From Streptomyces sp. ISL-96 (GTDB lineage Bacteria; Actinomycetota; Actinomycetes; Streptomycetales; Streptomycetaceae), in the NCBI RefSeq assembly GCF_018614035.1, contig NZ_JAGGPA010000013.1:23505-87504 (forward strand): a DNA stretch of 64,000 nucleotides. The letters are read 5' to 3'. Numbering within the stretch: position 1 is the stretch's first letter; every line of letters begins with the position of its first letter. The notes under the pieces were generated by a model, which worked only from the letters and a program-made list of their open reading frames with translations, was not told where the DNA came from and searched no databases. Of the stretch, positions 1-64,000 are shown in pieces. Made by a program: the position numbers and the translations under genes.

Positions 1-44
1 GGGGCGCCCCCATCAGCATGAGCAAGCAGGCTGAGGTTTACGGC

Positions 45-725
45 TTACGGCTCGAATTTGTAGCCGAGGCCTCGCACTGTCACGAGGTACCTCGGCGCGC
101 CCGGGTCCGGTTCGATCTTGGCTCTGAGGCGCTTCACGTGGACGTCGAGGGTCTTGGTGTCGCCCACGTAGTCCGCGCCCCAGACGCGGTCGATCAGCTG
201 CATGCGGGTGAGGACCCTGCCCGCGTTGCGCAGCAGCATCTCCAGGAGGTCGAACTCCTTCAGCGGGAGATCGACCTTGCCGCCGCCGACCGTGACCACG
301 TGACGGTCTACGTCCATCCGCACCGGACCGGCCTCCAGGGCCGCCGGGGTGACCTCTTCGGGCTCTCCGCGGCGGCGCAGGACCGCGCGGATGCGGGCCA
401 CCAGCTCCCGCGAGGAGAAGGGCTTCGTGACGTAGTCGTCGGCTCCTATCTCCAGACCCACGACCTTGTCGATCTCACTGTCCTTGGCGGTCACCATGAT
501 GACCGGAACATTGGAATGGCTGCGGAGCTGGCGGCAGACCTCGGTGCCGGGCAGGCCCGGGAGCATGAGGTCCAGCAGGACGAGGTCGGCGCCGTTGCGC
601 TCGAACTCGTCGAGCCCGTCGGGGCCGGTGGCCGCGATGGCGACCTCGAAGCCCTCCTTGCGCAGCATGTAGGACAGGGCGTCGCTGAAGGATTCCTCAT
701 CCTCGACGACGAGCACTCGGGTCAC
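45..725 (-). CDS. phoP: Response regulator PhoP
   Basis: OmpR/PhoB-type transcription factor that switches on the phosphate-starvation regulon when phosphorylated by PhoR. The 226-residue protein has an N-terminal receiver with the acidic pocket near residues 8-10, the phospho-acceptor Asp52 in a LLDLMLPG context and the conserved Lys in VTKPF, then a C-terminal winged helix ending in RGLGYKFEP. Its length and ends match Streptomyces PhoP. The start overlaps the phoR stop by four bases (ATGA), so the two are co-transcribed and translationally coupled. The gene is divergent from phoU across a shared PHO box, which implies autoregulation. Confidence 0.97.
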   Translation of the reverse strand: MTRVLVVEDEESFSDALSYMLRKEGFEVAIAATGPDGLDEFERNGADLVLLDLMLPGLPGTEVCRQLRSHSNVPVIMVTAKDSEIDKVVGLEIGADDYVTKPFSSRELVARIRAVLRRRGEPEEVTPAALEAGPVRMDVDRHVVTVGGGKVDLPLKEFDLLEMLLRNAGRVLTRMQLIDRVWGADYVGDTKTLDVHVKRLRAKIEPDPGAPRYLVTVRGLGYKFEP

Positions 726-1993
726 GGAAGGACCTCCGGGTGGGGAATGGATTCGCGATCAGTGGTCTCGTACGGGCCGGCGTCGTGTGCGGACTCATTG
801 ACGCCGTGCGGGCGCGCGACCGATGACCGGTCGCGTGCTGCGGCTGCCTCGGGCAGTCGCAGGGTGAAGGTGGAGCCCTGTCCCTCGGAGCTCCACACCG
901 TGACCTCCCCGCCGTGCGAGGCGGCCACGTGCTTGACGATGGCCAGGCCGAGGCCCGTACCTCCGGTGGCCCTGGAGCGGGCCGGGTCCACGCGGTAGAA
1001 GCGCTCGAAGACGCGCTCACGGTCCTTCTCGGAGATGCCGATGCCCTGGTCGGTGACGGCTATCTCGATGAGGTCCCCGCCGGGGGCGGAGATCCGGCGG
1101 CCCGCTATGCCGACGCGGGTGCGGGCCGGGCTGTAGTTGACGGCGTTCTCGACGAGATTGCCCAGTGCGGCGGCGAGCTGGCCGCGGTGGCCCCAGACGT
1201 GCAGGCCCTCCGTGCCGCCCGACGCCATCGTGATGTTCTTGGTGGAAGCGGCGTGGCGGCTGCGGTCCATGGCCTCGGCGACCAGTTCGTCGACGCGAAC
1301 CGGCTCCGCGTCCTCCAGCGGGTCGTCGTTCTGGACGCGGGAAAGATCAATGAGCTCTTGGACCAGATTGGTGAGGCGGGTCGCCTCGATCTGCATGCGG
1401 CCCGCGAAACGGGTGACCGCCTCGGGGTCGTCCGAGGCGTCCATGACGGCCTCGGAGAGCAGCGAGAGCGCACCGGTAGGAGTCTTGAGCTCATGGCTGA
1501 CATTCGCGACGAAGTCGCGCCGTACCGCTTCGATGCGGCGGGCCTCGGTGAGGTCCTCCACCAGGAGCAGCACGAGACGCGAGCCGAGCGGGGCGACGCG
1601 GGCGGAGACCGCCAGCGCCTCGCCGCGGCCGGTGCCGCGACGCGGAAGGTCCAGTTCGACCTGGCGTATCTCACCGTCCCTGCGGGTGTCGCGAGCCATG
1701 TGGAGCATCGGGTCCACAGCGAGCTTTCCGCCCCGGACCAGCCCGAGGGCGTACGCCGCCGAGCTGGCCTTGACGACGCTGTCGCTCTCGTCCAGTACGA
1801 CGGCGGAGGAGCGGAGCACGGACAGCACGGTGTCGACGCCCGGCGGCAGCACCGCGTTGATGTCGGGGCGCATGGAGGACCGGGTGGGCCTGGCCTGCTC
1901 GCGCTCGCTCCAGCGGAACGTCAGCACGGCGATCACACCGGTCAGCAGACCGGCGATCGCTGCTGCTGCGGCGACTGCCGCGTTCACGTCCAT
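722..1993 (-). CDS. phoR: Phosphate sensor histidine kinase PhoR
   Basis: Membrane histidine kinase that phosphorylates PhoP in low phosphate. The 423-residue protein has one N-terminal membrane segment (about residues 5-26) and no extracellular domain, as usual for PhoR. A PAS-like linker follows, then the H-box with NVSHELKTP, and a complete ATPase domain with LGNLVENAVNYSP (N box), DQGIGI (G1) and GGTGLGLAI (G2). The lack of a periplasmic sensor fits signalling through PhoU and the Pst transporter, both encoded in this window. It is first in the phoR-phoP operon, about 190 bases from the divergent phoU. Confidence 0.96.
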   Translation of the reverse strand: MDVNAAVAAAAAIAGLLTGVIAVLTFRWSEREQARPTRSSMRPDINAVLPPGVDTVLSVLRSSAVVLDESDSVVKASSAAYALGLVRGGKLAVDPMLHMARDTRRDGEIRQVELDLPRRGTGRGEALAVSARVAPLGSRLVLLLVEDLTEARRIEAVRRDFVANVSHELKTPTGALSLLSEAVMDASDDPEAVTRFAGRMQIEATRLTNLVQELIDLSRVQNDDPLEDAEPVRVDELVAEAMDRSRHAASTKNITMASGGTEGLHVWGHRGQLAAALGNLVENAVNYSPARTRVGIAGRRISAPGGDLIEIAVTDQGIGISEKDRERVFERFYRVDPARSRATGGTGLGLAIVKHVAASHGGEVTVWSSEGQGSTFTLRLPEAAAARDRSSVARPHGVNESAHDAGPYETTDRESIPHPEVLP

Positions 1994-2066
1994 GCACCCA
2001 GGTTAAGCGGGGGCTGTGACACTCCCCCAGCCAAATGGGTGGCCGCTCGAACACTCGTCGCTCAGA

Positions 2067-2099
2067 GTTCACCGAGGGGATGGGGCTGGTTCACTTGGG
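2067..2099 (+). promoter_or_regulatory. PHO box between phoR and phoU
   Basis: Three consecutive 11-base units lie here: GTTCACCGAGG (2067-2077), a degenerate middle unit, and GTTCACTTGGG (2089-2099). The first and third match the Streptomyces PhoP direct-repeat consensus GTTCACC and are exactly 22 bases apart. The position in the divergent phoRP/phoU intergenic region is where PhoP is known to bind in Streptomyces. Binding here is inferred from the sequence. Confidence 0.85.
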
Positions 2100-2180
2100 G
2101 TGCCGGAACCGGACGCGTAACGGACAGAACGTGGGAGCGTGGGGTTCAGAGGCCACAAGAAAGACAAGAGAGGGACTTTC

Positions 2181-2876
2181 ATGCGCGACGCGTACCACGA
2201 GGAACTTGACTCGATCGGTGAAGCCCTGGTCGAGATGGCCCGGCTCGTCGGGTCCGCGATCGGGCGGGCCACCACCGCCATGCTCGATGCGGACCTCAAG
2301 CTCGCCGAGAGCGTGATTGCCGGCGACCAGAAGGTCGACGATCTCCAGCACGAGCTGGAGGCGCGCGCGATAGCCCTGCTGGCCCGCCAGCAGCCGGTCG
2401 CGACGGACCTGCGGATCGTCGTCACCTCGCTGCGGATGAGCGCTGACCTGGAGCGTTCGGGCGACCTCGCCCAGCACGTGGCGAAGCTCGCCCGGCTGCG
2501 CTTCCCGGCCTCGGCCGTACCGCACGACCTGCACGCGACCATGCTGGAGATGGGGCAGCTCGCGCAGCGCCTGATGGCGAAGGCGGCGGAGGTCATCACC
2601 ACGAAGGACGTCGACCTCGCGCTCCAGCTGGAGCACGACGACGACGAGATGGACCTGCTGCACCGCACTCTGTTCCAGCACCTGATGGACGACCGCTGGA
2701 AGCACGGCATCGAGACGGCGGTCGACGTCACGCTGCTCGGCCGTTACTACGAGCGGTTCGCCGACCACGCGGTCTCGGTGGCGAAGCGCGTGGTGTACTT
2801 GGTGACGGGTGAGCACGCGGACGAGCTCCAGGCGGCGGCGGCCGCGGCGGCGACGCCGCCCGCCCAGGGCGAGTAA
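2181..2876 (+). CDS. phoU: Phosphate signalling protein PhoU
   Basis: Cytoplasmic helical-bundle protein that links the Pst transporter to PhoR and represses the Pho response in high phosphate. The 231-residue product has the two PhoU repeats, with metal-binding E/DxxxD patterns in each three-helix half, and ends in an Ala-rich tail. The start at MRDAYHEELD is chosen over an upstream in-frame ATG at 2139 because AGAGGGA precedes it and it matches the usual PhoU N-terminus. It is divergent from phoR-phoP behind the PHO box, so PhoP control is likely. Confidence 0.96.
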   Translation: MRDAYHEELDSIGEALVEMARLVGSAIGRATTAMLDADLKLAESVIAGDQKVDDLQHELEARAIALLARQQPVATDLRIVVTSLRMSADLERSGDLAQHVAKLARLRFPASAVPHDLHATMLEMGQLAQRLMAKAAEVITTKDVDLALQLEHDDDEMDLLHRTLFQHLMDDRWKHGIETAVDVTLLGRYYERFADHAVSVAKRVVYLVTGEHADELQAAAAAAATPPAQGE

Positions 2877-2988
2877 CCGCAGTAACAATCGGAGCATTGC
2901 GCGTGTGCGCCGTTGATGCGCCCGCCGGAATGGGCATCCAATGGGCAGCAGGAATACGCCACGTGCGTCGCCTTCGAGGAGGATCCCC

Positions 2989-3150
2989 ATGGTCGATTCC
3001 CCCACACCCAACTCCCAGCAGGAAACGCCGGTTGACGTGGTCCACCTACGTCTCGCGCTGCCCGTCCTCGGCGCCTGCGGCTGCGGGTCCGGCTGCGGCT
3101 GCGGCTGCCAGTCGGGCGGGCCGTGCCAGTGCGGTGGCTGCTCGGGCTAG
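2989..3150 (+). CDS. Small cysteine-rich, metallothionein-like peptide
   Basis: A 53-residue ORF preceded by a very strong ribosome-binding site (GAGGAGG, six bases before the ATG). The first 28 residues look ordinary. The C-terminal 24 residues hold eight cysteines at 30, 32, 36, 38, 40, 46, 48 and 51, spaced by Gly, Ser and Gln as repeated CxC and CxxC units with no aromatic residues. This resembles metallothionein-type metal clusters or a post-translationally modified peptide. It lies about 110 bases after phoU in the same orientation and ends just before a strong terminator, so it may be read with phoU. I recognise no named family, and function is unknown. Confidence 0.7.
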   Translation: MVDSPTPNSQQETPVDVVHLRLALPVLGACGCGSGCGCGCQSGGPCQCGGCSG

Positions 3151-3162
3151 GGCGACCGGTGA

Positions 3163-3206
3163 GTACGGAAAGGGCCCGTCCGCTGAGGACGGGGCCCTTT
3201 CCGTAC
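3163..3206 (+). terminator. Bidirectional terminator after phoU and the Cys-rich gene
   Basis: A near-perfect 19-bp inverted repeat with a five-base loop (GTACGGAAAGGGCCCGTCC against its complement, one bulged G). It separates the rightward phoU side from the leftward gene at 3219-3515 and probably ends both transcripts. AAA on one arm and TTT on the other give short U-tracts either way. Confidence 0.85.
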
Positions 3207-3218
3207 CGGCTTGACCGC

Positions 3219-3515
3219 TTACGCCGCGTCGTCGTACTCGCCCTCGTATTCGTCGTCGTCCTCAAGGCCGAAGTTCTCCGGCACCTCCAGCATCGCCTCC
3301 CGGAACTCGGGCCGCGTCTCGTCCATGGCCGCTTCCCTGAAGAGCGCCGCGAGCCGGTGACGGTCCTCGGCGGAAAGCCTGCCGAGGTGGTCGGCGACGT
3401 CTTCGAACCAGGTCGTCGCCAGATCCGGATCGACGTCGTCCTCGTCCGTCAGATCGATGGCTGTGACCAACTGCGCCATGGCAGTGGCCAGGGTGGTCAG
3501 CAGGGTGTCGCTCAT
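3219..3515 (-). CDS. Conserved acidic hypothetical protein
   Basis: A 98-residue, strongly acidic, soluble protein with no signal peptide or membrane segment. It is mostly helical, with an acidic patch (DLTDEDDVDPD) after the first helix, and its C-terminal 20 residues are largely Asp and Glu. It sits between two strong terminators, so it is probably monocistronic. Proteins like this near gpmA are widespread in Streptomyces but have no assigned function, and I can infer none. Confidence 0.75.
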   Translation of the reverse strand: MSDTLLTTLATAMAQLVTAIDLTDEDDVDPDLATTWFEDVADHLGRLSAEDRHRLAALFREAAMDETRPEFREAMLEVPENFGLEDDDEYEGEYDDAA

Positions 3516-3568
3516 ATCGTGCTCTCGCCTCTTCGCGGACCGCTCGGAACCTACACGTCACGCAGCAC

Positions 3569-3607
3569 CGAGCCCCCTGGCGCGGAAAGTCCGCGCCAGG
3601 GGGCTCG
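3569..3607. terminator. Terminator downstream of gpmA
   Basis: A perfect 18-bp inverted repeat (arm CGAGCCCCCTGGCGCGGA) around an AAG loop, just after the stop of the leftward gpmA gene. No U-tract follows, as is common for Streptomyces terminators. Confidence 0.85.
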
Positions 3608-3618
3608 ATCCGTGCGTG

Positions 3619-4380
3619 TTACTTCTTCTTGCCCTGGTTCTTCACGGCCTCGATGGCGGCCTTCGCGGCCTCCGGGTCGAGGTACGTGCCGCCCTTGGTG
3701 ACGGGGCGGAAGTCGGCGTCGAGCTCGTAGTAGAGCGGGATGCCGGTGGGGATGTTCAGGCCGGTGATCTCTTCGTCGGAGATGCCGTCGAGGTGCTTCA
3801 CCAGGCCTCGCAGCGAGTTGCCGTGGGCGGCGACCAGGACGGTGCGGCCGGCGAGCAGGTCCGGGACGATGCCGTCGTACCAGTACGGCAGCATGCGCTC
3901 GACGACGTCCTTGAGGCACTCCGTGCGCGGGCGCAGCTCGCTCGGGATCGTCGCGTAGCGCGGGTCGTCGGACTGGGAGAACGTCGTGCCGTCTTCGAGG
4001 ACCGGCGGCGGGGTGTCGTACGAGCGGCGCCAGAGCATGAACTGCTCCTCGCCGAACTCGGCGAGCGTCTGCGCCTTGTCCTTGCCCTGGAGGGCGCCGT
4101 AGTGGCGCTCGTTGAGGCGCCAGGAGCGGTGGACGGGGATCCAGTGGCGGTCCGCGGCCTCCAGCGAGAGCTGGGCGGTGCGGATGGCGCGCTTCTGGAG
4201 CGAGGTGTGCAGGACGTCGGGGAGCAGGCCGGCTTCGACGAGCAGCTCACCGCCGCGCACCGCCTCCTTCTCGCCCTTCTCGGTGAGGTTGACGTCCACC
4301 CATCCGGTGAACAGGTTCTTCGCGTTCCATTCGCTCTCGCCGTGGCGGAGGAGGATCAGCTTGTACGGTGCGTCGGCCAT
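3619..4380 (-). CDS. gpmA: 2,3-bisphosphoglycerate-dependent phosphoglycerate mutase
   Basis: Glycolytic enzyme interconverting 3- and 2-phosphoglycerate through a phospho-histidine. The 253-residue product has the RHGE signature with the nucleophilic His13, the [10 protein letters not shown] segment carrying the catalytic Glu, and the second histidine in AAHGNSLRG. Length and the C-terminal VKNQGKKK match Streptomyces PGM. The start at MADAPYKL is chosen by family alignment; the open frame continues 22 codons upstream without a better signal. It lies between two terminators or divergent genes and is probably monocistronic. Confidence 0.97.
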
Positions 4381-4537
4381 GCGTACGAGACTAATGGACG
4401 CCTCGGACGGTTGACGGCCCGCGTCAATTGGGTAGCTCCGGACCACTCTCGCTTGTAAGTTGCGGGTACCGCGTCAGCCTCTTACGGGGGCGGTCCACCA
4501 CCACCGCCGCCGCCGAAGGTCCCCGGGGGGATTACGT

Positions 4538-5845
4538 ATGTCCATAGCCACGCTCACACGTGCCGCGAAGGAAACGGTCTCGGGGCTTCCCGACGGTTTC
4601 TGGTGGCTGTGGACGTCGACGCTCGTGAACCGCACTGGTGCTTTCGTCCTCACCTTCCTCTCGCTGTATCTGACGCAGGAGCTGGGTTATTCGGCCTGGT
4701 ACGCGGGGCTCGTCATCGCGCTGCACGGGCTCGGCGGGGTGGCCGGTTCGCCGCTCGGCGGGATGCTCACCGACCGGTGGGGGCGGCGGCCCACGATGAT
4801 CGCCGGGCACCTGGGTACGGCGGCGGGCGCGGCCGCGCTCGCCGTGGTGACCAGCGCGGTCGGCGTCGCGGTGGTGGTGCTGCTGATGGGTGTCGCCATG
4901 CAGGCGGTACGCCCGGCGATCGGCGCCACGATCGCCGACATGGTGCCGGAGCACGAGCGGCGGCGCGCGTACGCCCTGAACTACTGGGCGCTCAACCTCG
5001 GCTTCGCCATAGCCGCGCTCGGCGGCGGCGCGGCGATCGTCTTCGGCTACCGGACGCTGTTCGTCGTGGATGCGGCGGCGACCGTTCTGTGCGCGATCAT
5101 CGTCTTCTTGAGGCTGCCGGAAACCCGGCCCGTCGCCCCGCCGGCCGTCAAGGGCGAAGAAGCGGTCGCCGAGGCGAAGCTGAGCCTGCTGGAGGTGCTG
5201 CGCGACGCGGCCTTCCGGACGCTGGTGCTGCTCAACCTGCTCGTCTGCCTCATCTTCACCGCGCCGTGGGTCGCGCTGCCCCTGACCATGGCCGGCGAGG
5301 GGCTGGAGCCGAGTGCGTACGGCATGGTCATCGCGGTCAACGGCGTCGTGATAGTCGGCTTCCAGCTGCTCGTCAACAAGGTCACCGACCGCCGTTCGCC
5401 GGCCGCGTTGCTCACCGTCTCCGCGCTGCTGTTCGCCGCCGGGACCGGGGCGACCGCGCTGGCCGGGACGCCGCTGCTGTTCGCGGTGACCGTGGTGGTG
5501 TGGACGCTCGGCGAGATGGTCCACGTGCCGACCAACGCCGCCGCCACCGCGCGGCTGGCTCCGGAGCACGCGCGGGGGCGGTACCAGGGCGTGATGGGCA
5601 TGTCCTGGGCGCTGGCCGGTTTCCTCGCGCCGATCCTGGCGGGCTGGATCGTGGACGGGCCCGGGCCGGACGTGCTGTGGATCGGGTGCGGGGTCGTCGG
5701 CTGCGTGGCGGCGGCGGGGTACGCGACGCGGCTGCGGCGGGTGCTGGCCGACGCGGAGGCCCCGCAGGCCCCGCAGCCGGCGGTGGCGGTCGCCCTCGTA
5801 CCGGCGCCTGAGGCTGATGGAGAGAAGGTCAACGGCGTCTGCTGA
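4538..5845 (+). CDS. MFS transporter
   Basis: A 435-residue major facilitator superfamily protein with about 12 hydrophobic segments in two halves of six. The conserved motif A between helices 2 and 3 is visible as TDRWGRRPT, and a charged central loop (about residues 195-215) separates the halves. This is the drug-efflux-like branch (MdtH/YdeE type), so a proton-driven exporter is likely, but the substrate cannot be told. The ATG at 4538 follows a GGGGGG ribosome-binding site; the open frame extends 26 Arg-rich codons upstream that are not family-like. It is divergent from gpmA. Confidence 0.9.
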   Translation: MSIATLTRAAKETVSGLPDGFWWLWTSTLVNRTGAFVLTFLSLYLTQELGYSAWYAGLVIALHGLGGVAGSPLGGMLTDRWGRRPTMIAGHLGTAAGAAALAVVTSAVGVAVVVLLMGVAMQAVRPAIGATIADMVPEHERRRAYALNYWALNLGFAIAALGGGAAIVFGYRTLFVVDAAATVLCAIIVFLRLPETRPVAPPAVKGEEAVAEAKLSLLEVLRDAAFRTLVLLNLLVCLIFTAPWVALPLTMAGEGLEPSAYGMVIAVNGVVIVGFQLLVNKVTDRRSPAALLTVSALLFAAGTGATALAGTPLLFAVTVVVWTLGEMVHVPTNAAATARLAPEHARGRYQGVMGMSWALAGFLAPILAGWIVDGPGPDVLWIGCGVVGCVAAAGYATRLRRVLADAEAPQAPQPAVAVALVPAPEADGEKVNGVC

Positions 5846-6094
5846 TGGCGCGTTGGCCGATGCCCATGCTGATACCCGCCTCCACGTACGTATGTGAATG
5901 GCATTCAGGTACGCGTGGGCGGCGAGCATGCCACGGGGAGAGTGCGCGGGGAAGGGTGCGTGCGACCGATCGGAGGCAGACTTCTCCCCCGTCCGGATGC
6001 CCCCATGGCGTGTGCCCCCGTCAGGTGCGCGGAGGTGGAGTGAAGTCAGACCCCGTCAGGCCCCACCCGTCACGTACGTACAGGAGAGCGAAAC

Positions 6095-6433
6095 ATGCTT
6101 CGTCGCGTCGCGATCACCCTCGTCGGCATCACCGCCGCCGGCTTCATGGCAGCCGGCCCCGCTGCCGCCGCCACCATAGACTTCGACGGCGGACCCTCCG
6201 ACAACGGCCCCTTCGGCGGCGCCCCCTACAGCGGCGAGCCCTTCGAGTCCGACCGCTTCACCGACCGCCGCCACTGCAAGAACCAGCACGGGGAGTTCCA
6301 CCTCTCCAACGTCGGCGGTCCCTACGGAATCACCGAGATCCACGCCTCCCACTCCTGTGGCAAGCACCACAACGGTGGCAAGCACAACGACGGCCACAAG
6401 GACGGCCACAACGACTTCCACGGCGAAGACTGA
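6095..6433 (+). CDS. Small secreted His-rich protein
   Basis: A 112-residue protein with a clear Sec signal peptide (LRR, hydrophobic core, cleavage near AAAA at residues 23-27). The mature part is Gly/Asp/Phe-rich with two cysteines (one near CKNQHGEF, one near SHSCGKHH) that may form a disulfide. The C-terminal 25 residues alternate His, Gly, Lys, Asn and Asp, with about seven histidines. Metal binding in the wall is a reasonable guess. Ribosome-binding site AGGAGAG precedes the ATG. It stands alone before a terminator. I recognise no named family. Confidence 0.8.
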   Translation: MLRRVAITLVGITAAGFMAAGPAAAATIDFDGGPSDNGPFGGAPYSGEPFESDRFTDRRHCKNQHGEFHLSNVGGPYGITEIHASHSCGKHHNGGKHNDGHKDGHNDFHGED

Positions 6434-6486
6434 GGACTGAGACCTGAGGGCTGACAAGGCCGGCGATCCGCCGCGTCCGCCACAAC

Positions 6487-6532
6487 CGAACGGCCCCGCC
6501 TCCACGTGTCGTCATGGCGGCGGGGCCGTTCG
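6487..6532. terminator. Terminator between convergent genes
   Basis: A perfect 14-bp stem (arm CGAACGGCCCCGCC) with an 18-base loop between the rightward His-rich protein gene and the leftward ybjN-like gene. It can serve both strands. Confidence 0.8.
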
Positions 6533-6573
6533 CCTGAGCCGAGCGGATCGGAGCGGACCGGGCGGACCGCCGG

Positions 6574-7077
6574 TCAGCCCGAAGGGCGCTGAGTCAGGTG
6601 CGTGAACGCGTCCAGGTTTCTGGTCGACTCGCCGCGCGACACCCGCCACGCGTACTCCCTGCGGATCGCGCTCGCGAAGCCCAGCTCCAGCAGGGTGTTG
6701 AAGCTGCCGTCCGCCGCCTCCAGGACGCTCCCCAGCAGTCGGTCCAGCTCGTCGGGAGTCACTGCCGACAGCGGAAGTTTCCCGGCCAGGTAGATGTCGC
6801 CGAGGCTGTCGATCGCGTAACTCACCCCGTACAGGCGCAGATTGCGCTCCAGCAGCCAGCGGTGCACCGCCGCGTCGTTCTCGTCCGGGTGGCGGATCAC
6901 GAAGGCGTTGATGGACAGGGAGTGCTTGCCGACGATCAGGGAGCACGTCGTGGACAGCTTGCGCGTGCCGGGGAGTTTCACCACGTACGAGCCGGGCTCA
7001 GGGCTCTCCCACTCCAGCTCCGCGTCCTTGAGCGTCTGCTCCAGCGTCTCGGCGGCCTGCTGCTGTACGTCAGCCAT
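6574..7077 (-). CDS. YbjN domain-containing protein
   Basis: A 167-residue cytoplasmic protein of the YbjN / type III secretion chaperone-like fold: an N-terminal helix, then alternating strands and helices with the typical [22 protein letters not shown] region and [23 protein letters not shown]. In actinobacteria this gene commonly sits beside mshA. Its start overlaps the mshA stop by eight bases, so the two are co-transcribed and probably coupled. The biochemical role is unknown. Confidence 0.9.
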
Positions 7078-8416
7078 GGTGCGAGCGTACGCGACGGCGG
7101 TGTTCGTGCATCGCGGCCAGGTATACGTCGGCCGTGCCGGACGCGGCCGTGTCCCAGCCGAACGACTGCGCGTGGCGGGCGGCCGCCGCGCCCATCCGGT
7201 CCACCAGTCCCGGCTCGTCGATGAAGCGCCGCAGCGCACGGGCGTATCCGGCCGGGTCATGGCCCTCGACCAGGATGCCGGTCCGGCCGTCCCGTACGGC
7301 GACCGGAAGGCCGCCCACCGCCGCCGCCACCACCGGTGTGCCCGACGCCTGCGCCTCTATCGCGACCAGGCCGAAGGATTCGCTGTACGACGGCATGACC
7401 AGGACCGATGCCGCCCGGAACCAGTCCGCCAGGCGGTCCTGGCCGACCGGCGGCCGGAAGCGTACGACGTCGGCGATGCCCAGCCTGGCGGCCAGCTTCT
7501 GCAGGCCCTCGGGCTTGGCGAGGCCGCTGCCGCTCGGTCCGCCGACGACCGGCACGACGAGCTTGGAGCGCAGCGACGGGTCCTCGTCGAGGAGCACCGC
7601 GACCGCGCGCAGCAGGATGTCCGGGGCCTTGAGCGGCTGGATGCGGCCGGCGAAGAGCGGAATGATCGCGTCCTGCGGGAGGTCCAGGCGGGCGCGGGCC
7701 GCCGCCCGCCCGTCGGCCGGACGGAAGCGTTCCAGATTCACGCCGGGGTGTACGACGGCGAGCTTGCCGGGGTCGGCCTCGTAGAAGCGGGCCAGTTCGT
7801 CCGCCTCCTCCGCCGTGTTGGCGATGAGGCGGTCCGCCGCCCGTACGATCTGCGTCTCGCCGATGACGCGCGCGGCCGGCTCGGGGGTGTCGCCCTCCGC
7901 CAGCGCGGCGTTCTTGACCTTCGCCATGGTGTGCATGGCGTGGACGAGGGGCGCGCCCCAGCGTTCGGCGGCGAGCCAGCCGACGTGTCCGGAGAGCCAG
8001 TAGTGGGAGTGGACGAGGTCGTAGTAGCCGGGGCGCTGGCCGGCCCAGGCCTGCATCACGCCGTGCGTGAAGGCGCAGAGCTGCGCGGGCAGCTCCTCCT
8101 TGGCCAGGCCCTCGTACGGGCCCGCGTCGATGTGGCGGACCAGGACGCCGGGCGCGAGCTCGACACTGGGGGGCAGGCCGCCGGTGGTCGCGCGGGTGAA
8201 GATCTCGACCTCGATGTTGATGGCGGCGAGGCGCTTGGCGAGCTCGACGATGTAGACGTTCATGCCGCCCGCGTCGCCCGTCCCCGGCTGGTGCAGCGGG
8301 GAGGTGTGGACGCTGAGCATGGCGATCCGGCGCGGCTTGCGGTGGTGGGCGCCGGGGAGGCGGAGGCGTGGCGGAGTCGCCAGTGTGCCGGCGAGTCGGG
8401 AGACGTACTGGCTCAC
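7070..8416 (-). CDS. mshA: D-inositol-3-phosphate glycosyltransferase MshA
   Basis: First enzyme of mycothiol synthesis: transfers GlcNAc from UDP-GlcNAc to 1L-myo-inositol 1-phosphate. It is a GT-B, family 4 glycosyltransferase with the N-terminal acceptor loop [11 protein letters not shown], the linker [15 protein letters not shown], and the C-terminal [14 protein letters not shown] donor motif. I place the start at a GTG giving SQYVSRL, which matches family N-termini and has AGGA at the right distance; an ATG five codons upstream (8431) is possible. It lies before the ybjN-like gene. The window also encodes MshD (47807-48733). Confidence 0.95.
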
Positions 8417-8585
8417 GTCGGCGGTCCTCATCGCTCGGGGTCATGGCATGACGCACAGAGGGCCCGGGTCCCGGCCCTCCGTTCATCCCAAACAGCGGAA
8501 TGCCTCCCTCCAATTTCCGTTTTGCCAAATCATTACTTCACTGACTCAACCTTTACGAGCCCCAGCGGGCGCTTACCCTCGCTTC

Positions 8586-9392
8586 ATGGCCTCCCGCACA
8601 TCCCCCTCGCGCCCCGTCGGCGCCGTCACCCGCGGGACGACCAACCCGAACCGCCTGCGCCGCATGGACCGCTGGATCGCCGCCGCGCACGGCCCTGAGC
8701 TGCGCCGCAGCGGCGACCCGGTCGCGGTCGACCTCGGGTACGGGGCAGCTCCCTGGACCGCCGTGGAGCTGCTCGGCCGGCTGCGCACCGCGGCGCCCGC
8801 CGCCGAGGTCGTGGGCATCGAGATCGAACCGGCCCGGGTGGCGGCCGCGAAGCCGTACGAGCGCGTGGGTCTCGCCTTCCGGCACGGCGGCTTCGAAGTA
8901 CCCCTGCCCGACAGCCGCCGCCCCGCCCTCATCCGGGCGGCGAATGTGCTGCGCCAGTACGACGAGGGGGAGGTCGCGGCGGTCTGGGAGCGGCTGTGCG
9001 CGCGGCTGGCGCCCGGTGGGCTGCTGGTCGAGGGGACGTGCGACGAGATCGGGCGGCGGCATGTGTGGGTCGCGCTCGGGGCGGAGGGGCCGCGGACGGT
9101 CACCTTCGCGACCCGGCTGGGGTCGCTGGAGCGTCCTTCCGATCTCGCGGAGCGGCTGCCGAAGGCGCTGATCCACCGCAATGTGCCGGGCGAGCCCGTG
9201 CACGCCTTCCTGCGGGACTTCGACCGGGCGTGGGCGGCGGCCGCTCCGTACGCCTCACTCGGCGCCCGGCAGCGCTGGATCAAGGCCGTACGCGATCTGT
9301 CGGCGGACTGGCCGCTGGCGGACGGGGAGCGGCGGTGGCGGCAGGGTGAAGTGACGGTGAACTGGGCCGCTCTCCAGCCGCGGACCGGCTGA
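8586..9392 (+). CDS. Class I SAM-dependent methyltransferase
   Basis: A 268-residue Rossmann-type methyltransferase. The SAM-binding motif I is AVDLGYGAAPWTA, the acidic residue ending strand 2 is in VVGIEIEPARVA, and the APGGLLVEGTCDE segment is the usual post-motif. The substrate is not evident. It is divergent from mshA across about 170 bases. This gene is conserved next to mshA in Streptomyces, but no functional link to mycothiol is shown by the sequence. The ATG at 8586 lacks a strong ribosome-binding site. Confidence 0.88.
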   Translation: MASRTSPSRPVGAVTRGTTNPNRLRRMDRWIAAAHGPELRRSGDPVAVDLGYGAAPWTAVELLGRLRTAAPAAEVVGIEIEPARVAAAKPYERVGLAFRHGGFEVPLPDSRRPALIRAANVLRQYDEGEVAAVWERLCARLAPGGLLVEGTCDEIGRRHVWVALGAEGPRTVTFATRLGSLERPSDLAERLPKALIHRNVPGEPVHAFLRDFDRAWAAAAPYASLGARQRWIKAVRDLSADWPLADGERRWRQGEVTVNWAALQPRTG

Positions 9393-9539
9393 AACCGTTT
9401 TGGATCTTCCCGAATGAGTGGCCGCTGAGGGGAACGTGGCGAGCTGGCCGTTCGTCAGAAACCTGTGGGCGGGCGCCTCTGTCGTTTTCACGGACGGCAT
9501 GGCAGCATCACCGCAGCGCACCTAAGTTACTGACGGTAA

Positions 9540-9560
9540 ATCACATGTGGGCCATGTGAT
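9540..9560. promoter_or_regulatory. Perfect dyad upstream of the NlpC/P60 gene
   Basis: ATCACATG and CATGTGAT form a perfect 8-bp inverted repeat with a five-base spacer, 27 bases before the GTG start at 9587. It could be an operator for a dimeric regulator, or a hairpin in the leader RNA. No c-di-AMP (ydaO) riboswitch pattern, common upstream of other Streptomyces wall hydrolases, was found in this 190-base leader. Confidence 0.5.
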
Positions 9561-9586
9561 GAGGGATCTGGGATCCGGGGGAGCTT

Positions 9587-10636
9587 GTGAACCGACGTCG
9601 CAGCGCCGCGACCGCGATCGCGCTGATCTGTGCCTCGACGGCCTTGACCGTGCTGGGCGCGCCCGGGCAGGCGTACGCCGATCCCAGGCCTCCCAGGAGT
9701 GAGCAGCGCCTCCAGGAGGTGCGCGGCGAGATCGACGCCCTCTACCGCAAGGCGGGGGCGGCCACGGACGCGTACAACCTGGCCGAGGAGCGCGCCGACA
9801 AGCAGTCGGCCGAGATCGTGGCGCTGGCCAAGGAGATCGTCAAGGGCCAGCAGCGGATCGAGGAGCTGAAGAGCAAGGCCGGGGCCGAGGCGCGCGCCCA
9901 GTACCGCAGCGGCGGCCTGCCCCCCGAGGCGCAGATGATGCTCAGCGGCGACCCGCAGCTCTTCCTGGACGGGGCCGGCCGGATCCGCGAGGGCCAGCAG
10001 GCGGCGAAGGGCCTGCTGGGCGAACTGTCGCGGACCCAGGCCGACTTGGAGGCGTACACCCAGGACGCGTCCGCCCAGTGGAGGAAGCTGGAGTCCAGCC
10101 GCAAGAAGAAGGAAGCGGCGAAGAAGGAGATCAAGAAGCAGCTCGCCGCCGCCGAGAAGCTTGAGGCGACGCTGGAGAAGGAGGAGCGCGAGCGGCTCCT
10201 CAAGATGGAGCAGGACGCGGCGTACGAAGCGCAGACCGCCTGGCTCGACTCCGGCGCGCTCAAGGACATCGGCGGCAAGGCGACGAAGGGCGGCGAGGCG
10301 GCTGTCGCGTACGCCACGGCGCAGATCGGCAAGCCGTACGTCTGGGGCGCCGAGGGCCCGGGTTCCTTCGACTGCTCGGGGCTGACGTCGCAGGCGTGGC
10401 TCGCGGGCGGACGCGGCATACCGCGCACGTCGCAGGAGCAGTGGAAGCAGCTGCCGCGCGTCGCCATGAAGGACATACGGCCCGGCGACCTGATCGTCTA
10501 CTTCGACGACGCCAGCCACATCGGGATGTACGTCGGCGACGGCGCGATGGTGCACGCGCCCCGTCCCGGCCGGGACGTCACGATAGCGGGGGCCGGCTCG
10601 ATGCCGATCCTGGGCGTCGTACGCCCGGACAAGTAG
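9587..10636 (+). CDS. Secreted NlpC/P60 (C40) peptidoglycan hydrolase
   Basis: Wall-lytic cysteine peptidase that cuts peptide stems of peptidoglycan. The 349-residue product has a signal peptide (about 1-31, cleavage near AYA-DP), a long charged coiled coil (about 38-215), and a C-terminal NlpC/P60 domain. Catalytic residues are visible: Cys in FDCSGL, His in ASHIGMY, and the third polar residue region HAPRPG. The coiled-coil plus C40 layout is that of the RipA/SCO4202-type Streptomyces hydrolases. The GTG start follows GGGGGAG. It is preceded by a perfect dyad (9540-9560). Confidence 0.93.
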   Translation: MNRRRSAATAIALICASTALTVLGAPGQAYADPRPPRSEQRLQEVRGEIDALYRKAGAATDAYNLAEERADKQSAEIVALAKEIVKGQQRIEELKSKAGAEARAQYRSGGLPPEAQMMLSGDPQLFLDGAGRIREGQQAAKGLLGELSRTQADLEAYTQDASAQWRKLESSRKKKEAAKKEIKKQLAAAEKLEATLEKEERERLLKMEQDAAYEAQTAWLDSGALKDIGGKATKGGEAAVAYATAQIGKPYVWGAEGPGSFDCSGLTSQAWLAGGRGIPRTSQEQWKQLPRVAMKDIRPGDLIVYFDDASHIGMYVGDGAMVHAPRPGRDVTIAGAGSMPILGVVRPDK

Positions 10637-10961
10637 ATCCGGACCTGCGGGACGAGCCCTTCCGGGCGGACGTGCCGGCCGGCCCTTCCGGGCGGGCGTG
10701 CCGGGCGGACCGGTGGGGCGGGCGAGGGCCGGTCGTGAGCGGGGCTCGGGCGGCTGTACGGGTGATCCGGGGCGTGATGTTCGTCATGGCCCGGCACCCC
10801 GCCGATCACGCCGGATGCGTTGCGGGAAGCGGCAATATGACCCCGGCGGCTTTTCGAACGGCATTCCGTTGGGGCGCCGGGTAACGCTATGGTCCCCGTT
10901 TGGCGGAACGTCGATCGTCGTGCCGCCGCACCCTCGGGGGGAGGGAAGGAAACCGAAACCG
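10637..10961. other. Intergenic region with promoter-like hexamer and short tandem repeat
   Basis: This 325-base gap holds no convincing gene. Near its left end a 22-base unit beginning CCCTTCCGGGCGG occurs twice with a 26-base period (10657-10678 and 10683-10704, one difference). At 10888-10893 TATGGT, with TTCCGT 18 bases upstream, resembles a housekeeping promoter for the phosphatase gene that follows. Confidence 0.4.
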
Positions 10962-12302
10962 ATGCCCGTACCCGTACCGCGGCAGCGTGTGAGTCCGGCC
11001 GTGGAAAGCGGTCAGGCCGCCGTCCTGCCGAAACAGCAGGTCGGGAGCAGCATGGAGTCCGCAGCAGCCACAGCACCCCCGGCAGCCACGGCCCCCGCCG
11101 CCCCGGCCGCCCCCGTCGTGTCCGCGAACAGCACCGACCTCACCCTGCTGGTGATCGAGGACGATCCGGCGGGGACGTTCACCGTCCCGTCGCTGCTCGA
11201 CACCGCCGGCACCCGTGTCCGTATCCGCACCGCCCGCAACCTCACCGAGGCCGAGCGGCTGCTCACGGACGACGTGCACTGCATCCTGCTCGACCTGACC
11301 CTGCCCAGCCCCTCCGGCGAGGACGGCGACGAGCTGGCCACCCTGCGGCACGTGCTGCGCCTCGCGCCCCGGCACCCCGTCCTGGCGCTGACCGCCGAGG
11401 CCGACGCCGAGCGGGCCGCCGAGGCGGTGCGCGTCGGCGCGCAGGACTACCTCTTCCGCGACGAGCTCGACGGGCGCCAGCTCAGCCGCGCCATCCGGTA
11501 CGCGGTCGAGCGCAAGCGCGCCGACACCGCGCAGCACAAGCTGGCCGAGTCGCGGCTGCGCGCCCAGGAGAACGCCCGCCTGGAGCGCGGTCTGCTGCCC
11601 ACACCGCTGCTGGAGGGATCGAACCTGCGCTTCGCCTCCCGCTACCGGCCGGGGCGCTCGCGCGCCCTCCTCGGCGGGGACTTCTACGACACGGTCCGCA
11701 CCTCCGACGGCACGGTCCACGCGATGATCGGCGACGTCTGCGGCCACGGCCCGGACGAGGCCGCCCTCGGCGTCGAGCTGCGCATCGCGTGGCGGGCCCT
11801 GACGTTCGCCGGACTGTGCGGCGACGAGCTGCTCTCCACGCTCCAGCAGGTCCTGGAGCACGAGCGGGAGAGCGAGGAGATCTTCGCGACGCTCTGCACG
11901 GTCGACATCGCGCCGGACGGACGGCGGGCCGGGCTGTGCCTGGCCGGCCACCCGGCGCCGCTGATAGCCCGCCAGGGCAGGGCCGCGCAGCTTCTTCCGT
12001 ACGAGGACGGGGGCCCCGCGCTCGGCCTGCTGCCGCGAGCCCGGTGGTCGCGCCGGCAGGTCGAACTGGGCGGCTCCTGGAGCCTGATGATGTACACGGA
12101 CGGCCTGATCGAGGGCCGCGTCGGCCCGCCCGGGTCGAAGCAGCGGCTGGGTCAGGACGGGATGGTCGACATGATCAACCGGCAGCTGACGGCCGGGCTC
12201 ACCGGCGAGGCCCTGCTGGAGGCCGCGGTCAACGAGGCACGGGACCTCAACGGCGGCGAACTGACCGACGACGTGGCGCTGCTGCTCCTGGACCGCGGCT
12301 GA
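10962..12302 (+). CDS. Receiver-PP2C (SpoIIE-type) protein phosphatase
   Basis: A 446-residue regulator: a Pro/Ala-rich N-terminus, a response-regulator receiver domain (about residues 60-180, LLVIEDD acidic pocket and phospho-acceptor Asp in LLDLTLP), a coiled linker, then a SpoIIE/RsbU-type PP2C phosphatase with GGDFYD, GDVCGHGPDEA and ELTDDVALLLL metal-ligand motifs. Such proteins dephosphorylate anti-sigma antagonists in response to a kinase, here one encoded elsewhere. It matches the SCO4201 type. The ATG at 10962 has AAGGA upstream; the open frame extends another 88 codons without family support. Confidence 0.92.
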   Translation: MPVPVPRQRVSPAVESGQAAVLPKQQVGSSMESAAATAPPAATAPAAPAAPVVSANSTDLTLLVIEDDPAGTFTVPSLLDTAGTRVRIRTARNLTEAERLLTDDVHCILLDLTLPSPSGEDGDELATLRHVLRLAPRHPVLALTAEADAERAAEAVRVGAQDYLFRDELDGRQLSRAIRYAVERKRADTAQHKLAESRLRAQENARLERGLLPTPLLEGSNLRFASRYRPGRSRALLGGDFYDTVRTSDGTVHAMIGDVCGHGPDEAALGVELRIAWRALTFAGLCGDELLSTLQQVLEHERESEEIFATLCTVDIAPDGRRAGLCLAGHPAPLIARQGRAAQLLPYEDGGPALGLLPRARWSRRQVELGGSWSLMMYTDGLIEGRVGPPGSKQRLGQDGMVDMINRQLTAGLTGEALLEAAVNEARDLNGGELTDDVALLLLDRG

Positions 12303-12355
12303 GCAGCGGCCGAGCAGCGCCGCCGCCGCGGCCTGTGAACCGTCCGGGGCAGCGT

Positions 12356-12703
12356 TCAGCGCCCGCCGTTGTACGGCCCGTACGGACCGTCGCTGCTGCT
12401 GCCGCCGCCCTTGCGGCCGCCACCGCCGCCGCCACCCGAGACCTGCTTGATCGCGGGCCGTACGTCGACCATGAAGACGATGGTCGCGACCAGACCGGCG
12501 ATCTGCAGGAACAGCATCGGGACGAACAGGTTCACGGCGACCGTGACACCCAGAAGGACCAGCCAGAAGACCTTGGTCTGCTTGTCGGTGGCACGGTACG
12601 CGTCCTCGCGGGCCGTCGCGGCGAAGAACAGCGCCACCACGGCGAGGATGAGCATGGCGAGGTTGAGCAACGACAACAGAGTGCCGAATGCCTGGAGCAA
12701 CAT
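12356..12703 (-). CDS. DUF2516 family membrane protein
   Basis: A 115-residue protein with three or so hydrophobic segments (about residues 8-30, 46-65, 66-82) and a Gly-run then Ser/Gly/Tyr tail that is probably cytoplasmic and disordered. This is the actinobacterial DUF2516 pattern. Function is unknown. I take the ATG giving MLLQAFG, eight bases after AGGCGG; a GTG three codons upstream is the alternative. It is convergent with the phosphatase gene and is the last in the leftward group with the HbhA-like and XRE genes. Confidence 0.85.
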   Translation of the reverse strand: MLLQAFGTLLSLLNLAMLILAVVALFFAATAREDAYRATDKQTKVFWLVLLGVTVAVNLFVPMLFLQIAGLVATIVFMVDVRPAIKQVSGGGGGGGRKGGGSSSDGPYGPYNGGR

Positions 12704-12803
12704 GCTGTACACCGCCTAGAGAGTGGATGAGCGCCTCGCGGCCAAGGTACCCGGACAACGTGCCGGACACCCATAAAGGTGCCCGGCGCGCGCCCGCCCT
12801 ACG

Positions 12804-13379
12804 TCACTTCTCGGCTGCCGGCGTGGCCTTCTTGGCCGGCGCCTTGCGGGCGGGAGGCGTCTTCGTCGCCGGAGCGGCCTTGGCCTCGGCGGCCTTCGGC
12901 TCGTCCGCCTTCTTCTGCGGCTCCGGGTCGGGCTCCACGGCGACGGCGATCTCGTTGATCTCCTCGGCCGCGTCGCCGCGCCACGCCCTCACGCTCTGCT
13001 CGCCGTGCTCGGCGACCTTCTCGTACGCCTCGCGCGCCTTGACCGCGTACTCGGCCGCCACACCCACGCTCCGCAGCGCGAGGTCCTGGGCCTGCTCGCC
13101 CAGCTTCTTCACGTCGGTGTCGAGCGTGCCGAGCACCTCGGTGACCTTCGCCTGAACGGTGGCCTGGGCCTCCTTGGCCCGGATGGTCACCTTCTCCTGG
13201 ACGGCCTTGGGGTCGGTGTTGCGCACGGCGTCGATACGCGCCGGCGCCTCGGAGCGCAGCTGCTCGATCAGCGCCGGCACCTTCTTCGCCTGCTGTACGG
13301 CGAGGTCCGCGGTGCCGGCCGCGAAGTAGAGGGGGGTCGGGTCGGTGAGGGTCTTACGCAGGTCATCGGTGATGGCCAT
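12804..13379 (-). CDS. HbhA-like (heparin-binding hemagglutinin-type) protein
   Basis: A 191-residue helical protein: a coiled-coil N-terminal two-thirds beginning AITDDLRKTLTDPTPLY, then a Lys/Ala/Pro-rich tail (KTPPARKAPAKKATPA) like the heparin-binding tail of mycobacterial HbhA. There is no signal peptide. In saprophytic actinomycetes the role is unclear; tail-mediated binding to polyanions such as DNA or wall polymers is plausible. GGGAGGA precedes the ATG. It lies 25 bases after the XRE regulator gene, so it is very likely co-transcribed and controlled by it. Confidence 0.88.
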   Translation of the reverse strand: MAITDDLRKTLTDPTPLYFAAGTADLAVQQAKKVPALIEQLRSEAPARIDAVRNTDPKAVQEKVTIRAKEAQATVQAKVTEVLGTLDTDVKKLGEQAQDLALRSVGVAAEYAVKAREAYEKVAEHGEQSVRAWRGDAAEEINEIAVAVEPDPEPQKKADEPKAAEAKAAPATKTPPARKAPAKKATPAAEK

Positions 13380-13404
13380 GACTGTGGTCCTCCCGGATCT
13401 CAGT

Positions 13405-13851
13405 TCACTGTGAGGGTGATGTACCGGCATCACTGCCGTCGGCCTTGCGGGGCCCGTCAGCAGAGGCGTCCGTCTCAGCGTCCGTCGTGACGTCCGCTTC
13501 GGCGTCCGTCGCGTTCTCCTTACGGAACGACTCGTAGATCTGCAGCAGCACCTGCTTCTGCCGCTCGTTGATCGACGGGTCGGCGAGGATGACGGCACGC
13601 GTCTCCAGCGCCTCGCGCTCCCGCTCGTCGAGGATCCCGGCCTGGACGTACAGCGTCTCGGCGGAGATCCGCAGCGCCTTCGCAAGCTGCTGCAGGATCT
13701 CCGCGCTCGGCTTGCGCAGGCCGCGCTCGATCTGGCTGAGGTACGGATTGGACACCCCGGCGGCGTCGGCGAGCTGCCGCAGCGACAGCTGCGCGTTGCG
13801 CCGCTGCTCGCGCAGATACTCGCCGAGATTGCCGACGTTGAGTGATGCCAT
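13405..13851 (-). CDS. XRE family transcriptional regulator
   Basis: A 148-residue DNA-binding protein. The N-terminal HTH covers about residues 8-62, with LSLRQLADAAGVSNPYLSQIERG as the helix-turn-helix. A helical middle (ILDEREREALETRAVILAD) follows, and the C-terminal 35 residues are acidic. It is conserved directly upstream of the HbhA-like gene in Streptomyces. The start giving ASLNVGNLGEYL is chosen by family resemblance; an ATG six codons earlier is possible. A perfect 12-bp palindrome lies about 28 bases upstream and is the obvious autoregulatory operator. Confidence 0.9.
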   Translation of the reverse strand: MASLNVGNLGEYLREQRRNAQLSLRQLADAAGVSNPYLSQIERGLRKPSAEILQQLAKALRISAETLYVQAGILDEREREALETRAVILADPSINERQKQVLLQIYESFRKENATDAEADVTTDAETDASADGPRKADGSDAGTSPSQ

Positions 13852-13878
13852 GTCCCGATTGTGCGCCATCGGTGCTAA

Positions 13879-13904
13879 CTATTGCAAGCGACCGCTTGCA
13901 ATAG
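13879..13904. promoter_or_regulatory. Perfect 12-bp palindromic operator
   Basis: CTATTGCAAGCG and its exact complement flank a two-base spacer (AC). It lies immediately upstream of the XRE regulator gene. Its length, symmetry and place suggest the binding site of that regulator, giving autoregulation of the XRE-hbhA-DUF2516 group. Confidence 0.75.
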
Positions 13905-14225
13905 TGTTCCGTGTCGCACGCGTGCGATCACCTCCGACTGTCCGGTTTGTCCGTTCTCAGCAGATGTGGCGAGTCCCAGTGGTTCTGGCGAACGACCTGG
14001 CGGAGTCCCGACAAAGCTGGCCGGCTGGTGTCCTGTCGCGCTGAAGCTGTCGGATTCCCACTCGTTCTCGTTCGTACTGCCGGATTCTCTTTCGTGGCGC
14101 TCTGAGCGGCTGTCCGCTCTCACTCCAGTGGCTGGTCAGGGCTCCTTTGGATCAAAATCCAAGTGCGTACGAGCTGGTTCGCACTCGTATACTCGTGCGA
14201 GCTCATGGAGGGGGAGGTGGAGACA
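13905..14225. other. Intergenic region with promoter elements for the DIP1984-family gene
   Basis: No gene is supported here. A 6-bp dyad TTGGAT-CAAA-ATCCAA lies at 14147-14162. TATACT at 14188-14193 is a good -10 hexamer without a clear -35. A strong purine-rich ribosome-binding stretch (GGAGGGGGAGGTGGAG) runs to the GTG at 14226. The middle of the region is pyrimidine-rich with repeated CTCGTTC words. Confidence 0.45.
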
Positions 14226-14696
14226 GTGAAGCTTGCTGAGGCACTGGCAGAACGTGCGGAAGCGACGCGCCGTGTAGAACAGTTGCGAGCGCGCGTCGTC
14301 AGCAGTGCGCGGTACCAGGAGGGGGAGGTGCCCGCCGAGGATGCCGCCCAGTTGTTGGCTGAGGCCGGTGAGGTGCTGAGCGCTCTGGAAACGTTGATCC
14401 GGCGGATCAACCGGACCAATGCCACCGTGGAGATGGGTCCCGACGGCACGCTCACCGATGCCCTCGCACGCCGGGATGTCCTGCGGTTGCGTCACTCTGT
14501 GGTCACTGCGGCGGCGGACGCGGCGGCGGGTAGCAGCGAGCGGGGATACGGCCGGCAACTCCGATCCGAGCTGATGATGCTTTCCGCGCTTCCGGTCGCG
14601 GAACTGCGTGGTCAGGCGGATGTTCTCGCGCGGGAGATCCGCGAGGTCGATGTGCGGATCCAGCGTACGAACTGGGAGGTGGATCTGCTGGACTGA
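14226..14696 (+). CDS. DIP1984 family protein
   Basis: A 156-residue cytoplasmic helical protein matching the DIP1984/septicolysin-like family: N-terminal KLAEALAERAE, then the hallmark ETLIRRINRTNA and TLTDALARRDVLRLRH segments, and a C-terminal REVDVRIQRTNWEVDL. Two long coiled-coil helices are predicted. The molecular role is unknown. The GTG at 14226 is chosen because it follows GGGGAGGTGGAGA and starts exactly at the family N-terminus. Codon use is less extremely GC-rich than the core genes, in keeping with an accessory patch. A hairpin overlaps its stop. Confidence 0.88.
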   Translation: MKLAEALAERAEATRRVEQLRARVVSSARYQEGEVPAEDAAQLLAEAGEVLSALETLIRRINRTNATVEMGPDGTLTDALARRDVLRLRHSVVTAAADAAAGSSERGYGRQLRSELMMLSALPVAELRGQADVLAREIREVDVRIQRTNWEVDLLD

Positions 14697-14708
14697 GTAG
14701 TCCAGCAG
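14685..14708 (+). terminator. Hairpin overlapping the DIP1984-family stop codon
   Basis: CTGCTGGACT and AGTCCAGCAG form a perfect 10-bp stem with a GAGT loop that includes the stop codon. No T-run follows. It may be a terminator, or the 5' stem of the structured element that comes next. Confidence 0.5.
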
Positions 14709-14830
14709 GCGGGGACGATGTGGAGCAGGTAGCAGCTTCGGAGGCGTGCACACACCGAGGGCCGGCGGTTTTCCAGCCCACTCCTGGCGCGTGAAGAGCA
14801 ACGCGGGGGTTCGACTCCCCATCAACAGTG
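14697..14830 (+). ncRNA. Candidate structured RNA with tRNA-like arms
   Basis: The stretch folds into successive arms on the plus strand: a D-arm-like GAGC/GCTT stem with loop AGGTAGCA (14723-14738), a CGG/CCG hairpin (14739-14757), CCAG/CTGG with a seven-base loop (14773-14787), CGCGT/ACGCG (14788-14805), and a T-arm-like GGGG-TTCGACT-CCCC (14806-14820). No acceptor stem can be formed, since TGTTGAT complementary to the bases after the T arm is absent. It could be a tRNA-mimicking Y-RNA-like molecule, or a decayed tRNA or attachment-site remnant. No Ro-family gene is in the window. Confidence 0.3.
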
Positions 14831-14973
14831 CAGCTCAGCACGGCGTACAGGTAAAGGTGCACATCGCACAGCACATCACCACGTGCAGATCCGAAGCGGT
14901 GAGGGCGGGTTCGGGGCTTTCCACATCGCAGCACCATGGACGACGGCGATCCGAGCGCAACGGGGGCATGCGA

Positions 14974-15390
14974 ATGGCTGATCCGTACATCACTCTCAAC
15001 GAGCTCGCCCAGGAGCTTCGGCCGATGTCACAGGGCATCGAGTGGTTCGAGAGTCTCTCCGCTGAAGAGCAGTCCACCACCCTGCGCCTCCTGTCACATT
15101 TCTGCATTCAGGCCCGCGCCACCACCGAGGACGGCCCGGAAAGTATCCGACGTGCCGGACTTCGCGCCACGCACACACCGGCGGTTCTGATCGCACGAGG
15201 GCGGATCGACCAGCAACTCGGGAAGATCGTCAGCCTCACCCCCCACGACGAGCGCCTCAAGTCATTCCGGCTGCTGATCGCGGTGCTGGCCGTCGCCGAC
15301 GGACGTCGACGGGAGCGCTTCTGCTCCGACGGTTGCAGCCACGAATGGCATCGCCTGTCTGTCGACACCCTTGCCGAAACGCTGACCTGA
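14974..15390 (+). CDS. DUF5958 family protein
   Basis: A 138-residue soluble protein with the DUF5958 pattern: ITLNELAQELRPMSQGIEWF, then FCIQARATTEDGPESIRRAGL and a THTPAVLI segment. A C-terminal FCSDGCSHEWH cluster with two cysteines and two histidines could bind zinc. These proteins are common orphan genes in Streptomyces accessory regions, with unknown function. The ATG at 14974 sits seven bases after GGGGG; an ATG two codons earlier is equally open. It is convergent with the DUF4240 gene. Confidence 0.82.
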   Translation: MADPYITLNELAQELRPMSQGIEWFESLSAEEQSTTLRLLSHFCIQARATTEDGPESIRRAGLRATHTPAVLIARGRIDQQLGKIVSLTPHDERLKSFRLLIAVLAVADGRRRERFCSDGCSHEWHRLSVDTLAETLT

Positions 15391-15406
15391 TTCCGCGCTG
15401 CCGCCC

Positions 15407-15997
15407 CTACCGGGCCAGCGGCCGCAGGGGAAACATCGCGCTCAGCCGCGGCAGTTTGCGCGCCGCCTCGGCTTCGCTCCGCACGTCCCACTGCTCGCCG
15501 AGCGGCCCTCGGCTACGCCCCACATCGTCCTGCTCGGCTTCGATGGCTTCATAGAAGGCGTCGCCGCAGTCGTCGATGCCGGTGAGGAGCCCGTACGCCT
15601 CCATGGCGACGTAGTCGAGGGACTCCCACTCGGGCCAGTCGTCGTTCCAGAGCTCGCGGGGGCGAGCCACCAGGCACTGGACCTCAGGGGTGTCGGCCAG
15701 AGCGTCGGGATCGGCCTCTGCCCGAGAAAAGGCGTTCCGGCCTAGCCCCACCATCCACAGGCCGAAGTAGCAGAACCCGTCGTCCGAACACCAGCCGCCG
15801 AAGATCCGCTCCGCCGCAGCCCATAGATCCCAGGTGAAGGCTACGAGCGTCACTTCGTCCAGGCGAACCTGGAACTGCACGATCTCTGTCAGCGGCCTCC
15901 GCGACAACTCGTCACGCAACCAAGCCAGCCGTTCGTCCCGGCCCCGCGCCTGCCGTCGGCACTCTTCGATGAGCTTCCAGAAGGAATCGATGTCCAC
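15407..15997 (-). CDS. DUF4240 domain-containing protein
   Basis: A 196-residue protein of the DUF4240 family, starting DIDSFWKLIEECRRQ and continuing LWAAAERIFGGWCSDDGFCYFGLWMVGLGR, which is the core of the domain. A second part (about 130-170) contains LDYVAMEAYGLLTG. DUF4240 proteins are small cytoplasmic proteins often found in toxin-immunity or polymorphic neighbourhoods, but no partner is visible here. The start is a GTG. The gene ends 17 bases from the convergent DUF5958 stop. Confidence 0.85.
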   Translation of the reverse strand: MDIDSFWKLIEECRRQARGRDERLAWLRDELSRRPLTEIVQFQVRLDEVTLVAFTWDLWAAAERIFGGWCSDDGFCYFGLWMVGLGRNAFSRAEADPDALADTPEVQCLVARPRELWNDDWPEWESLDYVAMEAYGLLTGIDDCGDAFYEAIEAEQDDVGRSRGPLGEQWDVRSEAEAARKLPRLSAMFPLRPLAR

Positions 15998-16054
15998 GAC
16001 GGCACTGTGCCAGGCACCTCTGACACCGCGTGGTCGGCGAACTATGTTCGAGCA

Positions 16055-16321
16055 GTGGAGAACGCGGAGATCATCATCAAGCTCAACCCTGATGAGGCCA
16101 TGGTCCTGTCCGATTGGCTGGAGAGGGTGCAGATGACGGACCTCAGCCGTCTCGTCGACGATGAGGCAGTCTGGGCACCGATTCGCAGGCTGGCCGGCAC
16201 GCTCGACAAGTCCCTGCCGGGGATCTTCGCGGCGGACTACGGCGAACGCCTGTCTTCGGCACGTCGCAGGCTTCGACCCGCCTCAGGCGATGCCGCCAAT
16301 GATCACGCAACCTCTGACTGA
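16055..16321 (+). CDS. Conserved small hypothetical protein
   Basis: An 88-residue helical protein beginning ENAEIIIKLNPDEAMVLSDWLERVQ, a pattern frequent among small Streptomyces proteins, followed by LVDDEAVWAPIRRLAGTLD. It is charged, soluble and without cysteines. The GTG at 16055 is chosen because TATGTT lies ten bases upstream, which fits a leaderless start; an ATG at 16007 would add 16 residues. It is divergent from the DUF4240 gene. Function is unknown. Confidence 0.65.
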   Translation: MENAEIIIKLNPDEAMVLSDWLERVQMTDLSRLVDDEAVWAPIRRLAGTLDKSLPGIFAADYGERLSSARRRLRPASGDAANDHATSD

Positions 16322-16394
16322 GCTGGCTCGCAGCATCACTCACTTGAGGGGTTTCATCCCAAAACTTCTGGTGGATTCCCATTGATTCTGGACA

Positions 16395-17156
16395 GTGAAG
16401 TCCATGGGGCTGGGTGGGACGAGCGATACGGCACCGCTACACGTGGACGAATTCGAGGTCGGTTGGCGGGATGCCGGAGGTGAACACCGACGACCACTGA
16501 GTGAGGCGGAAGAGGTCGAGTTCGAGAAGGGATTACCAGTACGTGGCTTCCCTTCATACCGCGGTCAGCGGAACTTCCCGGGCCTGTACTGGTCGGCCAC
16601 GACGGGCGGGCACGTGGGGTTCGAGTCGTGGCTGGAGCGGGATCACGCGATGCTGCTGGACTTCACACCCGAGGTGACCGGGCTGCTGTCGCAGCCGCTA
16701 TGGCTGTTCTGGCAGAACGACAAGGGCCGGGCGGTCTCCCACGCGCCGGACTACTTCGCACGGTTCGAGGACGGCCGGGGGTTGCTGGTGGACTGCCGGC
16801 CTCTGGACCGGGTGGACGAGCGATCGGCGGCCAAGTTCGCGGTGACGCGGCTGGCGTGTGAGGCGGCGGGCTGGGGCTATCGGGTGGTCGGGATGGTGGA
16901 CCCGGTCCGTATGGCCAATGTCCGCTGGCTGGCGGGTTATCGGCACCCTCGGCATGCGACCACCGTGGGGATGGCCGAGCGGCTGATGGCGGTGTTCTCG
17001 GTGCCCTCACCGTTGGTGGGGCAGGCGTCGCTGTTGGGTGATCCGATTGCGGTGTTACCAGCGGTGTTCCATCTGCTCTGGGCGGGGCGACTCCGGGCGG
17101 ACCTGTCGAAGCCGCTGACGGACACGACGCTGGTGTCGCGGGTGGAGGCGTGGTGA
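16395..17156 (+). CDS. TnsA-like transposase endonuclease subunit
   Basis: Endonuclease subunit that would cut the 5' ends of a Tn7-like transposon while TnsB joins the 3' ends. The 253-residue protein has the PD-(D/E)xK core: Glu in GFESWLERDH, Asp in SHAPDYF, and LLVDCRP, where Arg stands in the place of the usual Lys, as is typical of actinobacterial relatives. The remaining C-terminal half is the TnsC-contact region in better studied elements. The start could be the GTG at 16395 or the ATG at 16404. It overlaps the tnsB start by four bases. It looks intact, unlike its partners. Confidence 0.82.
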   Translation: MKSMGLGGTSDTAPLHVDEFEVGWRDAGGEHRRPLSEAEEVEFEKGLPVRGFPSYRGQRNFPGLYWSATTGGHVGFESWLERDHAMLLDFTPEVTGLLSQPLWLFWQNDKGRAVSHAPDYFARFEDGRGLLVDCRPLDRVDERSAAKFAVTRLACEAAGWGYRVVGMVDPVRMANVRWLAGYRHPRHATTVGMAERLMAVFSVPSPLVGQASLLGDPIAVLPAVFHLLWAGRLRADLSKPLTDTTLVSRVEAW

Positions 17157-19191
17157 GCGGACGGGCGGCGCTGCGCGTCGGCGACCAGGTCCGGCTCGAC
17201 GAGCGGCTGCACACCGTGGTCGGGTTGTCAGGGACGCTGGTGCGGCTGGCCGACGAGGCTGGTCGGGCGAGTCTGGTGTTGCTGCCTCACCTACTGGCCG
17301 CCGAAGGCTTCGAGTTCCTTGGTAAGCGGGACGGGTCACCGGTAGTGGCGCCCTTCGCGTTGCTGGACACCGTTCCGCCGCTGGAGGCAGAGAAGGCCAC
17401 CGCCTGGGAACAGCATCTACTGGAGCTGGAGTCCGGGCGGCAAAGCGGTATCGGAGCCGGGGCGGGGCCGCGGCCGGAGTACGACCCGGCCCTGCATACC
17501 TTGGAGGAGCGGATCGCCGCGAAGGCCACCGAGTTGCGCGCCCTGGGCTGGACGGTGAGCGCGCGGACGGTCGAGAGGATGCGGGCCCGCTACCGGGATC
17601 AAGGGGTCTGGGGGCTGGTCGATCACCGCAAGACCCGTCTGTCCTCGCCGACGGGCCGGGCTGATGAGCGGGTGGTTTCAGCCGTCGCGGAGGTGCTGGC
17701 CTGCCAGCTGAACGAGTCGACTGGGACACGAGGCCGGGTGCGGCGCCGGGTCGAGGCCCTGCTGGCCGAGCAGCACGGGGCCGGGGTAGTGCCGATGCCG
17801 TCGAAGACGACGTTCTACCGGCTTGTCGAGGCAGTGAGCGCGGGCACGCATGCCTTCGGTTCGGCTGCTTCCCGCCGCTCCCAAGCTCGGCGGCCCGAGG
17901 GAATGTTCACGCCGTCCGCGGCCTGCCGACCTGGCGAGCTAGTACAGATCGACACGACTCCGCTGGACGTGCTGGTGATCCTGGAGGATGGGGTGAGCGG
18001 TCGTCCGGAACTGACCATCGCCGTTGACGTGGCGACCCGGACAATCTGCGCGGCGGTGCTGCGGCCAGCGGGCACCAAGGCGGTCGATGCGTCGCTGCTG
18101 CTGGCGAAGATGCTGGTCCCCGAGCCGCTGCGGCCGGGCTGGCCGGAGGCCCTGGCCCTGTCGGCGACGCTGATTCCGCACGCCCGGCTGCTGGACATCG
18201 ACGCCCGGCTGGAGCAGGCCGCCGCGAAACCGGTGATCGTCCCGGAAACCATCGGCATCGATCACGGGAAGGTGTTCGTCTCCAGCACCTTCCTGACCGC
18301 CTGCCGGTCGCTGGGCGTCTCCGTTCAGCCGTCCCGCCCGGCGACCCCGACTGACAAGGGAATCGTCGAGCGGCCGTTTCCTCGATCAACACACTGTTCT
18401 GCCAGCACATCCCTGGCTACACCGGTTCGAACACGACCCGCCGGGGGGCCGAGGTCGAGGCCGTCTGGACGCTCGCGGAACTGGACGACCTGTTGCAGGA
18501 ATGGATCGTGGCCTGCTGGCAGCAGCGGCCGCACGAAGGACTGCGCAGCCCGTTCCTACCGGGCCGGCCGATGTCTCCCAACGACGCGTACGCCCTGCTG
18601 GTCTCCCGCACCGGCTACCTGCCGATGCCGCTGAGCGGCCCCGACTACTTGGAACTGCTGCCAGCACTCTGGCGTTCGGTCAACGACTACGGCATCCGCG
18701 TCGACCACCGCACCTACAACTGTCCCGGACTGAACCCGCTGCGGCGCCGCTCCTCGGGAGTGACCGCCAAGGGCGGGCTCTGGGAGGTCCACTACGACCC
18801 CTACGACCTGTCCCAGATCTGGGTACGCGACGCGCGCATCGGAGAGTGGATCACTGTTCCGTGGACACACCGGCACCTGGTCTCCGCGCCGTTCGCGGAC
18901 TTCACCTGGCGCCGGGCCCGGGACCTGCTCGCGATGCGGGGCCAGGACGACACCAACCAAGCCGCCGTGGCCGCCGCAGTCGACCAGTTGCTGACCCGGG
19001 GGGAAAGCGGACCGGGCCGCCGAATCGCGGCCCGCACCCGCGCCGCCCTGGAGTCCGCTCGGTCCGTCCCTGCGCTGCCGCAGGCACCGGCTCCGGAAGA
19101 CGCCGAGGACGAGACCACCGTCCTGGAGCAGCCGTCGAACATCATTCCCTTCAGCGTCTTCGATGCCTTCACCGACGGGAGTCGCCTGTGA
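17153..19191 (+). pseudogene. TnsB/Mu-type DDE transposase, frameshifted
   Basis: Transposase subunit with an N-terminal small beta domain, HTH segments (about residues 110-200, SARTVERMRARYRDQG), an integrase core, and a Mu-type C-terminal barrel. The DDE residues are in VQIDTTPLD, IGIDHGKVF and TDKGIVER. Reading frame 2 is correct up to GIVER (18370), then the family sequence (SINTLFCQHIPGYTG) resumes in frame 1 from 18382, so one base is missing at about 18377-18381. The sequence around the break is not a canonical slippery heptamer, so mutation or sequencing error is likelier than programmed frameshifting. The stop overlaps the tnsC start (GTGA). Confidence 0.8.
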
Positions 19192-19373
19192 GCGAGGCTC
19201 CGCTACAGGACATCGCCAACCCGCAGATGTCGCTGACCACGAAGGAAGGCTGGCGGGCGTTCGTCGACGACGGCAGCGAACGCATCACCCGCCGCCGGCT
19301 CGACACCATCCACGTCGACCACGCCAGTGAAAGGGCCTTCCGCGGCGAAGCCCGGCGCGGCAGGACAGCCTGA
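19188..19373 (+). pseudogene. Truncated TnsC-like ATPase, N-terminal fragment
   Basis: A 61-codon frame that begins in the four-base overlap with tnsB, where TnsC belongs. The first part (SEAPLQDIANPQMSLTTKEGWRAFV) resembles TnsC N-termini from actinobacterial elements. There is no Walker A, Walker B or any AAA+ core before the stop. The last 20 or so residues are Arg-rich and may be out-of-place sequence from the deletion. Without the ATPase the module cannot select targets. Confidence 0.65.
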
Positions 19374-19376
19374 TGA

Positions 19377-20183
19377 CCGGCCGACAGAGAGGTCCTGCTC
19401 CCGTCACGCTGGCTCCAGTGCCCGCTCAACGAACTGGAACGGCTGGAACTCATCAGCGGCCAGCCCCGCACCACTCTGCTCTGGGCACTGCCAGAACTGC
19501 GGCACCACGCTCCCGACATTGTCCCGCCACCCGAGACCTTCATCGTCAACCACCGCCCCGCCTGCGACCTCTGCGCTTGGCGCTCCGGCAGTAACGGCCA
19601 ACCCATCCACGTCTACATCCGAGGGTTCCATGACAACGTCTGCATCCGTCATCAGCGCTGGCTGAGCTACGGACACGTGAACGACTCCAAACAGATGGAC
19701 CTGTCACAGGCTCCCGAAATCGCGCAGGCCCAGATTCTTCTGGACCAGCTCGAACGCCGGCACGGCGCCTCCGTTCTCCTTGAGTGTTACCGCCGGTGCG
19801 AAAAGTTCTGGACGGAAGTAGACAATCGGGCACTGGTGCACCGAGACAGAGACTCCGTACTCCAGCGCATCTACCGACCCAGCAACGGGGCTCTCCCGAA
19901 CCGCTTCGCCGCCCATCGAACACCACGGCTCAAACGAGCCGCCAACTATCCCCAAGCCGCCAGGTTCACGAAGCTGATTATTTCCCTGGCACAGCGACCG
20001 GAGACCGAACGCAGAGTCGCGCACCTCACCGGCACCACCCAGATCGCGTTCGAGCAAGCCTTCCGCCTGGACCACCGCCCCCGAGGCATCACGCTCCCAT
20101 GGCTCCGCAACGGCCTTATCGGCTTGGTGGAAGCCGTCGCAGACCTGACTCACGATGGTGAACCCGAAGACGCCTCGTCCTGA
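19377..20183 (+). pseudogene. TniQ-like target-selection protein, N-terminally truncated
   Basis: Frame 3 is open from just after a TGA at 19374 to the stop at 20183 (268 codons), with no good start at its beginning; the first usable GTG (19677) lies after the conserved zinc-finger part. That part, CDLCAWRSGS then HDNVCIRHQRWL, has the C-x2-C and C-x3-H spacing of TniQ/TnsD zinc fingers. A helical C-terminal region with ERRVAHLTGTTQIAFEQAF follows. The order after tnsC and the zinc fingers make TniQ the best match; the N-terminal domain is gone. Confidence 0.65.
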
Positions 20184-20190
20184 CTGACCA

Positions 20191-20820
20191 TCACAAAGCG
20201 CCCGCGTCGTGGTCGATGAGGGACATGCCCGATGCCAGTGCGCGGGCGGTGTCGGCAAAGTACTGCTCATCGGCACCGGGGGCAAGACCGAGGGGGACGC
20301 CCTGACTGAGGCCGACGAACAATGCCCTGAGCGCGGTGGTCAGGCGTTGTGCCTGTTGCGACGTCACGACGCTTCCGTTGTGCGACCTTCCGGTGAACAG
20401 CGCGATCAGATGGTTCTCTTGCGACCGGATGGACGCGGCGAGCTGGGAACCCAGCTCTGGGTCATGCAGGGCCATGTCCAGCAAGGTGATCTGGAGCGAC
20501 AGGCCAGACAGCGCGTCCGAGGCGTCACAACTGCGCCGGTAGTACCGGGCGAAGGCGTCGACCGCTTCCAGCAGATCAAGTCCAGCGGGAACCGCCTGCT
20601 CGATCTCCTCGTAGTGCGGCCGCAGGTAGTCGGCGATCAGGGCGACCACCAGGCCGTTCTTGCTTCCGAATAGCGAGTAGATGGCGCCGGTGGTCAGGTC
20701 GGCGCGTTCGGCGATCTCATCAAGCTTGGCCCGGTACCCGTCCCGGGACACGACCTGGAACGCAGCGTCCAGCAAGGCGCGGCGGTTGCGTTCCTTGGCC
20801 TCCGCTCTCGTCATTCTCAT
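20191..20820 (-). CDS. TetR family transcriptional regulator
   Basis: A 209-residue repressor: an N-terminal HTH (about 7-55, LDEIAERADLTTGAIYSLFGSKNGL) and an all-helical ligand domain with a C-terminal dimer helix. It is divergent from a small membrane protein, and a 6-bp dyad (20835-20849) lies in the 63-base gap, where it would control both genes. The ligand is unknown. The gene ends only eight bases from the TniQ remnant, on the opposite strand, so the transposon edge is close by. An ATG two codons downstream is the alternative start. Confidence 0.9.
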   Translation of the reverse strand: MRMTRAEAKERNRRALLDAAFQVVSRDGYRAKLDEIAERADLTTGAIYSLFGSKNGLVVALIADYLRPHYEEIEQAVPAGLDLLEAVDAFARYYRRSCDASDALSGLSLQITLLDMALHDPELGSQLAASIRSQENHLIALFTGRSHNGSVVTSQQAQRLTTALRALFVGLSQGVPLGLAPGADEQYFADTARALASGMSLIDHDAGAL

Positions 20821-20834
20821 AGTTTGATTATTGC

Positions 20835-20849
20835 CGTAATCTCATTACG
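20835..20849. promoter_or_regulatory. TetR-type operator candidate
   Basis: CGTAAT-CTC-ATTACG is a perfect 6-bp dyad in the short divergent region between the TetR gene and the membrane-protein gene, 15 bases upstream of the TetR ATG. It is placed to block both promoters. Confidence 0.6.
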
Positions 20850-20883
20850 AAACCAGTCGTGACGAGCTTCAAGGAGGACGCTC

Positions 20884-21306
20884 ATGGCCCAGGTCTCGGC
20901 ATCGCGGGTGACCCGCCAGACGGTGGGCGCCATCGCCGATGGCGCCTTCAAGGTGTTGCTTGCCGCTGTCTCCATCGCCGGCGCTGCGCCGCTCGGCCGG
21001 TTACTCGGAACGCCAGCCTGGCTGATGGTCGTCTCAGGCGTGGCCCTGCTGATCGGCGGCGGCATCGAGATCAGATACACGCGCAGCCGGTCGATGCGCA
21101 CCTACACGCAGCTCATGATTGCCTACGACAGTGGCTGGGTGTTGGCGGCCCTGACCGGTCTCCTGATGGCGTGGCAGGGCAGCAGAGCCGGGGGTGAAGT
21201 CTGGATGGGGTACCAGACAGTCGCCCCCGTCGTGTTCGCCGCCCTGCTGGTCGCCGCTGCCCCTACGCAGGTAACCCCGGGCACTCAGCGCGACACCTCA
21301 GTTTGA
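20884..21306 (+). CDS. Small integral membrane protein under TetR control
   Basis: A 140-residue protein with four hydrophobic segments (about 15-36, 43-61, 78-99, 112-126) and short charged loops, including a basic one (RYTRSRSMR). No transport or enzyme motif is visible. AAGGAGGA lies six bases before the ATG. It is divergent from the TetR regulator and is followed by an 18-bp perfect hairpin. Such TetR and small-membrane-protein pairs often respond to a hydrophobic small molecule, but the sequence does not say which. Confidence 0.8.
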   Translation: MAQVSASRVTRQTVGAIADGAFKVLLAAVSIAGAAPLGRLLGTPAWLMVVSGVALLIGGGIEIRYTRSRSMRTYTQLMIAYDSGWVLAALTGLLMAWQGSRAGGEVWMGYQTVAPVVFAALLVAAAPTQVTPGTQRDTSV

Positions 21307-21346
21307 GCGAGACAGCCGGCCCGCCCCCGTCTCGCTCAAACTGAGG
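21296..21346 (+). terminator. Perfect 18-bp hairpin after the membrane-protein gene
   Basis: CCTCAGTTTGAGCGAGAC and its exact complement flank a 15-base loop and include the stop codon of the upstream gene. A third, imperfect copy of the left arm (CCTCACCTCGAGCGAGAC, 15 of 18 matching) lies at about 21373-21390. Confidence 0.75.
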
Positions 21347-21406
21347 CACCCCAGGTCAGGCACTGACTCTGCCTCACCTCGAGCGAGACCGGACACCGAC
21401 GAAGCC

Positions 21407-21910
21407 CTAGCGGCCCGTGCGGCCGTCGGCCAGCTCCCGCAGGATGTCGAGGTGGCCGTTGTGCCGCGCGGTCTCCTCGATCAGGTGCAGCATGATCCAG
21501 CGCAGGTTGACGCGCTTCCCGTTGTCCCTGGCGCGCTGCGCCTCGGTGTCCAGGTCGTGGTCGGCGACCAGCTTCCGGTACCGGGCGCACTGGGCGTCGT
21601 ACGCCGAAAGCAGGTCGGCCAGCGGCACGTCGAGCGCGATGCGCATCTCCCGGTCGGGGTCCTCGTCCGTCCACGGCCCCTCGTCCTCCTCGCCGAGGAA
21701 CACCACCTGGAACCAGTAGTACTCGACCCAGTGGAGGTGGCTGATGAGCCCGCACAGCGTCATCAGCGGAGATCCGGGCAGCGGGGCCCTGCGGGCGTCT
21801 TCGTGCGACACGTCGTCGCACTTGGCGCGCGCGGTGTCGCGGACGTAGTCGAGGAACGTGGCGAGCGAGGCGCGCTCGTCGGGCGCGGGAGGCATATCGG
21901 TTCGTGTCAT
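21407..21910 (-). CDS. DinB family protein (DUF664)
   Basis: A 167-residue four-helix-bundle protein of the DinB/YfiT superfamily, DUF664 branch. The metal-binding histidines are in LISHLHWVEYYWF and in EETARHNGHLDILRE, the classic triad positions. Members are mycothiol- or bacillithiol-dependent enzymes or of unknown activity. The presence of mycothiol genes in the window makes a thiol-linked role possible. It is divergent from the flavin-dependent oxidoreductase gene, with a dyad between them. Confidence 0.92.
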   Translation of the reverse strand: MTRTDMPPAPDERASLATFLDYVRDTARAKCDDVSHEDARRAPLPGSPLMTLCGLISHLHWVEYYWFQVVFLGEEDEGPWTDEDPDREMRIALDVPLADLLSAYDAQCARYRKLVADHDLDTEAQRARDNGKRVNLRWIMLHLIEETARHNGHLDILRELADGRTGR

Positions 21911-21955
21911 CGGGGTGAATGTTCTTTGCCCGTACGCCCGCTGTCGAGCGATTTT

Positions 21956-21983
21956 GAGTCACCGCAGGCTCCAGGGGTGACTC
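21956..21983. promoter_or_regulatory. Dyad in the divergent DinB/oxidoreductase promoter
   Basis: GAGTCACC and GGTGACTC form a perfect 8-bp inverted repeat with a 12-base spacer between the two divergent starts. It is a candidate operator. The regulator is not identifiable here. Confidence 0.45.
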
Positions 21984-22040
21984 TTGAGAAGGTCCGGCAC
22001 TACGCCGGGACCAGCGATACGGCGAGAAGGAGCAGCACAC

Positions 22041-22535
22041 GTGACAGCACACGTGACACACGAAAACGGCGGTGGCGACGGCATCGGTACGGGTACGGGT
22101 GCGGTCAAGCTCAGTCCCAGCGGCTGGGTGGCCGAGCAGGCCGAGCTGTACGAGGAGTCCGGCGGCACCAAGGGCACCACCATGCAGGGCGCGCCCTGCC
22201 TGCTGATGGACTACCTCGGGCGGCGCAGCGGCGCCATCCGGCGCACCGTGCTCATTTACGGGCGCGACGGCGACGACTACCTGGTCGTGGCGTCGAAGGG
22301 CGGCTCGGACGAGCACCCCCTGTGGTACCTGAACATCCAGGACAACCCGCACGTACAACTGCGCGTCGGCACCGAGCGGTTCCCGGCCCGCGCCGAGACG
22401 CTTTCCGCCGAGGAGAAGGCCCGCGTGTGGCCGCATCTGGTGGACATCTTCGCGCCGTACGAGACCTACCAGAAGAAGACCACCCGTGACATCCCGGTGG
22501 TGCGGCTGCGGCGTACGGACAAGACGAACGGCTGA
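22041..22535 (+). CDS. Nitroreductase/deazaflavin-dependent oxidoreductase (Ddn-like)
   Basis: A 164-residue split-beta-barrel flavin protein of the F420-dependent Ddn family. The core LLMDYLGRRSGAIRRTVLIYGRDGDDYLVVASKGG is followed by HPLWYLNIQDNP, the cofactor-contact region of these enzymes. They reduce quinones or other activated alkenes with reduced F420. The GTG at 22041 is preceded by AAGGAG; an in-frame start 19 codons earlier lacks one. A terminator follows at 22544-22573. Confidence 0.9.
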   Translation: MTAHVTHENGGGDGIGTGTGAVKLSPSGWVAEQAELYEESGGTKGTTMQGAPCLLMDYLGRRSGAIRRTVLIYGRDGDDYLVVASKGGSDEHPLWYLNIQDNPHVQLRVGTERFPARAETLSAEEKARVWPHLVDIFAPYETYQKKTTRDIPVVRLRRTDKTNG

Positions 22536-22543
22536 GGCGGCGG

Positions 22544-22573
22544 GCCGCCCGGCGCCGGATGACGCCGGGCGGC
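22544..22573. terminator. Terminator after the Ddn-like gene
   Basis: A perfect 11-bp stem (GCCGCCCGGCG) with an eight-base loop, eight bases after the stop. Confidence 0.75.
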
Positions 22574-22635
22574 TCCCGCATTCCCGGCCAAACCCACTGC
22601 TGCCGAGGCGACTTCGCGCCGTACACTCCGCGATC

Positions 22636-23352
22636 ATGACGACTGAGACGACCGCACAGACGACGCCCGCGCTCTTCGACACCATGTCGACGATGCGCGC
22701 CATGCGCCGCCTCAAGCCCGACCCCGTGCCGGACGAAACGCTCGACCAGCTCCTACAGGCCGCCGTCTGGGGCCCGAGCGGCGGCAACATGCAGTGTTAC
22801 GAGTACGTCGTCGTGACCGACCGCGAGGTCATGTCCCGGCTCGCGCCGCTGTGGAAGCGGTGCGTGGACGCGTACCTGGCGACCACGGGCAAGTACGCGC
22901 CGAAGGGCATGGACGAGGCGGCGTACGCCCGGATGGTCGCCGCCATCGAGTACCAGCGCGACCACTTCGCCGAAACCCCCGCGCTCATCGTCCCCTGCTA
23001 CCGCTTTCCCGAGCCGCGCACGGACGAGGCCGGGCTCCAGGCGTCGGCGCAGGCGCTCGGCCCGGAGGGTGTCGCGCACATGATGAACACTCAGACGCGT
23101 TTCATGGCTCTCGCGGAGGGCTCGTGCGTGTACCCGGGCGTACAGAACCTCCTCCTCGCGGCGCGCGGTCTCGGCCTCGCCGCCAACATCACCATCTGGC
23201 ACCTGATGCTGGAGCAGGAGTGGAAACAGGCGCTGGGCATCCCTGAGGACATGCATACCTTCGCCGCCGTCCCGGTGGGGTGGCCGCTGGGGAAGTTCGG
23301 TCCCGTACGCCGCCGCCCGGTCGCCGAGGTCATCCACCGGAACCGCTGGTAG
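22636..23352 (+). CDS. Nitroreductase family protein
   Basis: A 238-residue FMN-dependent nitroreductase-fold protein. The FMN phosphate-binding Arg pair is in MRAMRRLKPDP, WGPSGGNMQCYE is the classical nitroreductase loop, and LLLAARGLGLAANIT is the conserved helix. Likely a NAD(P)H- or F420-linked oxidoreductase of unknown substrate. It is separated from the upstream Ddn-like gene by a terminator, so it has its own promoter; a leaderless start is possible (TACACT about ten bases upstream). Confidence 0.9.
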   Translation: MTTETTAQTTPALFDTMSTMRAMRRLKPDPVPDETLDQLLQAAVWGPSGGNMQCYEYVVVTDREVMSRLAPLWKRCVDAYLATTGKYAPKGMDEAAYARMVAAIEYQRDHFAETPALIVPCYRFPEPRTDEAGLQASAQALGPEGVAHMMNTQTRFMALAEGSCVYPGVQNLLLAARGLGLAANITIWHLMLEQEWKQALGIPEDMHTFAAVPVGWPLGKFGPVRRRPVAEVIHRNRW

Positions 23353-23368
23353 GGCGGACAGGCCGGCC

Positions 23369-25354
23369 TCAGGCCGGCATGGGCGCCGGGAGCGGGAGGC
23401 GGTGCAGTACGTCGAGGCGGCTGACCGCCCGGGTCAGCACCACGTAGAGCCGGTGCAGGCCCCGCTCCTCGGCGCCGGCGATCTCGGCCGGTTCGACGGC
23501 GATGACGTGGTCGTACTCCAGGCCCTTGGCGAGCGTCGCCGGCAGCACGGACAACCGGGGCGCGTCGCCGAGCCCCGCCGCGTCCAGCGCCTCCCGCAAT
23601 TCCCGCACCCGGCCGGCGTCCGCGATGACGCCCACCGAGCCCTCCCTGGTCAGGGCCGCCCGTACCGCATCGACCGTCGCAGCCGCCACATCCCGCACCT
23701 CACGCACTGCCAGTTCGCCGTCCGCGCGCAGCGACCGGCCCGGCGGTACGTCGACGTCCAGCGCCCCGAGCAGCCGGTTCGCCAGCTCCACGATCGCGGC
23801 CGGGACCCGGAAACCGGTGGTCAGCGGCACGACGGCGGCCGTCTCCTTGCCGAGGTGGGCGAGGAGTTCGGGCCAGGTGCGGGCGGCCCACGGCGTCGTA
23901 CCCTGCGCCAGGTCGCCCAGCACCGTCACCGATCCGAACTCGACGCGGCGCGCGATCGCCCGGCACTGCATCGGGGAGAGGTCCTGCGCCTCGTCGATGA
24001 CGACGTGGCCGTAGCTTTCGGGGCGCTCGACGAGGCCGGCGACCTCGTCGATCAGCACCAGGTCGGCGGCCGACCACTTGGCGCTCTTCCAGGAGCGTGG
24101 CGGCTTCGCCCAGCGGATCGCCCGCCGCTCGGCCGGCGTGAGGAGCGGATCGCAAGGGTCGGTGAGCACCGCCGCCACGATCTCCTCCGGCTGGACCTTC
24201 GGCCACACCGCGTCGACGAACGCCCCGATCGCCCGCGACCGCCCCATCCTTCGCAGCCACTCGTCGCTGGGCGGACCGGCCCGGCGTTCGGCCTGGAGCT
24301 GGAGCGCCCGCACCGCGCGCGTGCGCACGCGCTCACGGCCGACGGCGTACGGGGGCGCCTCGGCCCGCACCTCCTCGACGATCCGCTCCAGCTCGCCGCG
24401 CGCAATCCGCCAGCGGTACGAGCCGTCCGGCACGGCCACGGTCTCGGCGGGCGCCGACACCCGCCCGTACAGCGCCCGGTGGAGCACGCGGCCCATGCGG
24501 GCGTCGTGCTTGACGACGGCGGCGGCGGGGCTGTCCTCGGCGCGGACGGGATGACGCCCGATCTCGTCGTCGACGGTCGACTGCCGGATGCCACCCTCCC
24601 CCAGCGACGGCAGCACCTCTGCGATGTACGAGAGGAAGGTCCGGTTGGGCCCGAGGATCAGCAGGCCGCTGCGCTGGAGGCGCTGCGGATACGTATAGAG
24701 GAGGTACGCCGCGCGGTGCAGGCCGACGGCGGTCTTGCCGGTGCCGGGGGCGCCCTGCACGCAGACGGATTCGGTGAGTCCGGAGCGTACGAGATCGTCC
24801 TGCTCGGGCTGGATGGTGGCGGCGATGTCGCGCATCGGGCCGACGCGGGGCCGCTCGATCTCCTCGGCGAGGATGCCGCTTTTCGCCGCGCCGCCGCTTT
24901 CCTCCCCGGCCGCGAGCCGCTCGTCCTCCATCCCGGTCAGGTCCTTTGACGCCCCCTTGCTCCACGGCGCCCAGCCGAACCGCCGGCGCACCAGGACGCC
25001 CTGCGGGTCCTGCGCGCTCGCCTGGTAGAAGGTGCGGGAGACGGGGGCGCGCCAGTCGATGACCAGCGGCGGATCGGCGGGGTGTTCGGCGATGCGGCGG
25101 CGACCGATGTGGTGGCTCTGGCCGTCGGCCAGATCGAGCCGTCCGAAGAAGAGCGGGCCTTGCGGCTCTTCCCTCAACTCCTTGGCGTACGAGCGCAGAT
25201 GGAAGCCGAGGGTTTCGGCGTCGGCGCCGGAGGCGGAGACGTCCGCGCCGGTGACGACCTGTTCACCGGCGCCTTCGGTCATGCGGGTCAGGGCTGCGCG
25301 GCAGAGGTCGTGGAAGGTCCGCTCCTGGCTGAGGGCATGGTCGAGTGACGTCAT
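23369..25354 (-). CDS. helR: HelD/HelR-type RNA polymerase recycling helicase
   Basis: A 661-residue superfamily 1A motor ATPase that frees stalled RNA polymerase. HelR members also displace rifamycins and give resistance. The N-terminal coiled arm is followed by FYQASAQDPQGVLVRRRFGW, Walker A GAPGTGKTA, motif II VVIDEAQDLSPMQ, GDLAQGT (motif III), and C-terminal motifs VLPATLAKGLEYDHVI and LHRLYVVLTRA. It lies 42 bases after the TetR gene and is probably in its operon. The symbol rests on resemblance to Streptomyces HelR; the 19-bp rifamycin-associated element was not found in the gap. Confidence 0.82.
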   Translation of the reverse strand: MTSLDHALSQERTFHDLCRAALTRMTEGAGEQVVTGADVSASGADAETLGFHLRSYAKELREEPQGPLFFGRLDLADGQSHHIGRRRIAEHPADPPLVIDWRAPVSRTFYQASAQDPQGVLVRRRFGWAPWSKGASKDLTGMEDERLAAGEESGGAAKSGILAEEIERPRVGPMRDIAATIQPEQDDLVRSGLTESVCVQGAPGTGKTAVGLHRAAYLLYTYPQRLQRSGLLILGPNRTFLSYIAEVLPSLGEGGIRQSTVDDEIGRHPVRAEDSPAAAVVKHDARMGRVLHRALYGRVSAPAETVAVPDGSYRWRIARGELERIVEEVRAEAPPYAVGRERVRTRAVRALQLQAERRAGPPSDEWLRRMGRSRAIGAFVDAVWPKVQPEEIVAAVLTDPCDPLLTPAERRAIRWAKPPRSWKSAKWSAADLVLIDEVAGLVERPESYGHVVIDEAQDLSPMQCRAIARRVEFGSVTVLGDLAQGTTPWAARTWPELLAHLGKETAAVVPLTTGFRVPAAIVELANRLLGALDVDVPPGRSLRADGELAVREVRDVAAATVDAVRAALTREGSVGVIADAGRVRELREALDAAGLGDAPRLSVLPATLAKGLEYDHVIAVEPAEIAGAEERGLHRLYVVLTRAVSRLDVLHRLPLPAPMPA

Positions 25355-25396
25355 CCACCCAAGATAACGTAACCAAGTAACGAATTTGACTGAGGC

Positions 25397-26014
25397 CTAA
25401 AATCGCGGACGGAGGCCGGTACTCAGCTGCTCGAAGGCCAGCTCGGCCGCCGCCACAGCCCCCGGAAGTACCTTCCGCGCGCTCTCCCCCGCCTCGATCC
25501 GACGCCAGTTCTCCTCGGCGAGGATCCGCTGTACGGCCACGATCTGCCCGGCCGCGAGCCGCGCGGCCAGGGGGTCGGGCCCGTCGAGGGCGGCGGCGAG
25601 CGCTTCCTCGGAGCGCTTCACGTACGCGTGGAGCCGGGCGACCAGGCTCGGCGTCCCGTACAGCAGCCGGTGGAAGGCGAGCACGTCGGCGTCGTCGCTG
25701 AGCCCGGTCACGGGGTCGCGCCGGTCGAGGCCGGCGAGGAAGTGCCGCCGCAGGGCGTCCAGCGGCGAAAGCCCGTCCGCGCGCCCGTCGACGACCACCC
25801 GGGCCGCCTCGTCCTGGTGGTCGGCGAACCGGTGCAGCGCGAGGTCCTCCTTCGTGGGGAAGTAGCGGAAGAGGGTCGGCTTGGAGATCTCGGCCGCGGC
25901 GGCCACCTCGGCCACGGAGACCTTGTCGAAGCCCTTTTCCAGGAAGAGGGCGATCGCGGCATCGGAGACGACCCGGTACGTCCGCTGCTTCTTCCGCTCG
26001 CGCAAACCACTCAT
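25397..26014 (-). CDS. TetR family transcriptional regulator
   Basis: A 205-residue regulator: HTH at about 15-60 (SVAEVAAAAEISKPTLFRYFPTKEDL), then an all-helical ligand domain ending in QLSTGLRPRF. The start giving SGLRERKKQRT fits the typical basic TetR N-terminus. A perfect 9-bp dyad lies 21 bases upstream of the start and is the likely autoregulatory operator. It precedes the HelR-type gene by 42 bases on the same strand. Confidence 0.92.
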   Translation of the reverse strand: MSGLRERKKQRTYRVVSDAAIALFLEKGFDKVSVAEVAAAAEISKPTLFRYFPTKEDLALHRFADHQDEAARVVVDGRADGLSPLDALRRHFLAGLDRRDPVTGLSDDADVLAFHRLLYGTPSLVARLHAYVKRSEEALAAALDGPDPLAARLAAGQIVAVQRILAEENWRRIEAGESARKVLPGAVAAAELAFEQLSTGLRPRF

Positions 26015-26034
26015 GAGGACGAAGCGTACGCGCT

Positions 26035-26058
26035 TGACCTCAACAGAACTTGAGGTCA
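26035..26058. promoter_or_regulatory. TetR operator candidate
   Basis: TGACCTCAA and TTGAGGTCA form a perfect 9-bp inverted repeat with a six-base spacer, directly upstream of the TetR gene. TTGACC overlapping its left arm can act as a -35 element. Confidence 0.7.
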
Positions 26059-26132
26059 CAGACGCACAGACGTCGGAGTGGGGAGTGAGCGTCACAGAGT
26101 TCGGCGGTCCGGAGGCACTGGTGGCGGCCCGG

Positions 26133-27380
26133 TCAGAAGATGTCCGGGCACCACGGTCGCCTGGGCGTACGGAACAGGGCGTCGGCAACGGCGGCGGCAC
26201 CCGCCGACTCCTCCACGACCCGGCCCAGCGCCACCAGCCGCACCGCGGACTCCTCGCCCAGGTACAGCGCCCCCAACTCCCGTACATCCAGCGTCAGATC
26301 GGCCGCCTCGGCCGAAGTGGCACACACCGCCCCGTCCGCCGAGGCATCAAGCCGGAACCGCCCGCCGGCCAGCCCCGCCGCGTCGTGCACCTCCAGCACG
26401 AGCGAGGCGGGCACCGCGTACGTACGAGCCGCCAGGGCCCGTACGACGTCGAGCAGCCGCACCCACAGGAAATCCGCCTGAGTGACGATCCTGGCAGCCC
26501 GGGGATCCGGGAGCAGGAGGGGAAGCAGATCGTCACTGGCGCGGTATCCGGACCGTACCGTCGAGATCCAGTCGATGGCGCAGACGAAGTGCCACAGCGC
26601 GCGCTCGGCCGCCGGCGACACCGCGATCATGTCGCCCACGTTCGCTATGTTCAGCGGCTGCTTCGCGTCGCCCCACTTCTCCTCGGCCCGGTAGACCAGC
26701 AGGCCCTCGACCTCGCCGTGCGCCGAGCGGTAAACGGCGTAGAACGGCTCGCGCCAGGGCTCGTGCGCCATGACGACCTGCCCCGTGTTGACCTGCCACC
26801 AGCGCTGGTCCCGGCTGACCGCACCGGGCTGCATCGCGCGGAAGCGGTCGTGGAGTTCGGGTCCGAGCTTGCGTACGTCGGCCCCGTCGACCAGATCGAC
26901 CCGGCCGCCACCGTCGTCGGGCCCCGCCCAGCGCGCGTCGAGCCCCGCCCTGGGTACGTCGATCTCCCACTCGCTGATCGACGCGGCGTGCCCGAACCCG
27001 TACCGCCCGTAGATCGGATACTCTGCGGCGATCAGCGTCGACAGCACGTCGCCGCGCTCCTTCGCCGCCGCGAGATCCGCGTCCATCATCCGGCTGAGCA
27101 GACCGCGGCGGCGGTGCGTCGGCGACACGGTCACGTTCGACACGGCACTCGCCGGGACCGCCGCGCCGCCCGGCACCGTGAGCTCCTGCGCGAAGGAACG
27201 GTACGTCGCGACACAGCGCCCGTCGTCGAACGCGCCCCGCACACGGGCCAGGTCCGTATGTGCCAGGCGTTCCGCCGCTTCCTCTTCCGAGGCGAGAGGT
27301 GCCCGGAGGAAGCCGGTGGCCAAGGCGCGCAGCCAGTCGCGGAACTCGGACGCGGTGATCGTACGGACGTCGACGCTCAT
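26133..27380 (-). CDS. Eis-type GNAT N-acetyltransferase
   Basis: A 415-residue Eis-family acetyltransferase with three parts: an N-terminal GNAT domain with the acetyl-CoA loop [15 protein letters not shown] and the catalytic Tyr region [10 protein letters not shown], a second degenerate GNAT, and a C-terminal SCP-like domain. The C-terminal residue is Phe (CPDIF), whose carboxylate is the catalytic base in Eis. Eis proteins acetylate aminoglycosides or other amines at several positions; the natural substrate here is unknown. It is separate from the neighbours and ends about 120 bases from the TetR start. Confidence 0.92.
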
Positions 27381-27463
27381 GCGTCCACGCTATGCACACC
27401 GGCCGCCGCCTGTCGCCCGTATTTTTCCGGGCGCCCGGACCCCCGCGTCCAGGCAGACTCCGC

Positions 27464-28435
27464 TCAGAACGCCGCGCGTATCTCCCCGACCTCGGCCGCC
27501 CCGCCCATCAGCGGCGCCCGCCCGATCCGGTCCACCACCGGCCCGTCCACACCCAGCCGCCGCAGCGCCCGCGCCAGCACCGGACCCAGCGCCCGCGTCG
27601 CACCGTCGTCGACCTTGAACGCGACGGCGCGGCCGTCCGGCAGAGCCACCGCCTGGACCGCCTCGGCGCCCATCTTCGACAGCGCGCCCGGCACCTCGCG
27701 CATCAGCCAGGTGTCGGGGCGGCGCGTACCCGCGACGTACTGAGGGTGCGCGCGCATCGCGTCCGCGACGCGTCGCTCGGCCGTGCCCGGCTCCGCGAGC
27801 ACGAAGCTGCGGAAAGCCGTCGCCAGCCCGACCAGGCTGATGCCCATCAGCGGCGCGCCGCACCCGTCCGTACCCACCGCCGTGACGCGCTCGCCGCTCG
27901 CCTCCTCCACCACCCGCAGCACGAGCCGCTGAAGCGGATGACTGGGGTCCAAGTAGGAACCCGTGTCCCACCCGTTCAGACCGCAGGCCGCCAGCATCGC
28001 CGCGTGCTTGCCGGAGCAGTTCATGGTGACCCGCTCGCGCACCCCGCCCCCGGCCAGGTACGCCTCCGCCTCCACCGGGTCCAGCGGCAGATCCGGCGGA
28101 GTCTGGAGGTCCGCCTCCGTGAGCCCGTACTCCGCCAGCATCTTGCGTACGAGATCCAGCTGGAACCGCTCCCCCGAGTGGCTCGCGGCCGCCAGCGCCA
28201 GCCGCTCCCCCGACAGGTCGAGCCCGGCTCGCAGGATCGCGGCGGCCTGCATCGGCTTGTTGCTGGAGCGCGGGAAGACCGGGGCGTGCGGATTCCCGAC
28301 CGCCAGCTCCACGCTGCCGTCCGCCGCCAGAACGACCAGCGAACCCCGGTGATGGCCCTCGACGAAGCCGGAACGGACGACTTCCGCGAGGACCGGGGAT
28401 ATGGCGGTGACGGCGGCGGCGTTGCTGGAGGACAT
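27464..28435 (-). CDS. Asparaginase (Rhizobium ReAV/thermolabile type)
   Basis: L-asparagine hydrolysis to aspartate and ammonia. The 323-residue protein belongs to the type 3, serine beta-lactamase-like asparaginases: the SxxK catalytic motif is in PRSSNKPMQA, with a second conserved stretch MNCSGKHAAML and the zinc-cysteine region DGCGAPLMGISL. It has no signal peptide, so it is cytosolic. It stands between an Eis-type gene and rsiG, on the same strand as both. Confidence 0.92.
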   Translation of the reverse strand: MSSSNAAAVTAISPVLAEVVRSGFVEGHHRGSLVVLAADGSVELAVGNPHAPVFPRSSNKPMQAAAILRAGLDLSGERLALAAASHSGERFQLDLVRKMLAEYGLTEADLQTPPDLPLDPVEAEAYLAGGGVRERVTMNCSGKHAAMLAACGLNGWDTGSYLDPSHPLQRLVLRVVEEASGERVTAVGTDGCGAPLMGISLVGLATAFRSFVLAEPGTAERRVADAMRAHPQYVAGTRRPDTWLMREVPGALSKMGAEAVQAVALPDGRAVAFKVDDGATRALGPVLARALRRLGVDGPVVDRIGRAPLMGGAAEVGEIRAAF

Positions 28436-28490
28436 CTCGACCTTCCGGGGCGGGAACAGGACCAGGCTCCCGTACGGCCGGATCGCGGCG

Positions 28491-29093
28491 TCAGGTCAGC
28501 AGGTCGTCTACTTGAGCTTCCCCATCACGGTACCTGCGGGCAATCTCCGCACTGCAATCGTCCGCCGTCCGCTGCAGATGCTGCCGGCGCCGCGAGACCT
28601 GCTGTTCGTAACGGACCAGCCGCCCCATGGCCGCGTGCAGCTCCTCGTCCGTACGGGCGGCGAGATCCGACAGCTCGACCTCGGCCAGCATCTCGGCCGC
28701 CAGCAGCCGGAACTCCTCGCTGTGCGGTGTGGACAGCGTCACGTGACGAGCGGAGGAACGGTGCCGCGAAGGGGCGTCCGCGAGGATCTCCGACAGCCGG
28801 TCGACGACAGGGGACTCCGGCCCCGTACGCCGCGCCAGCTCGGCCCGCAGAATGTCGATCCGCCCGTGCAGCAGACGCCGCACATAACTGAGGTCCGCCT
28901 CGTCACGCTGCGAGTCACGGCGCAGACCGCGCAGCTCCGGCAGCCCCAGCACACCGAGATCGGTCTTCGGCTGACGCTCCGCGCTCTCACCGGTCCGCTG
29001 CGCGGGTGGTCGTGCGGCGGGAGCGGAAGGCGTCAGCTGAATCATTGGCATAGGTACGGGACCGAGCGGCTGCCCGGCGCCAGATGTGCTCAT
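28491..29093 (-). CDS. rsiG: Cyclic-di-GMP-dependent anti-sigma factor RsiG
   Basis: Coiled-coil protein that, armed with c-di-GMP, sequesters the sporulation sigma factor WhiG. Both copies of the E(x3)S(x2)R(x3)Q(x3)D ligand motif are visible: residues E65, S69, R72, H76, D80 and E163, S167, R170, Q174, D178. The second is perfect; in the first His replaces Gln. The 200-residue length and the position beside dtd and ygfZ match Streptomyces RsiG. The start STSGAGQPL has a GAGGGGAC ribosome-binding site; an upstream GTG or ATG would add about 20 codons. Confidence 0.9.
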
Positions 29094-29212
29094 GGATTGT
29101 TCCGTCCCCTCGACCGGTGCGGGGCGCGCACCGCCTCCCGTGCATCGTGCCACTCCTGACGGCGGCTACGCAGGCGCTCTACGCCCGTTCAGCCCCGGAT
29201 AGATTGGGCCGC

Positions 29213-29638
29213 ATGCGTGCAGTGGTGCAGAGGGTCGACGGCGCGAGCGTCGTGGTGGCCGGACAAACGGTCGGCGAAATCGTGGGCGAAGGCCTGTGTG
29301 TGCTGGTGGGAGTCACCCACGGGGACACAACGGACAAGGCCGCCCAGCTCGCCCGGAAGCTGTGGTCGGTTCGGATCCTTGCGGGCGAGAAGTCCTGCTC
29401 CGATGTGAATGCGCCACTTCTGGTCATTTCACAGTTCACTCTCTACGGGGACGCCCGCAAGGGCCGCCGCCCCACCTGGAACGCCGCGGCCCCCGGCGAG
29501 AGCGCCGAGCCGCTGGTCGAGGAGGTCGTGGCCCAGCTCCGCGCACTGGGCGCGCACGTGGAAACGGGCCGCTTCGGAGCGGAGATGCGAGTCTCCCTCA
29601 CGAACGACGGCCCGTTCACGATCCTGATCGAAATCTAA
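29213..29638 (+). CDS. dtd: D-aminoacyl-tRNA deacylase
   Basis: Proofreading enzyme that removes D-amino acids and glycine from mischarged tRNA. The 141-residue protein starts [13 protein letters not shown] and contains the SQFTLYGD active-site segment and, near the end, NDGPFT, the Gly-cisPro chirality-checking motif. The ATG lies eight bases after TAGATT, which indicates a leaderless mRNA. It is divergent from rsiG. Confidence 0.95.
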
Positions 29639-29658
29639 GGACTGACCTTCAAGCAGTC

Positions 29659-30624
29659 CTACGGCTCTACGACGACTTCCTGCGCCGCGGCCGTGTTCCC
29701 CGCCAGCAGCTCCGCGTCCACCGGCACATTGCGCTTGACCAGCGCGAGAGCGATCGGCCCCAGCTCGTGGTGGCGGGCCGACGTCGTGATGAACCCCAGC
29801 TGGCGCCCCTCCTCGCCGTCCGCCGCCAGCCGCACCGGCGTCCCCGGCCCCGGCAGCAGGACATCGCTGCCGTCCAGGTGCAGGAAGACGAGCCGCCGCG
29901 GCGGCTTCCCCAGGTTCTGGACGCGGGCAACGGTCTCCTGGCCCCGGTAGCAGCCCTTCTGGAGGTGTACGGCGCTGCCGATCCAGCCCAGCTCGTGCGG
30001 GATGGTGCGGTGGTCGGTCTCGAAGCCGAGGCGGGGCCGGTGCGCTTCGACGCGCAGGGCCTCGTACGCCAGAATGCCGGCCGCCGGACCATGAGCCCCG
30101 GCGTACTCCTCCAGCCGGCCGCGCGGCAGGAAGAGATCGCGGCCGTGCGAGGTCTCCCGTACGGCCACCCCCTCCGGTACGCCGGCGATCGAGCCGGCCG
30201 GCAGGTGGACCACGGCGAAGTCGTCCGTCCGGTCCGCCGTCTCCACCCGGTAGAAGAACTTCATCGACTCCAGGTACGCGACGAGATCGCCCTGCGTACC
30301 CGGCTCGACGTGCATCCACACCGTCTCGCCGTCGTCGACGAGGTACATCGCGTGCTCGACATGACCGTGCGCAGTGAGGATCAGCGCCTCGGTGGCCCGG
30401 CCGGCCGGAAGGTCGCTGACGTGCTGCGTGAGCAGGAGGTGCAGCCAGGTCAGCCGGTCGTCACCGGTGACGGTGACGACGCCGCGGTGGGAAAGGTCGA
30501 CGAAGCCGACGCCGTCGGCAAGGGCGCGCTGCTCGCGGAACAGGTCGCCGTAATGCGCGGCGACGCCTTCGTCGCGCCCTTCGGCGGGCACGGCACCGGG
30601 CAGGGACAGCAGGGGGCTCTTCAT
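29659..30624 (-). CDS. ygfZ: Folate-binding YgfZ/GcvT family protein
   Basis: Tetrahydrofolate-dependent iron-sulfur cluster assembly or repair protein. The 321-residue product has the GcvT-like fold and the family signature KGCYRGQE with its conserved cysteine. It is 20 bases from the convergent dtd stop and 10 bases after the nur stop on the same strand, so nur and ygfZ may be one transcript. In actinobacteria YgfZ is a housekeeping protein, with no obvious nickel link. Confidence 0.93.
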   Translation of the reverse strand: MKSPLLSLPGAVPAEGRDEGVAAHYGDLFREQRALADGVGFVDLSHRGVVTVTGDDRLTWLHLLLTQHVSDLPAGRATEALILTAHGHVEHAMYLVDDGETVWMHVEPGTQGDLVAYLESMKFFYRVETADRTDDFAVVHLPAGSIAGVPEGVAVRETSHGRDLFLPRGRLEEYAGAHGPAAGILAYEALRVEAHRPRLGFETDHRTIPHELGWIGSAVHLQKGCYRGQETVARVQNLGKPPRRLVFLHLDGSDVLLPGPGTPVRLAADGEEGRQLGFITTSARHHELGPIALALVKRNVPVDAELLAGNTAAAQEVVVEP

Positions 30625-30634
30625 GCCGCCAAGC

Positions 30635-31084
30635 CTACGACTCGGTAGTTGAAGCTTCCGCGGAAGCCTTCGCGGCGCACTTCTGACAGCGCCCGAAGAT
30701 CGCGAAGTGCTTCATGTCGGTCTCGAAGCCGAACGTCTCGCGCAGCTTGGCCGTGAAGTCGGCGGCGATCGCGATGTCGGCCTCGATCACGTTCGTACAG
30801 TCGCGGCAGACCAGGTGGATGTGGTGGTGGCGGTCCGCCAGGTGGTACGTCGGTGCCCCGTGCCCCAGATGCGCGTGGCTGACCAGCCCCAGCTCCTCCA
30901 GGAGCTCCAGGGTCCGGTACACCGTGGAGATGTTCACGCCGGACGCGGTCCTGCGCACCTCGACGAGGATGTCGTCGGGCGTCGCGTGTTCCAGGGCGTC
31001 CACGGCTTCCAGGACGAGCTGACGCTGGGGCGTCAGCCGATAGCCGCGCTGCCGCAGGTCGCTTTTCCAGTCGGTGCTCACCAC
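30635..31084 (-). CDS. nur: Nickel-responsive Fur-family regulator Nur
   Basis: Represses nickel uptake and the Fe-superoxide dismutase when nickel-bound. The 149-residue protein opens VSTDWKSDLRQRGYRLTPQR and keeps all metal ligands described for Streptomyces Nur: His33, His86, His88 and His90 (M-site) and His70, His72 and His126 (nickel site). Cys93, Cys96, Cys133 and Cys136 are also present. Start is one of two consecutive GTG codons. No clear Nur box lies in the 57 bases upstream. Confidence 0.93.
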   Translation of the reverse strand: MVSTDWKSDLRQRGYRLTPQRQLVLEAVDALEHATPDDILVEVRRTASGVNISTVYRTLELLEELGLVSHAHLGHGAPTYHLADRHHHIHLVCRDCTNVIEADIAIAADFTAKLRETFGFETDMKHFAIFGRCQKCAAKASAEASTTES

Positions 31085-31141
31085 GTGCCCAGTGTAGGCA
31101 GCGCGGCAGGCAACCCACGTGGTGTCGGCCTACTTGAAGGC

Positions 31142-31705
31142 TTACTTGAAGAACGCGATCCCGTCGTCGGGCAGGTCTTTGAGGTCCTTCGCCCACTCGC
31201 TCGGGTCGACGACCTTCTTCAGGTGCGCCGACATGTAGGGGCGGAGCTCGACGTCAGGGGTGGCCTTCTCGCCGACCCACATGAGGTCGCTCTTGACGTA
31301 GCCGTAGAGACGCTTGCCACCGGTGTACGGACCGGAGGCGCCGGTGCGCGCGACCGCGTCGGTCACCAGGTCGATCTGCGGCTTCTGGTCGGCGAGCTCG
31401 CCGTACCAGATCTCGACGACGCCCTGGTCACGGATCATGACGACCTCGACCTTGCGGTCCTTGTCGACGCGCCAGTAGCCGGACTCGTTCTCCAGCGGCC
31501 GGACCTTCTTGCCCTCGTTGTCGAGCACCCACGTGTGGGAGACGTACTCAAGGAAGTCCCGGCCGTCGTGGGTGAAGGTGACTTCCTGGCCGAAGTTGCA
31601 CTTCTCGGCGCCGGGGAAGTCGGAAACGCCCGCACCCTCCCAGCGCCCGAGGAGGAAGACGAGGGGGACGAGGTCCGGGTGGAGGTCGGACGGGATCTCG
31701 ATCAT
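31142..31705 (-). CDS. Nitrobindin-like heme-binding beta-barrel protein (FABP family)
   Basis: A 187-residue all-beta protein of the DUF1794/THAP4-type nitrobindin family. The GRWEGAG motif (GxWxGxG) is at residues 20-26, and YMSAHLKKV near the C-terminus carries the likely axial heme histidine. Relatives bind ferric heme and react with NO or peroxynitrite. It is upstream of nur on the same strand, about 58 bases apart. No signal peptide. Confidence 0.9.
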   Translation of the reverse strand: MIEIPSDLHPDLVPLVFLLGRWEGAGVSDFPGAEKCNFGQEVTFTHDGRDFLEYVSHTWVLDNEGKKVRPLENESGYWRVDKDRKVEVVMIRDQGVVEIWYGELADQKPQIDLVTDAVARTGASGPYTGGKRLYGYVKSDLMWVGEKATPDVELRPYMSAHLKKVVDPSEWAKDLKDLPDDGIAFFK

Positions 31706-31748
31706 GAGCTGCTCAGACGATCTGTGAGGGGAGGGGTGGCGGGGTGGG

Positions 31749-31850
31749 TCAGCGCTGACCCTGGTAGAGCTTCTTCACGGTCAGACCGGCGAAGGCCAGA
31801 ACGCCGACGCAGACCAGAACCAGCAGGGCTTCGAAGAAGATCGTCAGCAC
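31749..31850 (-). CDS. Small single-span membrane protein, 33 residues
   Basis: A 34-codon ORF starting GTG, seven bases after GGAG. It encodes one hydrophobic helix (LTIFFEALLVLVCVGVLAFA) followed by a basic tail, GLTVKKLYQGQR. The composition and the clean membrane-then-basic layout argue for a real small protein, and an equivalent sits before the nitrobindin-like gene in Streptomyces. It is 43 bases upstream of that gene. Function is unknown. Confidence 0.72.
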   Translation of the reverse strand: MLTIFFEALLVLVCVGVLAFAGLTVKKLYQGQR

Positions 31851-32001
31851 GGGGTTGCTCCTTGCACGAGCGGTGGGCGGTACGGGGCCGGGCCCCAGCT
31901 TAGTCGGCGGGGCCCGGCACGGCCGTCGCGGGTTCGCAGCTGCTGGTCGTCAGCCGGAATCAAGACGCGATGGACGCGATGGACACGATTACAGTTCGGA
32001 C

Positions 32002-32364
32002 ATGGCGAAGAAGCTCGTGATCAAGGTGACCGCCGGGGCCGACGCCCCGGAGCGGTGTTCGCAGGCGTTCACGGTGGCGGCGGTGGCCGTCGCCAGCGGG
32101 GTCGAGGTCTCGCTCTGGCTGACCGGCGAGTCCTCGTGGTTCGCGCTGCCGGGGCGCGCGGCGGAGTTCGAGCTGCCGCACGCGGCGCCGCTGCCGGACC
32201 TGATCGAGTCGATCAACGCGGCGGGACAGATCACGCTGTGCACGCAGTGCGCGGCACGCCGCGAGATCACCGAGAACGACGTGATCGAGGGCGTACGGAT
32301 CGCGGGCGCCCAGGTCTTCGTCAGCGAGGTCATGGCGGGCGACGTGCAGTCCCTCGTCTACTGA
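32002..32364 (+). CDS. DsrE/DsrF-like family protein
   Basis: A 120-residue alpha/beta protein of the DsrE superfamily, associated with sulfur relay. It contains a CTQC pair (ITLCTQCAARREI) at about residue 78 that may be redox-active or hold a persulfide. The ATG follows TACAGT by six bases, so it is probably leaderless. It is divergent from the 33-residue membrane-protein gene. A rhodanese and its leader peptide lie about 1 kb downstream on the other strand. Confidence 0.9.
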   Translation: MAKKLVIKVTAGADAPERCSQAFTVAAVAVASGVEVSLWLTGESSWFALPGRAAEFELPHAAPLPDLIESINAAGQITLCTQCAARREITENDVIEGVRIAGAQVFVSEVMAGDVQSLVY

Positions 32365-32402
32365 CCTGCTTGGGGCCTGCTGGGGAGGTCCACTGGCGAG
32401 GT

Positions 32403-32663
32403 CTACTGGGGACGCTTCTTGCCGTCCAGCTCGTCCCACCAGTCGTCGGACTTCGGGTCTCCGGACGGGTCGTCCCACCAGCGGTCGTCCGGCCCCCGCC
32501 GGTTGGCGACCATCGCCGCGATCGGCGGAATGACCATCGCGACGAAGCACATCCCCACGGCCACCGGCACGGACCACAGCCGCACGAGGGCCCAGGCGGA
32601 GACGAAGAGAACGATGCATCCGCCCATCAGCAGGAAGTAGGCGTGCCGCCGCCGCTCGTACAT
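32403..32663 (-). CDS. DUF3099 family membrane protein
   Basis: An 86-residue protein with two hydrophobic helices (about 8-27 and 33-51) and an acidic, Trp-rich cytoplasmic tail (DDRWWDDPSGDPKSDDWWDEL). This is the pattern of actinobacterial DUF3099. Function is unknown. GGAGGT directly abuts the ATG, too close for a normal ribosome-binding site; TACCGT upstream suggests a leaderless start. It is convergent with the DsrE gene. Confidence 0.8.
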   Translation of the reverse strand: MYERRRHAYFLLMGGCIVLFVSAWALVRLWSVPVAVGMCFVAMVIPPIAAMVANRRGPDDRWWDDPSGDPKSDDWWDELDGKKRPQ

Positions 32664-32755
32664 ACCTCCACGGTACGACCGAAGGACCGCACCTGGTCCG
32701 GGACAGCGTCCAACCCCCCGGGGTGCGGCCCTTCGGCCAGTGAGAAAGCGCCTCG

Positions 32756-33043
32756 TCAGACGGCGATCGCGACCTCTGCGAGGCCGCCCGTCTGGGCGAC
32801 GACCGTACGGTCGGCCGTGCCGCCGGGGACCAGGGCGCGTACGGTCCACGTGCCCTCGGCCGCGTAGAAGCGGAACTGGCCCGTGGCCGAGGTCGGGACC
32901 TCGGCGGTGAACTCGCCGGTCGAGTCCAGGAGGCGGACGTAACCGGTGACGGGCTCGCCGTCGCGGGTCACGCTGCCCTGGATGGTGGTCTCACCGGGCT
33001 TGATCGTCGAGGCGTCGGGGCCGCCGGCCTTTGCTCCACACAT
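32756..33043 (-). CDS. DUF1416 family protein
   Basis: A 95-residue beta-sandwich-like protein with an N-terminal CGAKAGGPD, then GETTIQGSVTRDGEPVTGYVRLLD, the core of DUF1416. It has no signal peptide. In Streptomyces it always follows the rhodanese gene, and here the gap is 36 bases, so the two form an operon. A role in sulfur handling is inferred from that context only. The ATG is preceded by AAGGACGG. Confidence 0.9.
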   Translation of the reverse strand: MCGAKAGGPDASTIKPGETTIQGSVTRDGEPVTGYVRLLDSTGEFTAEVPTSATGQFRFYAAEGTWTVRALVPGGTADRTVVAQTGGLAEVAIAV

Positions 33044-33079
33044 GTTGAATCCGTCCTTCAAGTCGCAGGCGATGAGGGG

Positions 33080-33919
33080 TTACTTGTTGGCGCCGAGCTC
33101 GATCGGCACGCCGACCAGGGAGCCGTACTCGGTCCACGAGCCGTCGTAGTTCTTGACGTTGTCGACACCGAGCAGCTCGTGCAGGACGAACCAGGTCAGG
33201 GCCGAGCGCTCACCGATGCGGCAGTAAGCGATGGTGTCCTTGGCCAGGTCGACCTGCTCGGCCTCGTACAGGGCCTTGAGCTCTTCGTCGGACTTGAAGG
33301 TGCCGTCGTCGTTGGCGTTCTTCGACCACGGGATGTTGCGGGCGGACGGGACGTGGCCCGGGCGCTGCGACTGCTCCTGCGGGAGGTGGGCCGGGGCGAG
33401 CAGCTTGCCGCTGAACTCGTCGGGGGAACGTACGTCGACGAGGTTCTGGTTGTTGATGGCCGAGACCACGTCGTCGCGGAAGGCACGGATCGAGGTGTCC
33501 TGCGGCTGGGCCTTGTACTGCGTGGCCGGGCGCTGCGGGACCTCGGCGACCAGGTCGCGGGAGTCGAGCTCCCACTTCTTGCGGCCGCCGTCCAGCAGGC
33601 GGACGTCGCTGTGGCCGTAGAGCTTGAAGTACCAGAAGGCGTACGAGGCGAACCAGTTGTTGTTGCCGCCGTAGAGGACCACCGTGGTGTCGTTCGCGAT
33701 GCCCTTCTCGGACAGGAGCTTCTCGAAGCCGGCCTGGTCGACGAAGTCGCGGCGGACCGGGTCCTGGAGGTCCTTGGTCCAGTCGATCCGGATCGCGTTG
33801 CGGATGTGGTTCTTCTCGTACGCCGAGGTGTCCTCGTCGACCTCGACGATGGCGACCTTCGGGTCCTCGATGTGGGCCTCGACCCAGTCTGCGTCTACCA
33901 GGACGTCGCTGCGGCTCAT
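33080..33919 (-). CDS. Thiosulfate sulfurtransferase (rhodanese)
   Basis: A 279-residue tandem-rhodanese protein transferring sulfane sulfur to a thiol or cyanide. The N-terminal domain (about 1-130) lacks the catalytic loop cysteine. The C-terminal one has the active-site loop CRIGERS with the persulfide cysteine, and the domain joint is in DVRSPDEF. GGAGGAG precedes the ATG. It is operonic with the DUF1416 gene and is preceded by a short peptide gene with a Cys-rich end, typical of actinobacterial sulfur-gene leaders. Confidence 0.95.
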   Translation of the reverse strand: MSRSDVLVDADWVEAHIEDPKVAIVEVDEDTSAYEKNHIRNAIRIDWTKDLQDPVRRDFVDQAGFEKLLSEKGIANDTTVVLYGGNNNWFASYAFWYFKLYGHSDVRLLDGGRKKWELDSRDLVAEVPQRPATQYKAQPQDTSIRAFRDDVVSAINNQNLVDVRSPDEFSGKLLAPAHLPQEQSQRPGHVPSARNIPWSKNANDDGTFKSDEELKALYEAEQVDLAKDTIAYCRIGERSALTWFVLHELLGVDNVKNYDGSWTEYGSLVGVPIELGANK

Positions 33920-34113
33920 GCTGTTCTCCTCCGGGGCAGTGTGCGGCGGTTATGCGCGAGGTGCGGATGTGCGGGTGTGCGGGCACGCCGGTACGCGGAA
34001 CGGGACGGCGTTACGACCGCACGGGGGGCCGGCCCTGACTGCGACTGCACCAGTTCGGTCGGTCGGTGGGCCGGGGGGAAGGCGGGTGCCGGACTGTGCC
34101 GGTCAGAACCCGC

Positions 34114-34197
34114 TCAGGCAGTACGACAGAGCATGGCGGCGACGCGGCACAGGTCTACTGCCCGCCGCTTCGTGAGGTCCGCCTGTCGCTGCTGCAT
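34114..34197 (-). CDS. Putative cysteine-responsive leader peptide
   Basis: A 27-codon ORF, Arg-rich, with Cys at residue 17 and Cys24 near the end (DLCRVAAM then LCRTA). The end DLCRVAAxLCR pattern is the one shared by small peptides upstream of sulfur and cysteine genes in actinobacteria, and the rhodanese start lies 194 bases downstream. The ATG is about seven bases after TACGAT, so a leaderless mRNA is likely. Translation of the Cys codons probably couples cysteine supply to expression of the downstream gene; this is inferred. Confidence 0.75.
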   Translation of the reverse strand: MQQRQADLTKRRAVDLCRVAAMLCRTA

Positions 34198-34361
34198 GGG
34201 ACCGATCGTAGGGATGTCACGACCGGCATGTCACCGGTGTGTCGCATGTTGAGACACGATCGTCCGGGATGCGGGATGGGATGCCGGCGCAAGGGCTTCG
34301 TTCCGGGCCGGCGCGCCGCCTGCGGCCGCCCGCTGCCTGAGGGGCGGACGCAGGCGTCTCA

Positions 34362-35060
34362 CTATCCGGCGAGGCCCACGTTCGTACCGGTGCCGGAGAT
34401 CTCCAGCCCGCCCTTCGTCGCCTCGGCCTTTTCGAGCTTCAGGCCGATGGGCAGCCCGCTGATCTGCCGGTCGAAGTCGGTCTTCTCGCGGACCTTCGCC
34501 TCGATGCCGGGAAGGCCCTCCCCCGGAACCTCGTCCGCCCGCACCCTGAGCGTGTCGCCGTCGACGACGGTCACGCTGGACAGCACGCTGCGGGTGATCT
34601 CGCGCCCGAGGAGCTGGACGGAACCCGTCACCTTCACCTTGCCGTTGCCGCCGTAGGCGACGGGAAAGCCGCTCTCGGAGGCCTTGGTCAGGTCCTCGTA
34701 CGAGATGCGCGCCTTGCCGGTGGCGAGCTCCGCCGTCGCGTCCGAGAAGCCGCCGACGGTGCCGCGCACCCGCACGTCGTGGAGTTCGGCGGTCATCTCA
34801 CTGATCCGGACCTTGCGGCCCTCCGCGCTCGCCTCGACGCCCTCGACGGTCACGTCGACCTGGTCGAGATGCTTGGCGGCGACCTGGGTCAGGAAGGGAA
34901 ATCCCTTGATCGATACATCGGCTCCGCCGGTCAGACCCTGTTGGCTCTGGACGCGCTTCGCGACCTCGGACTCGGCGAAGTTGACCGCGAGGCGGTCCAC
35001 GACGACAAAAATGCCGCCGAGGATCACGGCGACGGTCAGCAGTATTCGCAGCGCACGCAT
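34362..35060 (-). CDS. LmeA-like lipid-binding protein (DUF2993)
   Basis: A 232-residue envelope protein with an N-terminal membrane anchor or uncleaved signal (about 6-26, ILLTVAVILGGIFVVVDRLA) and an extracellular DUF2993 domain. DUF2993 relatives such as mycobacterial LmeA bind phospholipid and act in envelope glycolipid processing. No catalytic motif is visible. The ribosome-binding site is GGGGGATCC. It follows a membrane-protein gene (35111-36298), about 50 bases apart on the same strand. Confidence 0.85.
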   Translation of the reverse strand: MRALRILLTVAVILGGIFVVVDRLAVNFAESEVAKRVQSQQGLTGGADVSIKGFPFLTQVAAKHLDQVDVTVEGVEASAEGRKVRISEMTAELHDVRVRGTVGGFSDATAELATGKARISYEDLTKASESGFPVAYGGNGKVKVTGSVQLLGREITRSVLSSVTVVDGDTLRVRADEVPGEGLPGIEAKVREKTDFDRQISGLPIGLKLEKAEATKGGLEISGTGTNVGLAG

Positions 35061-35110
35061 TTGTTACGGATCCCCCACACTCGTCGACTACTGCCAGGTA
35101 ACCACAGGCG

Positions 35111-36298
35111 TCAGGAGATGACCCGGCCGATCAGGTAGACGGCGGGGGCGGCGGCGGTCAGCGGCAGGGCCACTCCGGCCGTCATGTGGACGAACCGGGA
35201 GGGGTAGTCGTAGCTGGCCACGCGCAGACCGATCAGCGCGCAGACCCCGGCCGCGAGCCCGAGCAGTGCGCCGTCGGCGCCGATGTCCGTCATCCCTCCG
35301 GCCGCGACCCCGGCGCCCGCTGCGGCGAGCAGCGCGACGGTCACGGAGGCGACGCCGGGCAGCGGCAGCGCGCGGGCCAGTACGGCGACGGCGACGGCCA
35401 CGCCGCCGACGGTCACGGCGTCGGCGGCCGCGGCGTCGGCGGCCGCGGCGAGGTGACCTGCGGCGATCACGGCCAGGGCGGCCGAGGTGACGGTGGCCGT
35501 CAGGCCGTACATCCGCTCGTCGGCGGGGGCGCGGTTGCGCAGCTGCAGTACGAGCGTGAGCAGCACCCAGACGCCGAGCGTGCCGATGATCGCGGCGGGC
35601 GCGTGCTCGGCGTCGACGGCCAGCAGCGCGATGTCGGCGGTGACGCCGCCGAGGAACGCGAGCGCGATGCCCTGCCTGGCGGGCCACATGCCGTTGAGCC
35701 GGAACCAGCCGGCGGCGGTGACGGCCTGGAGCAGCACGAGCGGCACCACGAGCGCGTACTGGCCGACGGCCGCGGCGCCGGCGAGCAGCAGCGCGAGCCC
35801 GGCGGTCAGGGCGGCGGGCTGCATGCCGGGCGCGATGATCGGCGAGCGGCCCTCGGCGCGGGCGCGCTGGGCGGCGGTGATGCCGGCGTTGCCGGCGGTG
35901 GTGGGCGAGCTGTACGCCGCGGAGCCGGTGGCTGCCGCGGGGTGGGGCTGGGGCGCGGGAGCTGCGGTGGCCGCGGGTGCGGGTTCGTACGCGGCCGCTG
36001 CGGTCGCGTACGCCTCCGGGGCGGGCTGGTACGTCCCCGGAGCCGGCTCGTACGCCGTCGGAGTGGCGGGGTACTGGGCGGCGGGGTACTGGGCGTACGG
36101 GTCGGGCGCCTCCGGCGGCAGCGGGTACGCGCCGTTCTGGGGGTCCTGCGACCGGTACGGCTGCTGCACAGGCTGGAACTGCGTGTCCCAGGTCTGTCCC
36201 TCCCAGGTCTGGGTGAACGGCTCCTGCGCGGGCGGCGCCTGCTGACCGTCCTGCGGGTCGTGTCCGTCGTACGACGGGTAGGGCTGCTGGTTGCTCAT
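35111..36298 (-). CDS. Multi-pass membrane protein with Pro/Tyr-rich N-terminus
   Basis: A 395-residue protein. The first 150 or so residues are Pro, Tyr, Gln, Ala-rich and disordered (repeats such as YQPAPEAY and QYPAAQYPA), then eight or nine hydrophobic segments follow to the end. No motif of a transporter or enzyme is apparent. AGGAGGA lies 13 bases upstream, within the end of the MoaD-like gene. The gene is 10 bases after the MoaD-like gene and 50 before the LmeA-like one, so the three form an operon. Function is unknown. Confidence 0.8.
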   Translation of the reverse strand: MSNQQPYPSYDGHDPQDGQQAPPAQEPFTQTWEGQTWDTQFQPVQQPYRSQDPQNGAYPLPPEAPDPYAQYPAAQYPATPTAYEPAPGTYQPAPEAYATAAAAYEPAPAATAAPAPQPHPAAATGSAAYSSPTTAGNAGITAAQRARAEGRSPIIAPGMQPAALTAGLALLLAGAAAVGQYALVVPLVLLQAVTAAGWFRLNGMWPARQGIALAFLGGVTADIALLAVDAEHAPAAIIGTLGVWVLLTLVLQLRNRAPADERMYGLTATVTSAALAVIAAGHLAAAADAAAADAVTVGGVAVAVAVLARALPLPGVASVTVALLAAAGAGVAAGGMTDIGADGALLGLAAGVCALIGLRVASYDYPSRFVHMTAGVALPLTAAAPAVYLIGRVIS

Positions 36299-36308
36299 GG
36301 TTCGGTGA

Positions 36309-36563
36309 TCATCCTCCTGCGAACGGCGGGAGCACCTCGACCGTGCCGCCCTCGGCCAGCCGTACGGTCTCATGACCGCGGGTCCCGACGGGGTCGCCGT
36401 CGATGAGGAACGAACACCGCTGGAGTACGCGCGTCAGTTCCCCGGGGTGCCGTTCGCGCACCGCGTCGAGCGCCTCGGCGAGCGTCGCGGCCGCGTACGG
36501 CTCCTCGGCGGTGCCGGCGGCGGCCTTGGCCGCGGCCCAGAAGCGGATGGTGCCTACTGCCAT
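36309..36563 (-). CDS. MoaD/ThiS family protein
   Basis: An 84-residue ubiquitin-like sulfur-carrier-type protein: it starts AVGTIRFWAAAKAAAG and ends VEVLPPFAGG, the C-terminal Gly-Gly that is adenylated and thiocarboxylated in the family. It is likely to donate sulfur to molybdopterin, thiamin or another pathway, and no partner E1 is nearby. AAAGGAG lies before the ATG. The AGGAGGA used by the next gene lies at its 3' end. Confidence 0.9.
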   Translation of the reverse strand: MAVGTIRFWAAAKAAAGTAEEPYAAATLAEALDAVRERHPGELTRVLQRCSFLIDGDPVGTRGHETVRLAEGGTVEVLPPFAGG

Positions 36564-36596
36564 AGCGCGGCTCCTTTCGTCGGCTTCCATGATGGG

Positions 36597-37484
36597 CTAT
36601 GCCGCTGTCAGCCAGGCGCCGATGCGGGTGAGGAGTGTCTCCTCGGCCGCGTTCTCGGCGTGACCCATGCCGGGCACGATCCACAGTTCGCTGCGGCCGG
36701 CCGCAGCGGCGAGTGCCCGCGGATGGTCCAGTGGGAAGTACGGGTCGCGGTCGCCGTGCACGACCAGCAGCGGAGTCGGTCCGAGCCTGGCCGCCGCCTC
36801 GACCGGCGAGAGCGGCACCGGGTCCCAGTCCCGGGCGTGGATCCGGGTACGCAGCCCGAAGCGCCCGACGAGGCGCCCGGCGGGCCGGGTGATCACCCAG
36901 TGCACCCGCCGCATCGGCGCCGTACCCCGGTAGTACCAGCGGGCGGGGGCGCTGACCGCCACCACGGCGTCGGCTCGCGCGGACACGTGGCCCGCCGGGT
37001 GCGCTTCCATGCGCCCCCCATGCGGGGAACCGCTTCCGTCCCGGTACAGCGCCGCGTGCCTGACGACCACCGAGCCGCCCATCGAGAAGCCGACGGTGAC
37101 CACCCGCTCGTGTCCCAGCGAGCGTGCCCAGCGGACCGCCGCCGCCACGTCGAGGACCTCCCGGTCGCCGACCGTGGAGCGGCCGCCTGAGCCGCCGTGT
37201 CCACGGAATGAGAACGTGATCACGGCGGCGTACTGCCTGAACACCCGCGCCGCCCGCCGCACCGCGGGCCGGTCCACGGAGCCCGTGAAGCCGTGCGCGA
37301 CGACGATCGCCAGGGAGTTGTCCCCGCCGTCATCGGCCTCCCCGCCGTCATCGCCGCCTTGCGACGGCTCGTACAGCGCCTCGATACGGACCCCGTCGTC
37401 CGCCCGCAAAACCGTGCGCCGGGAGCCGTGCGTGACGGAGGGAACACGCGATCTGCGGACAGGACCCTCCGGTACGGAACTCAT
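36597..37484 (-). CDS. Alpha/beta hydrolase
   Basis: A 295-residue protein of the alpha/beta-hydrolase fold with nucleophile elbow GFSMGGS, acid in HGDRDPYF, and base in PGMGHAE. HGFTGS near the N-terminus is the oxyanion loop. The substrate is unknown. I start it at MSSVPEG; an ATG seven codons earlier is possible, and neither has a strong ribosome-binding site. It ends about 30 bases upstream of the MoaD-like gene and is divergent from glnR. Confidence 0.9.
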   Translation of the reverse strand: MSSVPEGPVRRSRVPSVTHGSRRTVLRADDGVRIEALYEPSQGGDDGGEADDGGDNSLAIVVAHGFTGSVDRPAVRRAARVFRQYAAVITFSFRGHGGSGGRSTVGDREVLDVAAAVRWARSLGHERVVTVGFSMGGSVVVRHAALYRDGSGSPHGGRMEAHPAGHVSARADAVVAVSAPARWYYRGTAPMRRVHWVITRPAGRLVGRFGLRTRIHARDWDPVPLSPVEAAARLGPTPLLVVHGDRDPYFPLDHPRALAAAAGRSELWIVPGMGHAENAAEETLLTRIGAWLTAA

Positions 37485-37506
37485 GTGGGCTATTCTGCTG
37501 GGCATA

Positions 37507-37545
37507 GGACCTGGGCAACGTTGCCCCCGGGTCCTTTTGTGTTTT
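37507..37545 (+). terminator. Intrinsic terminator-like hairpin upstream of glnR
   Basis: GGACCTGGGCAAC pairs with GTTGCCCCCGGGTCC, followed by TTTTGTGTTTT. This is the only classic U-tract terminator in the window, and it points toward glnR. It lies between the divergent hydrolase and glnR genes, where no plus-strand gene ends, so it may be an attenuator in the glnR leader. Confidence 0.7.
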
Positions 37546-37686
37546 CTGACCGTTGTTACGGACAGATGACGCGGTGAGGTCTCAGGGCGCGGGACCGAAC
37601 CGTACGAAAGCAGTGCCGCATACGCCCCCAAGCTCTTAAGGAGCAGGGGGTACCCCCTCCGCAGGGACCGAGGAGGAACCGACGTA

Positions 37687-37740
37687 ATGGGCAAGCGAAA
37701 CGTGCACGACCGGACGACCCGGGCAGGTGGCCGACGATGA
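37687..37740 (+). CDS. Leader small ORF overlapping glnR
   Basis: A 17-codon ORF with a strong ribosome-binding site (GAGGAGGAA, eight bases before its ATG). It encodes a short basic peptide, [17 protein letters not shown]. The stop overlaps the glnR ATG (ATGA), so ribosomes ending here could start glnR. glnR itself has only a weak GGTGG before its start. It could be an artefact of glnR 5' sequence, but the overlap and the strength of the signal favour a coupled leader. Confidence 0.6.
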
Positions 37741-38561
37741 GTTCTCTGCTGCTCCTGACCAATGCCCTCCAGCCGTCGACGGAGGTGCTTCCCGCCCTCG
37801 GCCTGCTTCTGCACAGTGTGCGGGTGGCCCCCGCCGAAGGCCCGGCCCTCGTCGACACCCCAGGTGCCGACGTCATCCTGATCGACGGCCGCCGTGACCT
37901 CCCGCAGGTCAGGTCGCTGTGCCAGCTGCTGCGGTCCACCGGACCCGGCTGTCCGCTGATACTCGTCGTCACGGAGGGCGGCCTCGCGGCCGTCACCGCC
38001 GACTGGGGCATCGACGACGTACTGCTCGACACGGCAGGCCCGGCAGAGGTCGAGGCGCGGCTGCGCCTCGCGACGGGCCGCCAGCAGATCACCTCGGACG
38101 ACAGCCCGATGGAGATCCGCAGCGGCGACCTGTCGGTCGACGAGGCGACGTACAGCGCGAAGCTCAAGGGGCGGGTCCTGGACCTGACCTTCAAGGAGTT
38201 CGAGCTGCTGAAGTATCTGGCGCAGCACCCCGGCCGGGTCTTCACGCGCGCCCAGCTCCTCCAGGAGGTGTGGGGCTACGACTACTTCGGTGGTACGCGG
38301 ACGGTCGATGTGCACGTACGGCGGCTGCGCGCGAAGCTCGGCCCGGAGCACGAGTCGCTCATCGGGACCGTACGCAATGTGGGCTACCGCTTCGTGACTC
38401 CGGAGAAGGTCGAGCGGGCGGCCGCGGCCGAGGAAGCCAGGGCCGCCAAGGCCGCGCAGAAAGCGGTGCCCGCGGCCGTCACCCACACGGCGGACAGGGA
38501 CCCCGACGACTCCGCGGTGCCCCAGCGGGAGGAAGAGGCAGTACGGCCTGCCCAGCGGTAG
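37737..38561 (+). CDS. glnR: Nitrogen-response regulator GlnR
   Basis: Orphan OmpR-type regulator of nitrogen assimilation (glnA, glnII, amtB, nir) and cross-talk with PhoP. The 274-residue protein has a receiver-like N-terminus with Asp50 in VILIDGRRD but without the usual acidic pocket, so it works as a dimer without phosphorylation. It is followed by the winged helix [20 protein letters not shown] and [17 protein letters not shown]. The N-terminus [13 protein letters not shown] is diagnostic. A terminator-like hairpin and a coupled small ORF precede it. Confidence 0.96.
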
Positions 38562-38585
38562 GTCACCACGCGTAGACTGCCGCGC

Positions 38586-39614
38586 GTGGCCAAGGTGACG
38601 CGGGACGATGTGGCACGACTTGCGGGGACTTCCACCGCGGTCGTCAGTTACGTCATCAACAACGGACCCCGGCCGGTCGCCCCGGCCACGCGCGAGCGTG
38701 TCCTCGCGGCGATCAAGGAGCTCGGCTACCGGCCGGACCGGGTCGCGCAGGCCATGGCGTCCCGCCGCACCGACCTCATAGGCATGATCGTCCCCGATGC
38801 CAGGCAGCCCTTCTTCGCCGAGATGGCGCACGCGGTCGAACAGGCCGCCGCCGACCGCGGAAAGATGGTCCTCGTCGGCAACTCCGACTACCGCGACGAG
38901 CGCGAGGTCCACTATCTGCGGGCCTTCCTCGGCATGCGGGTCTCCGGCCTGATCCTGGTCAGCCAGGGCCCGAGCGAGTGGGCGGCCGCCGAGATCGAGG
39001 CGTGGGACGCGCGGGTGGTGCTGCTGCACGAGCGGCCGGAGACGATCGACGACGTGGCGGTCGTCACGGACAACATCGGCGGCGCGCAGCTCGCGACCCG
39101 CCACCTCCTGGAGCACGGTCATGCGTACGTCGCCTGTCTGGGCGGCATGGAGTCGACGCCGATGGTGGGCGACCCGGTGGCCGACCACGTGGTGGGCTGG
39201 CGCCGGGCGATGCGGGAGTCGGGGCGCTCGACCGACGGCCGGCTCTTCCACGCTCCGTACAACCGGTACGACGCCTACAAGGTGGCCCTGGACCTGCTCG
39301 CCGGACCGGACCGGCCGCCGGCGATCTTCTGCTCCACGGACGACCAGGCGATCGGCGTGCTGCGGGCCGCGCGTGAGCTGCGGATCGACGTACCGGGCGA
39401 GCTGGCGGTCGCGGCGTTCGACGACGTGAAGGAAGCGGCGCTCACCGATCCGCCGCTGACGACGGTCTACTCCGACCGGCCGGCGATGGCGCGGGCGGCG
39501 GTGGACCTGGTGCTGGACGACTCGCTGCGGGTGGCGGGGTCGCGGCGCGAGCGGCTGAAGCAGTTCCCCTCGGCGCTGGTGGTACGCCGCTCCTGCGGCT
39601 GCCCGGCGACGTAA
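38586..39614 (+). CDS. LacI family transcriptional regulator
   Basis: A 342-residue regulator: an N-terminal HTH (about 4-30, [22 protein letters not shown]), a hinge, and a periplasmic-binding-protein-like ligand domain, ending with RRSCGCPAT. The ligand is probably a sugar, and the identity is unknown. The GTG is eight bases after TAGACT, so the mRNA is likely leaderless with its own promoter in the 24-base gap after glnR. The IS605-type insertion begins seven bases downstream. Confidence 0.92.
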
Positions 39615-39620
39615 CCGTTC

Positions 39621-41273
39621 CTAAGGACTGAGCGGGAGTGAGTCCTGTTGCCAGGCCTCATGCTCGGCCGAACGCCCCGAACGGTTTTGGGCGTTCTGGT
39701 CCCCCGCGTTCGCTCCGCGTCCGGGCGGCACGGATCGTGTCCGTGGTCCGGGAATGCGGGGGCGGGTTTCCTCACGCCCAAGAGCACGCCGGCTGGCCTG
39801 GACGGTCCGATGCCCACGACGATCGCTCTGGTCGTTGTGGGGCGGTGCCGTCCGTCGCCGGATCGGGTGCCCTTGGGCGCGCCTTCCGATCGCCACGGCG
39901 GCAGCGTCGTGGCGAGTGGTCTTACGGGTGGTGCTGGTGAGGGGCTTCTGCCAGTGCTGCGCGCCCCACTTGCTGGTGTAGGCCGGGTCGACGGCGATGA
40001 TCGCGGTGCCCGTTTGGTCGGCCATGGAGGTCAGGCGGGCGCGGAGTTTGCCGGTGGGCATGCCGGAGATCAGCTGCCGGAAGCGGCGCTTGCGGCCGTG
40101 CTTCTCGCGGGTCTTCTCCGCCGCGAAGTCCAGGTCCTCGACCGCGATCGCGGCAACCCCACAGGTCTTCGCCCAGTTCAGCAGCCGGGACAGGGCGTGG
40201 CGGACCTGCGCGTCGCGGTGCTGGGCGTTGCCGGACAGGTCGTAGAAGAAGCGGCGGGGCCGGCCGATGGGGTTGCCATGGACATCGAGGCGCCAGGCGG
40301 CGAGATGGTCCGCATTGGTATCGACACCGATCACCCCGTGTGCGAGCGCCGCCTCCAGCGGGACCGTGGGCGAGGGCGGGATCTGCCAGGACGCCGTCAG
40401 GTACCAGCGGCCGCGCCGGGTGTCGTGGTGGATGCGGTAGGCGACCGCCCGGTTCGCCTCCATGCGATCAGCCCACTCGGTGCCCCGATGCGCGAACCGC
40501 ACCTTCGCGGCGAGCACGTACCGGCCGTGCGGGGCGTTCGCCAGCCCGGCCAGCGGCACCGGCAGCTTGATCGACACCTGGCCGTCGGGGCTGACACGGA
40601 TCGTCTCGTTGCCATACCGCTTCCCCGACTCACCATCAGCCGACAGAAACCACCGCTCCGCCTCCCACCGCTCCCGCCACTGCGCCTCGGTGAGCTGGGC
40701 ATCGGCGAGATGGTGGCGGGTGTTCAACAGGCCCTTGCCGCCCCGCACCACCCGCACCCGGCCCGCCCGCCAGTCCAGCACAGCGGCAGTACGGCGGGCC
40801 TCCAGAGCGGCCAGCCGCCGCGACTTCGCATGCCACTCCCGCCGCGACCGGTAACCACCCGACGCCCGCTTGCTGCCCCGCTCGCCGATCGGCAGGGACA
40901 GACGGTGCCGAAGCATCCCGATCCCCGCCTCAAGACCCCGGATGTGAGCCGCCTGGCAACGCCGGGCCAACGCCCACTGATCATGCGACGCCTTCGTCAC
41001 CGCACCCGCCCACCGCGACGACGACACCTCCGTCAGCGCCCGCTTGCGCCCCGCCCACGACTCCGCAGAATGCTCCAGACCATCAGCGCAGCGCACCTTG
41101 AGGTCCCGGGAGGCCAGCGCACCCATGTGCGCGCCCACCAACCGCAGCACCTCCACATCCCCGGCGGTCAGCTGCTTCAACCGGTCACGCACAGCGACAC
41201 CAGTAGGCCCCGGAACGACGAACGGCGCAGCCGCCACCCGCAGGCCCGAAACCGACCGCTGCACCGCAACCAA
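39621..41273 (-). CDS. IS605 OrfB/TnpB-type RNA-guided nuclease-like protein
   Basis: A 550-residue TnpB-related protein encoded by an insertion sequence. The RuvC residues are complete: Asp318 in GVDTNADH, Glu379 in VEDLDFA, and Asp456 in RHDAAAVAIG. The zinc-ribbon cysteines of typical TnpB are absent; the segment reads PAYTSKWGAQHWQKPL. The last 80 residues are Arg/Pro-rich, as where a 3' guide RNA overlaps the coding end. The start is a TTG after GGGGG, with an in-frame stop upstream. No IS200 transposase gene (TnpA) is adjacent, so it would need one elsewhere. Confidence 0.85.
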   Translation of the reverse strand: MVAVQRSVSGLRVAAAPFVVPGPTGVAVRDRLKQLTAGDVEVLRLVGAHMGALASRDLKVRCADGLEHSAESWAGRKRALTEVSSSRWAGAVTKASHDQWALARRCQAAHIRGLEAGIGMLRHRLSLPIGERGSKRASGGYRSRREWHAKSRRLAALEARRTAAVLDWRAGRVRVVRGGKGLLNTRHHLADAQLTEAQWRERWEAERWFLSADGESGKRYGNETIRVSPDGQVSIKLPVPLAGLANAPHGRYVLAAKVRFAHRGTEWADRMEANRAVAYRIHHDTRRGRWYLTASWQIPPSPTVPLEAALAHGVIGVDTNADHLAAWRLDVHGNPIGRPRRFFYDLSGNAQHRDAQVRHALSRLLNWAKTCGVAAIAVEDLDFAAEKTREKHGRKRRFRQLISGMPTGKLRARLTSMADQTGTAIIAVDPAYTSKWGAQHWQKPLTSTTRKTTRHDAAAVAIGRRAQGHPIRRRTAPPHNDQSDRRGHRTVQASRRALGREETRPRIPGPRTRSVPPGRGANAGDQNAQNRSGRSAEHEAWQQDSLPLSP

Positions 41274-41370
41274 CCCCCGCTCACATCTCTGAAGCCCCTC
41301 ACGCCGGACTGGTCAACGAACCACACCGCGAAAGGTCACCCGTTCCCACCCCGAACACCGCAACCCAACG

Positions 41371-41393
41371 CACACACACCCACACACACACAA
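41371..41393. repeat. CA dinucleotide run
   Basis: A 23-base stretch of CA repeats (CACACACACC then CACACACACACAA) between the TnpB-type gene and htrA. It is unusual in this high-GC sequence and may mark the edge of the insertion. Confidence 0.6.
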
Positions 41394-41467
41394 ATGCAGT
41401 AATACGCAGAAAACAGCCAGCCGTTGAACACCCCTCTTTATTAAGGGCATACGCGCTTCTGTCGGGC

Positions 41468-41500
41468 TTCTCAGCGGCTCCTCAGACAGTTCTCATAAGA
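41468..41500 (+). promoter_or_regulatory. Three tandem 11-base direct repeats before htrA
   Basis: TTCTCAGCGGC, TCCTCAGACAG and TTCTCATAAGA follow one another with an exact 11-base period. The shared core TYCTCA(G/T) and the 11-base helical spacing are those of binding sites for OmpR-family response regulators. The site is 20 bases upstream of htrA, next to the response-regulator gene at 42568. A 6-bp dyad AGAGCT-GACCA-AGCTCT overlaps the last unit (41498-41514). Confidence 0.65.
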
Positions 41501-41519
41501 GCTGACCAAGCTCTGAGAC

Positions 41520-42500
41520 ATGACCAAGTACCCCGAGCATGAGCAGCAGCCCTCCTCTTACTCGTACGGTGCCGCGTATCCGCCGCCGCCCGCGTACGCC
41601 CCTCCGGTGGCCGCACCCCCGCGAGCCCGGCGGCCCGTCGCCCTCCTCGCCGCTGTCGCCATCGTCGCGGCCATGATCGGCGGCACAACGGCGGCCTTCG
41701 CGGAGCGCCTCACCGGCACGGAGCCCGCCACCGGCGGCAACGGCGTCAGCGGTACGAACGTCTCGCAGAGCAGCAAGGGCACCGTCTCCGGGGTCGCGCA
41801 GGCCGTGAGCCCCAGCATCGTCGAGATCAGCGCCACGTCCGCATCGGGCGACTCCACCGGCTCGGGGGTGATCATCACCGCCGACGGCGAGATCATCACG
41901 AACAACCACGTCGTGTCCGGCGCGGACTCGGTCAAGGTCAAGCTGAGCGACGGCAGGACGTACACCGCCGATGTCGTCGGCACCGCCCCCGGCAAGGACC
42001 TCGCTCTGATCAAGCTCCAGGGCGCGAGCGGCCTGAAGGCGGCGACGCTCGGGAGCTCCGACGACGTGAAGGTCGGCGACGAGGTGGTGGCGATCGGCTC
42101 GCCGGAGGGCCTGACCGGGACGGTGACCAGCGGAATCGTCTCCGCCCTGGACCGGGACGTGACGGTGTCGAAGGAGGAGAACCCGGGGCAGGAGCAGCAG
42201 GGCCAGGGCGGGGACAGCGGTCAGTGGCCGTTCGAGTTCGGCGGGCAGCAGTTCAACGGCGACACCGGCTCCTCGAAGACGACGTACAAGGCGATCCAGA
42301 CCGACGCCTCGCTCAACCCGGGCAACTCGGGCGGCGCCCTCATCAACATGAACGGCGAGATCATCGGCATCAACTCCGCGATGTACGCGCCGAGCGGAGC
42401 GAGCGGTTCCACGGCGGGCAGCGTCGGGCTCGGCTTCGCCATCCCCATCGACACGGTGAAGGCCGACCTGGGGCAGCTCCGCGCCGGGGACGCCGGCTGA
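41520..42500 (+). CDS. HtrA-like S1C serine protease, membrane-anchored
   Basis: A 326-residue envelope protease. A Pro/Tyr-rich cytoplasmic tail (1-38) leads to one membrane helix (about 40-60), then a trypsin-like domain with catalytic His130 (NNHV), Asp160 (KDLAL) and Ser270 (GNSGGAL). It lacks the C-terminal PDZ domain of classical HtrA/DegP, since it ends about 50 residues after the GIN strand. It clears or processes misfolded envelope proteins. It is followed by the MprAB-like genes, which likely respond to envelope stress and control it through the 11-base repeats. Confidence 0.93.
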   Translation: MTKYPEHEQQPSSYSYGAAYPPPPAYAPPVAAPPRARRPVALLAAVAIVAAMIGGTTAAFAERLTGTEPATGGNGVSGTNVSQSSKGTVSGVAQAVSPSIVEISATSASGDSTGSGVIITADGEIITNNHVVSGADSVKVKLSDGRTYTADVVGTAPGKDLALIKLQGASGLKAATLGSSDDVKVGDEVVAIGSPEGLTGTVTSGIVSALDRDVTVSKEENPGQEQQGQGGDSGQWPFEFGGQQFNGDTGSSKTTYKAIQTDASLNPGNSGGALINMNGEIIGINSAMYAPSGASGSTAGSVGLGFAIPIDTVKADLGQLRAGDAG

Positions 42501-42567
42501 CATCCGTACCGTGCGAGGGTGAAGGCGACGTACGCCACCCCGCAGCGACCAAGCCCGAGGAAACCCG

Positions 42568-43287
42568 ATGAACACCCCCGCCGAGCGCATCCTGATCGTC
42601 GACGACGAGCCCGCCGTGCGCGAAGCGCTTCAGCGCAGTCTCGCCTTCGAGGGGTACGGGACGGAGGTCGCCGTCGACGGCCTCGACGCGCTCGCGAAGG
42701 CGGCGTCGTACGACCCGGACCTGATCGTCCTCGACGTCCAGATGCCGCGCATGGACGGTCTGACGGCGGCCCGTCGCATCCGCTCGTCCGGCGACACCCT
42801 TCCCATCCTGATGCTCACCGCCCGCGACACGGTCGGCGACCGCGTGACCGGGCTCGACGCGGGCGCCGACGACTACCTGGTGAAGCCGTTCGAGCTGGAC
42901 GAGCTGTTCGCCCGCATCAGGGCGCTGCTGCGGCGCAGTTCGTACGCCGCCGGGGCGGCGTACGGCGAGGAGGCGCCGGGCCATGTCCTGTCCTTCGCCG
43001 ACCTGCGGATGGATCTGGCGACGCGCGAGGTGACGCGGGGCAAGCGGCCGGTGGAGCTGACCCGCACCGAGTTCACGCTGCTGGAGATGTTCCTCGCGCA
43101 TCCGCGCCAGGTGCTGACGCGCGAGCAGATCCTCAAGGCGGTGTGGGGCTTCGACTTCGAGCCCAGCTCGAACTCCCTCGACGTGTACGTCATGTACCTG
43201 CGCCGCAAGACGGAGGCCGGCGGCGAGCCGCGCCTGGTGCACACCGTGCGGGGTGTGGGGTACGCGCTGCGGGGCGGTGAGGCGTGA
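42568..43287 (+). CDS. OmpR-family response regulator (MprA-like)
   Basis: A 239-residue regulator: receiver with acidic [13 protein letters not shown], phospho-acceptor Asp in [13 protein letters not shown], and [12 protein letters not shown], then a winged helix with [24 protein letters not shown] and [15 protein letters not shown] at the end. It most resembles MprA of mycobacteria, which controls pepD, an HtrA gene, and the same pairing is seen here. The stop overlaps the kinase start by four bases. Confidence 0.93.
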
Positions 43288-44717
43288 GCGGTGCGCTGCG
43301 CAGATTCCGGGCGCTGCCGCTGCGTTCCCGGCTAGCGCTGCTGACGGCGACGGCGGTGGCGATCGCGGTGGCGGCGGTGGCGGCGGCATGCTGGTTCGTG
43401 ACGCGGGTCCAGCTGCAGAAGCAGCTGGACGACTCGCTGCAAAACGTCGAGGTCGGCGCCGGGTACGTGCAGACGCTGCGGCTGTCCTGCGCGGGCGGCG
43501 ACGCCGCCGTGACGGCGCCCCAGACGTACACCATCCAGCTCGTCATGGCCTCCGGCGAGCCCTGCACCTCCCCTGGTGTCCCGCCGATCCCCGCGCAGCC
43601 CGCCGACACCGCCGTGGCCTCCGGCGAGCGGGAGGAGGCGCTGCACACGACCGAGGCGTCCGACGGCAGGGAGATGCGGGTCTACACCTACCAGTTCACG
43701 GACGCCCGGCAGAACCTGATCCCCGGCCCGCCGTTCGCAGTCTCCGTGGCCCGCCCGATGAGCGAGGTCGACGATCCGCTGAGCTCCCTCGCCTGGGTGC
43801 TCCTCACACTGTCCGGCATCGGCGTGCTGGGGGCGGGCGCCACCGGCCTGTGGGTGGCGCGTGCCGGGCTGCGCCCGGTGGACAAGCTGACCGACACCGT
43901 CGAACACGTCGCGCGTACGGAGGATCTGACCGTACGTATCCCGGTCGAGGGCGAGGACGAGATCGCCCGCCTGTCGCGCTCCTTCAACGCGATGACCAGC
44001 GCCCTGGCCTCCTCCCGCGACCGCCAGGCGCAGCTGATCGCCGACGCGGGCCACGAGCTGCGCACCCCGCTGACGTCTTTGCGTACGAACGTGGAACTCC
44101 TCGCCCGCAGCGACGAGACGGGCCGGGCGATCCCGCCCGACGACCGGGCCGCGCTGATGGCGTCCGTCAAGGCGCAGATGACGGAACTGGCCGCTCTCAT
44201 CGGCGACTTGCAGGAGCTCGCCCGGCCCGACACGGCCGACCAGGGCAGGCCGCTGCGGGTGGTCGCGCTGCACGAGATCGCGGCCGCCGCCCTGGAGCGC
44301 GCCCGGCTGCGCGGCCCGGAACTGACGATCAACGCGGACCTCTCCCCCTGGTACGTACGGGCGGAGCCGGCCGCGCTGGAGCGGGCGCTGGTCAACGTCC
44401 TCGACAACGCGGTGAAGTTCAGCCCGCCGGGCGGCACGGTCGACGTGGCCCTGAACCGCCACGGCGAACTGACGGTGCGCGACCACGGCCCCGGCATCCC
44501 GGACGGCGAACTCCCGCACGTCTTCGAACGCTTCTGGCGCTCGCCGTCCGCCCGCGCCCTGCCGGGTTCGGGCCTCGGCCTGTCGATCGTGGCCCGCACG
44601 ATCCAGCAGGCGGGCGGCACGGTAACCCTGCGCCGCCCAAGCGACGGCACCCCCGGCACGGAAGCCCTGATCCGCCTCCCGGGCGCCCCGACCCCACCCC
44701 CGGCCACGACGGCGTGA
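43284..44717 (+). CDS. Sensor histidine kinase (MprB-like)
   Basis: A 477-residue kinase with two membrane helices (about 15-40 and 168-195) enclosing a 125-residue extracellular sensor domain, a HAMP domain, H-box [20 protein letters not shown]-box [17 protein letters not shown], and G boxes DHGPGIPD and GSGLGLSIV. It overlaps the response-regulator gene (GTGA), and the two form a cognate pair sensing envelope stress, with the HtrA gene just upstream. The start is a GTG. Confidence 0.92.
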
Positions 44718-44762
44718 CGCCTTGCCCTGCGGAGCTTCGCGCCGCACGCGGCTTGCGAACGC

Positions 44763-44801
44763 ACCGAGGGGCGGCACCCGGACCAGGTGCCGCCCCTCGG
44801 T
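44763..44801. terminator. Terminator between convergent kinase and nucleotidase genes
   Basis: A perfect 16-bp inverted repeat (ACCGAGGGGCGGCACC) with a seven-base loop. It serves the rightward htrA operon and the leftward nucleotidase gene. Confidence 0.88.
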
Positions 44802-44821
44802 GAACCACTGCGCCGCACCGC

Positions 44822-46675
44822 CTACTTAAGGACCGTTATGCGGTCGGCGGCAGGCGGGGCGATCGGGCTCGCCGGGCTGGAGTTCTTCGCCAGGAAGGCG
44901 TTGAAGACGTCCAGGTCGGACGCGCCGACCAGCTTGTTCTTGTGCTCCTTGAAGACCGGGAAGCCGTCCCCGCCGCCCGCCAGGAACTCGTTCATCGCGA
45001 CGCGGTACGTCTTCGCCGGGTCGAGCGCGACACCGTTCAGCTTCACCGACGCCACATCGATCCGCGCCGCTCCCGTCTTCGTCATGTCGAGGGTGTACGT
45101 GAAGCCCTTCGACACCTGGAGGATCTTCGGCGAGGCCTCGTTGCCGCCGCTGACCTGCTGCTGGAGCGCGGTGATCAGCTGCGCGCCTGTCAGGTCGACG
45201 ACGTTCATCATGTTGGTGAACGGCTGCACGGTGAACGCCTCGCCGTACGTCACGACCCCGTCGCCCTCACCACCGCTCGCCTTGAAGACCAGGTCGGAGC
45301 GGATCCCGCCCGGGTTCATGAAGGCGATCTGCGCGCCGCCCTTGTCGGCCGGAGCCAGGCCCTCCAGCTGCGCGTCCGCGATCAGGTCGCCGAGCGGCTT
45401 CTCGGGGGCCGTCGAGCCGCGCCCGTTGATGTCGGCGGCGATGAAGCCCTGCGGCTTGCCCGCGATGGGGGCGGCCAGCGCGTTCCAGCGGCTGATGAGC
45501 GAGGTCATGTCCGGGGCCCAGATCTTGGCCTGCTCCTGGTCGCGGACGACGATGTGGTTCGCGCTCTTGACGCCCGTACGCACGATGTCCTTGGTGCGGC
45601 GGTCGTAGGTGAGCGTGGTGTCCGTGTAGAGCTTGCCGTACGACGACGCCGAAGTGACCATGCGGGGCTTGCCCGCCGGGTCCGGGACCGTGCAGACGTA
45701 CGCCTGGTGGGTGTGCCCGGTGACCAGCGCGTCGACCTTCGGGGTGATGCCCTTGGCGATGTCGACGATCGGGCCCGAGATGCCGTCACCCGCGCCCGGC
45801 GAATCGCAGTCGTAGTTGTACGAGGAGGAGGCCGGCGAGCCGCCCTCGTGGATCAGCGCGACGATCGACTTGACGCCCTGGCGGTCGAGTTCCCGGGCGT
45901 ACTTGTTGACCGTCTCGATCTCGTCGTGGAACTTGAGGCCCTTGATGCCGTTCTCGGTGACGATGTTCGGCGTGCCTTCGAGCGTCACGCCGATGAAGCC
46001 GATCTTGACGCCGTCCTTCTTCCACACCGTGTACGGCTTGAGGACCGGCTTGCCGGTCTTCTCGTCGGTGACGTTCGCGGCGAGGTACGGGAAGTCCGCG
46101 CCCTCGAATTCCTTGCCCTCCTCGAAGCAGCCCTCGACCGGGTGGCAGCCGCCGTTCTGTATGCGGGCCAGTTCGGTGGCGCCCTCGTCGAACTCGTGGT
46201 TGCCGACGGCCGATACGTCGAGGTCGAGCTTGTTCAGCGCCTCGATCATCGGCTCGTCGTGGAAGAGCCCGGACATGAGCGGGCTGGCGCCGATCATGTC
46301 GCCGCCGGCCGCGGTGACGGAGTACCGCTCACCCTGGCGCGCCTTGCGCAGCGAGGTCGCCAGGTGCTCGACGCCACCGGCCGGTATCGCCTTCACCGTG
46401 CCGTCGGGCTGCGTCTCGCTGACCGTGCCGGCCGAGCCCGCCGGGGGCTCCAGGTTCCCGTGCAGGTCGTTGAAGGACAGCAGCTGTACGTCCACGGTCC
46501 GCGAGTACGCCGAGGAACCTGCGGCGAGCTGCCCGCCGCCTTCCTCGGCGCCTTCCTCCGCCCCGGAGGCCGGCATCGCGGCGACGAGAGCACCGAGGGT
46601 GGCGAGTCCAGCCGCGGACGCGAGTACGCGCCGGGTCGCTCGGTGCTTGCGGGTGGTACGAGGGTTCGCTGACAT
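44822..46675 (-). CDS. Secreted 5'-nucleotidase/metallophosphatase
   Basis: Exported phosphatase that releases phosphate from nucleotides, of the UshA/CD73 family. The 617-residue product has a Tat-like or Sec signal (ATRRVLASAAGLATLGALVAAMPASGA), metallophosphatase motifs FNDLHGN, GNHEFD and VTGHTHQ, and the C-terminal substrate-binding domain with FMNPGGIR and NEFLAGGGDGF. Streptomyces relatives are reported in the PhoP regulon, but no convincing PHO box was seen in the 190 bases upstream. It is convergent with the MprB-like kinase. Confidence 0.93.
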   Translation of the reverse strand: MSANPRTTRKHRATRRVLASAAGLATLGALVAAMPASGAEEGAEEGGGQLAAGSSAYSRTVDVQLLSFNDLHGNLEPPAGSAGTVSETQPDGTVKAIPAGGVEHLATSLRKARQGERYSVTAAGGDMIGASPLMSGLFHDEPMIEALNKLDLDVSAVGNHEFDEGATELARIQNGGCHPVEGCFEEGKEFEGADFPYLAANVTDEKTGKPVLKPYTVWKKDGVKIGFIGVTLEGTPNIVTENGIKGLKFHDEIETVNKYARELDRQGVKSIVALIHEGGSPASSSYNYDCDSPGAGDGISGPIVDIAKGITPKVDALVTGHTHQAYVCTVPDPAGKPRMVTSASSYGKLYTDTTLTYDRRTKDIVRTGVKSANHIVVRDQEQAKIWAPDMTSLISRWNALAAPIAGKPQGFIAADINGRGSTAPEKPLGDLIADAQLEGLAPADKGGAQIAFMNPGGIRSDLVFKASGGEGDGVVTYGEAFTVQPFTNMMNVVDLTGAQLITALQQQVSGGNEASPKILQVSKGFTYTLDMTKTGAARIDVASVKLNGVALDPAKTYRVAMNEFLAGGGDGFPVFKEHKNKLVGASDLDVFNAFLAKNSSPASPIAPPAADRITVLK

Positions 46676-46867
46676 CGGTCCCCTTGTGAGTTCAGCGTGA
46701 CGGACGAACCGCAGCCTAAAGTCAACGCGCGTAGCGCAACAGGGGGTGACGGGTTACAAGCTGGTTGCCTTCGGCGGTACGTCAGCAATTGCCCGGCGGC
46801 CACTCGTATGGCGGACGCCATCCATAACTCAGCGCGACGAACGGGTGGACCACGCAACTGTGTGCGT

Positions 46868-47737
46868 ATGAACGAAGAGATCACAGCCAAGCCCGTTGTC
46901 CCCGCCCAGCCCTCCGGGCTGCCCCCGGGCTTCTTCGATCTGGTGGCTGAGCTGAAGAACCTTGTGCGCGGTGCGCATGTGCGGGCGCAACTCAAGGTCA
47001 ACGCCGAAATGCTCCAGATGTATTGGGACATCGGACGGACGATCCTGGAGCGACAGCGCAACGAGAAGTGGGGCACCAAGGTCATCGAGCGCATCTCGGC
47101 GGAACTCCGGACGGAGTTCCCGAACCAGCGCGGCTTCAGCCGCGCCAACCTCCACTACATGCAGCAGATGGCCCCGACCTGGCCGGAGCCAATTGTCCAG
47201 CAAGCTGTTGGACAATTGCCCTGGGGTCACATCGTCACGCTCATGGGCAAGTGCAAAACCCGCACTGAGCTGGACTTCTACGCCCAGCACGCGGTCCGTA
47301 ACGGCTGGTCCCGGGACGATCTGGCCTCAGCGGTGCACCGCGCCCTGCACCTCTCGCACGGCGCTGCCGCCAACAACTTCGACGCGGTCATTCCTATCGA
47401 CCTGCTCTTCTACCACTGCAAGCTGCACTGCTTCGTCGTCGTCGAGCTGAAAACGCGTGCGGCCGCGCCCCAGCACCTCGGCCAGCTCGGCTTCTACGTC
47501 GAAGTGGTGGACGACCTGGTCCGCGACAAGGCCGTAGACGGCCCCACCATCGGGATCCTCATCGCGGACAGCAAGAACCAGCCAGTGGTGGAGTACGCCC
47601 TGCGTAGTCAGCGCAACCCGCTCGCCGCCGGCACCTACGCGGCGCTTCCCGAGCCGGTACGGAAGCAGCTGCCCAGCGGCGAAGACCTGGCCCGCTTGGC
47701 GGACCGGGCCCTCCACCCTGCCGAAGACGGCCAATGA
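46868..47737 (+). CDS. YhcG/DUF1016-type nuclease with an internal deletion
   Basis: A 289-residue protein. Residues 1-170 are the usual YhcG N-terminal domain (YWDIGRTILERQ, GFSRANLHYMQQ). At residue 176 it jumps directly into the second half of the PD-(D/E)xK nuclease (IDLLFYHCKLHCFVVVELKT, with Asp178 and Glu193-x-Lys195). About 80-90 residues found in full-length relatives, holding the first part of the nuclease fold, are absent, yet the frame is open. An in-frame deletion is inferred. The nuclease is probably inactive. YhcG proteins are often found in restriction-modification or defence neighbourhoods, but no partner gene is present. Confidence 0.8.
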   Translation: MNEEITAKPVVPAQPSGLPPGFFDLVAELKNLVRGAHVRAQLKVNAEMLQMYWDIGRTILERQRNEKWGTKVIERISAELRTEFPNQRGFSRANLHYMQQMAPTWPEPIVQQAVGQLPWGHIVTLMGKCKTRTELDFYAQHAVRNGWSRDDLASAVHRALHLSHGAAANNFDAVIPIDLLFYHCKLHCFVVVELKTRAAAPQHLGQLGFYVEVVDDLVRDKAVDGPTIGILIADSKNQPVVEYALRSQRNPLAAGTYAALPEPVRKQLPSGEDLARLADRALHPAEDGQ

Positions 47738-47806
47738 GGTCCGGGACGCCACCCGGACCATTTGTCCAACGTCCTGCTGCCCAGTTGCCGCCGTACGCTC
47801 GTACTT

Positions 47807-48733
47807 ATGACGACTGACCCCACGGCCCCCGGCTCCCTCAGGAAGATCCAGACCCTCGACGCGCTCGACGAGCAGCAGGCCCAGGAAGTCCTGGCGCTCC
47901 TCGAAGAGGCCGCCCGCGTGGACGGCATGCAGGCCGTCTCCGAGCAGGGCCGGCTTCAGCTGCGTGGCGGACACCGGGAAGGAATCCGGCACTTCCTGCT
48001 GTACGTCGGCGACGGGCCCCTCCTCGGATACGCGCAGCTGGAGGACACCGACCCCGTCGAGGCACCGGCCGCCGAGCTCGTCGTACACCCCTCGCATCGC
48101 GGTCAGGGGCACGGCCGCACGCTCGGCATGACCGTGCTGGACGCGTCCGGCAAGCGGCTGCGGGTCTGGGCGCACGGCGGAAAGGCGGCGGCGCGCCACC
48201 TCGCGCAGGTCCTCGGGCTCACCCTCTTCCGCGAATTGCGCCAGATGCGCCGCCCGTTGAGCCCGCTGGACATCCCGGAGCCGGTCTACCCGGCCGGGGT
48301 GAGCCTGCGGACCTTCGTGCCGGGGCAGGACGACGCCGCCTGGCTCGCCGTGAACGCCGCCGCGTTCGCCCACCACCCCGAGCAGGGCGCTCTCACGCAG
48401 CGTGACCTGGACGACCGCAAGGCGGAGCCCTGGTTCGACCCCAAGGGGTTCTTCCTGGCGGAGCGCGCGGGCGAACTCATCGGCTTCCACTGGACGAAGA
48501 CGCACGCCGAGGAGCAGCTCGGTGAGGTGTACGTCGTCGGCATCCGCCCCGACGCGCAGGGCGGCGGCCTCGGCAAGGCCCTGACGGCGACCGGCCTTCG
48601 GTACCTGGCGGCGCAGGGGCTGCCGACCGCGATGCTGTACGTCGACGCGGACAACACGGCGGCGGTGACGGTGTACGAGCGGCTCGGCTTCACCACGCAC
48701 GAGACGGACCTGATGTACCGAACCGAGTCGTAG
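47807..48733 (+). CDS. mshD: Mycothiol synthase MshD
   Basis: Last step of mycothiol synthesis: acetylates Cys-GlcN-Ins with acetyl-CoA. The 308-residue protein has two GNAT domains in tandem. The N-terminal one (about 1-140) is degenerate but contains HPSHRGQGHGRTLG, and the C-terminal one (about 160-308) has the acetyl-CoA loop VVGIRPDAQGGGLGKAL. Both are typical of MshD. It pairs with MshA at 7070-8416. The ATG at 47807 lacks a ribosome-binding site, and TACGCT upstream suggests a nearly leaderless start. Confidence 0.94.
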   Translation: MTTDPTAPGSLRKIQTLDALDEQQAQEVLALLEEAARVDGMQAVSEQGRLQLRGGHREGIRHFLLYVGDGPLLGYAQLEDTDPVEAPAAELVVHPSHRGQGHGRTLGMTVLDASGKRLRVWAHGGKAAARHLAQVLGLTLFRELRQMRRPLSPLDIPEPVYPAGVSLRTFVPGQDDAAWLAVNAAAFAHHPEQGALTQRDLDDRKAEPWFDPKGFFLAERAGELIGFHWTKTHAEEQLGEVYVVGIRPDAQGGGLGKALTATGLRYLAAQGLPTAMLYVDADNTAAVTVYERLGFTTHETDLMYRTES

Positions 48734-48797
48734 CCAGTAGCCAACACGGCGGGGGGCGGCGTCTGTTGACACCGCCCCCTTCTTTGCGGCACGCTTC

Positions 48798-48813
48798 CAC
48801 TACTTAACTAGTG
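48798..48813. promoter_or_regulatory. GntR operator candidate
   Basis: CACTA-CTTAAC-TAGTG is a 5-bp dyad with an AT-rich centre, in the promoter of the GntR gene 19 bases before its start. YtrA-type regulators bind such sites and repress their own operon. Confidence 0.55.
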
Positions 48814-48831
48814 AAAGGGTGGTGCAGCAAC

Positions 48832-49223
48832 GTGGTCGAGTTCCGCATCGACCGGCGCTCCGGCGTCGCCACCTACCTCCAGATCGTGCAGCAGACCAAA
48901 CACGCCCTCCGCCTGGGCCTCCTGGAGCCCGGCGACAAGCTCCCGACCGCCCGTGAGGTCGTCGAGGCGACCGCGATCAACCCGAACACCGTGCTCAAGG
49001 CCTACCGCGAGCTGGAACGCGAGGGCCTGGTCGAAGCGCGGCGCGGGCTCGGCACCTTCGTACGCAAATCACTGGGCAGCGCCCCCGCCGACTCGCCGCT
49101 GCGCGGCGAGCTCGTGGAGTGGGCGGCGCGGGCCCGTAAGGCCGGGCTGGAGAAGGACGACGTGGCCGCGCTCTTCACATCCGTACTGGACGAACAGTTC
49201 GAACAGGTCAAGGGAGATCAGGC

Positions 49224-49227
<4 letters not shown>
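48832..49227 (+). CDS. GntR family regulator (YtrA-type)
   Basis: A 131-residue regulator: HTH at about 15-75 (YLQIVQQTKHALRLG, LPTAREVVEATAINPNTVLKAYRELEREGLV) and a short C-terminal dimer domain of the YtrA subfamily. The GTG is about ten bases after AAAGGGTGG. The stop overlaps the ABC ATPase start by four bases. YtrA-type repressors control adjacent ABC transporter genes, as here, and often respond to cell-wall-active compounds. Confidence 0.92.
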
Positions 49228-50125
<898 letters not shown>

Positions 50126-50129
<4 letters not shown>

Positions 50130-51139
50130 GTACCCCCACCCTGACCTCCCCGGACACCAAGCCGAGCGCCACCTCGGACAAAACCCTGCGCGGACCCCGC
50201 TGGGCCCTCCTGCGCATCCACCGCACCGCCCTGCGGGCGGCCCTCGCCTTCGTCGTCCTGGCGGCGGCGGTCACCGGCTTTCTGCGATGGGCGGCGTCGG
50301 CCTTCCCCATGAAGGAGATCGGCTGTTCCCGCGGCGGCCCCTGCAGTGAGACCTTCCTCGGCTTCGCCAGCGCCGAGACGCTCCTGACCGAGTACATGAA
50401 AAACGGATCCACCGCCGTCCTGCTGCTGCCCCTCCTGGTCGGCGCCTTCATCGCCGGCCCGGTCGTCGGCCGCGAGCTGGAGTCCGGGCTGCACCGCCTC
50501 GCCTGGACCCAGTCGGTCTCCCCGGCGCGCTGGCTCGCCTCAAAGCTGGCGGTCGCCGCGACCCTCGCCGTGGCCGGGACGCTCGCCCTCATGGGCATCT
50601 TCCGGCTCGGCGTGTCCGGTCTGCTGGGCCAGTCGGACCTGCACTGGCCCGACCGTGGCGTGTACGAGGCGCTCGGCCCTGCCCTGGTCGCCTACGTCCT
50701 GCTCGCCGTCGCGGTAGGCGCGCTCATCGGTCTGCTCGTCCGCCGCACGCTGCTCGCCATGTCCATCACGGGAGTGGTGACCGGCGCCGTGCTGCTGGTC
50801 CTGGGCAATGTGCGATGGAACCTGATTCCGTCGCTTACGGTCACCGGCCCCAGAACCAGTGAGCCGTTCGGGGGCATGCAAGTGCCCGTCGACTCCTTCA
50901 TGACCGACATAGGGGAGCAGAATGCCGCCGGTGAGCGCTTCGATCTCCACCGGTGCGTTCCGGACCAGATCTCCACCGGGTTCTGCCCCACCGACCTCAA
51001 GGCCACCAACTGGTACGTGGACTTCCACCCGTACTCGCACTTCTGGTACGTCCAGTTGATCGAGACCGGCATCGTCCTGGCCCTCACCGCCGCAGCCACC
51101 TACGCCGCCTTCCGGGTCCTGCGCCGCAGCACGGCCTGA
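50126..51139 (+). CDS. ABC transporter permease
   Basis: A 337-residue membrane protein with six hydrophobic segments. After a short N-terminal tail, helix 1 (AALAFVVLAAAVTGFLRWA) is followed by an extracellular loop with two cysteines (IGCSRGGPCSET). A larger extracellular domain (about 215-300, with further cysteines in RCVPD and GFCPTD) precedes the last helix. The GTG start overlaps the ATPase stop (GTGA). It forms the transporter with the ATPase at 49224. Confidence 0.88.
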
Positions 51140-51169
51140 CCGGTCTGCCTGACCGGTCTGCCTGACCGG
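51134..51169. repeat. Short tandem repeat at the end of the permease gene
   Basis: The 13-base unit GCCTGACCGGTCT occurs twice in full, plus ten bases of a third, spanning the stop codon of the permease gene. Its self-complementary core ACCGGT may form small hairpins. Confidence 0.65.
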
Positions 51170-51182
51170 GCCGACGGGGGGA

Positions 51183-51238
51183 GGATGCGGGGCCGGATCC
51201 GGAGGGAAACACGCCCTTCGGGCCCCGGCCCCGCATCC
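51183..51238. terminator. Terminator after the GntR-ABC operon
   Basis: A perfect 14-bp stem (GGATGCGGGGCCGG) with a 28-base loop. Confidence 0.75.
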
Positions 51239-51391
51239 TGCATGTCATGTCTCCGTTACCGCACATTCAGACACGCTTGCGACCCTCTCGGAATGCAGCC
51301 CGCTGTGCCATCCTCCCCAAACGGGAGAGCCTCCCGCACATCACCCCTTCTCGGCGCGCCCGGCAGCCCCCCGGCGCGGAACAATGGGGTC

Positions 51392-53623
51392 ATGAGCCAG
51401 CAGCCGAGCGCCGATGTCCCCGTCCAGCATGCTCAGCCGTCCGTCGGTTCCATCGCCGCGCACCGCCCGCATACCCTGGCCGGGTCGCCGGTGACCAACC
51501 TGGACCCCGACATCGACGCCGATCTTGACGCGTACGTCGAGGACGCCGAAGGGGACACCGAGCTGCCCCAGGGCCGTTTCCTCGACCGCGAGCGCAGCTG
51601 GCTGGCCTTCAACGAGCGAGTGCTCGAACTCGCCGAGGACCCCGCCACACCCCTCCTCGAACGAGCGAACTTCCTCGCGATCTTCGCCTCGAACCTGGAC
51701 GAGTTCTTCATGGTCCGGGTCGCCGGCCTGAAGCGCCGTATCGCGACCGGTGTCGCCACCCGCTCCGCGTCCGGCCTCCAGCCCCGCGAGGTCCTGGAGC
51801 TGATCTGGACCCGCTCCCGCGAGCTCATGGCCCGGCACGCCGCCTGCTACCAGCAGGACATCGCCCCGGCCCTCGCCGACGAGGGCGTCCACCTGATCCG
51901 CTGGCCCGAGCTGACCGAGAAGGAGCAGGCGCGCCTCTTCACGCTCTTCCGCCAGCAGATCTTCCCGGTCCTCACGCCACTCGCGGTGGACCCCGCGCAC
52001 CCCTTCCCGTACATCTCGGGTCTCTCCCTCAACCTCGCCGTGGTCGTACGCAACCCGGTCAGCGGCCACCGTCACTTCGCGCGCGTCAAGGTCCCGCCGC
52101 TGCTGTCCCGCTTCCTGGAGGCCTCGCCGCAGCGGTACGTACCCCTTGAGGACGTCATCGCCGCGCACCTCGAAGAGCTCTTCCCGGGGATGGAGGTCCT
52201 CGCGCACCACATGTTCCGGGTCACGCGCAACGAGGACCTCGAAGTCGAGGAGGACGACACCGAGAACCTCCTCCAGGCCCTGGAGAAGGAGCTCATGCGG
52301 CGCCGCTTCGGGCCGCCGGTGCGGCTCGAGGTCGAGGAGTCCATCGATCCGTACGTCCTCGACCTCCTCGTCCGCGAGCTGAAGATGTCCGACGCCGAGG
52401 TCTACCCGCTGCCCGGCCCGCTGGACCTCACCGGCCTGTTCGGGATCGCGGCGCTGGACCGGCCCGAGCTGAAGTTCCCGAAGTACATCGCGGGCACGCA
52501 CCGCGAGCTGGCCGAGGTCGAGTCGGCGTCCGCGCCGGACGTCTTCGCCGCGCTGCGCGAGCGCGACGTACTCCTGCACCACCCGTACGACTCCTTCTCC
52601 ACCTCCGTGCAGGCGTTCCTGGAGCAGGCGGCGGCCGACCCGGACGTCCTGGCGATCAAGCAGACGCTGTACCGGACGTCGGGCGACTCCCCGATAGTGG
52701 ACGCGCTGATCGACGCCGCCGAATCCGGCAAGCAGGTCCTCGTACTCGTCGAGATCAAGGCCCGCTTCGACGAGCAGGCCAACATCAAGTGGGCGCGCAA
52801 GCTGGAGGAGTCCGGCTGCCATGTCGTGTACGGCCTGGTGGGCCTCAAGACCCACTGCAAGCTGTCGCTCGTGGTCCGCCAGGAGGGCGACCAGCTGGTC
52901 CGCTACTCGCACGTCGGTACGGGCAACTACCACCCCAAGACGGCCCGGCTCTACGAGGACCTCGGGCTGCTGACCGCCAACCCGCAGGTCGGCGCGGACC
53001 TCTCCGACCTCTTCAACCGGCTGTCCGGCTACTCGCGCCGCGAGACCTACCGCCGGCTGCTCGTCGCCCCCAAGTCGCTGCGTGACGGCCTGATAGCCCG
53101 TATCAACAAAGAGGCCGCGAACCACCAGGCGGGCCGTCCCGCGTACGTCCGGTTCAAGGTCAACTCGATGGTCGACGAAGCGATCATCGACGCGTGCTAC
53201 CGGGCGGCGAAGGTGGGCGTACCGGTCGACATCTGGGTACGCGGCATCTGCGCGATACGCCCCGGAGTCGCCGGCCTCTCCGAGAACGTCCGGGTCCGCT
53301 CGATACTGGGCCGCTTCCTCGAACACTCGCGGATCTTCGCCTTCGGCAACGGCGGCGAGCCCGAGGTGTGGTTCGGCAGCGCCGACATGATGCACCGCAA
53401 CCTCGACCGCCGCATCGAGGCACTGGTCCGGGTCACCGACCCGGCCCACCGGGCGTCCCTGACCCGGCTGCTGGAAACCGGAATGTCCGATTCAACAGCC
53501 TCCTGGCACCTCGGCCCCGACGGCAACTGGACGCGGCACGCGACAGACACCGAGGGCCAGCCGCTGCGGCACGTACAGGAGATGCTCATTGACGCCCGGA
53601 GGCGCCGGCGTGCGAAACCGTGA
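51392..53623 (+). CDS. ppk: Polyphosphate kinase
   Basis: Makes inorganic polyphosphate from ATP. The 743-residue RNA-degradosome-type Ppk1 has an N-terminal domain (about 60-170, [21 protein letters not shown]), then the catalytic half with [23 protein letters not shown]-like sequence, [13 protein letters not shown] with a catalytic His, and [14 protein letters not shown] with the phospho-histidine. The first 55 residues are a variable tail. The gene overlaps the next by 14 bases. No convincing PHO box was found in the 150 bases upstream, although ppk is phosphate-regulated in S. lividans. Confidence 0.95.
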
Positions 53624-54713
53624 CACCGCATCCCGACCCCGCACCCGCCCGCAGCCCCGGCCGGACGCGGAACGGGACACCTCCCCGGCCTTCCCCTCCG
53701 CGGAAGGCGGGCCGGACGTCCTCTCCCGGGAGCTCCTGGCGCCCTACCTCCACGCGCAGGCCGCCGACTTCCTGCGCAGCCTTCGCCTGCACCGCGAGAG
53801 CGGCCAGGATCCGCAGGGCGCCGCGGACGCGGCGGAGGCGGTCCATGCGCTGCGCGGGTCGGCGCGGCGGATCAGCGGGACGCTGCATACGTTCCGGCCC
53901 CTGACCGACACCGGGTGGGCGGACACCCTGCGCGCAGAGCTGGCCTGGCTCTCCGGCACCCTGGCCCGCGAGCACGCCTACGCCGCCCGCCTGACCCGGC
54001 TGCTGGGGGCGCTGAACCGGCTCTCCGGGACGGGCGGCGCCGACGCCGGACCCGCCGCCGTCCCCGCGGCGCGCGGTGGCGGGGCCGAGCACCCGGGCTC
54101 GCTGACCGTGGGGGCCGCGCGGGCCGGGGCGCTGCTGGAGCGGCAGCTGACGCTGGCCAGGACGCGGGCACACTCGGCGGCGCTTCAGGCGCTGGGTTCC
54201 TCGCGGTTCCACGCGGTCGCCGACGCGGTGGCTTTACTCGCCTCGGACGTGCCGCTCGGCCCTGCCGCCGCCGCGCCCGCCGCCGAGGTGCTGGCGCCGC
54301 TGGCCGTCGGCGCCGAGCAGCGGCTCAAGGAAGCGGTGGCCGCACTGCCGCTGGGGCGCGCCTCGCACCCGTACAACGCCGAGGCACTCGTCCACGGCCT
54401 CGCCCCGGCGCCGGGCGGCGAGACGCAGGACGCGCCCTGGCACCACGTACGCCTGCTCCTGCGCCTGCACCGCTACGCGCAGGAGGTCGTCGCGGCCCCC
54501 GCCAGCACACTCCCGGCGGCGCAGGCCCTGGACCGCCACCGGGACGCGGCGGAGGCGGCCACCGCGGCGGCTTCGGCGGCCCGTACCCCGCGCATCGCCC
54601 CGGCGACGGCGTACGCCCTGGGCGTCCTGCACGCCGACCAGCGGCACGAGGTCGAGGCGGCGCGCTTCGCTTTCCAGCAGGTATGGCAGCGGGAGGCGGC
54701 GAAAACCCCATGA
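53610..54713 (+). CDS. CHAD domain-containing protein
   Basis: A 367-residue all-helical CHAD (conserved histidine alpha-helical domain) protein. The conserved pattern [21 protein letters not shown] (about residues 80-100) and a second helical repeat with [12 protein letters not shown] and LHRYAQEV are visible. CHAD proteins bind polyphosphate. It overlaps the ppk stop by 14 bases and the Nudix start by four, so the three genes are coupled. The GTG at 53610 has GGAGG nine bases upstream; a TTG at 53589 is an alternative. Confidence 0.9.
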
Positions 54714-55117
54714 CAGTGCTCGCCGCGGGCTGCGTGCTGTGGCGCCGGTCGCCGTTCGACGACGGTCTGGAGATCTGCCTGGTCCACCGCCCCAAATACG
54801 ACGACTGGTCGCACCCCAAGGGCAAGCTGAAGCCCGGCGAGGACGCACTGGCGGGCGCCCTGCGGGAGGTACTGGAGGAAACGGGCCACCACTGCACGCC
54901 GGGCGCGGCCCTGCCCACGCTGCGGTACGTCGCGAACGGCCGCCCGAAGGAGGCCCGGTACTGGGCGGCGGAGGCGACGGGTGGCGCGTTCACCCCGAGC
55001 GACGAGGTGGACCGGATCCTCTGGCTCTCCCCCACAGCGGCCAAAAACCGCCTGACGCAACCCCGCGACCGCGACCTGGTGACCGCGCTCCTGGACTCGC
55101 TCCACCACCACGCCTGA
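54710..55117 (+). CDS. Nudix hydrolase
   Basis: A 135-residue pyrophosphatase with a complete Nudix box, GKLKPGEDALAGALREVLEETG, at residues 39-60. The N-terminal strand VLAAGCVLWRR and C-terminal EVDRILWLSP are typical of the diadenosine polyphosphate/NTP-cleaving group often linked to CHAD or Ppk. The ATG overlaps the CHAD stop (ATGA), so it is in the ppk operon. Substrates could be diadenosine or inositol polyphosphates; the context does not decide. Confidence 0.93.
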   Translation: MTVLAAGCVLWRRSPFDDGLEICLVHRPKYDDWSHPKGKLKPGEDALAGALREVLEETGHHCTPGAALPTLRYVANGRPKEARYWAAEATGGAFTPSDEVDRILWLSPTAAKNRLTQPRDRDLVTALLDSLHHHA

Positions 55118-55295
55118 CGCCCCCGCAATGCCGCGCAGCGGCTCAGACCCCCGCGTTTCGGGCACCCCCCGCACGGGGAGCATCCCGGCGGTCACCCACC
55201 GCAAGCCACAGCCACCGCACCGCACTCACACCGCACCGCACCGCACCCCCATCGCCAGCCGCGAGGCGCCCCCGCACACCACACCGTTCGGCACG
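55118..55295. other. Upstream part of the pstS control region with ACCGC repeats
   Basis: No gene is supported in this 178-base stretch. Its main feature is a C/A-rich run of short ACCGC and CACCGCA words at about 55213-55250. Carbon-source control of pstS in S. lividans has been attributed to direct repeats upstream of the PHO boxes, and these are placed to be such repeats; that assignment is an inference. Confidence 0.4.
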
Positions 55296-55339
55296 GTTCA
55301 CCTCCCGTTCACTCTCCCCCGTCGGCGGCTTCACCTGTT
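55296..55339 (+). promoter_or_regulatory. PHO boxes of the pst operon
   Basis: Four consecutive 11-base units: GTTCACCTCCC (55296-55306), GTTCACTCTCC (55307-55317), a non-matching unit (55318-55328) and CTTCACCTGTT (55329-55339). Three match the PhoP direct-repeat consensus, and the first two do so almost perfectly. The site lies 150-200 bases before pstS, leaving a leader of about 100 bases. This is the strongest PhoP site in the window. Confidence 0.93.
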
Positions 55340-55492
55340 CTGCCTAATTTCGGACGTACACAGTGCGAGGCACACCGCGAGACGACCGCCCCACTGGGTA
55401 GCTGGAAACCGAGAACCCGAGAACACCAACCTCTTCGCACGCCGCCACCACCACCAGCAAGGCCCGGCGGCTTCTGGAAGGAACACCCGAAA

Positions 55493-56629
55493 GTGAAGCT
55501 TCAGCGCAAGAACCGGCTTCGCGCCACCGCGCTCGGCGCCCTCGCCGTCTCCGGCGCCCTGGTCCTCACGGCGTGCGGCTCCGATGACAACACTGGTTCG
55601 ACCGGTGGCTCCGGCGAGAAGACCAACGCCGCGAGCAACATCAAGTGCGACGACGCGAAGGGCCAGCTCCTCGCGGCCGGCTCGACGGCCCAGAAGAACG
55701 CCATGGACCTGTGGGTCAAGAACTTCCAGGCCGCCTGCGCGGGCACCGAGGTCAACTACCAGGCCATCGGCTCCGGCGGCGGCATCACCAAGTTCAACCA
55801 GGGCCAGGTCGCCTTCGCCGGCTCCGACTCGGCGCTGAAGCCCGAAGAGGTCGCCGAGTCGAAGAAGGTCTGCAAGGGCGGCCAGGGCATCAACCTGCCC
55901 ATGGTCGGCGGCCCGGTCGCCATCGGCTACAACCTGGAGGGCGTCGACGACCTCGTTCTCGACGCCAAGACGCTCGCCAAGATCTTCGACTCGGAGATCA
56001 AGAAGTGGAACGACCCGGCGATCGCCAAGCTCAACCCGGACGCCAAGCTCCCGAGCACCTCGATCCAGGCCTTCCACCGCTCGGACGAGTCCGGTACGAC
56101 CCAGAACCTGGGCAAGTACCTCAACACGGCCGCCCCGGCCGACTGGAAGTACGACCCGAAGTCGAAGTCGTGGCCGGCCAAGGGCGGCCAGGCCGCCAAC
56201 GGCTCCTCCGGCGTCGTCTCCAACGTCAAGGGCACCGACGGTGCGATCGGTTACTTCGAGCTGTCCTACGCGACCGCCAACGACCTGAACACCGTCAAGA
56301 TCAACACCGGTGCCGCCGCCCCGGTCGAGGCCACCACGGAGAACGCCTCCAAGGCCATCGCCGCCGCCAAGGTCACCGGCAAGGGCAAGGACCTGGCCCT
56401 CTCCCTCGACTACGCCACCAAGGCCGAGGGCGCCTACCCGATCACCCTGGTGACGTACCAGATCGCCTGCGACAAGGGCAACAAGGCGGAGACCCTGCCG
56501 ACCCTCAAGGCCTTCCTGAACTACGCCGTCAGCGAGGAGGGCCAGAAGGTCCTCGAGGAAGCCGACTACGCACCGCTCCCGGCCGAGATCGCGACCAAGG
56601 TCCGCGAGATCGTCCCCACCCTCTCCTGA
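55493..56629 (+). CDS. pstS: Phosphate ABC transporter substrate-binding lipoprotein PstS
   Basis: Extracellular high-affinity phosphate receptor for PstCAB. The 378-residue lipoprotein has a signal ending in the lipobox LVLTAC, with Cys at about residue 28. Phosphate-binding segments are visible: SGGGITKF, AGSDSAL and RSDESGTT. GTG start after GGAAGGAA. PstC follows after 96 bases that contain an 8-bp hairpin, probably allowing extra PstS. It is preceded by the PHO boxes. Confidence 0.97.
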   Translation: MKLQRKNRLRATALGALAVSGALVLTACGSDDNTGSTGGSGEKTNAASNIKCDDAKGQLLAAGSTAQKNAMDLWVKNFQAACAGTEVNYQAIGSGGGITKFNQGQVAFAGSDSALKPEEVAESKKVCKGGQGINLPMVGGPVAIGYNLEGVDDLVLDAKTLAKIFDSEIKKWNDPAIAKLNPDAKLPSTSIQAFHRSDESGTTQNLGKYLNTAAPADWKYDPKSKSWPAKGGQAANGSSGVVSNVKGTDGAIGYFELSYATANDLNTVKINTGAAAPVEATTENASKAIAAAKVTGKGKDLALSLDYATKAEGAYPITLVTYQIACDKGNKAETLPTLKAFLNYAVSEEGQKVLEEADYAPLPAEIATKVREIVPTLS

Positions 56630-56640
56630 CCCGGCCGCGG

Positions 56641-56663
56641 CCGGCCCCACCCACCGGGGCCGG
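56641..56663 (+). terminator. Hairpin between pstS and pstC
   Basis: CCGGCCCC and GGGGCCGG form a perfect 8-bp stem with a seven-base loop, 12 bases after the pstS stop. No U-tract follows. It is probably a partial terminator or RNA-stabilising structure that raises PstS over the membrane subunits. Confidence 0.6.
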
Positions 56664-56725
56664 TCGCGCCTTCCGGTGCACCGCCGCCAGGAGCCCTCAC
56701 CGGCTCCGCAGACCGGAGAAAACCG

Positions 56726-57724
56726 ATGGATATAGCTACCGAACCCACCTCGCCCTCCCCTCCCCCGCCCGGACCCGGCCACCTCGCGTCCCAGGGCAGC
56801 AGCCACGCCGGCGACCGGATCTTCCTCGCCCTGTCGCGGGGGTCCGGAATCGCGCTCCTGGTGATCATGGCCGCCATAGCGGCCTTCCTCACCTACCGCA
56901 CCGGCCTCGCCGTCTCGAAGGACGAAGCCAACTTCCTGACCTCCTCCGAGTGGAACCCGGCGGGCAGCCCGCCGAAGTTCGGCATCGCCGTCCTCCTCTT
57001 CGGTACGGTCGTCAGCTCGATCATCGCGATGGCCATCGCCGTGCCGGTCGCGATCGGCATCGCGCTGTTCATCTCGCACTACGCGCCGCGCAGGCTGGCC
57101 ACGCCGCTCGCGTACATCGTCGACCTGCTGGCCGCGGTGCCGAGCATCATCTACGGCCTGTGGGGCGCCGTCTTCCTGGTCCCGTACCTGGACGGCCTCA
57201 ACAAGTGGCTCGACACGTACCTGGGCTGGACGTACATCTTCGACAAGACGAGCGACGGCGTCGCCCGCAGCCTCTTCACGGTCGGCATCCTGCTGGCGAT
57301 CATGATCCTGCCGATCGTCACCAACGTCACCCGTGAGGTCTTCCTCCAGTCGCCGAAGATGCACGAGGAAGCCGCCCTGGCCCTCGGTGCCACGCGCTGG
57401 GAAGTCATGCGGATGTCCGTGCTGCCCTTCGGCCGCTCGGGAATCATCAGCGCCTCGATGCTGGGCCTGGGCCGCGCCCTCGGCGAGACGATGGCCGTCG
57501 CCGTCGTGCTCTCCCCGAGCTTCATCATTTCCGGCCGGCTGCTCGACCCGGGCGGCGGCACCTTCGCGCAGAACATCGCCGCGAAGTTCAACGAGGCGGA
57601 CGAGTTCGGCCGCGACGCCCTGATCGCCTCCGGTCTGGTCCTCTTCGTCATCACGCTGCTGGTCAACGGCGCGGCCCGATGGATCATCGGCCGCCGCAAG
57701 GAGTACTCGGGGGCCAACGCATGA
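56726..57724 (+). CDS. pstC: Phosphate ABC transporter permease PstC
   Basis: Membrane subunit of the Pst importer. The 332-residue protein has a variable Pro-rich N-terminus (1-30) and six hydrophobic segments, with the permease EAA loop EEAALALGATRWEVMRMSVLPFGRSGI, which contacts PstB. It is coupled with pstA by a four-base overlap (ATGA). Confidence 0.96.
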   Translation: MDIATEPTSPSPPPPGPGHLASQGSSHAGDRIFLALSRGSGIALLVIMAAIAAFLTYRTGLAVSKDEANFLTSSEWNPAGSPPKFGIAVLLFGTVVSSIIAMAIAVPVAIGIALFISHYAPRRLATPLAYIVDLLAAVPSIIYGLWGAVFLVPYLDGLNKWLDTYLGWTYIFDKTSDGVARSLFTVGILLAIMILPIVTNVTREVFLQSPKMHEEAALALGATRWEVMRMSVLPFGRSGIISASMLGLGRALGETMAVAVVLSPSFIISGRLLDPGGGTFAQNIAAKFNEADEFGRDALIASGLVLFVITLLVNGAARWIIGRRKEYSGANA

Positions 57725-58800
57725 ACCAGACAAGTCCCGTGATGGACAAGCACCCGCACTCCCCCGAGCTGCACGCGTCGCTCGTCCACGCCCGCCTCCC
57801 CCGGTGGGCCCCCGCCGCCATCGCCGTCGGCTCCGTCGCGGCCGGCATCGGCCTCGGCCTCCTCGCCGGCTGGCACAGCCGCGTGCAGTGGGGCATGCTG
57901 GCCGCCCTGATCTTCGTACTGGCCACCTTCGGGATCACCACCAAGGTGGAGGGCAGCCGCCAGGGCAAGGACAGGGTCGCGACCAGCGCCGTCTGGGTCT
58001 GCTTCATCCTCGCCCTCGTCCCGCTGCTCTCCCTGGCCTGGGTGACGATCACCAAGGGCATGAAGGTCATCGACGGGTACTTCCTCAGCCACTCGATGAG
58101 CGGCCTGCTCGACACCGACGAGGGCGGCGGCATCTACCACGCCCTGCTCGGCACCGTGGAGCAGGTCGGCATCGCGGCCCTGATCGCCGCCCCGATAGGC
58201 CTGCTCACCGCGGTCTATCTGGTCGAGTACGGGCGCGGGAAGCTGGCGAAGACCGTCACGTTCTTCGTCGACGTCATGACGGGCATCCCGTCGATCGTCG
58301 CGGGTCTGTTCATCCTCGCCACCTGGAATCTGATGCTGGGCTTCGGGCCCTCCGGATTCGCCGGTGCGGTTGCCCTCTCGATCCTGATGATGCCGGTGGT
58401 CGTCCGCTCCACCGAGGAGATGCTCAAGCTCGTCCCGAACGAGCTGCGCGAGGCCTCTCTGGCTCTCGGCGTCCCCAAGTGGCGGACTATCCTCAAGGTG
58501 GTATTGCCGACCGCGATCGGCGGAATCACCACTGGCGTCATGCTCGCGGTGGCCCGTATCACGGGTGAGACCGCCCCGGTTCTGTTGCTTGTCTTCGGTA
58601 CGAAGCTGATCAACCCGAACCCCTTCGAAGGCGCCCAGTCCTCGCTTCCGCTGTACGTGTACGAGCAGTACATCGTCGGCACCGAAGCGTCGGTCGACCG
58701 GGCTTGGGGCGCAGCGCTCGTCCTGATCGCCTTCGTCATGATCCTCAACCTGGTGGCCCGCGGCATCGCCCGCTGGAAGGCCCCGAGCACCGGCCGCTAA
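57721..58800 (+). CDS. pstA: Phosphate ABC transporter permease PstA
   Basis: Second permease subunit of the Pst importer. The 359-residue protein has six or more hydrophobic segments and the EAA loop REASLALGVPKWRTILKVVLPTAIGGI. An extra N-terminal extension with two helices (about 25-80) is typical of Streptomyces PstA. The ATG overlaps pstC. pstB follows 24 bases after the stop. Confidence 0.96.
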   Translation: MNQTSPVMDKHPHSPELHASLVHARLPRWAPAAIAVGSVAAGIGLGLLAGWHSRVQWGMLAALIFVLATFGITTKVEGSRQGKDRVATSAVWVCFILALVPLLSLAWVTITKGMKVIDGYFLSHSMSGLLDTDEGGGIYHALLGTVEQVGIAALIAAPIGLLTAVYLVEYGRGKLAKTVTFFVDVMTGIPSIVAGLFILATWNLMLGFGPSGFAGAVALSILMMPVVVRSTEEMLKLVPNELREASLALGVPKWRTILKVVLPTAIGGITTGVMLAVARITGETAPVLLLVFGTKLINPNPFEGAQSSLPLYVYEQYIVGTEASVDRAWGAALVLIAFVMILNLVARGIARWKAPSTGR

Positions 58801-58824
58801 GGCCAGCAGAAAGCAGTGATTCAG

Positions 58825-59601
58825 ATGGCCAAGCGAATCGACATCAGCGGCCTGTCGGCCTACTACGGCACCCACAAGGCGATCGACGACATCTCGATGA
58901 CCGTCGAGCCCCGCTCGGTGACGGCCTTCATCGGCCCGTCCGGCTGCGGCAAGTCCACCTTCCTGCGCACCCTCAACCGCATGCACGAGGTCACCCCCGG
59001 CGGCCGGGTGGAGGGCAAGGTCCTCCTGGACGACGAGAACCTCTACGGCAAGGACGTCGACCCGGTCGCCGTACGCCGTACGGTCGGCATGGTCTTCCAG
59101 CGCCCGAACCCCTTCCCCACCATGTCGATCTTCGACAACGTGGCGGCGGGCCTGCGCCTCAACCACTCGTACAAGAAGAACAAGCTGGCCGAGGTGGTCG
59201 AGAAGTCCCTGCGCGGCGCCAACCTCTGGAACGAGGTCAAGGACCGCCTGAACAAGCCCGGCTCCGGCCTCTCCGGCGGTCAGCAGCAGCGCCTGTGCAT
59301 CGCGCGGGCCATCGCCGTAGAGCCCCAGGTCCTCCTCATGGACGAGCCGTGCTCGGCCCTGGACCCGATCTCGACCCTCGCCATCGAGGACCTGATCGGC
59401 GAGCTGAAGTCGCGCTTCACGATCGTCATCGTGACGCACAACATGCAGCAGGCGGCGCGCGTCTCGGACCGTACGGCGTTCTTCAACCTCGCGGCGATCG
59501 GCCAGCCCGGCAAGCTCATCGAGATCGACGACACGGAGCGCATCTTCTCCAACCCGTCGGTCCAGGCCACAGAGGACTACATCTCCGGCCGCTTCGGCTA
59601 G
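58825..59601 (+). CDS. pstB: Phosphate ABC transporter ATP-binding protein PstB
   Basis: ATPase of the Pst importer and partner of PhoU in signalling. The 258-residue protein has Walker [11 protein letters not shown]-loop [12 protein letters not shown], signature [16 protein letters not shown], Walker [14 protein letters not shown], and H-loop THNMQQ. The ATG giving AKRIDISGL matches the family; a GTG three codons upstream is the only alternative. It ends the pst operon, and a terminator lies 57 bases downstream. Confidence 0.97.
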
Positions 59602-59658
59602 AAGCCGGCCGCCATCCCTGTCCTGCGGTGCTGCATGGCGGTGCCACCGCAAGGCAAA

Positions 59659-59698
59659 GGGCCCGCCCCACTCCCGGCAAGGGGAGAGGGGCGGGCCC
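59659..59698 (+). terminator. Terminator of the pst operon
   Basis: GGGCCCGCCCC and GGGGCGGGCCC form an 11-bp stem, continued through one A-A mismatch by CTCCC/GGGAG, followed by GTTT. It also faces the leftward pitH gene. Confidence 0.85.
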
Positions 59699-59733
59699 GT
59701 TTCCGTACGTAGGGGAACAGCCCCGCGGGGCCG

Positions 59734-60732
59734 CTAGCCGAACGCCAGCAGCACAACCCAGTAACACGTGGCAGCCACCAGCGCCGCGGCCGGCATCGTG
59801 ATGAACCACCCCATCACGATGTTCTTGGCCACGCCCCACCGAACCGCACGCGAGCCCTTGGTCGACCCCACGCCCATGATCGCGGACGTGATGACGTGCG
59901 TAGTGGAGATCGGCGCGTGGAACATGAACGAAGCCGTGTACATCACGGACGCCGCTGTGGTCTCCGCAGCGAACCCCTGCGGCGGATCCAGCTCAATGAT
60001 CCGACGCCCCAGCGTCCGCATGATCCGCCAGCCACCCGCGTACGTACCGAGCGAGAGCGTCAGCGCGCAAGCGATTTTGACCCACATCGGGATCGCGTCG
60101 CCCTGACCCTCGACATCGGCGATGACCAGCGCCATCACCACGATGCCCATGGTCTTCTGCGCGTCCTGAAGACCATGCCCCAGCGCCATACCGGCCGCGG
60201 AAACCGTCTGAGCGATCCGGAAGCCCCGCTTGGCCTTGTGCGGGTTGGACTTACGGAACATCCACAGAATGACGACCATCACCAGATAGCCGAGCAGCAG
60301 CCCGACGAACGGCGAGATGAACATCGGGATGATGACCTTCTCCAGCACCCCGGTCCAGATGACCTCGGTGCCGCCCGCGAGCGCCGCTCCCACCATGCCC
60401 CCGAAGAGCGCGTGCGAAGACGACGAAGGAAGCCCGAAGTACCAAGTGACAAGGTTCCAGACGATCGCCCCCACCAAGGCGGCGAAGAGGATTCCCATCC
60501 CCTTGTCACCGTGCGGAGTGGCGATCAGCCCCTCACTCACGGTCTTGGCGACGCCACTGCCCAGAAAGGCACCGGCGAGGTTCATCACGGCGGCCATGAC
60601 GAGGGCCGCGCGCGGGGTCAGCGCCCGCGTGGAAACCGAAGTCGCGATGGCGTTCGCAGAGTCGTGAAAGCCGTTGGTGTACGTGAATCCGAGCGCGACC
60701 CCGATGGTCACGATGAGCGCAAAGGTGTCCAC
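59734..60732 (-). CDS. pitH: Low-affinity inorganic phosphate transporter PitH
   Basis: Proton/metal-phosphate symporter that takes up phosphate when it is abundant. The 332-residue protein has about ten hydrophobic segments and both PiT repeats, GFHDSANAIATSVSTRAL near the N-terminus and its partner HAPISTTHVITSAIMGVG near the C-terminus. It is seven bases after its DUF47 partner, so the two form an operon. It is convergent with the pst operon, placing low- and high-affinity systems side by side. Confidence 0.96.
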   Translation of the reverse strand: MDTFALIVTIGVALGFTYTNGFHDSANAIATSVSTRALTPRAALVMAAVMNLAGAFLGSGVAKTVSEGLIATPHGDKGMGILFAALVGAIVWNLVTWYFGLPSSSSHALFGGMVGAALAGGTEVIWTGVLEKVIIPMFISPFVGLLLGYLVMVVILWMFRKSNPHKAKRGFRIAQTVSAAGMALGHGLQDAQKTMGIVVMALVIADVEGQGDAIPMWVKIACALTLSLGTYAGGWRIMRTLGRRIIELDPPQGFAAETTAASVMYTASFMFHAPISTTHVITSAIMGVGSTKGSRAVRWGVAKNIVMGWFITMPAAALVAATCYWVVLLAFG

Positions 60733-60738
60733 CGGGGG

Positions 60739-61359
60739 TCAGGACTCCTTGACGGCGATCGTCTCGACCGTGTTGGCGACGTGCTCGAAGGCGTCGGCCG
60801 CCTCTTCCAGTACGTCCACGATCTGCTTCAGCTTGAGCACGTCCATGGCGTCGTACTTGCCATTGAAGAGGTGCGCGAGCAGCTTGCGGTGGATCTGGTC
60901 GGCCTGATTCTCAAGCCGATTGACCTCGATCCAGTACTCGGTCAGATTCGTCATGGTCCGCAGGTGCGGCATGGCCTCGGCGGTCAGCTCGGCGGCTCGC
61001 GCCAGAACCTCGATCTGCTGCTCGACACCCTTGGGCAGCTCCTCGATCTGGTACAGCACGACCAGGTCGACGGCCTCCTCCATGTAATCCATGATGTCGT
61101 CAAGCTGCGACGCGAGGTTGTAGATGTCCTCGCGGTCGAACGGCGTGATGAACGAGGAGTTGAGCTGGTGGAAGATCGCGTGGGTGGCGTCGTCCCCCGC
61201 GTGCTCCGCTGCCCTCATCCGCTCCGCGATCTCGGCTCGGGCGGAGGAGTCCGCTCCGAGCAGTTCCATCAGGAGCTTCGAGCCCGTGACGATGTTGTCC
61301 GCGGATGCGGAGAACATGTCGTAGAAGCTCGTCTCCCTGGGGGTCAGACGAAAGCGCAC
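60739..61359 (-). CDS. DUF47 (PhoU-like) Pit accessory protein
   Basis: A 206-residue helical-bundle protein of the DUF47/PhoU-related family, with ITPFDREDIYNLASQLDDIMDYMEE and a second half with ENQADQIHRKLLAHLF carrying the metal-binding acidic residues. DUF47 genes precede pit genes in many bacteria and modulate Pit activity. The GTG start has GAGGA at a good distance. A TGATGC-TAGGT-GCATCA dyad (61395-61411) lies in the promoter region. Confidence 0.94.
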   Translation of the reverse strand: MRFRLTPRETSFYDMFSASADNIVTGSKLLMELLGADSSARAEIAERMRAAEHAGDDATHAIFHQLNSSFITPFDREDIYNLASQLDDIMDYMEEAVDLVVLYQIEELPKGVEQQIEVLARAAELTAEAMPHLRTMTNLTEYWIEVNRLENQADQIHRKLLAHLFNGKYDAMDVLKLKQIVDVLEEAADAFEHVANTVETIAVKES

Positions 61360-61394
61360 GTGGGGTCCTCGGGGTGCATTGGATTCGGTCAGGG

Positions 61395-61411
61395 TGATGC
61401 TAGGTGCATCA
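61395..61411. promoter_or_regulatory. Dyad in the pitH operon promoter
   Basis: TGATGC and GCATCA form a perfect 6-bp inverted repeat with a five-base spacer, 36 bases upstream of the DUF47 start. On the minus strand TAGCAT within it can act as a -10 hexamer, so a bound regulator would block the promoter. Confidence 0.4.
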
Positions 61412-61505
61412 TCCGGCCACGGCTAACCGGCGTTCTTCAGTGTCGCCCATCAGGCACAGTGCTGAGTACGGGCCCCCGGGCCCCTACCCGCGAAATTCGT
61501 TACCA

Positions 61506-61524
61506 TATACCCACGAGGGGTATA
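61506..61524. promoter_or_regulatory. CsoR operator
   Basis: TATACCC-ACGAG-GGGTATA is a perfect 7-bp dyad with the GC-rich, TAC-CCC/GGG-GTA layout of CsoR operators. It lies 31 bases before the csoR ATG, so csoR is autoregulated. Confidence 0.85.
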
Positions 61525-61554
61525 CATCCCCTTTCAGGACAACGGGAGGACGCC

Positions 61555-61890
61555 ATGACACCCACCGAGGCGGCCGGCGCCACGACAACCGAAGCGCCCT
61601 CCGGAGGGGTGCACGGATACCACAAGCAGAAGGACGAACACCTCAAGCGACTGCGCCGGATCGAGGGCCAGATCCGCGGCCTCCAGCGGCTGGTCGACGA
61701 GGACGTCTACTGCATCGACATACTCACCCAGGTCTCAGCGTCGACAAAAGCTCTCCAGTCCTTCGCACTGCAACTCCTGGAGGAGCACCTGCGGCACTGC
61801 GTCGCGGACGCGGCGGTCAAGGGCGGCGACGGGATCGACGAGAAGGTCGAAGAGGCCACCAAGGCGATCGCGCGCCTGCTGCGGACCTGA
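61555..61890 (+). CDS. csoR: Copper-sensing repressor CsoR
   Basis: Copper(I)-responsive DUF156-type repressor. The 111-residue helical protein has the Cu(I) ligand triad Cys53, His78 and Cys82 (VYCIDI and EEHLRHC), the CsoR pattern and not the CstR one, with QKDEHLKRLRRIEGQIRGLQRLV as the first helix. GGGAGGA precedes the ATG. No copper pump gene is adjacent in this window, so its targets other than itself lie elsewhere. Confidence 0.93.
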   Translation: MTPTEAAGATTTEAPSGGVHGYHKQKDEHLKRLRRIEGQIRGLQRLVDEDVYCIDILTQVSASTKALQSFALQLLEEHLRHCVADAAVKGGDGIDEKVEEATKAIARLLRT

Positions 61891-61960
61891 GGACGGGCGG
61901 GGCCGCGGGCTCCCGGGGCTGTGGACGCCCGGGAGCGACGCGCCGCCCGCTCACCCGACC

Positions 61961-62170
61961 TCACCCGCGGGACGAACAGCCCCCGGCCCCACCCGACTGA
62001 GCCTCGGCTGCTACGCCGACGGCTCCCACCTTCAGCACCTCGTCGATACGGTCCGGACTGAGCCGTTCCCCGTCGGCGGCGGATGCCGCGATGATCAACT
62101 CACCGCACAACTCGATCTCGGCGAGGGCGACGTGGTCCTGGACGGGCGTACTACTGCCGAGCGGAGCCAC
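61961..62170 (-). CDS. Conserved small hypothetical protein
   Basis: A 69-residue protein: APLGSSTPVQDHVALAEIELCGELIIAASAADGERLSPDRIDEVL, then a variable tail with Gly, Ala and one Cys near the end. This block resembles a short protein conserved in Streptomyces. The GTG at 62170 has GAGG eight bases upstream; GTGs at 62176 and 62179 are alternatives. It is convergent with csoR. Function is unknown. Confidence 0.7.
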   Translation of the reverse strand: MAPLGSSTPVQDHVALAEIELCGELIIAASAADGERLSPDRIDEVLKVGAVGVAAEAQSGGAGGCSSRG

Positions 62171-62283
62171 GTGCACCACCTCTTTCAGCCGTCGTCGGCT
62201 TTCTAGCGTAGGCAGTGCGGCACACACCGCGCATGGCACGGACGGACCATTTCCCCGCCACCCACGCCGGAGCGGCGGCCGCC

Positions 62284-63111
62284 CTACGCCTGGATCTTCC
62301 CGGCGTAGATGTCCCGCCCGGCGGGCAGCCGCACCTCCACCGGCACCCCGAACGCGTACAGCAGCGTGGTCGAGGCGACGGCCACCGTACGTCCCGCGTT
62401 GGCGAAGTCGAAGCGGTGGCGGACCTTGCGCAGCCGCCCCTCGTCGTCGAGGTACGCGTCGAACGGGACCGCGTCCTTGGAGAACCCTTTCGCCGCGGCG
62501 GCGAGCGCACCGCGCGCGTGCGGCGCGGCAAGGCGAGCGGCCCGAGCGATGTCCGTAACCCCGCGATAGTGCCGAACCGCGGTCCCGGCCAGGTCGGCCC
62601 TCCCCACGTACGTCGCTTCCTTCGCCCCACGCAGCAGCTCCGCGGCGGCGAGCGGATCCGTCGCCCCGCCGGTGACGAGATTCCCGTCGTCCAGCGTCGT
62701 CGTGTCGATCCGTACCCACTTGTCGGCGGGCACGCCCGCGCCCCGGTTCTTCATGTAGAGCGCACCAGGAGCAAGCAACTCAGTAATGGGCCGGTGCTTG
62801 TCCACACCATTCGGATCGGGCGGCAGCAGCACCTTGAGCTGCCCCATCCGCTTCCTGAAGTCGTACGCCCCTTCGCCCCGGATGGTGACGCGGGTGCCGC
62901 CGGTGGCCATGACCATGGACGTACGGGCCTTCGAACTCCCCGCGGCGACCAGCGCGTCGGCCGCACCGCGCACGGTGACGAGGGGGTCACCACCCTGCTG
63001 GTCCTCGGCGACCGCACCGCCCCCGGAACACCCGGAGGAAGTCGCGATCAGCCCGGCCACGACGGCCGCAGTGACCGCCCCACCCTTGCTTCTGTGCTGC
63101 TGCACCACCAT
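62284..63111 (-). CDS. LppX/LprG-type lipoprotein
   Basis: A 275-residue lipoprotein. The signal ends in the lipobox SSGC (Cys at about residue 28), then DPLVTVRGAADALVAAGSSKARTSMVM leads into a beta-rich domain like mycobacterial LprG/LppX, which bind lipids in a hydrophobic pocket. No catalytic residues are seen. The ATG is about 12 bases after GGGGG. It is on the same strand as, and about 110 bases upstream of, the small hypothetical gene. Confidence 0.85.
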   Translation of the reverse strand: MVVQQHRSKGGAVTAAVVAGLIATSSGCSGGGAVAEDQQGGDPLVTVRGAADALVAAGSSKARTSMVMATGGTRVTIRGEGAYDFRKRMGQLKVLLPPDPNGVDKHRPITELLAPGALYMKNRGAGVPADKWVRIDTTTLDDGNLVTGGATDPLAAAELLRGAKEATYVGRADLAGTAVRHYRGVTDIARAARLAAPHARGALAAAAKGFSKDAVPFDAYLDDEGRLRKVRHRFDFANAGRTVAVASTTLLYAFGVPVEVRLPAGRDIYAGKIQA

Positions 63112-63249
63112 CGCCGCCAACCCCCAACGCCCTACCGCCCGGTGTCCAATCCCACCCGCCCCGCCTAACGACCCCCCACCACCCCCGGTCACGCCCAAAG
63201 CGAACAGGTTGCCCAAGAAGGGGGGCGCCGGCCCCGGTACGGTGGACGC

Positions 63250-63411
63250 GTGCTTCAAGAGGCCACACCGGACGCCCCGACCCACCGCACCGGCACAACC
63301 GAACGCGGTTCCTTCTGCTTCGCCCACTGCTGCTGCGGCTGGCGCGGCCCGGCCCGCCGCTCCCGAGACCGAGCCCGCGCGGACGCGGCCCAGCACGCAC
63401 GCACCACCTGA
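63250..63411 (+). CDS. Small Cys-containing hypothetical protein
   Basis: A 53-residue protein with four cysteines in a compact FCFAHCCCGWRGPARRSRDRARADAA block. The CGWRGPARR pattern with flanking cysteines is seen in small Streptomyces proteins and suggests a metal-binding knuckle. The GTG is six bases after TACGGT, so a leaderless start is likely. Function is unknown. Confidence 0.6.
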   Translation: MLQEATPDAPTHRTGTTERGSFCFAHCCCGWRGPARRSRDRARADAAQHARTT

Positions 63412-63731
63412 CCCAGGCGCCCCACCGGCCTCGCGAACCACGGTGCCAGGAGGGGACGTGCCGGGGCGCTCCCCGCAGGGCGTCGAATGCAAAGCGCCCG
63501 AACAACCAACGCACTGCCCGAACGTTCGGCGCCCGAGGAGACGCCACGGCGCGGCACCGACCCCAAAGCCCGGCCCGCGTAGGGCGTGCCCCCGGTTTCG
63601 GAAAGGGCCATGACTGGGGAAACTCCACTCCACTCCACTGCACCGCCCGCCCCGCCCGCCCCGCCGGAAAACATCTCCCCCGCAGGAACCCGTTCCACCG
63701 CAAAGCCGTCTCGCATCCGGGAGGCAACACC
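63412..63731. other. Intergenic region before the FAD oxidase
   Basis: No firm gene is supported in this 320-base stretch. It contains the palindrome CCGAACGTTCGG at about 63517-63528, a CTCCA triplicate and a CGCCC run (about 63624-63666), and a GGGAGG ribosome-binding site for the gene at 63732. A 50-codon frame beginning GTGCCGGGGCGCTCC after GGAGGGGAC is possible but has no family-like sequence. Confidence 0.35.
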
Positions 63732-64000
63732 ATGGAACGGCGCACATTTCTCACCTCGGCCACGGCCCTGGCAGCCACGACCACAGCAGCCGCCTGCACC
63801 GGCACCACGACGGGCACTACCACCGGCACCGGCCACGGCTCAACAGCCCGCACCGCAGCCACAGCCACCAGCACCACACCCACCCCCACACCCACCTGGA
63901 CAGCCCTGGCCCGCAGTCTCGAAGGCCCGCTCATCCGCCCCGAGGACGCCGCCTACAAGACCGCCCGCCAGCTCTACAACACGCGCTTCGACAACCTGAA
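63732..64000 (+). CDS. Secreted FAD-binding oxidoreductase, N-terminal part
   Basis: Partial gene running off the right edge. ATG after GGGAGG. The first 60 residues are a signal peptide (RRTFLTSATALAATTTAAACTG, with a Tat-like RRTFL and a possible lipobox Cys) and a Thr-rich linker. The next part, WTALARSLEGPLIRPEDAAYKTARQLYNTRFD, is how berberine-bridge-type FAD oxidases begin before the FAD-binding PCMH domain. The remainder lies outside the window, so activity cannot be checked. Confidence 0.7.
   Translation, partial: MERRTFLTSATALAATTTAAACTGTTTGTTTGTGHGSTARTAATATSTTPTPTPTWTALARSLEGPLIRPEDAAYKTARQLYNTRFDNL

Follow-up and report, generated by a model that had tools for sequence, protein, structure and literature searches.

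Short open reading frames (ORFs) coupled to the gene behind them are known from mycobacteria, where, according to the available part of Shell et al. 2015 (PMC4633059), the linkage between the two can outlast the sequence of the small ORF. Engineered modules of similar build are the bicistronic design (BCD) of Mutalik et al. 2013, as described in the available sections of PMC10367133, and the nfORF excerpted from PMC13255528. In overlapping gene pairs that use termination-reinitiation (Huber et al. 2019; PMC6728339, in the portion available), the stop codon overlaps the next start and a Shine-Dalgarno sequence (SD) lies inside the upstream ORF. A leader cistron that delivers ribosomes has been proposed as a way of initiating translation in the accessible text of a review (PMC12548453).

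In the window, the 64,000-nt stretch of Streptomyces sp. ISL-96 analyzed here, a small leader ORF of 17 codons plus TGA (37687–37740, + strand; ATG at 37687–37689, TGA at 37738–37740) precedes glnR (37737–38561, + strand), which encodes an OmpR-type nitrogen regulator of 274 aa. The small ORF is led by the SD GAGGAGGAA (37670–37678, + strand), whose AGGAGG at 37671–37676 is followed by a 10-nt spacer, and it contains the SD-like AGGTGG of glnR (37725–37730, + strand; 6-nt spacer), assigned from sequence and pairing energy. Its TGA and the glnR ATG (37737–37739) overlap in an ATGA at 37737–37740 (+ strand), as read from the sequence. The first-pass annotation had described a 17-codon ORF with a strong SD and a TGA overlapping the glnR ATG, and its coordinates and description proved exact. 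The best PDB matches of the 37737–38561 product were 8hih, 8hig, 8hml and 4o1i, whose titles say only transcriptional regulatory protein or OmpR-family regulator; we take all four to be GlnR structures and, on these matches, the gene to be glnR. None of the 25 NCBIfam families listed for the product was an equivalog scoring above its cut-off.

As in the ORFs of Shell et al. 2015 (PMC4633059, part available), the TGA of the glnR leader overlaps the RTG start of the gene that follows and, as in an example from that paper, the peptide has changed but the linkage has not. Three of the marks of a coupled small ORF in that text are found at glnR, namely a stop/start overlap, 5–50 residues and a linkage conserved without the peptide. 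The mycobacterial cases are described there for leaderless transcripts, whereas the glnR leader has a strong SD, was traced through 180 unique loci and has relatives lacking the ORF. The anatomy of BCD in the excerpts of PMC10367133 and PMC13255528 recurs as well: a fore-cistron led by a first SD (SD1) encloses a second (SD2), and its stop overlaps, or in BCD may adjoin, the target start. Here SD2 is AGGTGG, not AGGAGG, and the junction is a natural, evolutionarily maintained ATGA instead of the engineered TAATG of PMC10367133. The pairs of Huber et al. 2019 (PMC6728339, as available) share the overlap and the internal SD, but their upstream ORF is an ordinary gene, not a small leader. Because the ORFs of Shell et al. 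and the BCD modules, as far as those texts describe them, share its anatomy, the glnR leader joins a known kind; coupled small ORFs and bicistronic designs were known already, and glnR adds a new, well supported case. Among the matches listed from the open-licence PubMed Central literature, we found no description of a small ORF upstream of glnR, and the available part of a review (PMC10704036) does not mention one. The same part reports that glnR transcription start sites were determined in S. coelicolor in 1991 and that glnR transcript levels vary little with nitrogen in that species. Ribosome profiling of S. coelicolor (PMC4895711) and transcript ends for seven Streptomyces species (PMC7738537) have been published.

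Two architectures among relatives

We compared 290 loci from overlapping sources, 271 of them unique over 120 nt upstream and 300 nt of glnR. They comprised the 80 best hits of a single scan of named genomes (S. coelicolor is not among them), congeneric genomes numbering 149 out of 150 (G050 gave no match), the 30 best scorers from a family-wide search of 394 genomes, 30 genomes from other genera of the family, and the window, whose genome is counted three times (window, L081, L111). The first-pass annotation would have been refuted by a lack of conservation in relatives, which is not what we found. The small ORF is kept in 102 of the 149 congeners; it is absent in 46, where glnR has an SD of its own immediately upstream (for 7 of them, with a GAGGAAGG-type SD, the assignment was manual), and L277 is cut by a contig end. 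Among the best 80 of the named-genome scan, it is present in 56 and absent in 24 (1 by hand). The 30 genomes from other genera yielded 10 small ORFs, 4 possible ones, 1 direct locus and 15 direct loci with a less canonical SD, which is GGAAAGGGGAC in 11 of the 15. All 30 loci from the family-wide search carry the ORF; being the best scorers, they are the nearest relatives. Since the 22 loci from other families (30 search loci minus 8 congeners) gave one weak candidate (L332, GTG start, SD match 5/6), the leader ORF is a feature of the family within the sample compared.

Some assignments were made by hand. Nine direct loci (L078, L142, L278, L281, L282, L283, L285, L287 and L289) mostly have the GAGGAAGG-type SD. 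Five ORFs, L021 and L032 with GTG starts and L256, L272 and L288 with imperfect SDs, were added; these are outside the set of 175 loci used for phase and inside the 180 used for spacing, accessibility, pairing and composition. The possible ORFs of other genera (L152, L154, L165, L166) are within the 203 called ORFs and in the count of presence changes, and outside the other tests.

AGGAGG lies 10 nt upstream of glnR in 61 of the 71 direct loci, which is the same site as that of the small-ORF SD. The 24 nt preceding the start of glnR in L007 (direct) are identical to those preceding the small ORF in L009, which is what a start-to-start deletion would leave; we infer that the loci lacking the ORF arose through deletion. 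Presence and absence changed 16 times on the glnR tree, itself weak, on which small-ORF loci are interspersed among direct ones. This scatter may reflect errors in the tree, recombination or loss on several occasions. With both architectures in a single genus, there is a ready-made comparison of how a leader cistron affects expression.

A mobile MIRU-like unit that landed on the start codon of glnR and is harmless while coupled could yield a similar junction, as MIRU insertions at start codons overlap them by 4 nt (PMC12548453, available text). The ORF has no second copy in its own genome, however, the next best matches being one of 20 identical bases and one of 45 bases at 78%, and it occupies the same position in several genera, so that we give this explanation almost no credence. 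An origin from a repeat or MIRU was rejected on the number of copies, several being expected and one being found in the genome of the window.

Frame, stop position and peptide

Small-ORF starts were called by a frame-blind rule, an ATG with a perfect AGGAGG 4–13 nt upstream and at most 200 nt from glnR. All 175 starts found in unique loci share one phase, that of the overlapping TGA. Candidates with a 5/6 SD match also turn up in other phases. The 203 called ORFs, 9 of which were manual or merely possible calls made in knowledge of the phase, are all in phase; 202 end on the overlap and L250 ends one codon earlier. Their length ranges from 15 to 53 codons (17 in the window, 23 in L033 of S. 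albidoflavus; more than 50 in 3 of 203), and the inferred length changes, a minimum on a tree built from the first 660 nt of glnR, are multiples of 3 in 70 of 70 cases. By contrast, the control spacer between an upstream hairpin and the ORF start gave 32 of 124 such changes (165 loci), and the equivalent spacer in 70 direct loci gave 12 of 50. Edge-disjoint pairs differed in ORF length by a multiple of 3 in 51 of 51 comparisons. A single in-frame stop, that of L250, occurs in 4012 codons, compared to 58 and 55 in 3832 codons of each of the other two frames. In one locus (L043, about 1440–1500) the small ORF is enlarged by in-frame tandem 12-nt CCGGGCAGGTAT-like units, and its end is still on the glnR start.

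All 290 loci have a TGA overlapping the start codon of glnR (260 ATG, 26 GTG, 4 TTG). Because loci without the ORF have this TGA too, the overlap alone is no evidence, and it is the frame leading into it that counts. In 426 kb of the window's own genome, the strict arrangement was found at 1 of 241 crudely called genes, namely glnR, and is therefore not common by that measure. Together with the shared phase at 175 of 175 unique loci, this indicates that the arrangement at glnR is not due to chance.

Selection on the encoded peptide would look different. Over codons 2–8 in 179 unique loci we inferred 372 changes, spread evenly over codon positions 1, 2 and 3 (113/130/129); 90.7 (sd 8.3) of them were expected to be synonymous and 77 were. 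Among the 59 loci of the 18-codon class, the 240 changes were distributed 72/96/72 and synonymous ones were below chance (46 against 73.3, sd 7.0); in the last six codons of the ORF, 135 were synonymous and 134.9 expected. The control, glnR codons 2–22, had 495 changes distributed 24/1/470, with 481 of the 495 synonymous and 165 expected. Given the even distribution and the lack of a synonymous excess, the peptide is free of purifying selection; it is the frame and the stop position that are selected. A functional micropeptide co-expressed with GlnR would explain the strict conservation of the frame, yet the 179 loci hold 103 distinct sequences over codons 2–8 and the changes fall evenly over codon positions, which makes that idea barely credible.

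The first-pass annotation had further proposed that coupling would let amino-acid supply or ribosome stalling set GlnR levels; on that reading, the ORF encodes a regulatory leader peptide acting through specific codons. Several features of the 180 unique ORFs could be read that way. Thr, His, Val and Asp exceed their frequencies in shuffles (11.7/7.2, 5.7/2.7, 5.1/2.8 and 5.3/3.5%), the common N-terminus GERTVHD consisting largely of these residues; CGA is a common codon, at 362 of 3832; and the opening 12 nt (ATGGGCGAGCGA) show good conservation. These 12 nt, together with GCAGGTGG, the commonest form of the glnR SD-like site in the 180 loci, read as nucleotide signals, GCAGGTGG being the SD of glnR itself. 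Third-position G+C is 0.71. Against a regulatory peptide, Gln and Glu are not enriched over shuffles (Q 4.0% vs 4.3%, E 6.1% vs 5.6%), TTA is absent from the 180 ORFs, synonymous changes are not in excess, the length varies from 15 to 53 codons, and, with the stop overlapping the start of glnR, there is no sequence between them in which alternative structures could form. Neither an attenuator-type conserved peptide nor a run of regulatory codons was found in the small ORFs. With no purifying selection on the peptide and no enrichment of Gln or Glu, this part of the first-pass annotation found no support, and we consider such a mechanism highly improbable.

Initiation signals and probable coupling to glnR

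Pairing energies were computed with what we take to be the 3′ end of the 16S rRNA. In the window, AGGTGG matches AGGAGG at 5 of 6 positions, and the glnR site pairs at −11.2 kcal/mol, to which a bulged extension contributes, compared to −11.6 for the small ORF. Judged against AGGAGG alone, the glnR SD looks weak (111 of the 180 small-ORF loci have a 5/6 match with a 6-nt spacer). Within small-ORF loci, median pairing was −11.5 kcal/mol at the glnR site and −11.6 at the leader site, the 5% tails of letter shuffles being −12.1 and −11.0; for glnR in direct loci it was −11.6 (tail −10.9), and for the 15 less canonical loci −12.5 (tail −12.3). The first-pass annotation had called the glnR site weak, and the two measures differ on this: the AGGAGG match agrees with it, the median pairing does not. 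The glnR site of small-ORF loci is thus as strong as that of the leader, yet lies within the chance level of its G-rich surroundings, whereas the leader value is beyond its own tail. With kinship ignored, the median unpaired value was 0.34 at the glnR start in small-ORF loci (n = 180), 0.46 at the small-ORF start and 0.45 at the glnR start in direct loci (n = 71), and the small-ORF start was more open than the glnR start in 154 of 180 loci, again with kinship ignored. Folding at the glnR start was not unusual compared to shuffles, either in the window (z +1.74 and +0.54) or across 60 small-ORF loci (mean z +0.58). Leader structure was set aside as an explanation on these folding values. In BCD, translation of the fore-cistron opens structure at the target start; at glnR, the less open start of small-ORF loci would fit this and the ordinary folding would not. 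An Rfam search of the leader returned isrO alone, at 19.8 bits against a cut-off of 42.

These energies bear on an alternative in which the strong SD causes the ORF to be translated, selection just bars ribosomes from entering glnR out of frame, and glnR is initiated from its own SD. The frame could be kept for that purpose, as several out-of-phase candidates would extend far into glnR, and independent initiation at glnR is possible given that its site pairs about as well as that of the leader. However, an ORF of no use would be expected to shed either its SD or its ATG, and the perfect AGGAGG and ATG are retained at 175 unique loci; the same SD precedes glnR where the ORF is absent; and, of the two sites in small-ORF loci, that of the leader exceeds its shuffles and that of glnR does not. 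We regard insulation of this kind as unlikely.

The small ORF is probably a leader cistron supplying glnR with ribosomes through coupled translation, its purpose being translation and not the peptide. That selection acts on the frame and the stop but not on the peptide implies that the ORF is translated and that translation has to terminate at the glnR start; we infer from this that glnR depends on it. Ribosomes would load on the strong SD of the leader, translate 15–53 codons of unimportant sequence and terminate at the TGA overlapping the glnR start. From there glnR would be started by termination-reinitiation, by passing ribosomes holding its start region open, or by both, assisted by the glnR SD inside the leader. 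This reading is supported by the uniform phase, the length changes and pair differences in multiples of 3 and the near absence of in-frame stops, by the unselected peptide, by the shared SD of direct loci and the identity between L009 and L007, and by the lower accessibility of the glnR start in small-ORF loci (kinship ignored). Against it, there is no unusual structure to open, and 46 of 149 congeners lack the ORF. The coupling proposed in the first-pass annotation is accordingly the portion that drew support, a frame and stop kept over 70 inferred length changes pointing to it.

A natural bicistronic leader would thus sit on a global regulator, and the evolutionary evidence that frame and stop position alone count is unusually clean. 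In ORF-bearing species, glnR constructs starting at the annotated ATG would drop part of the translation signal. More tentatively, and with considerable doubt, GlnR output may track the general capacity for initiation, termination and reinitiation and not any amino acid, in which case lineages without the leader would have uncoupled nitrogen control from that signal; ribosome recycling, initiation factors and antibiotics such as kasugamycin are equally speculative candidates for what sets this capacity.

Upstream element and neighboring genes

About 200 nt before glnR, a TATTCT box (37491–37496) is followed by a terminator-like hairpin (37506–37534) and a T-rich tail (whole element 37491–37546, + strand), with no + strand gene seen directly upstream. 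A hairpin of this kind lies upstream of glnR in 262 of 271 unique loci, including those without the small ORF, and TATNNT precedes it in 256 of the 262; a perfect copy of its tail motif occurs once in the genome. A promoter and terminator scan of 37300–37900 found none, the simple scan not listing the hairpin at 37506–37534, and no Rfam family fitted the element. It could be an attenuator or a short RNA located where the glnR transcript begins. A divergent gene on the − strand, starting near 37484 and a putative alpha/beta hydrolase by the impression of its translation, has its likely ATG about 20 nt from the hairpin, so that the shared region may carry promoters for both. Further downstream, a 550-codon ORF (39621–41273, − strand) is, by the same kind of impression, a putative TnpB/IS605 OrfB-type protein.
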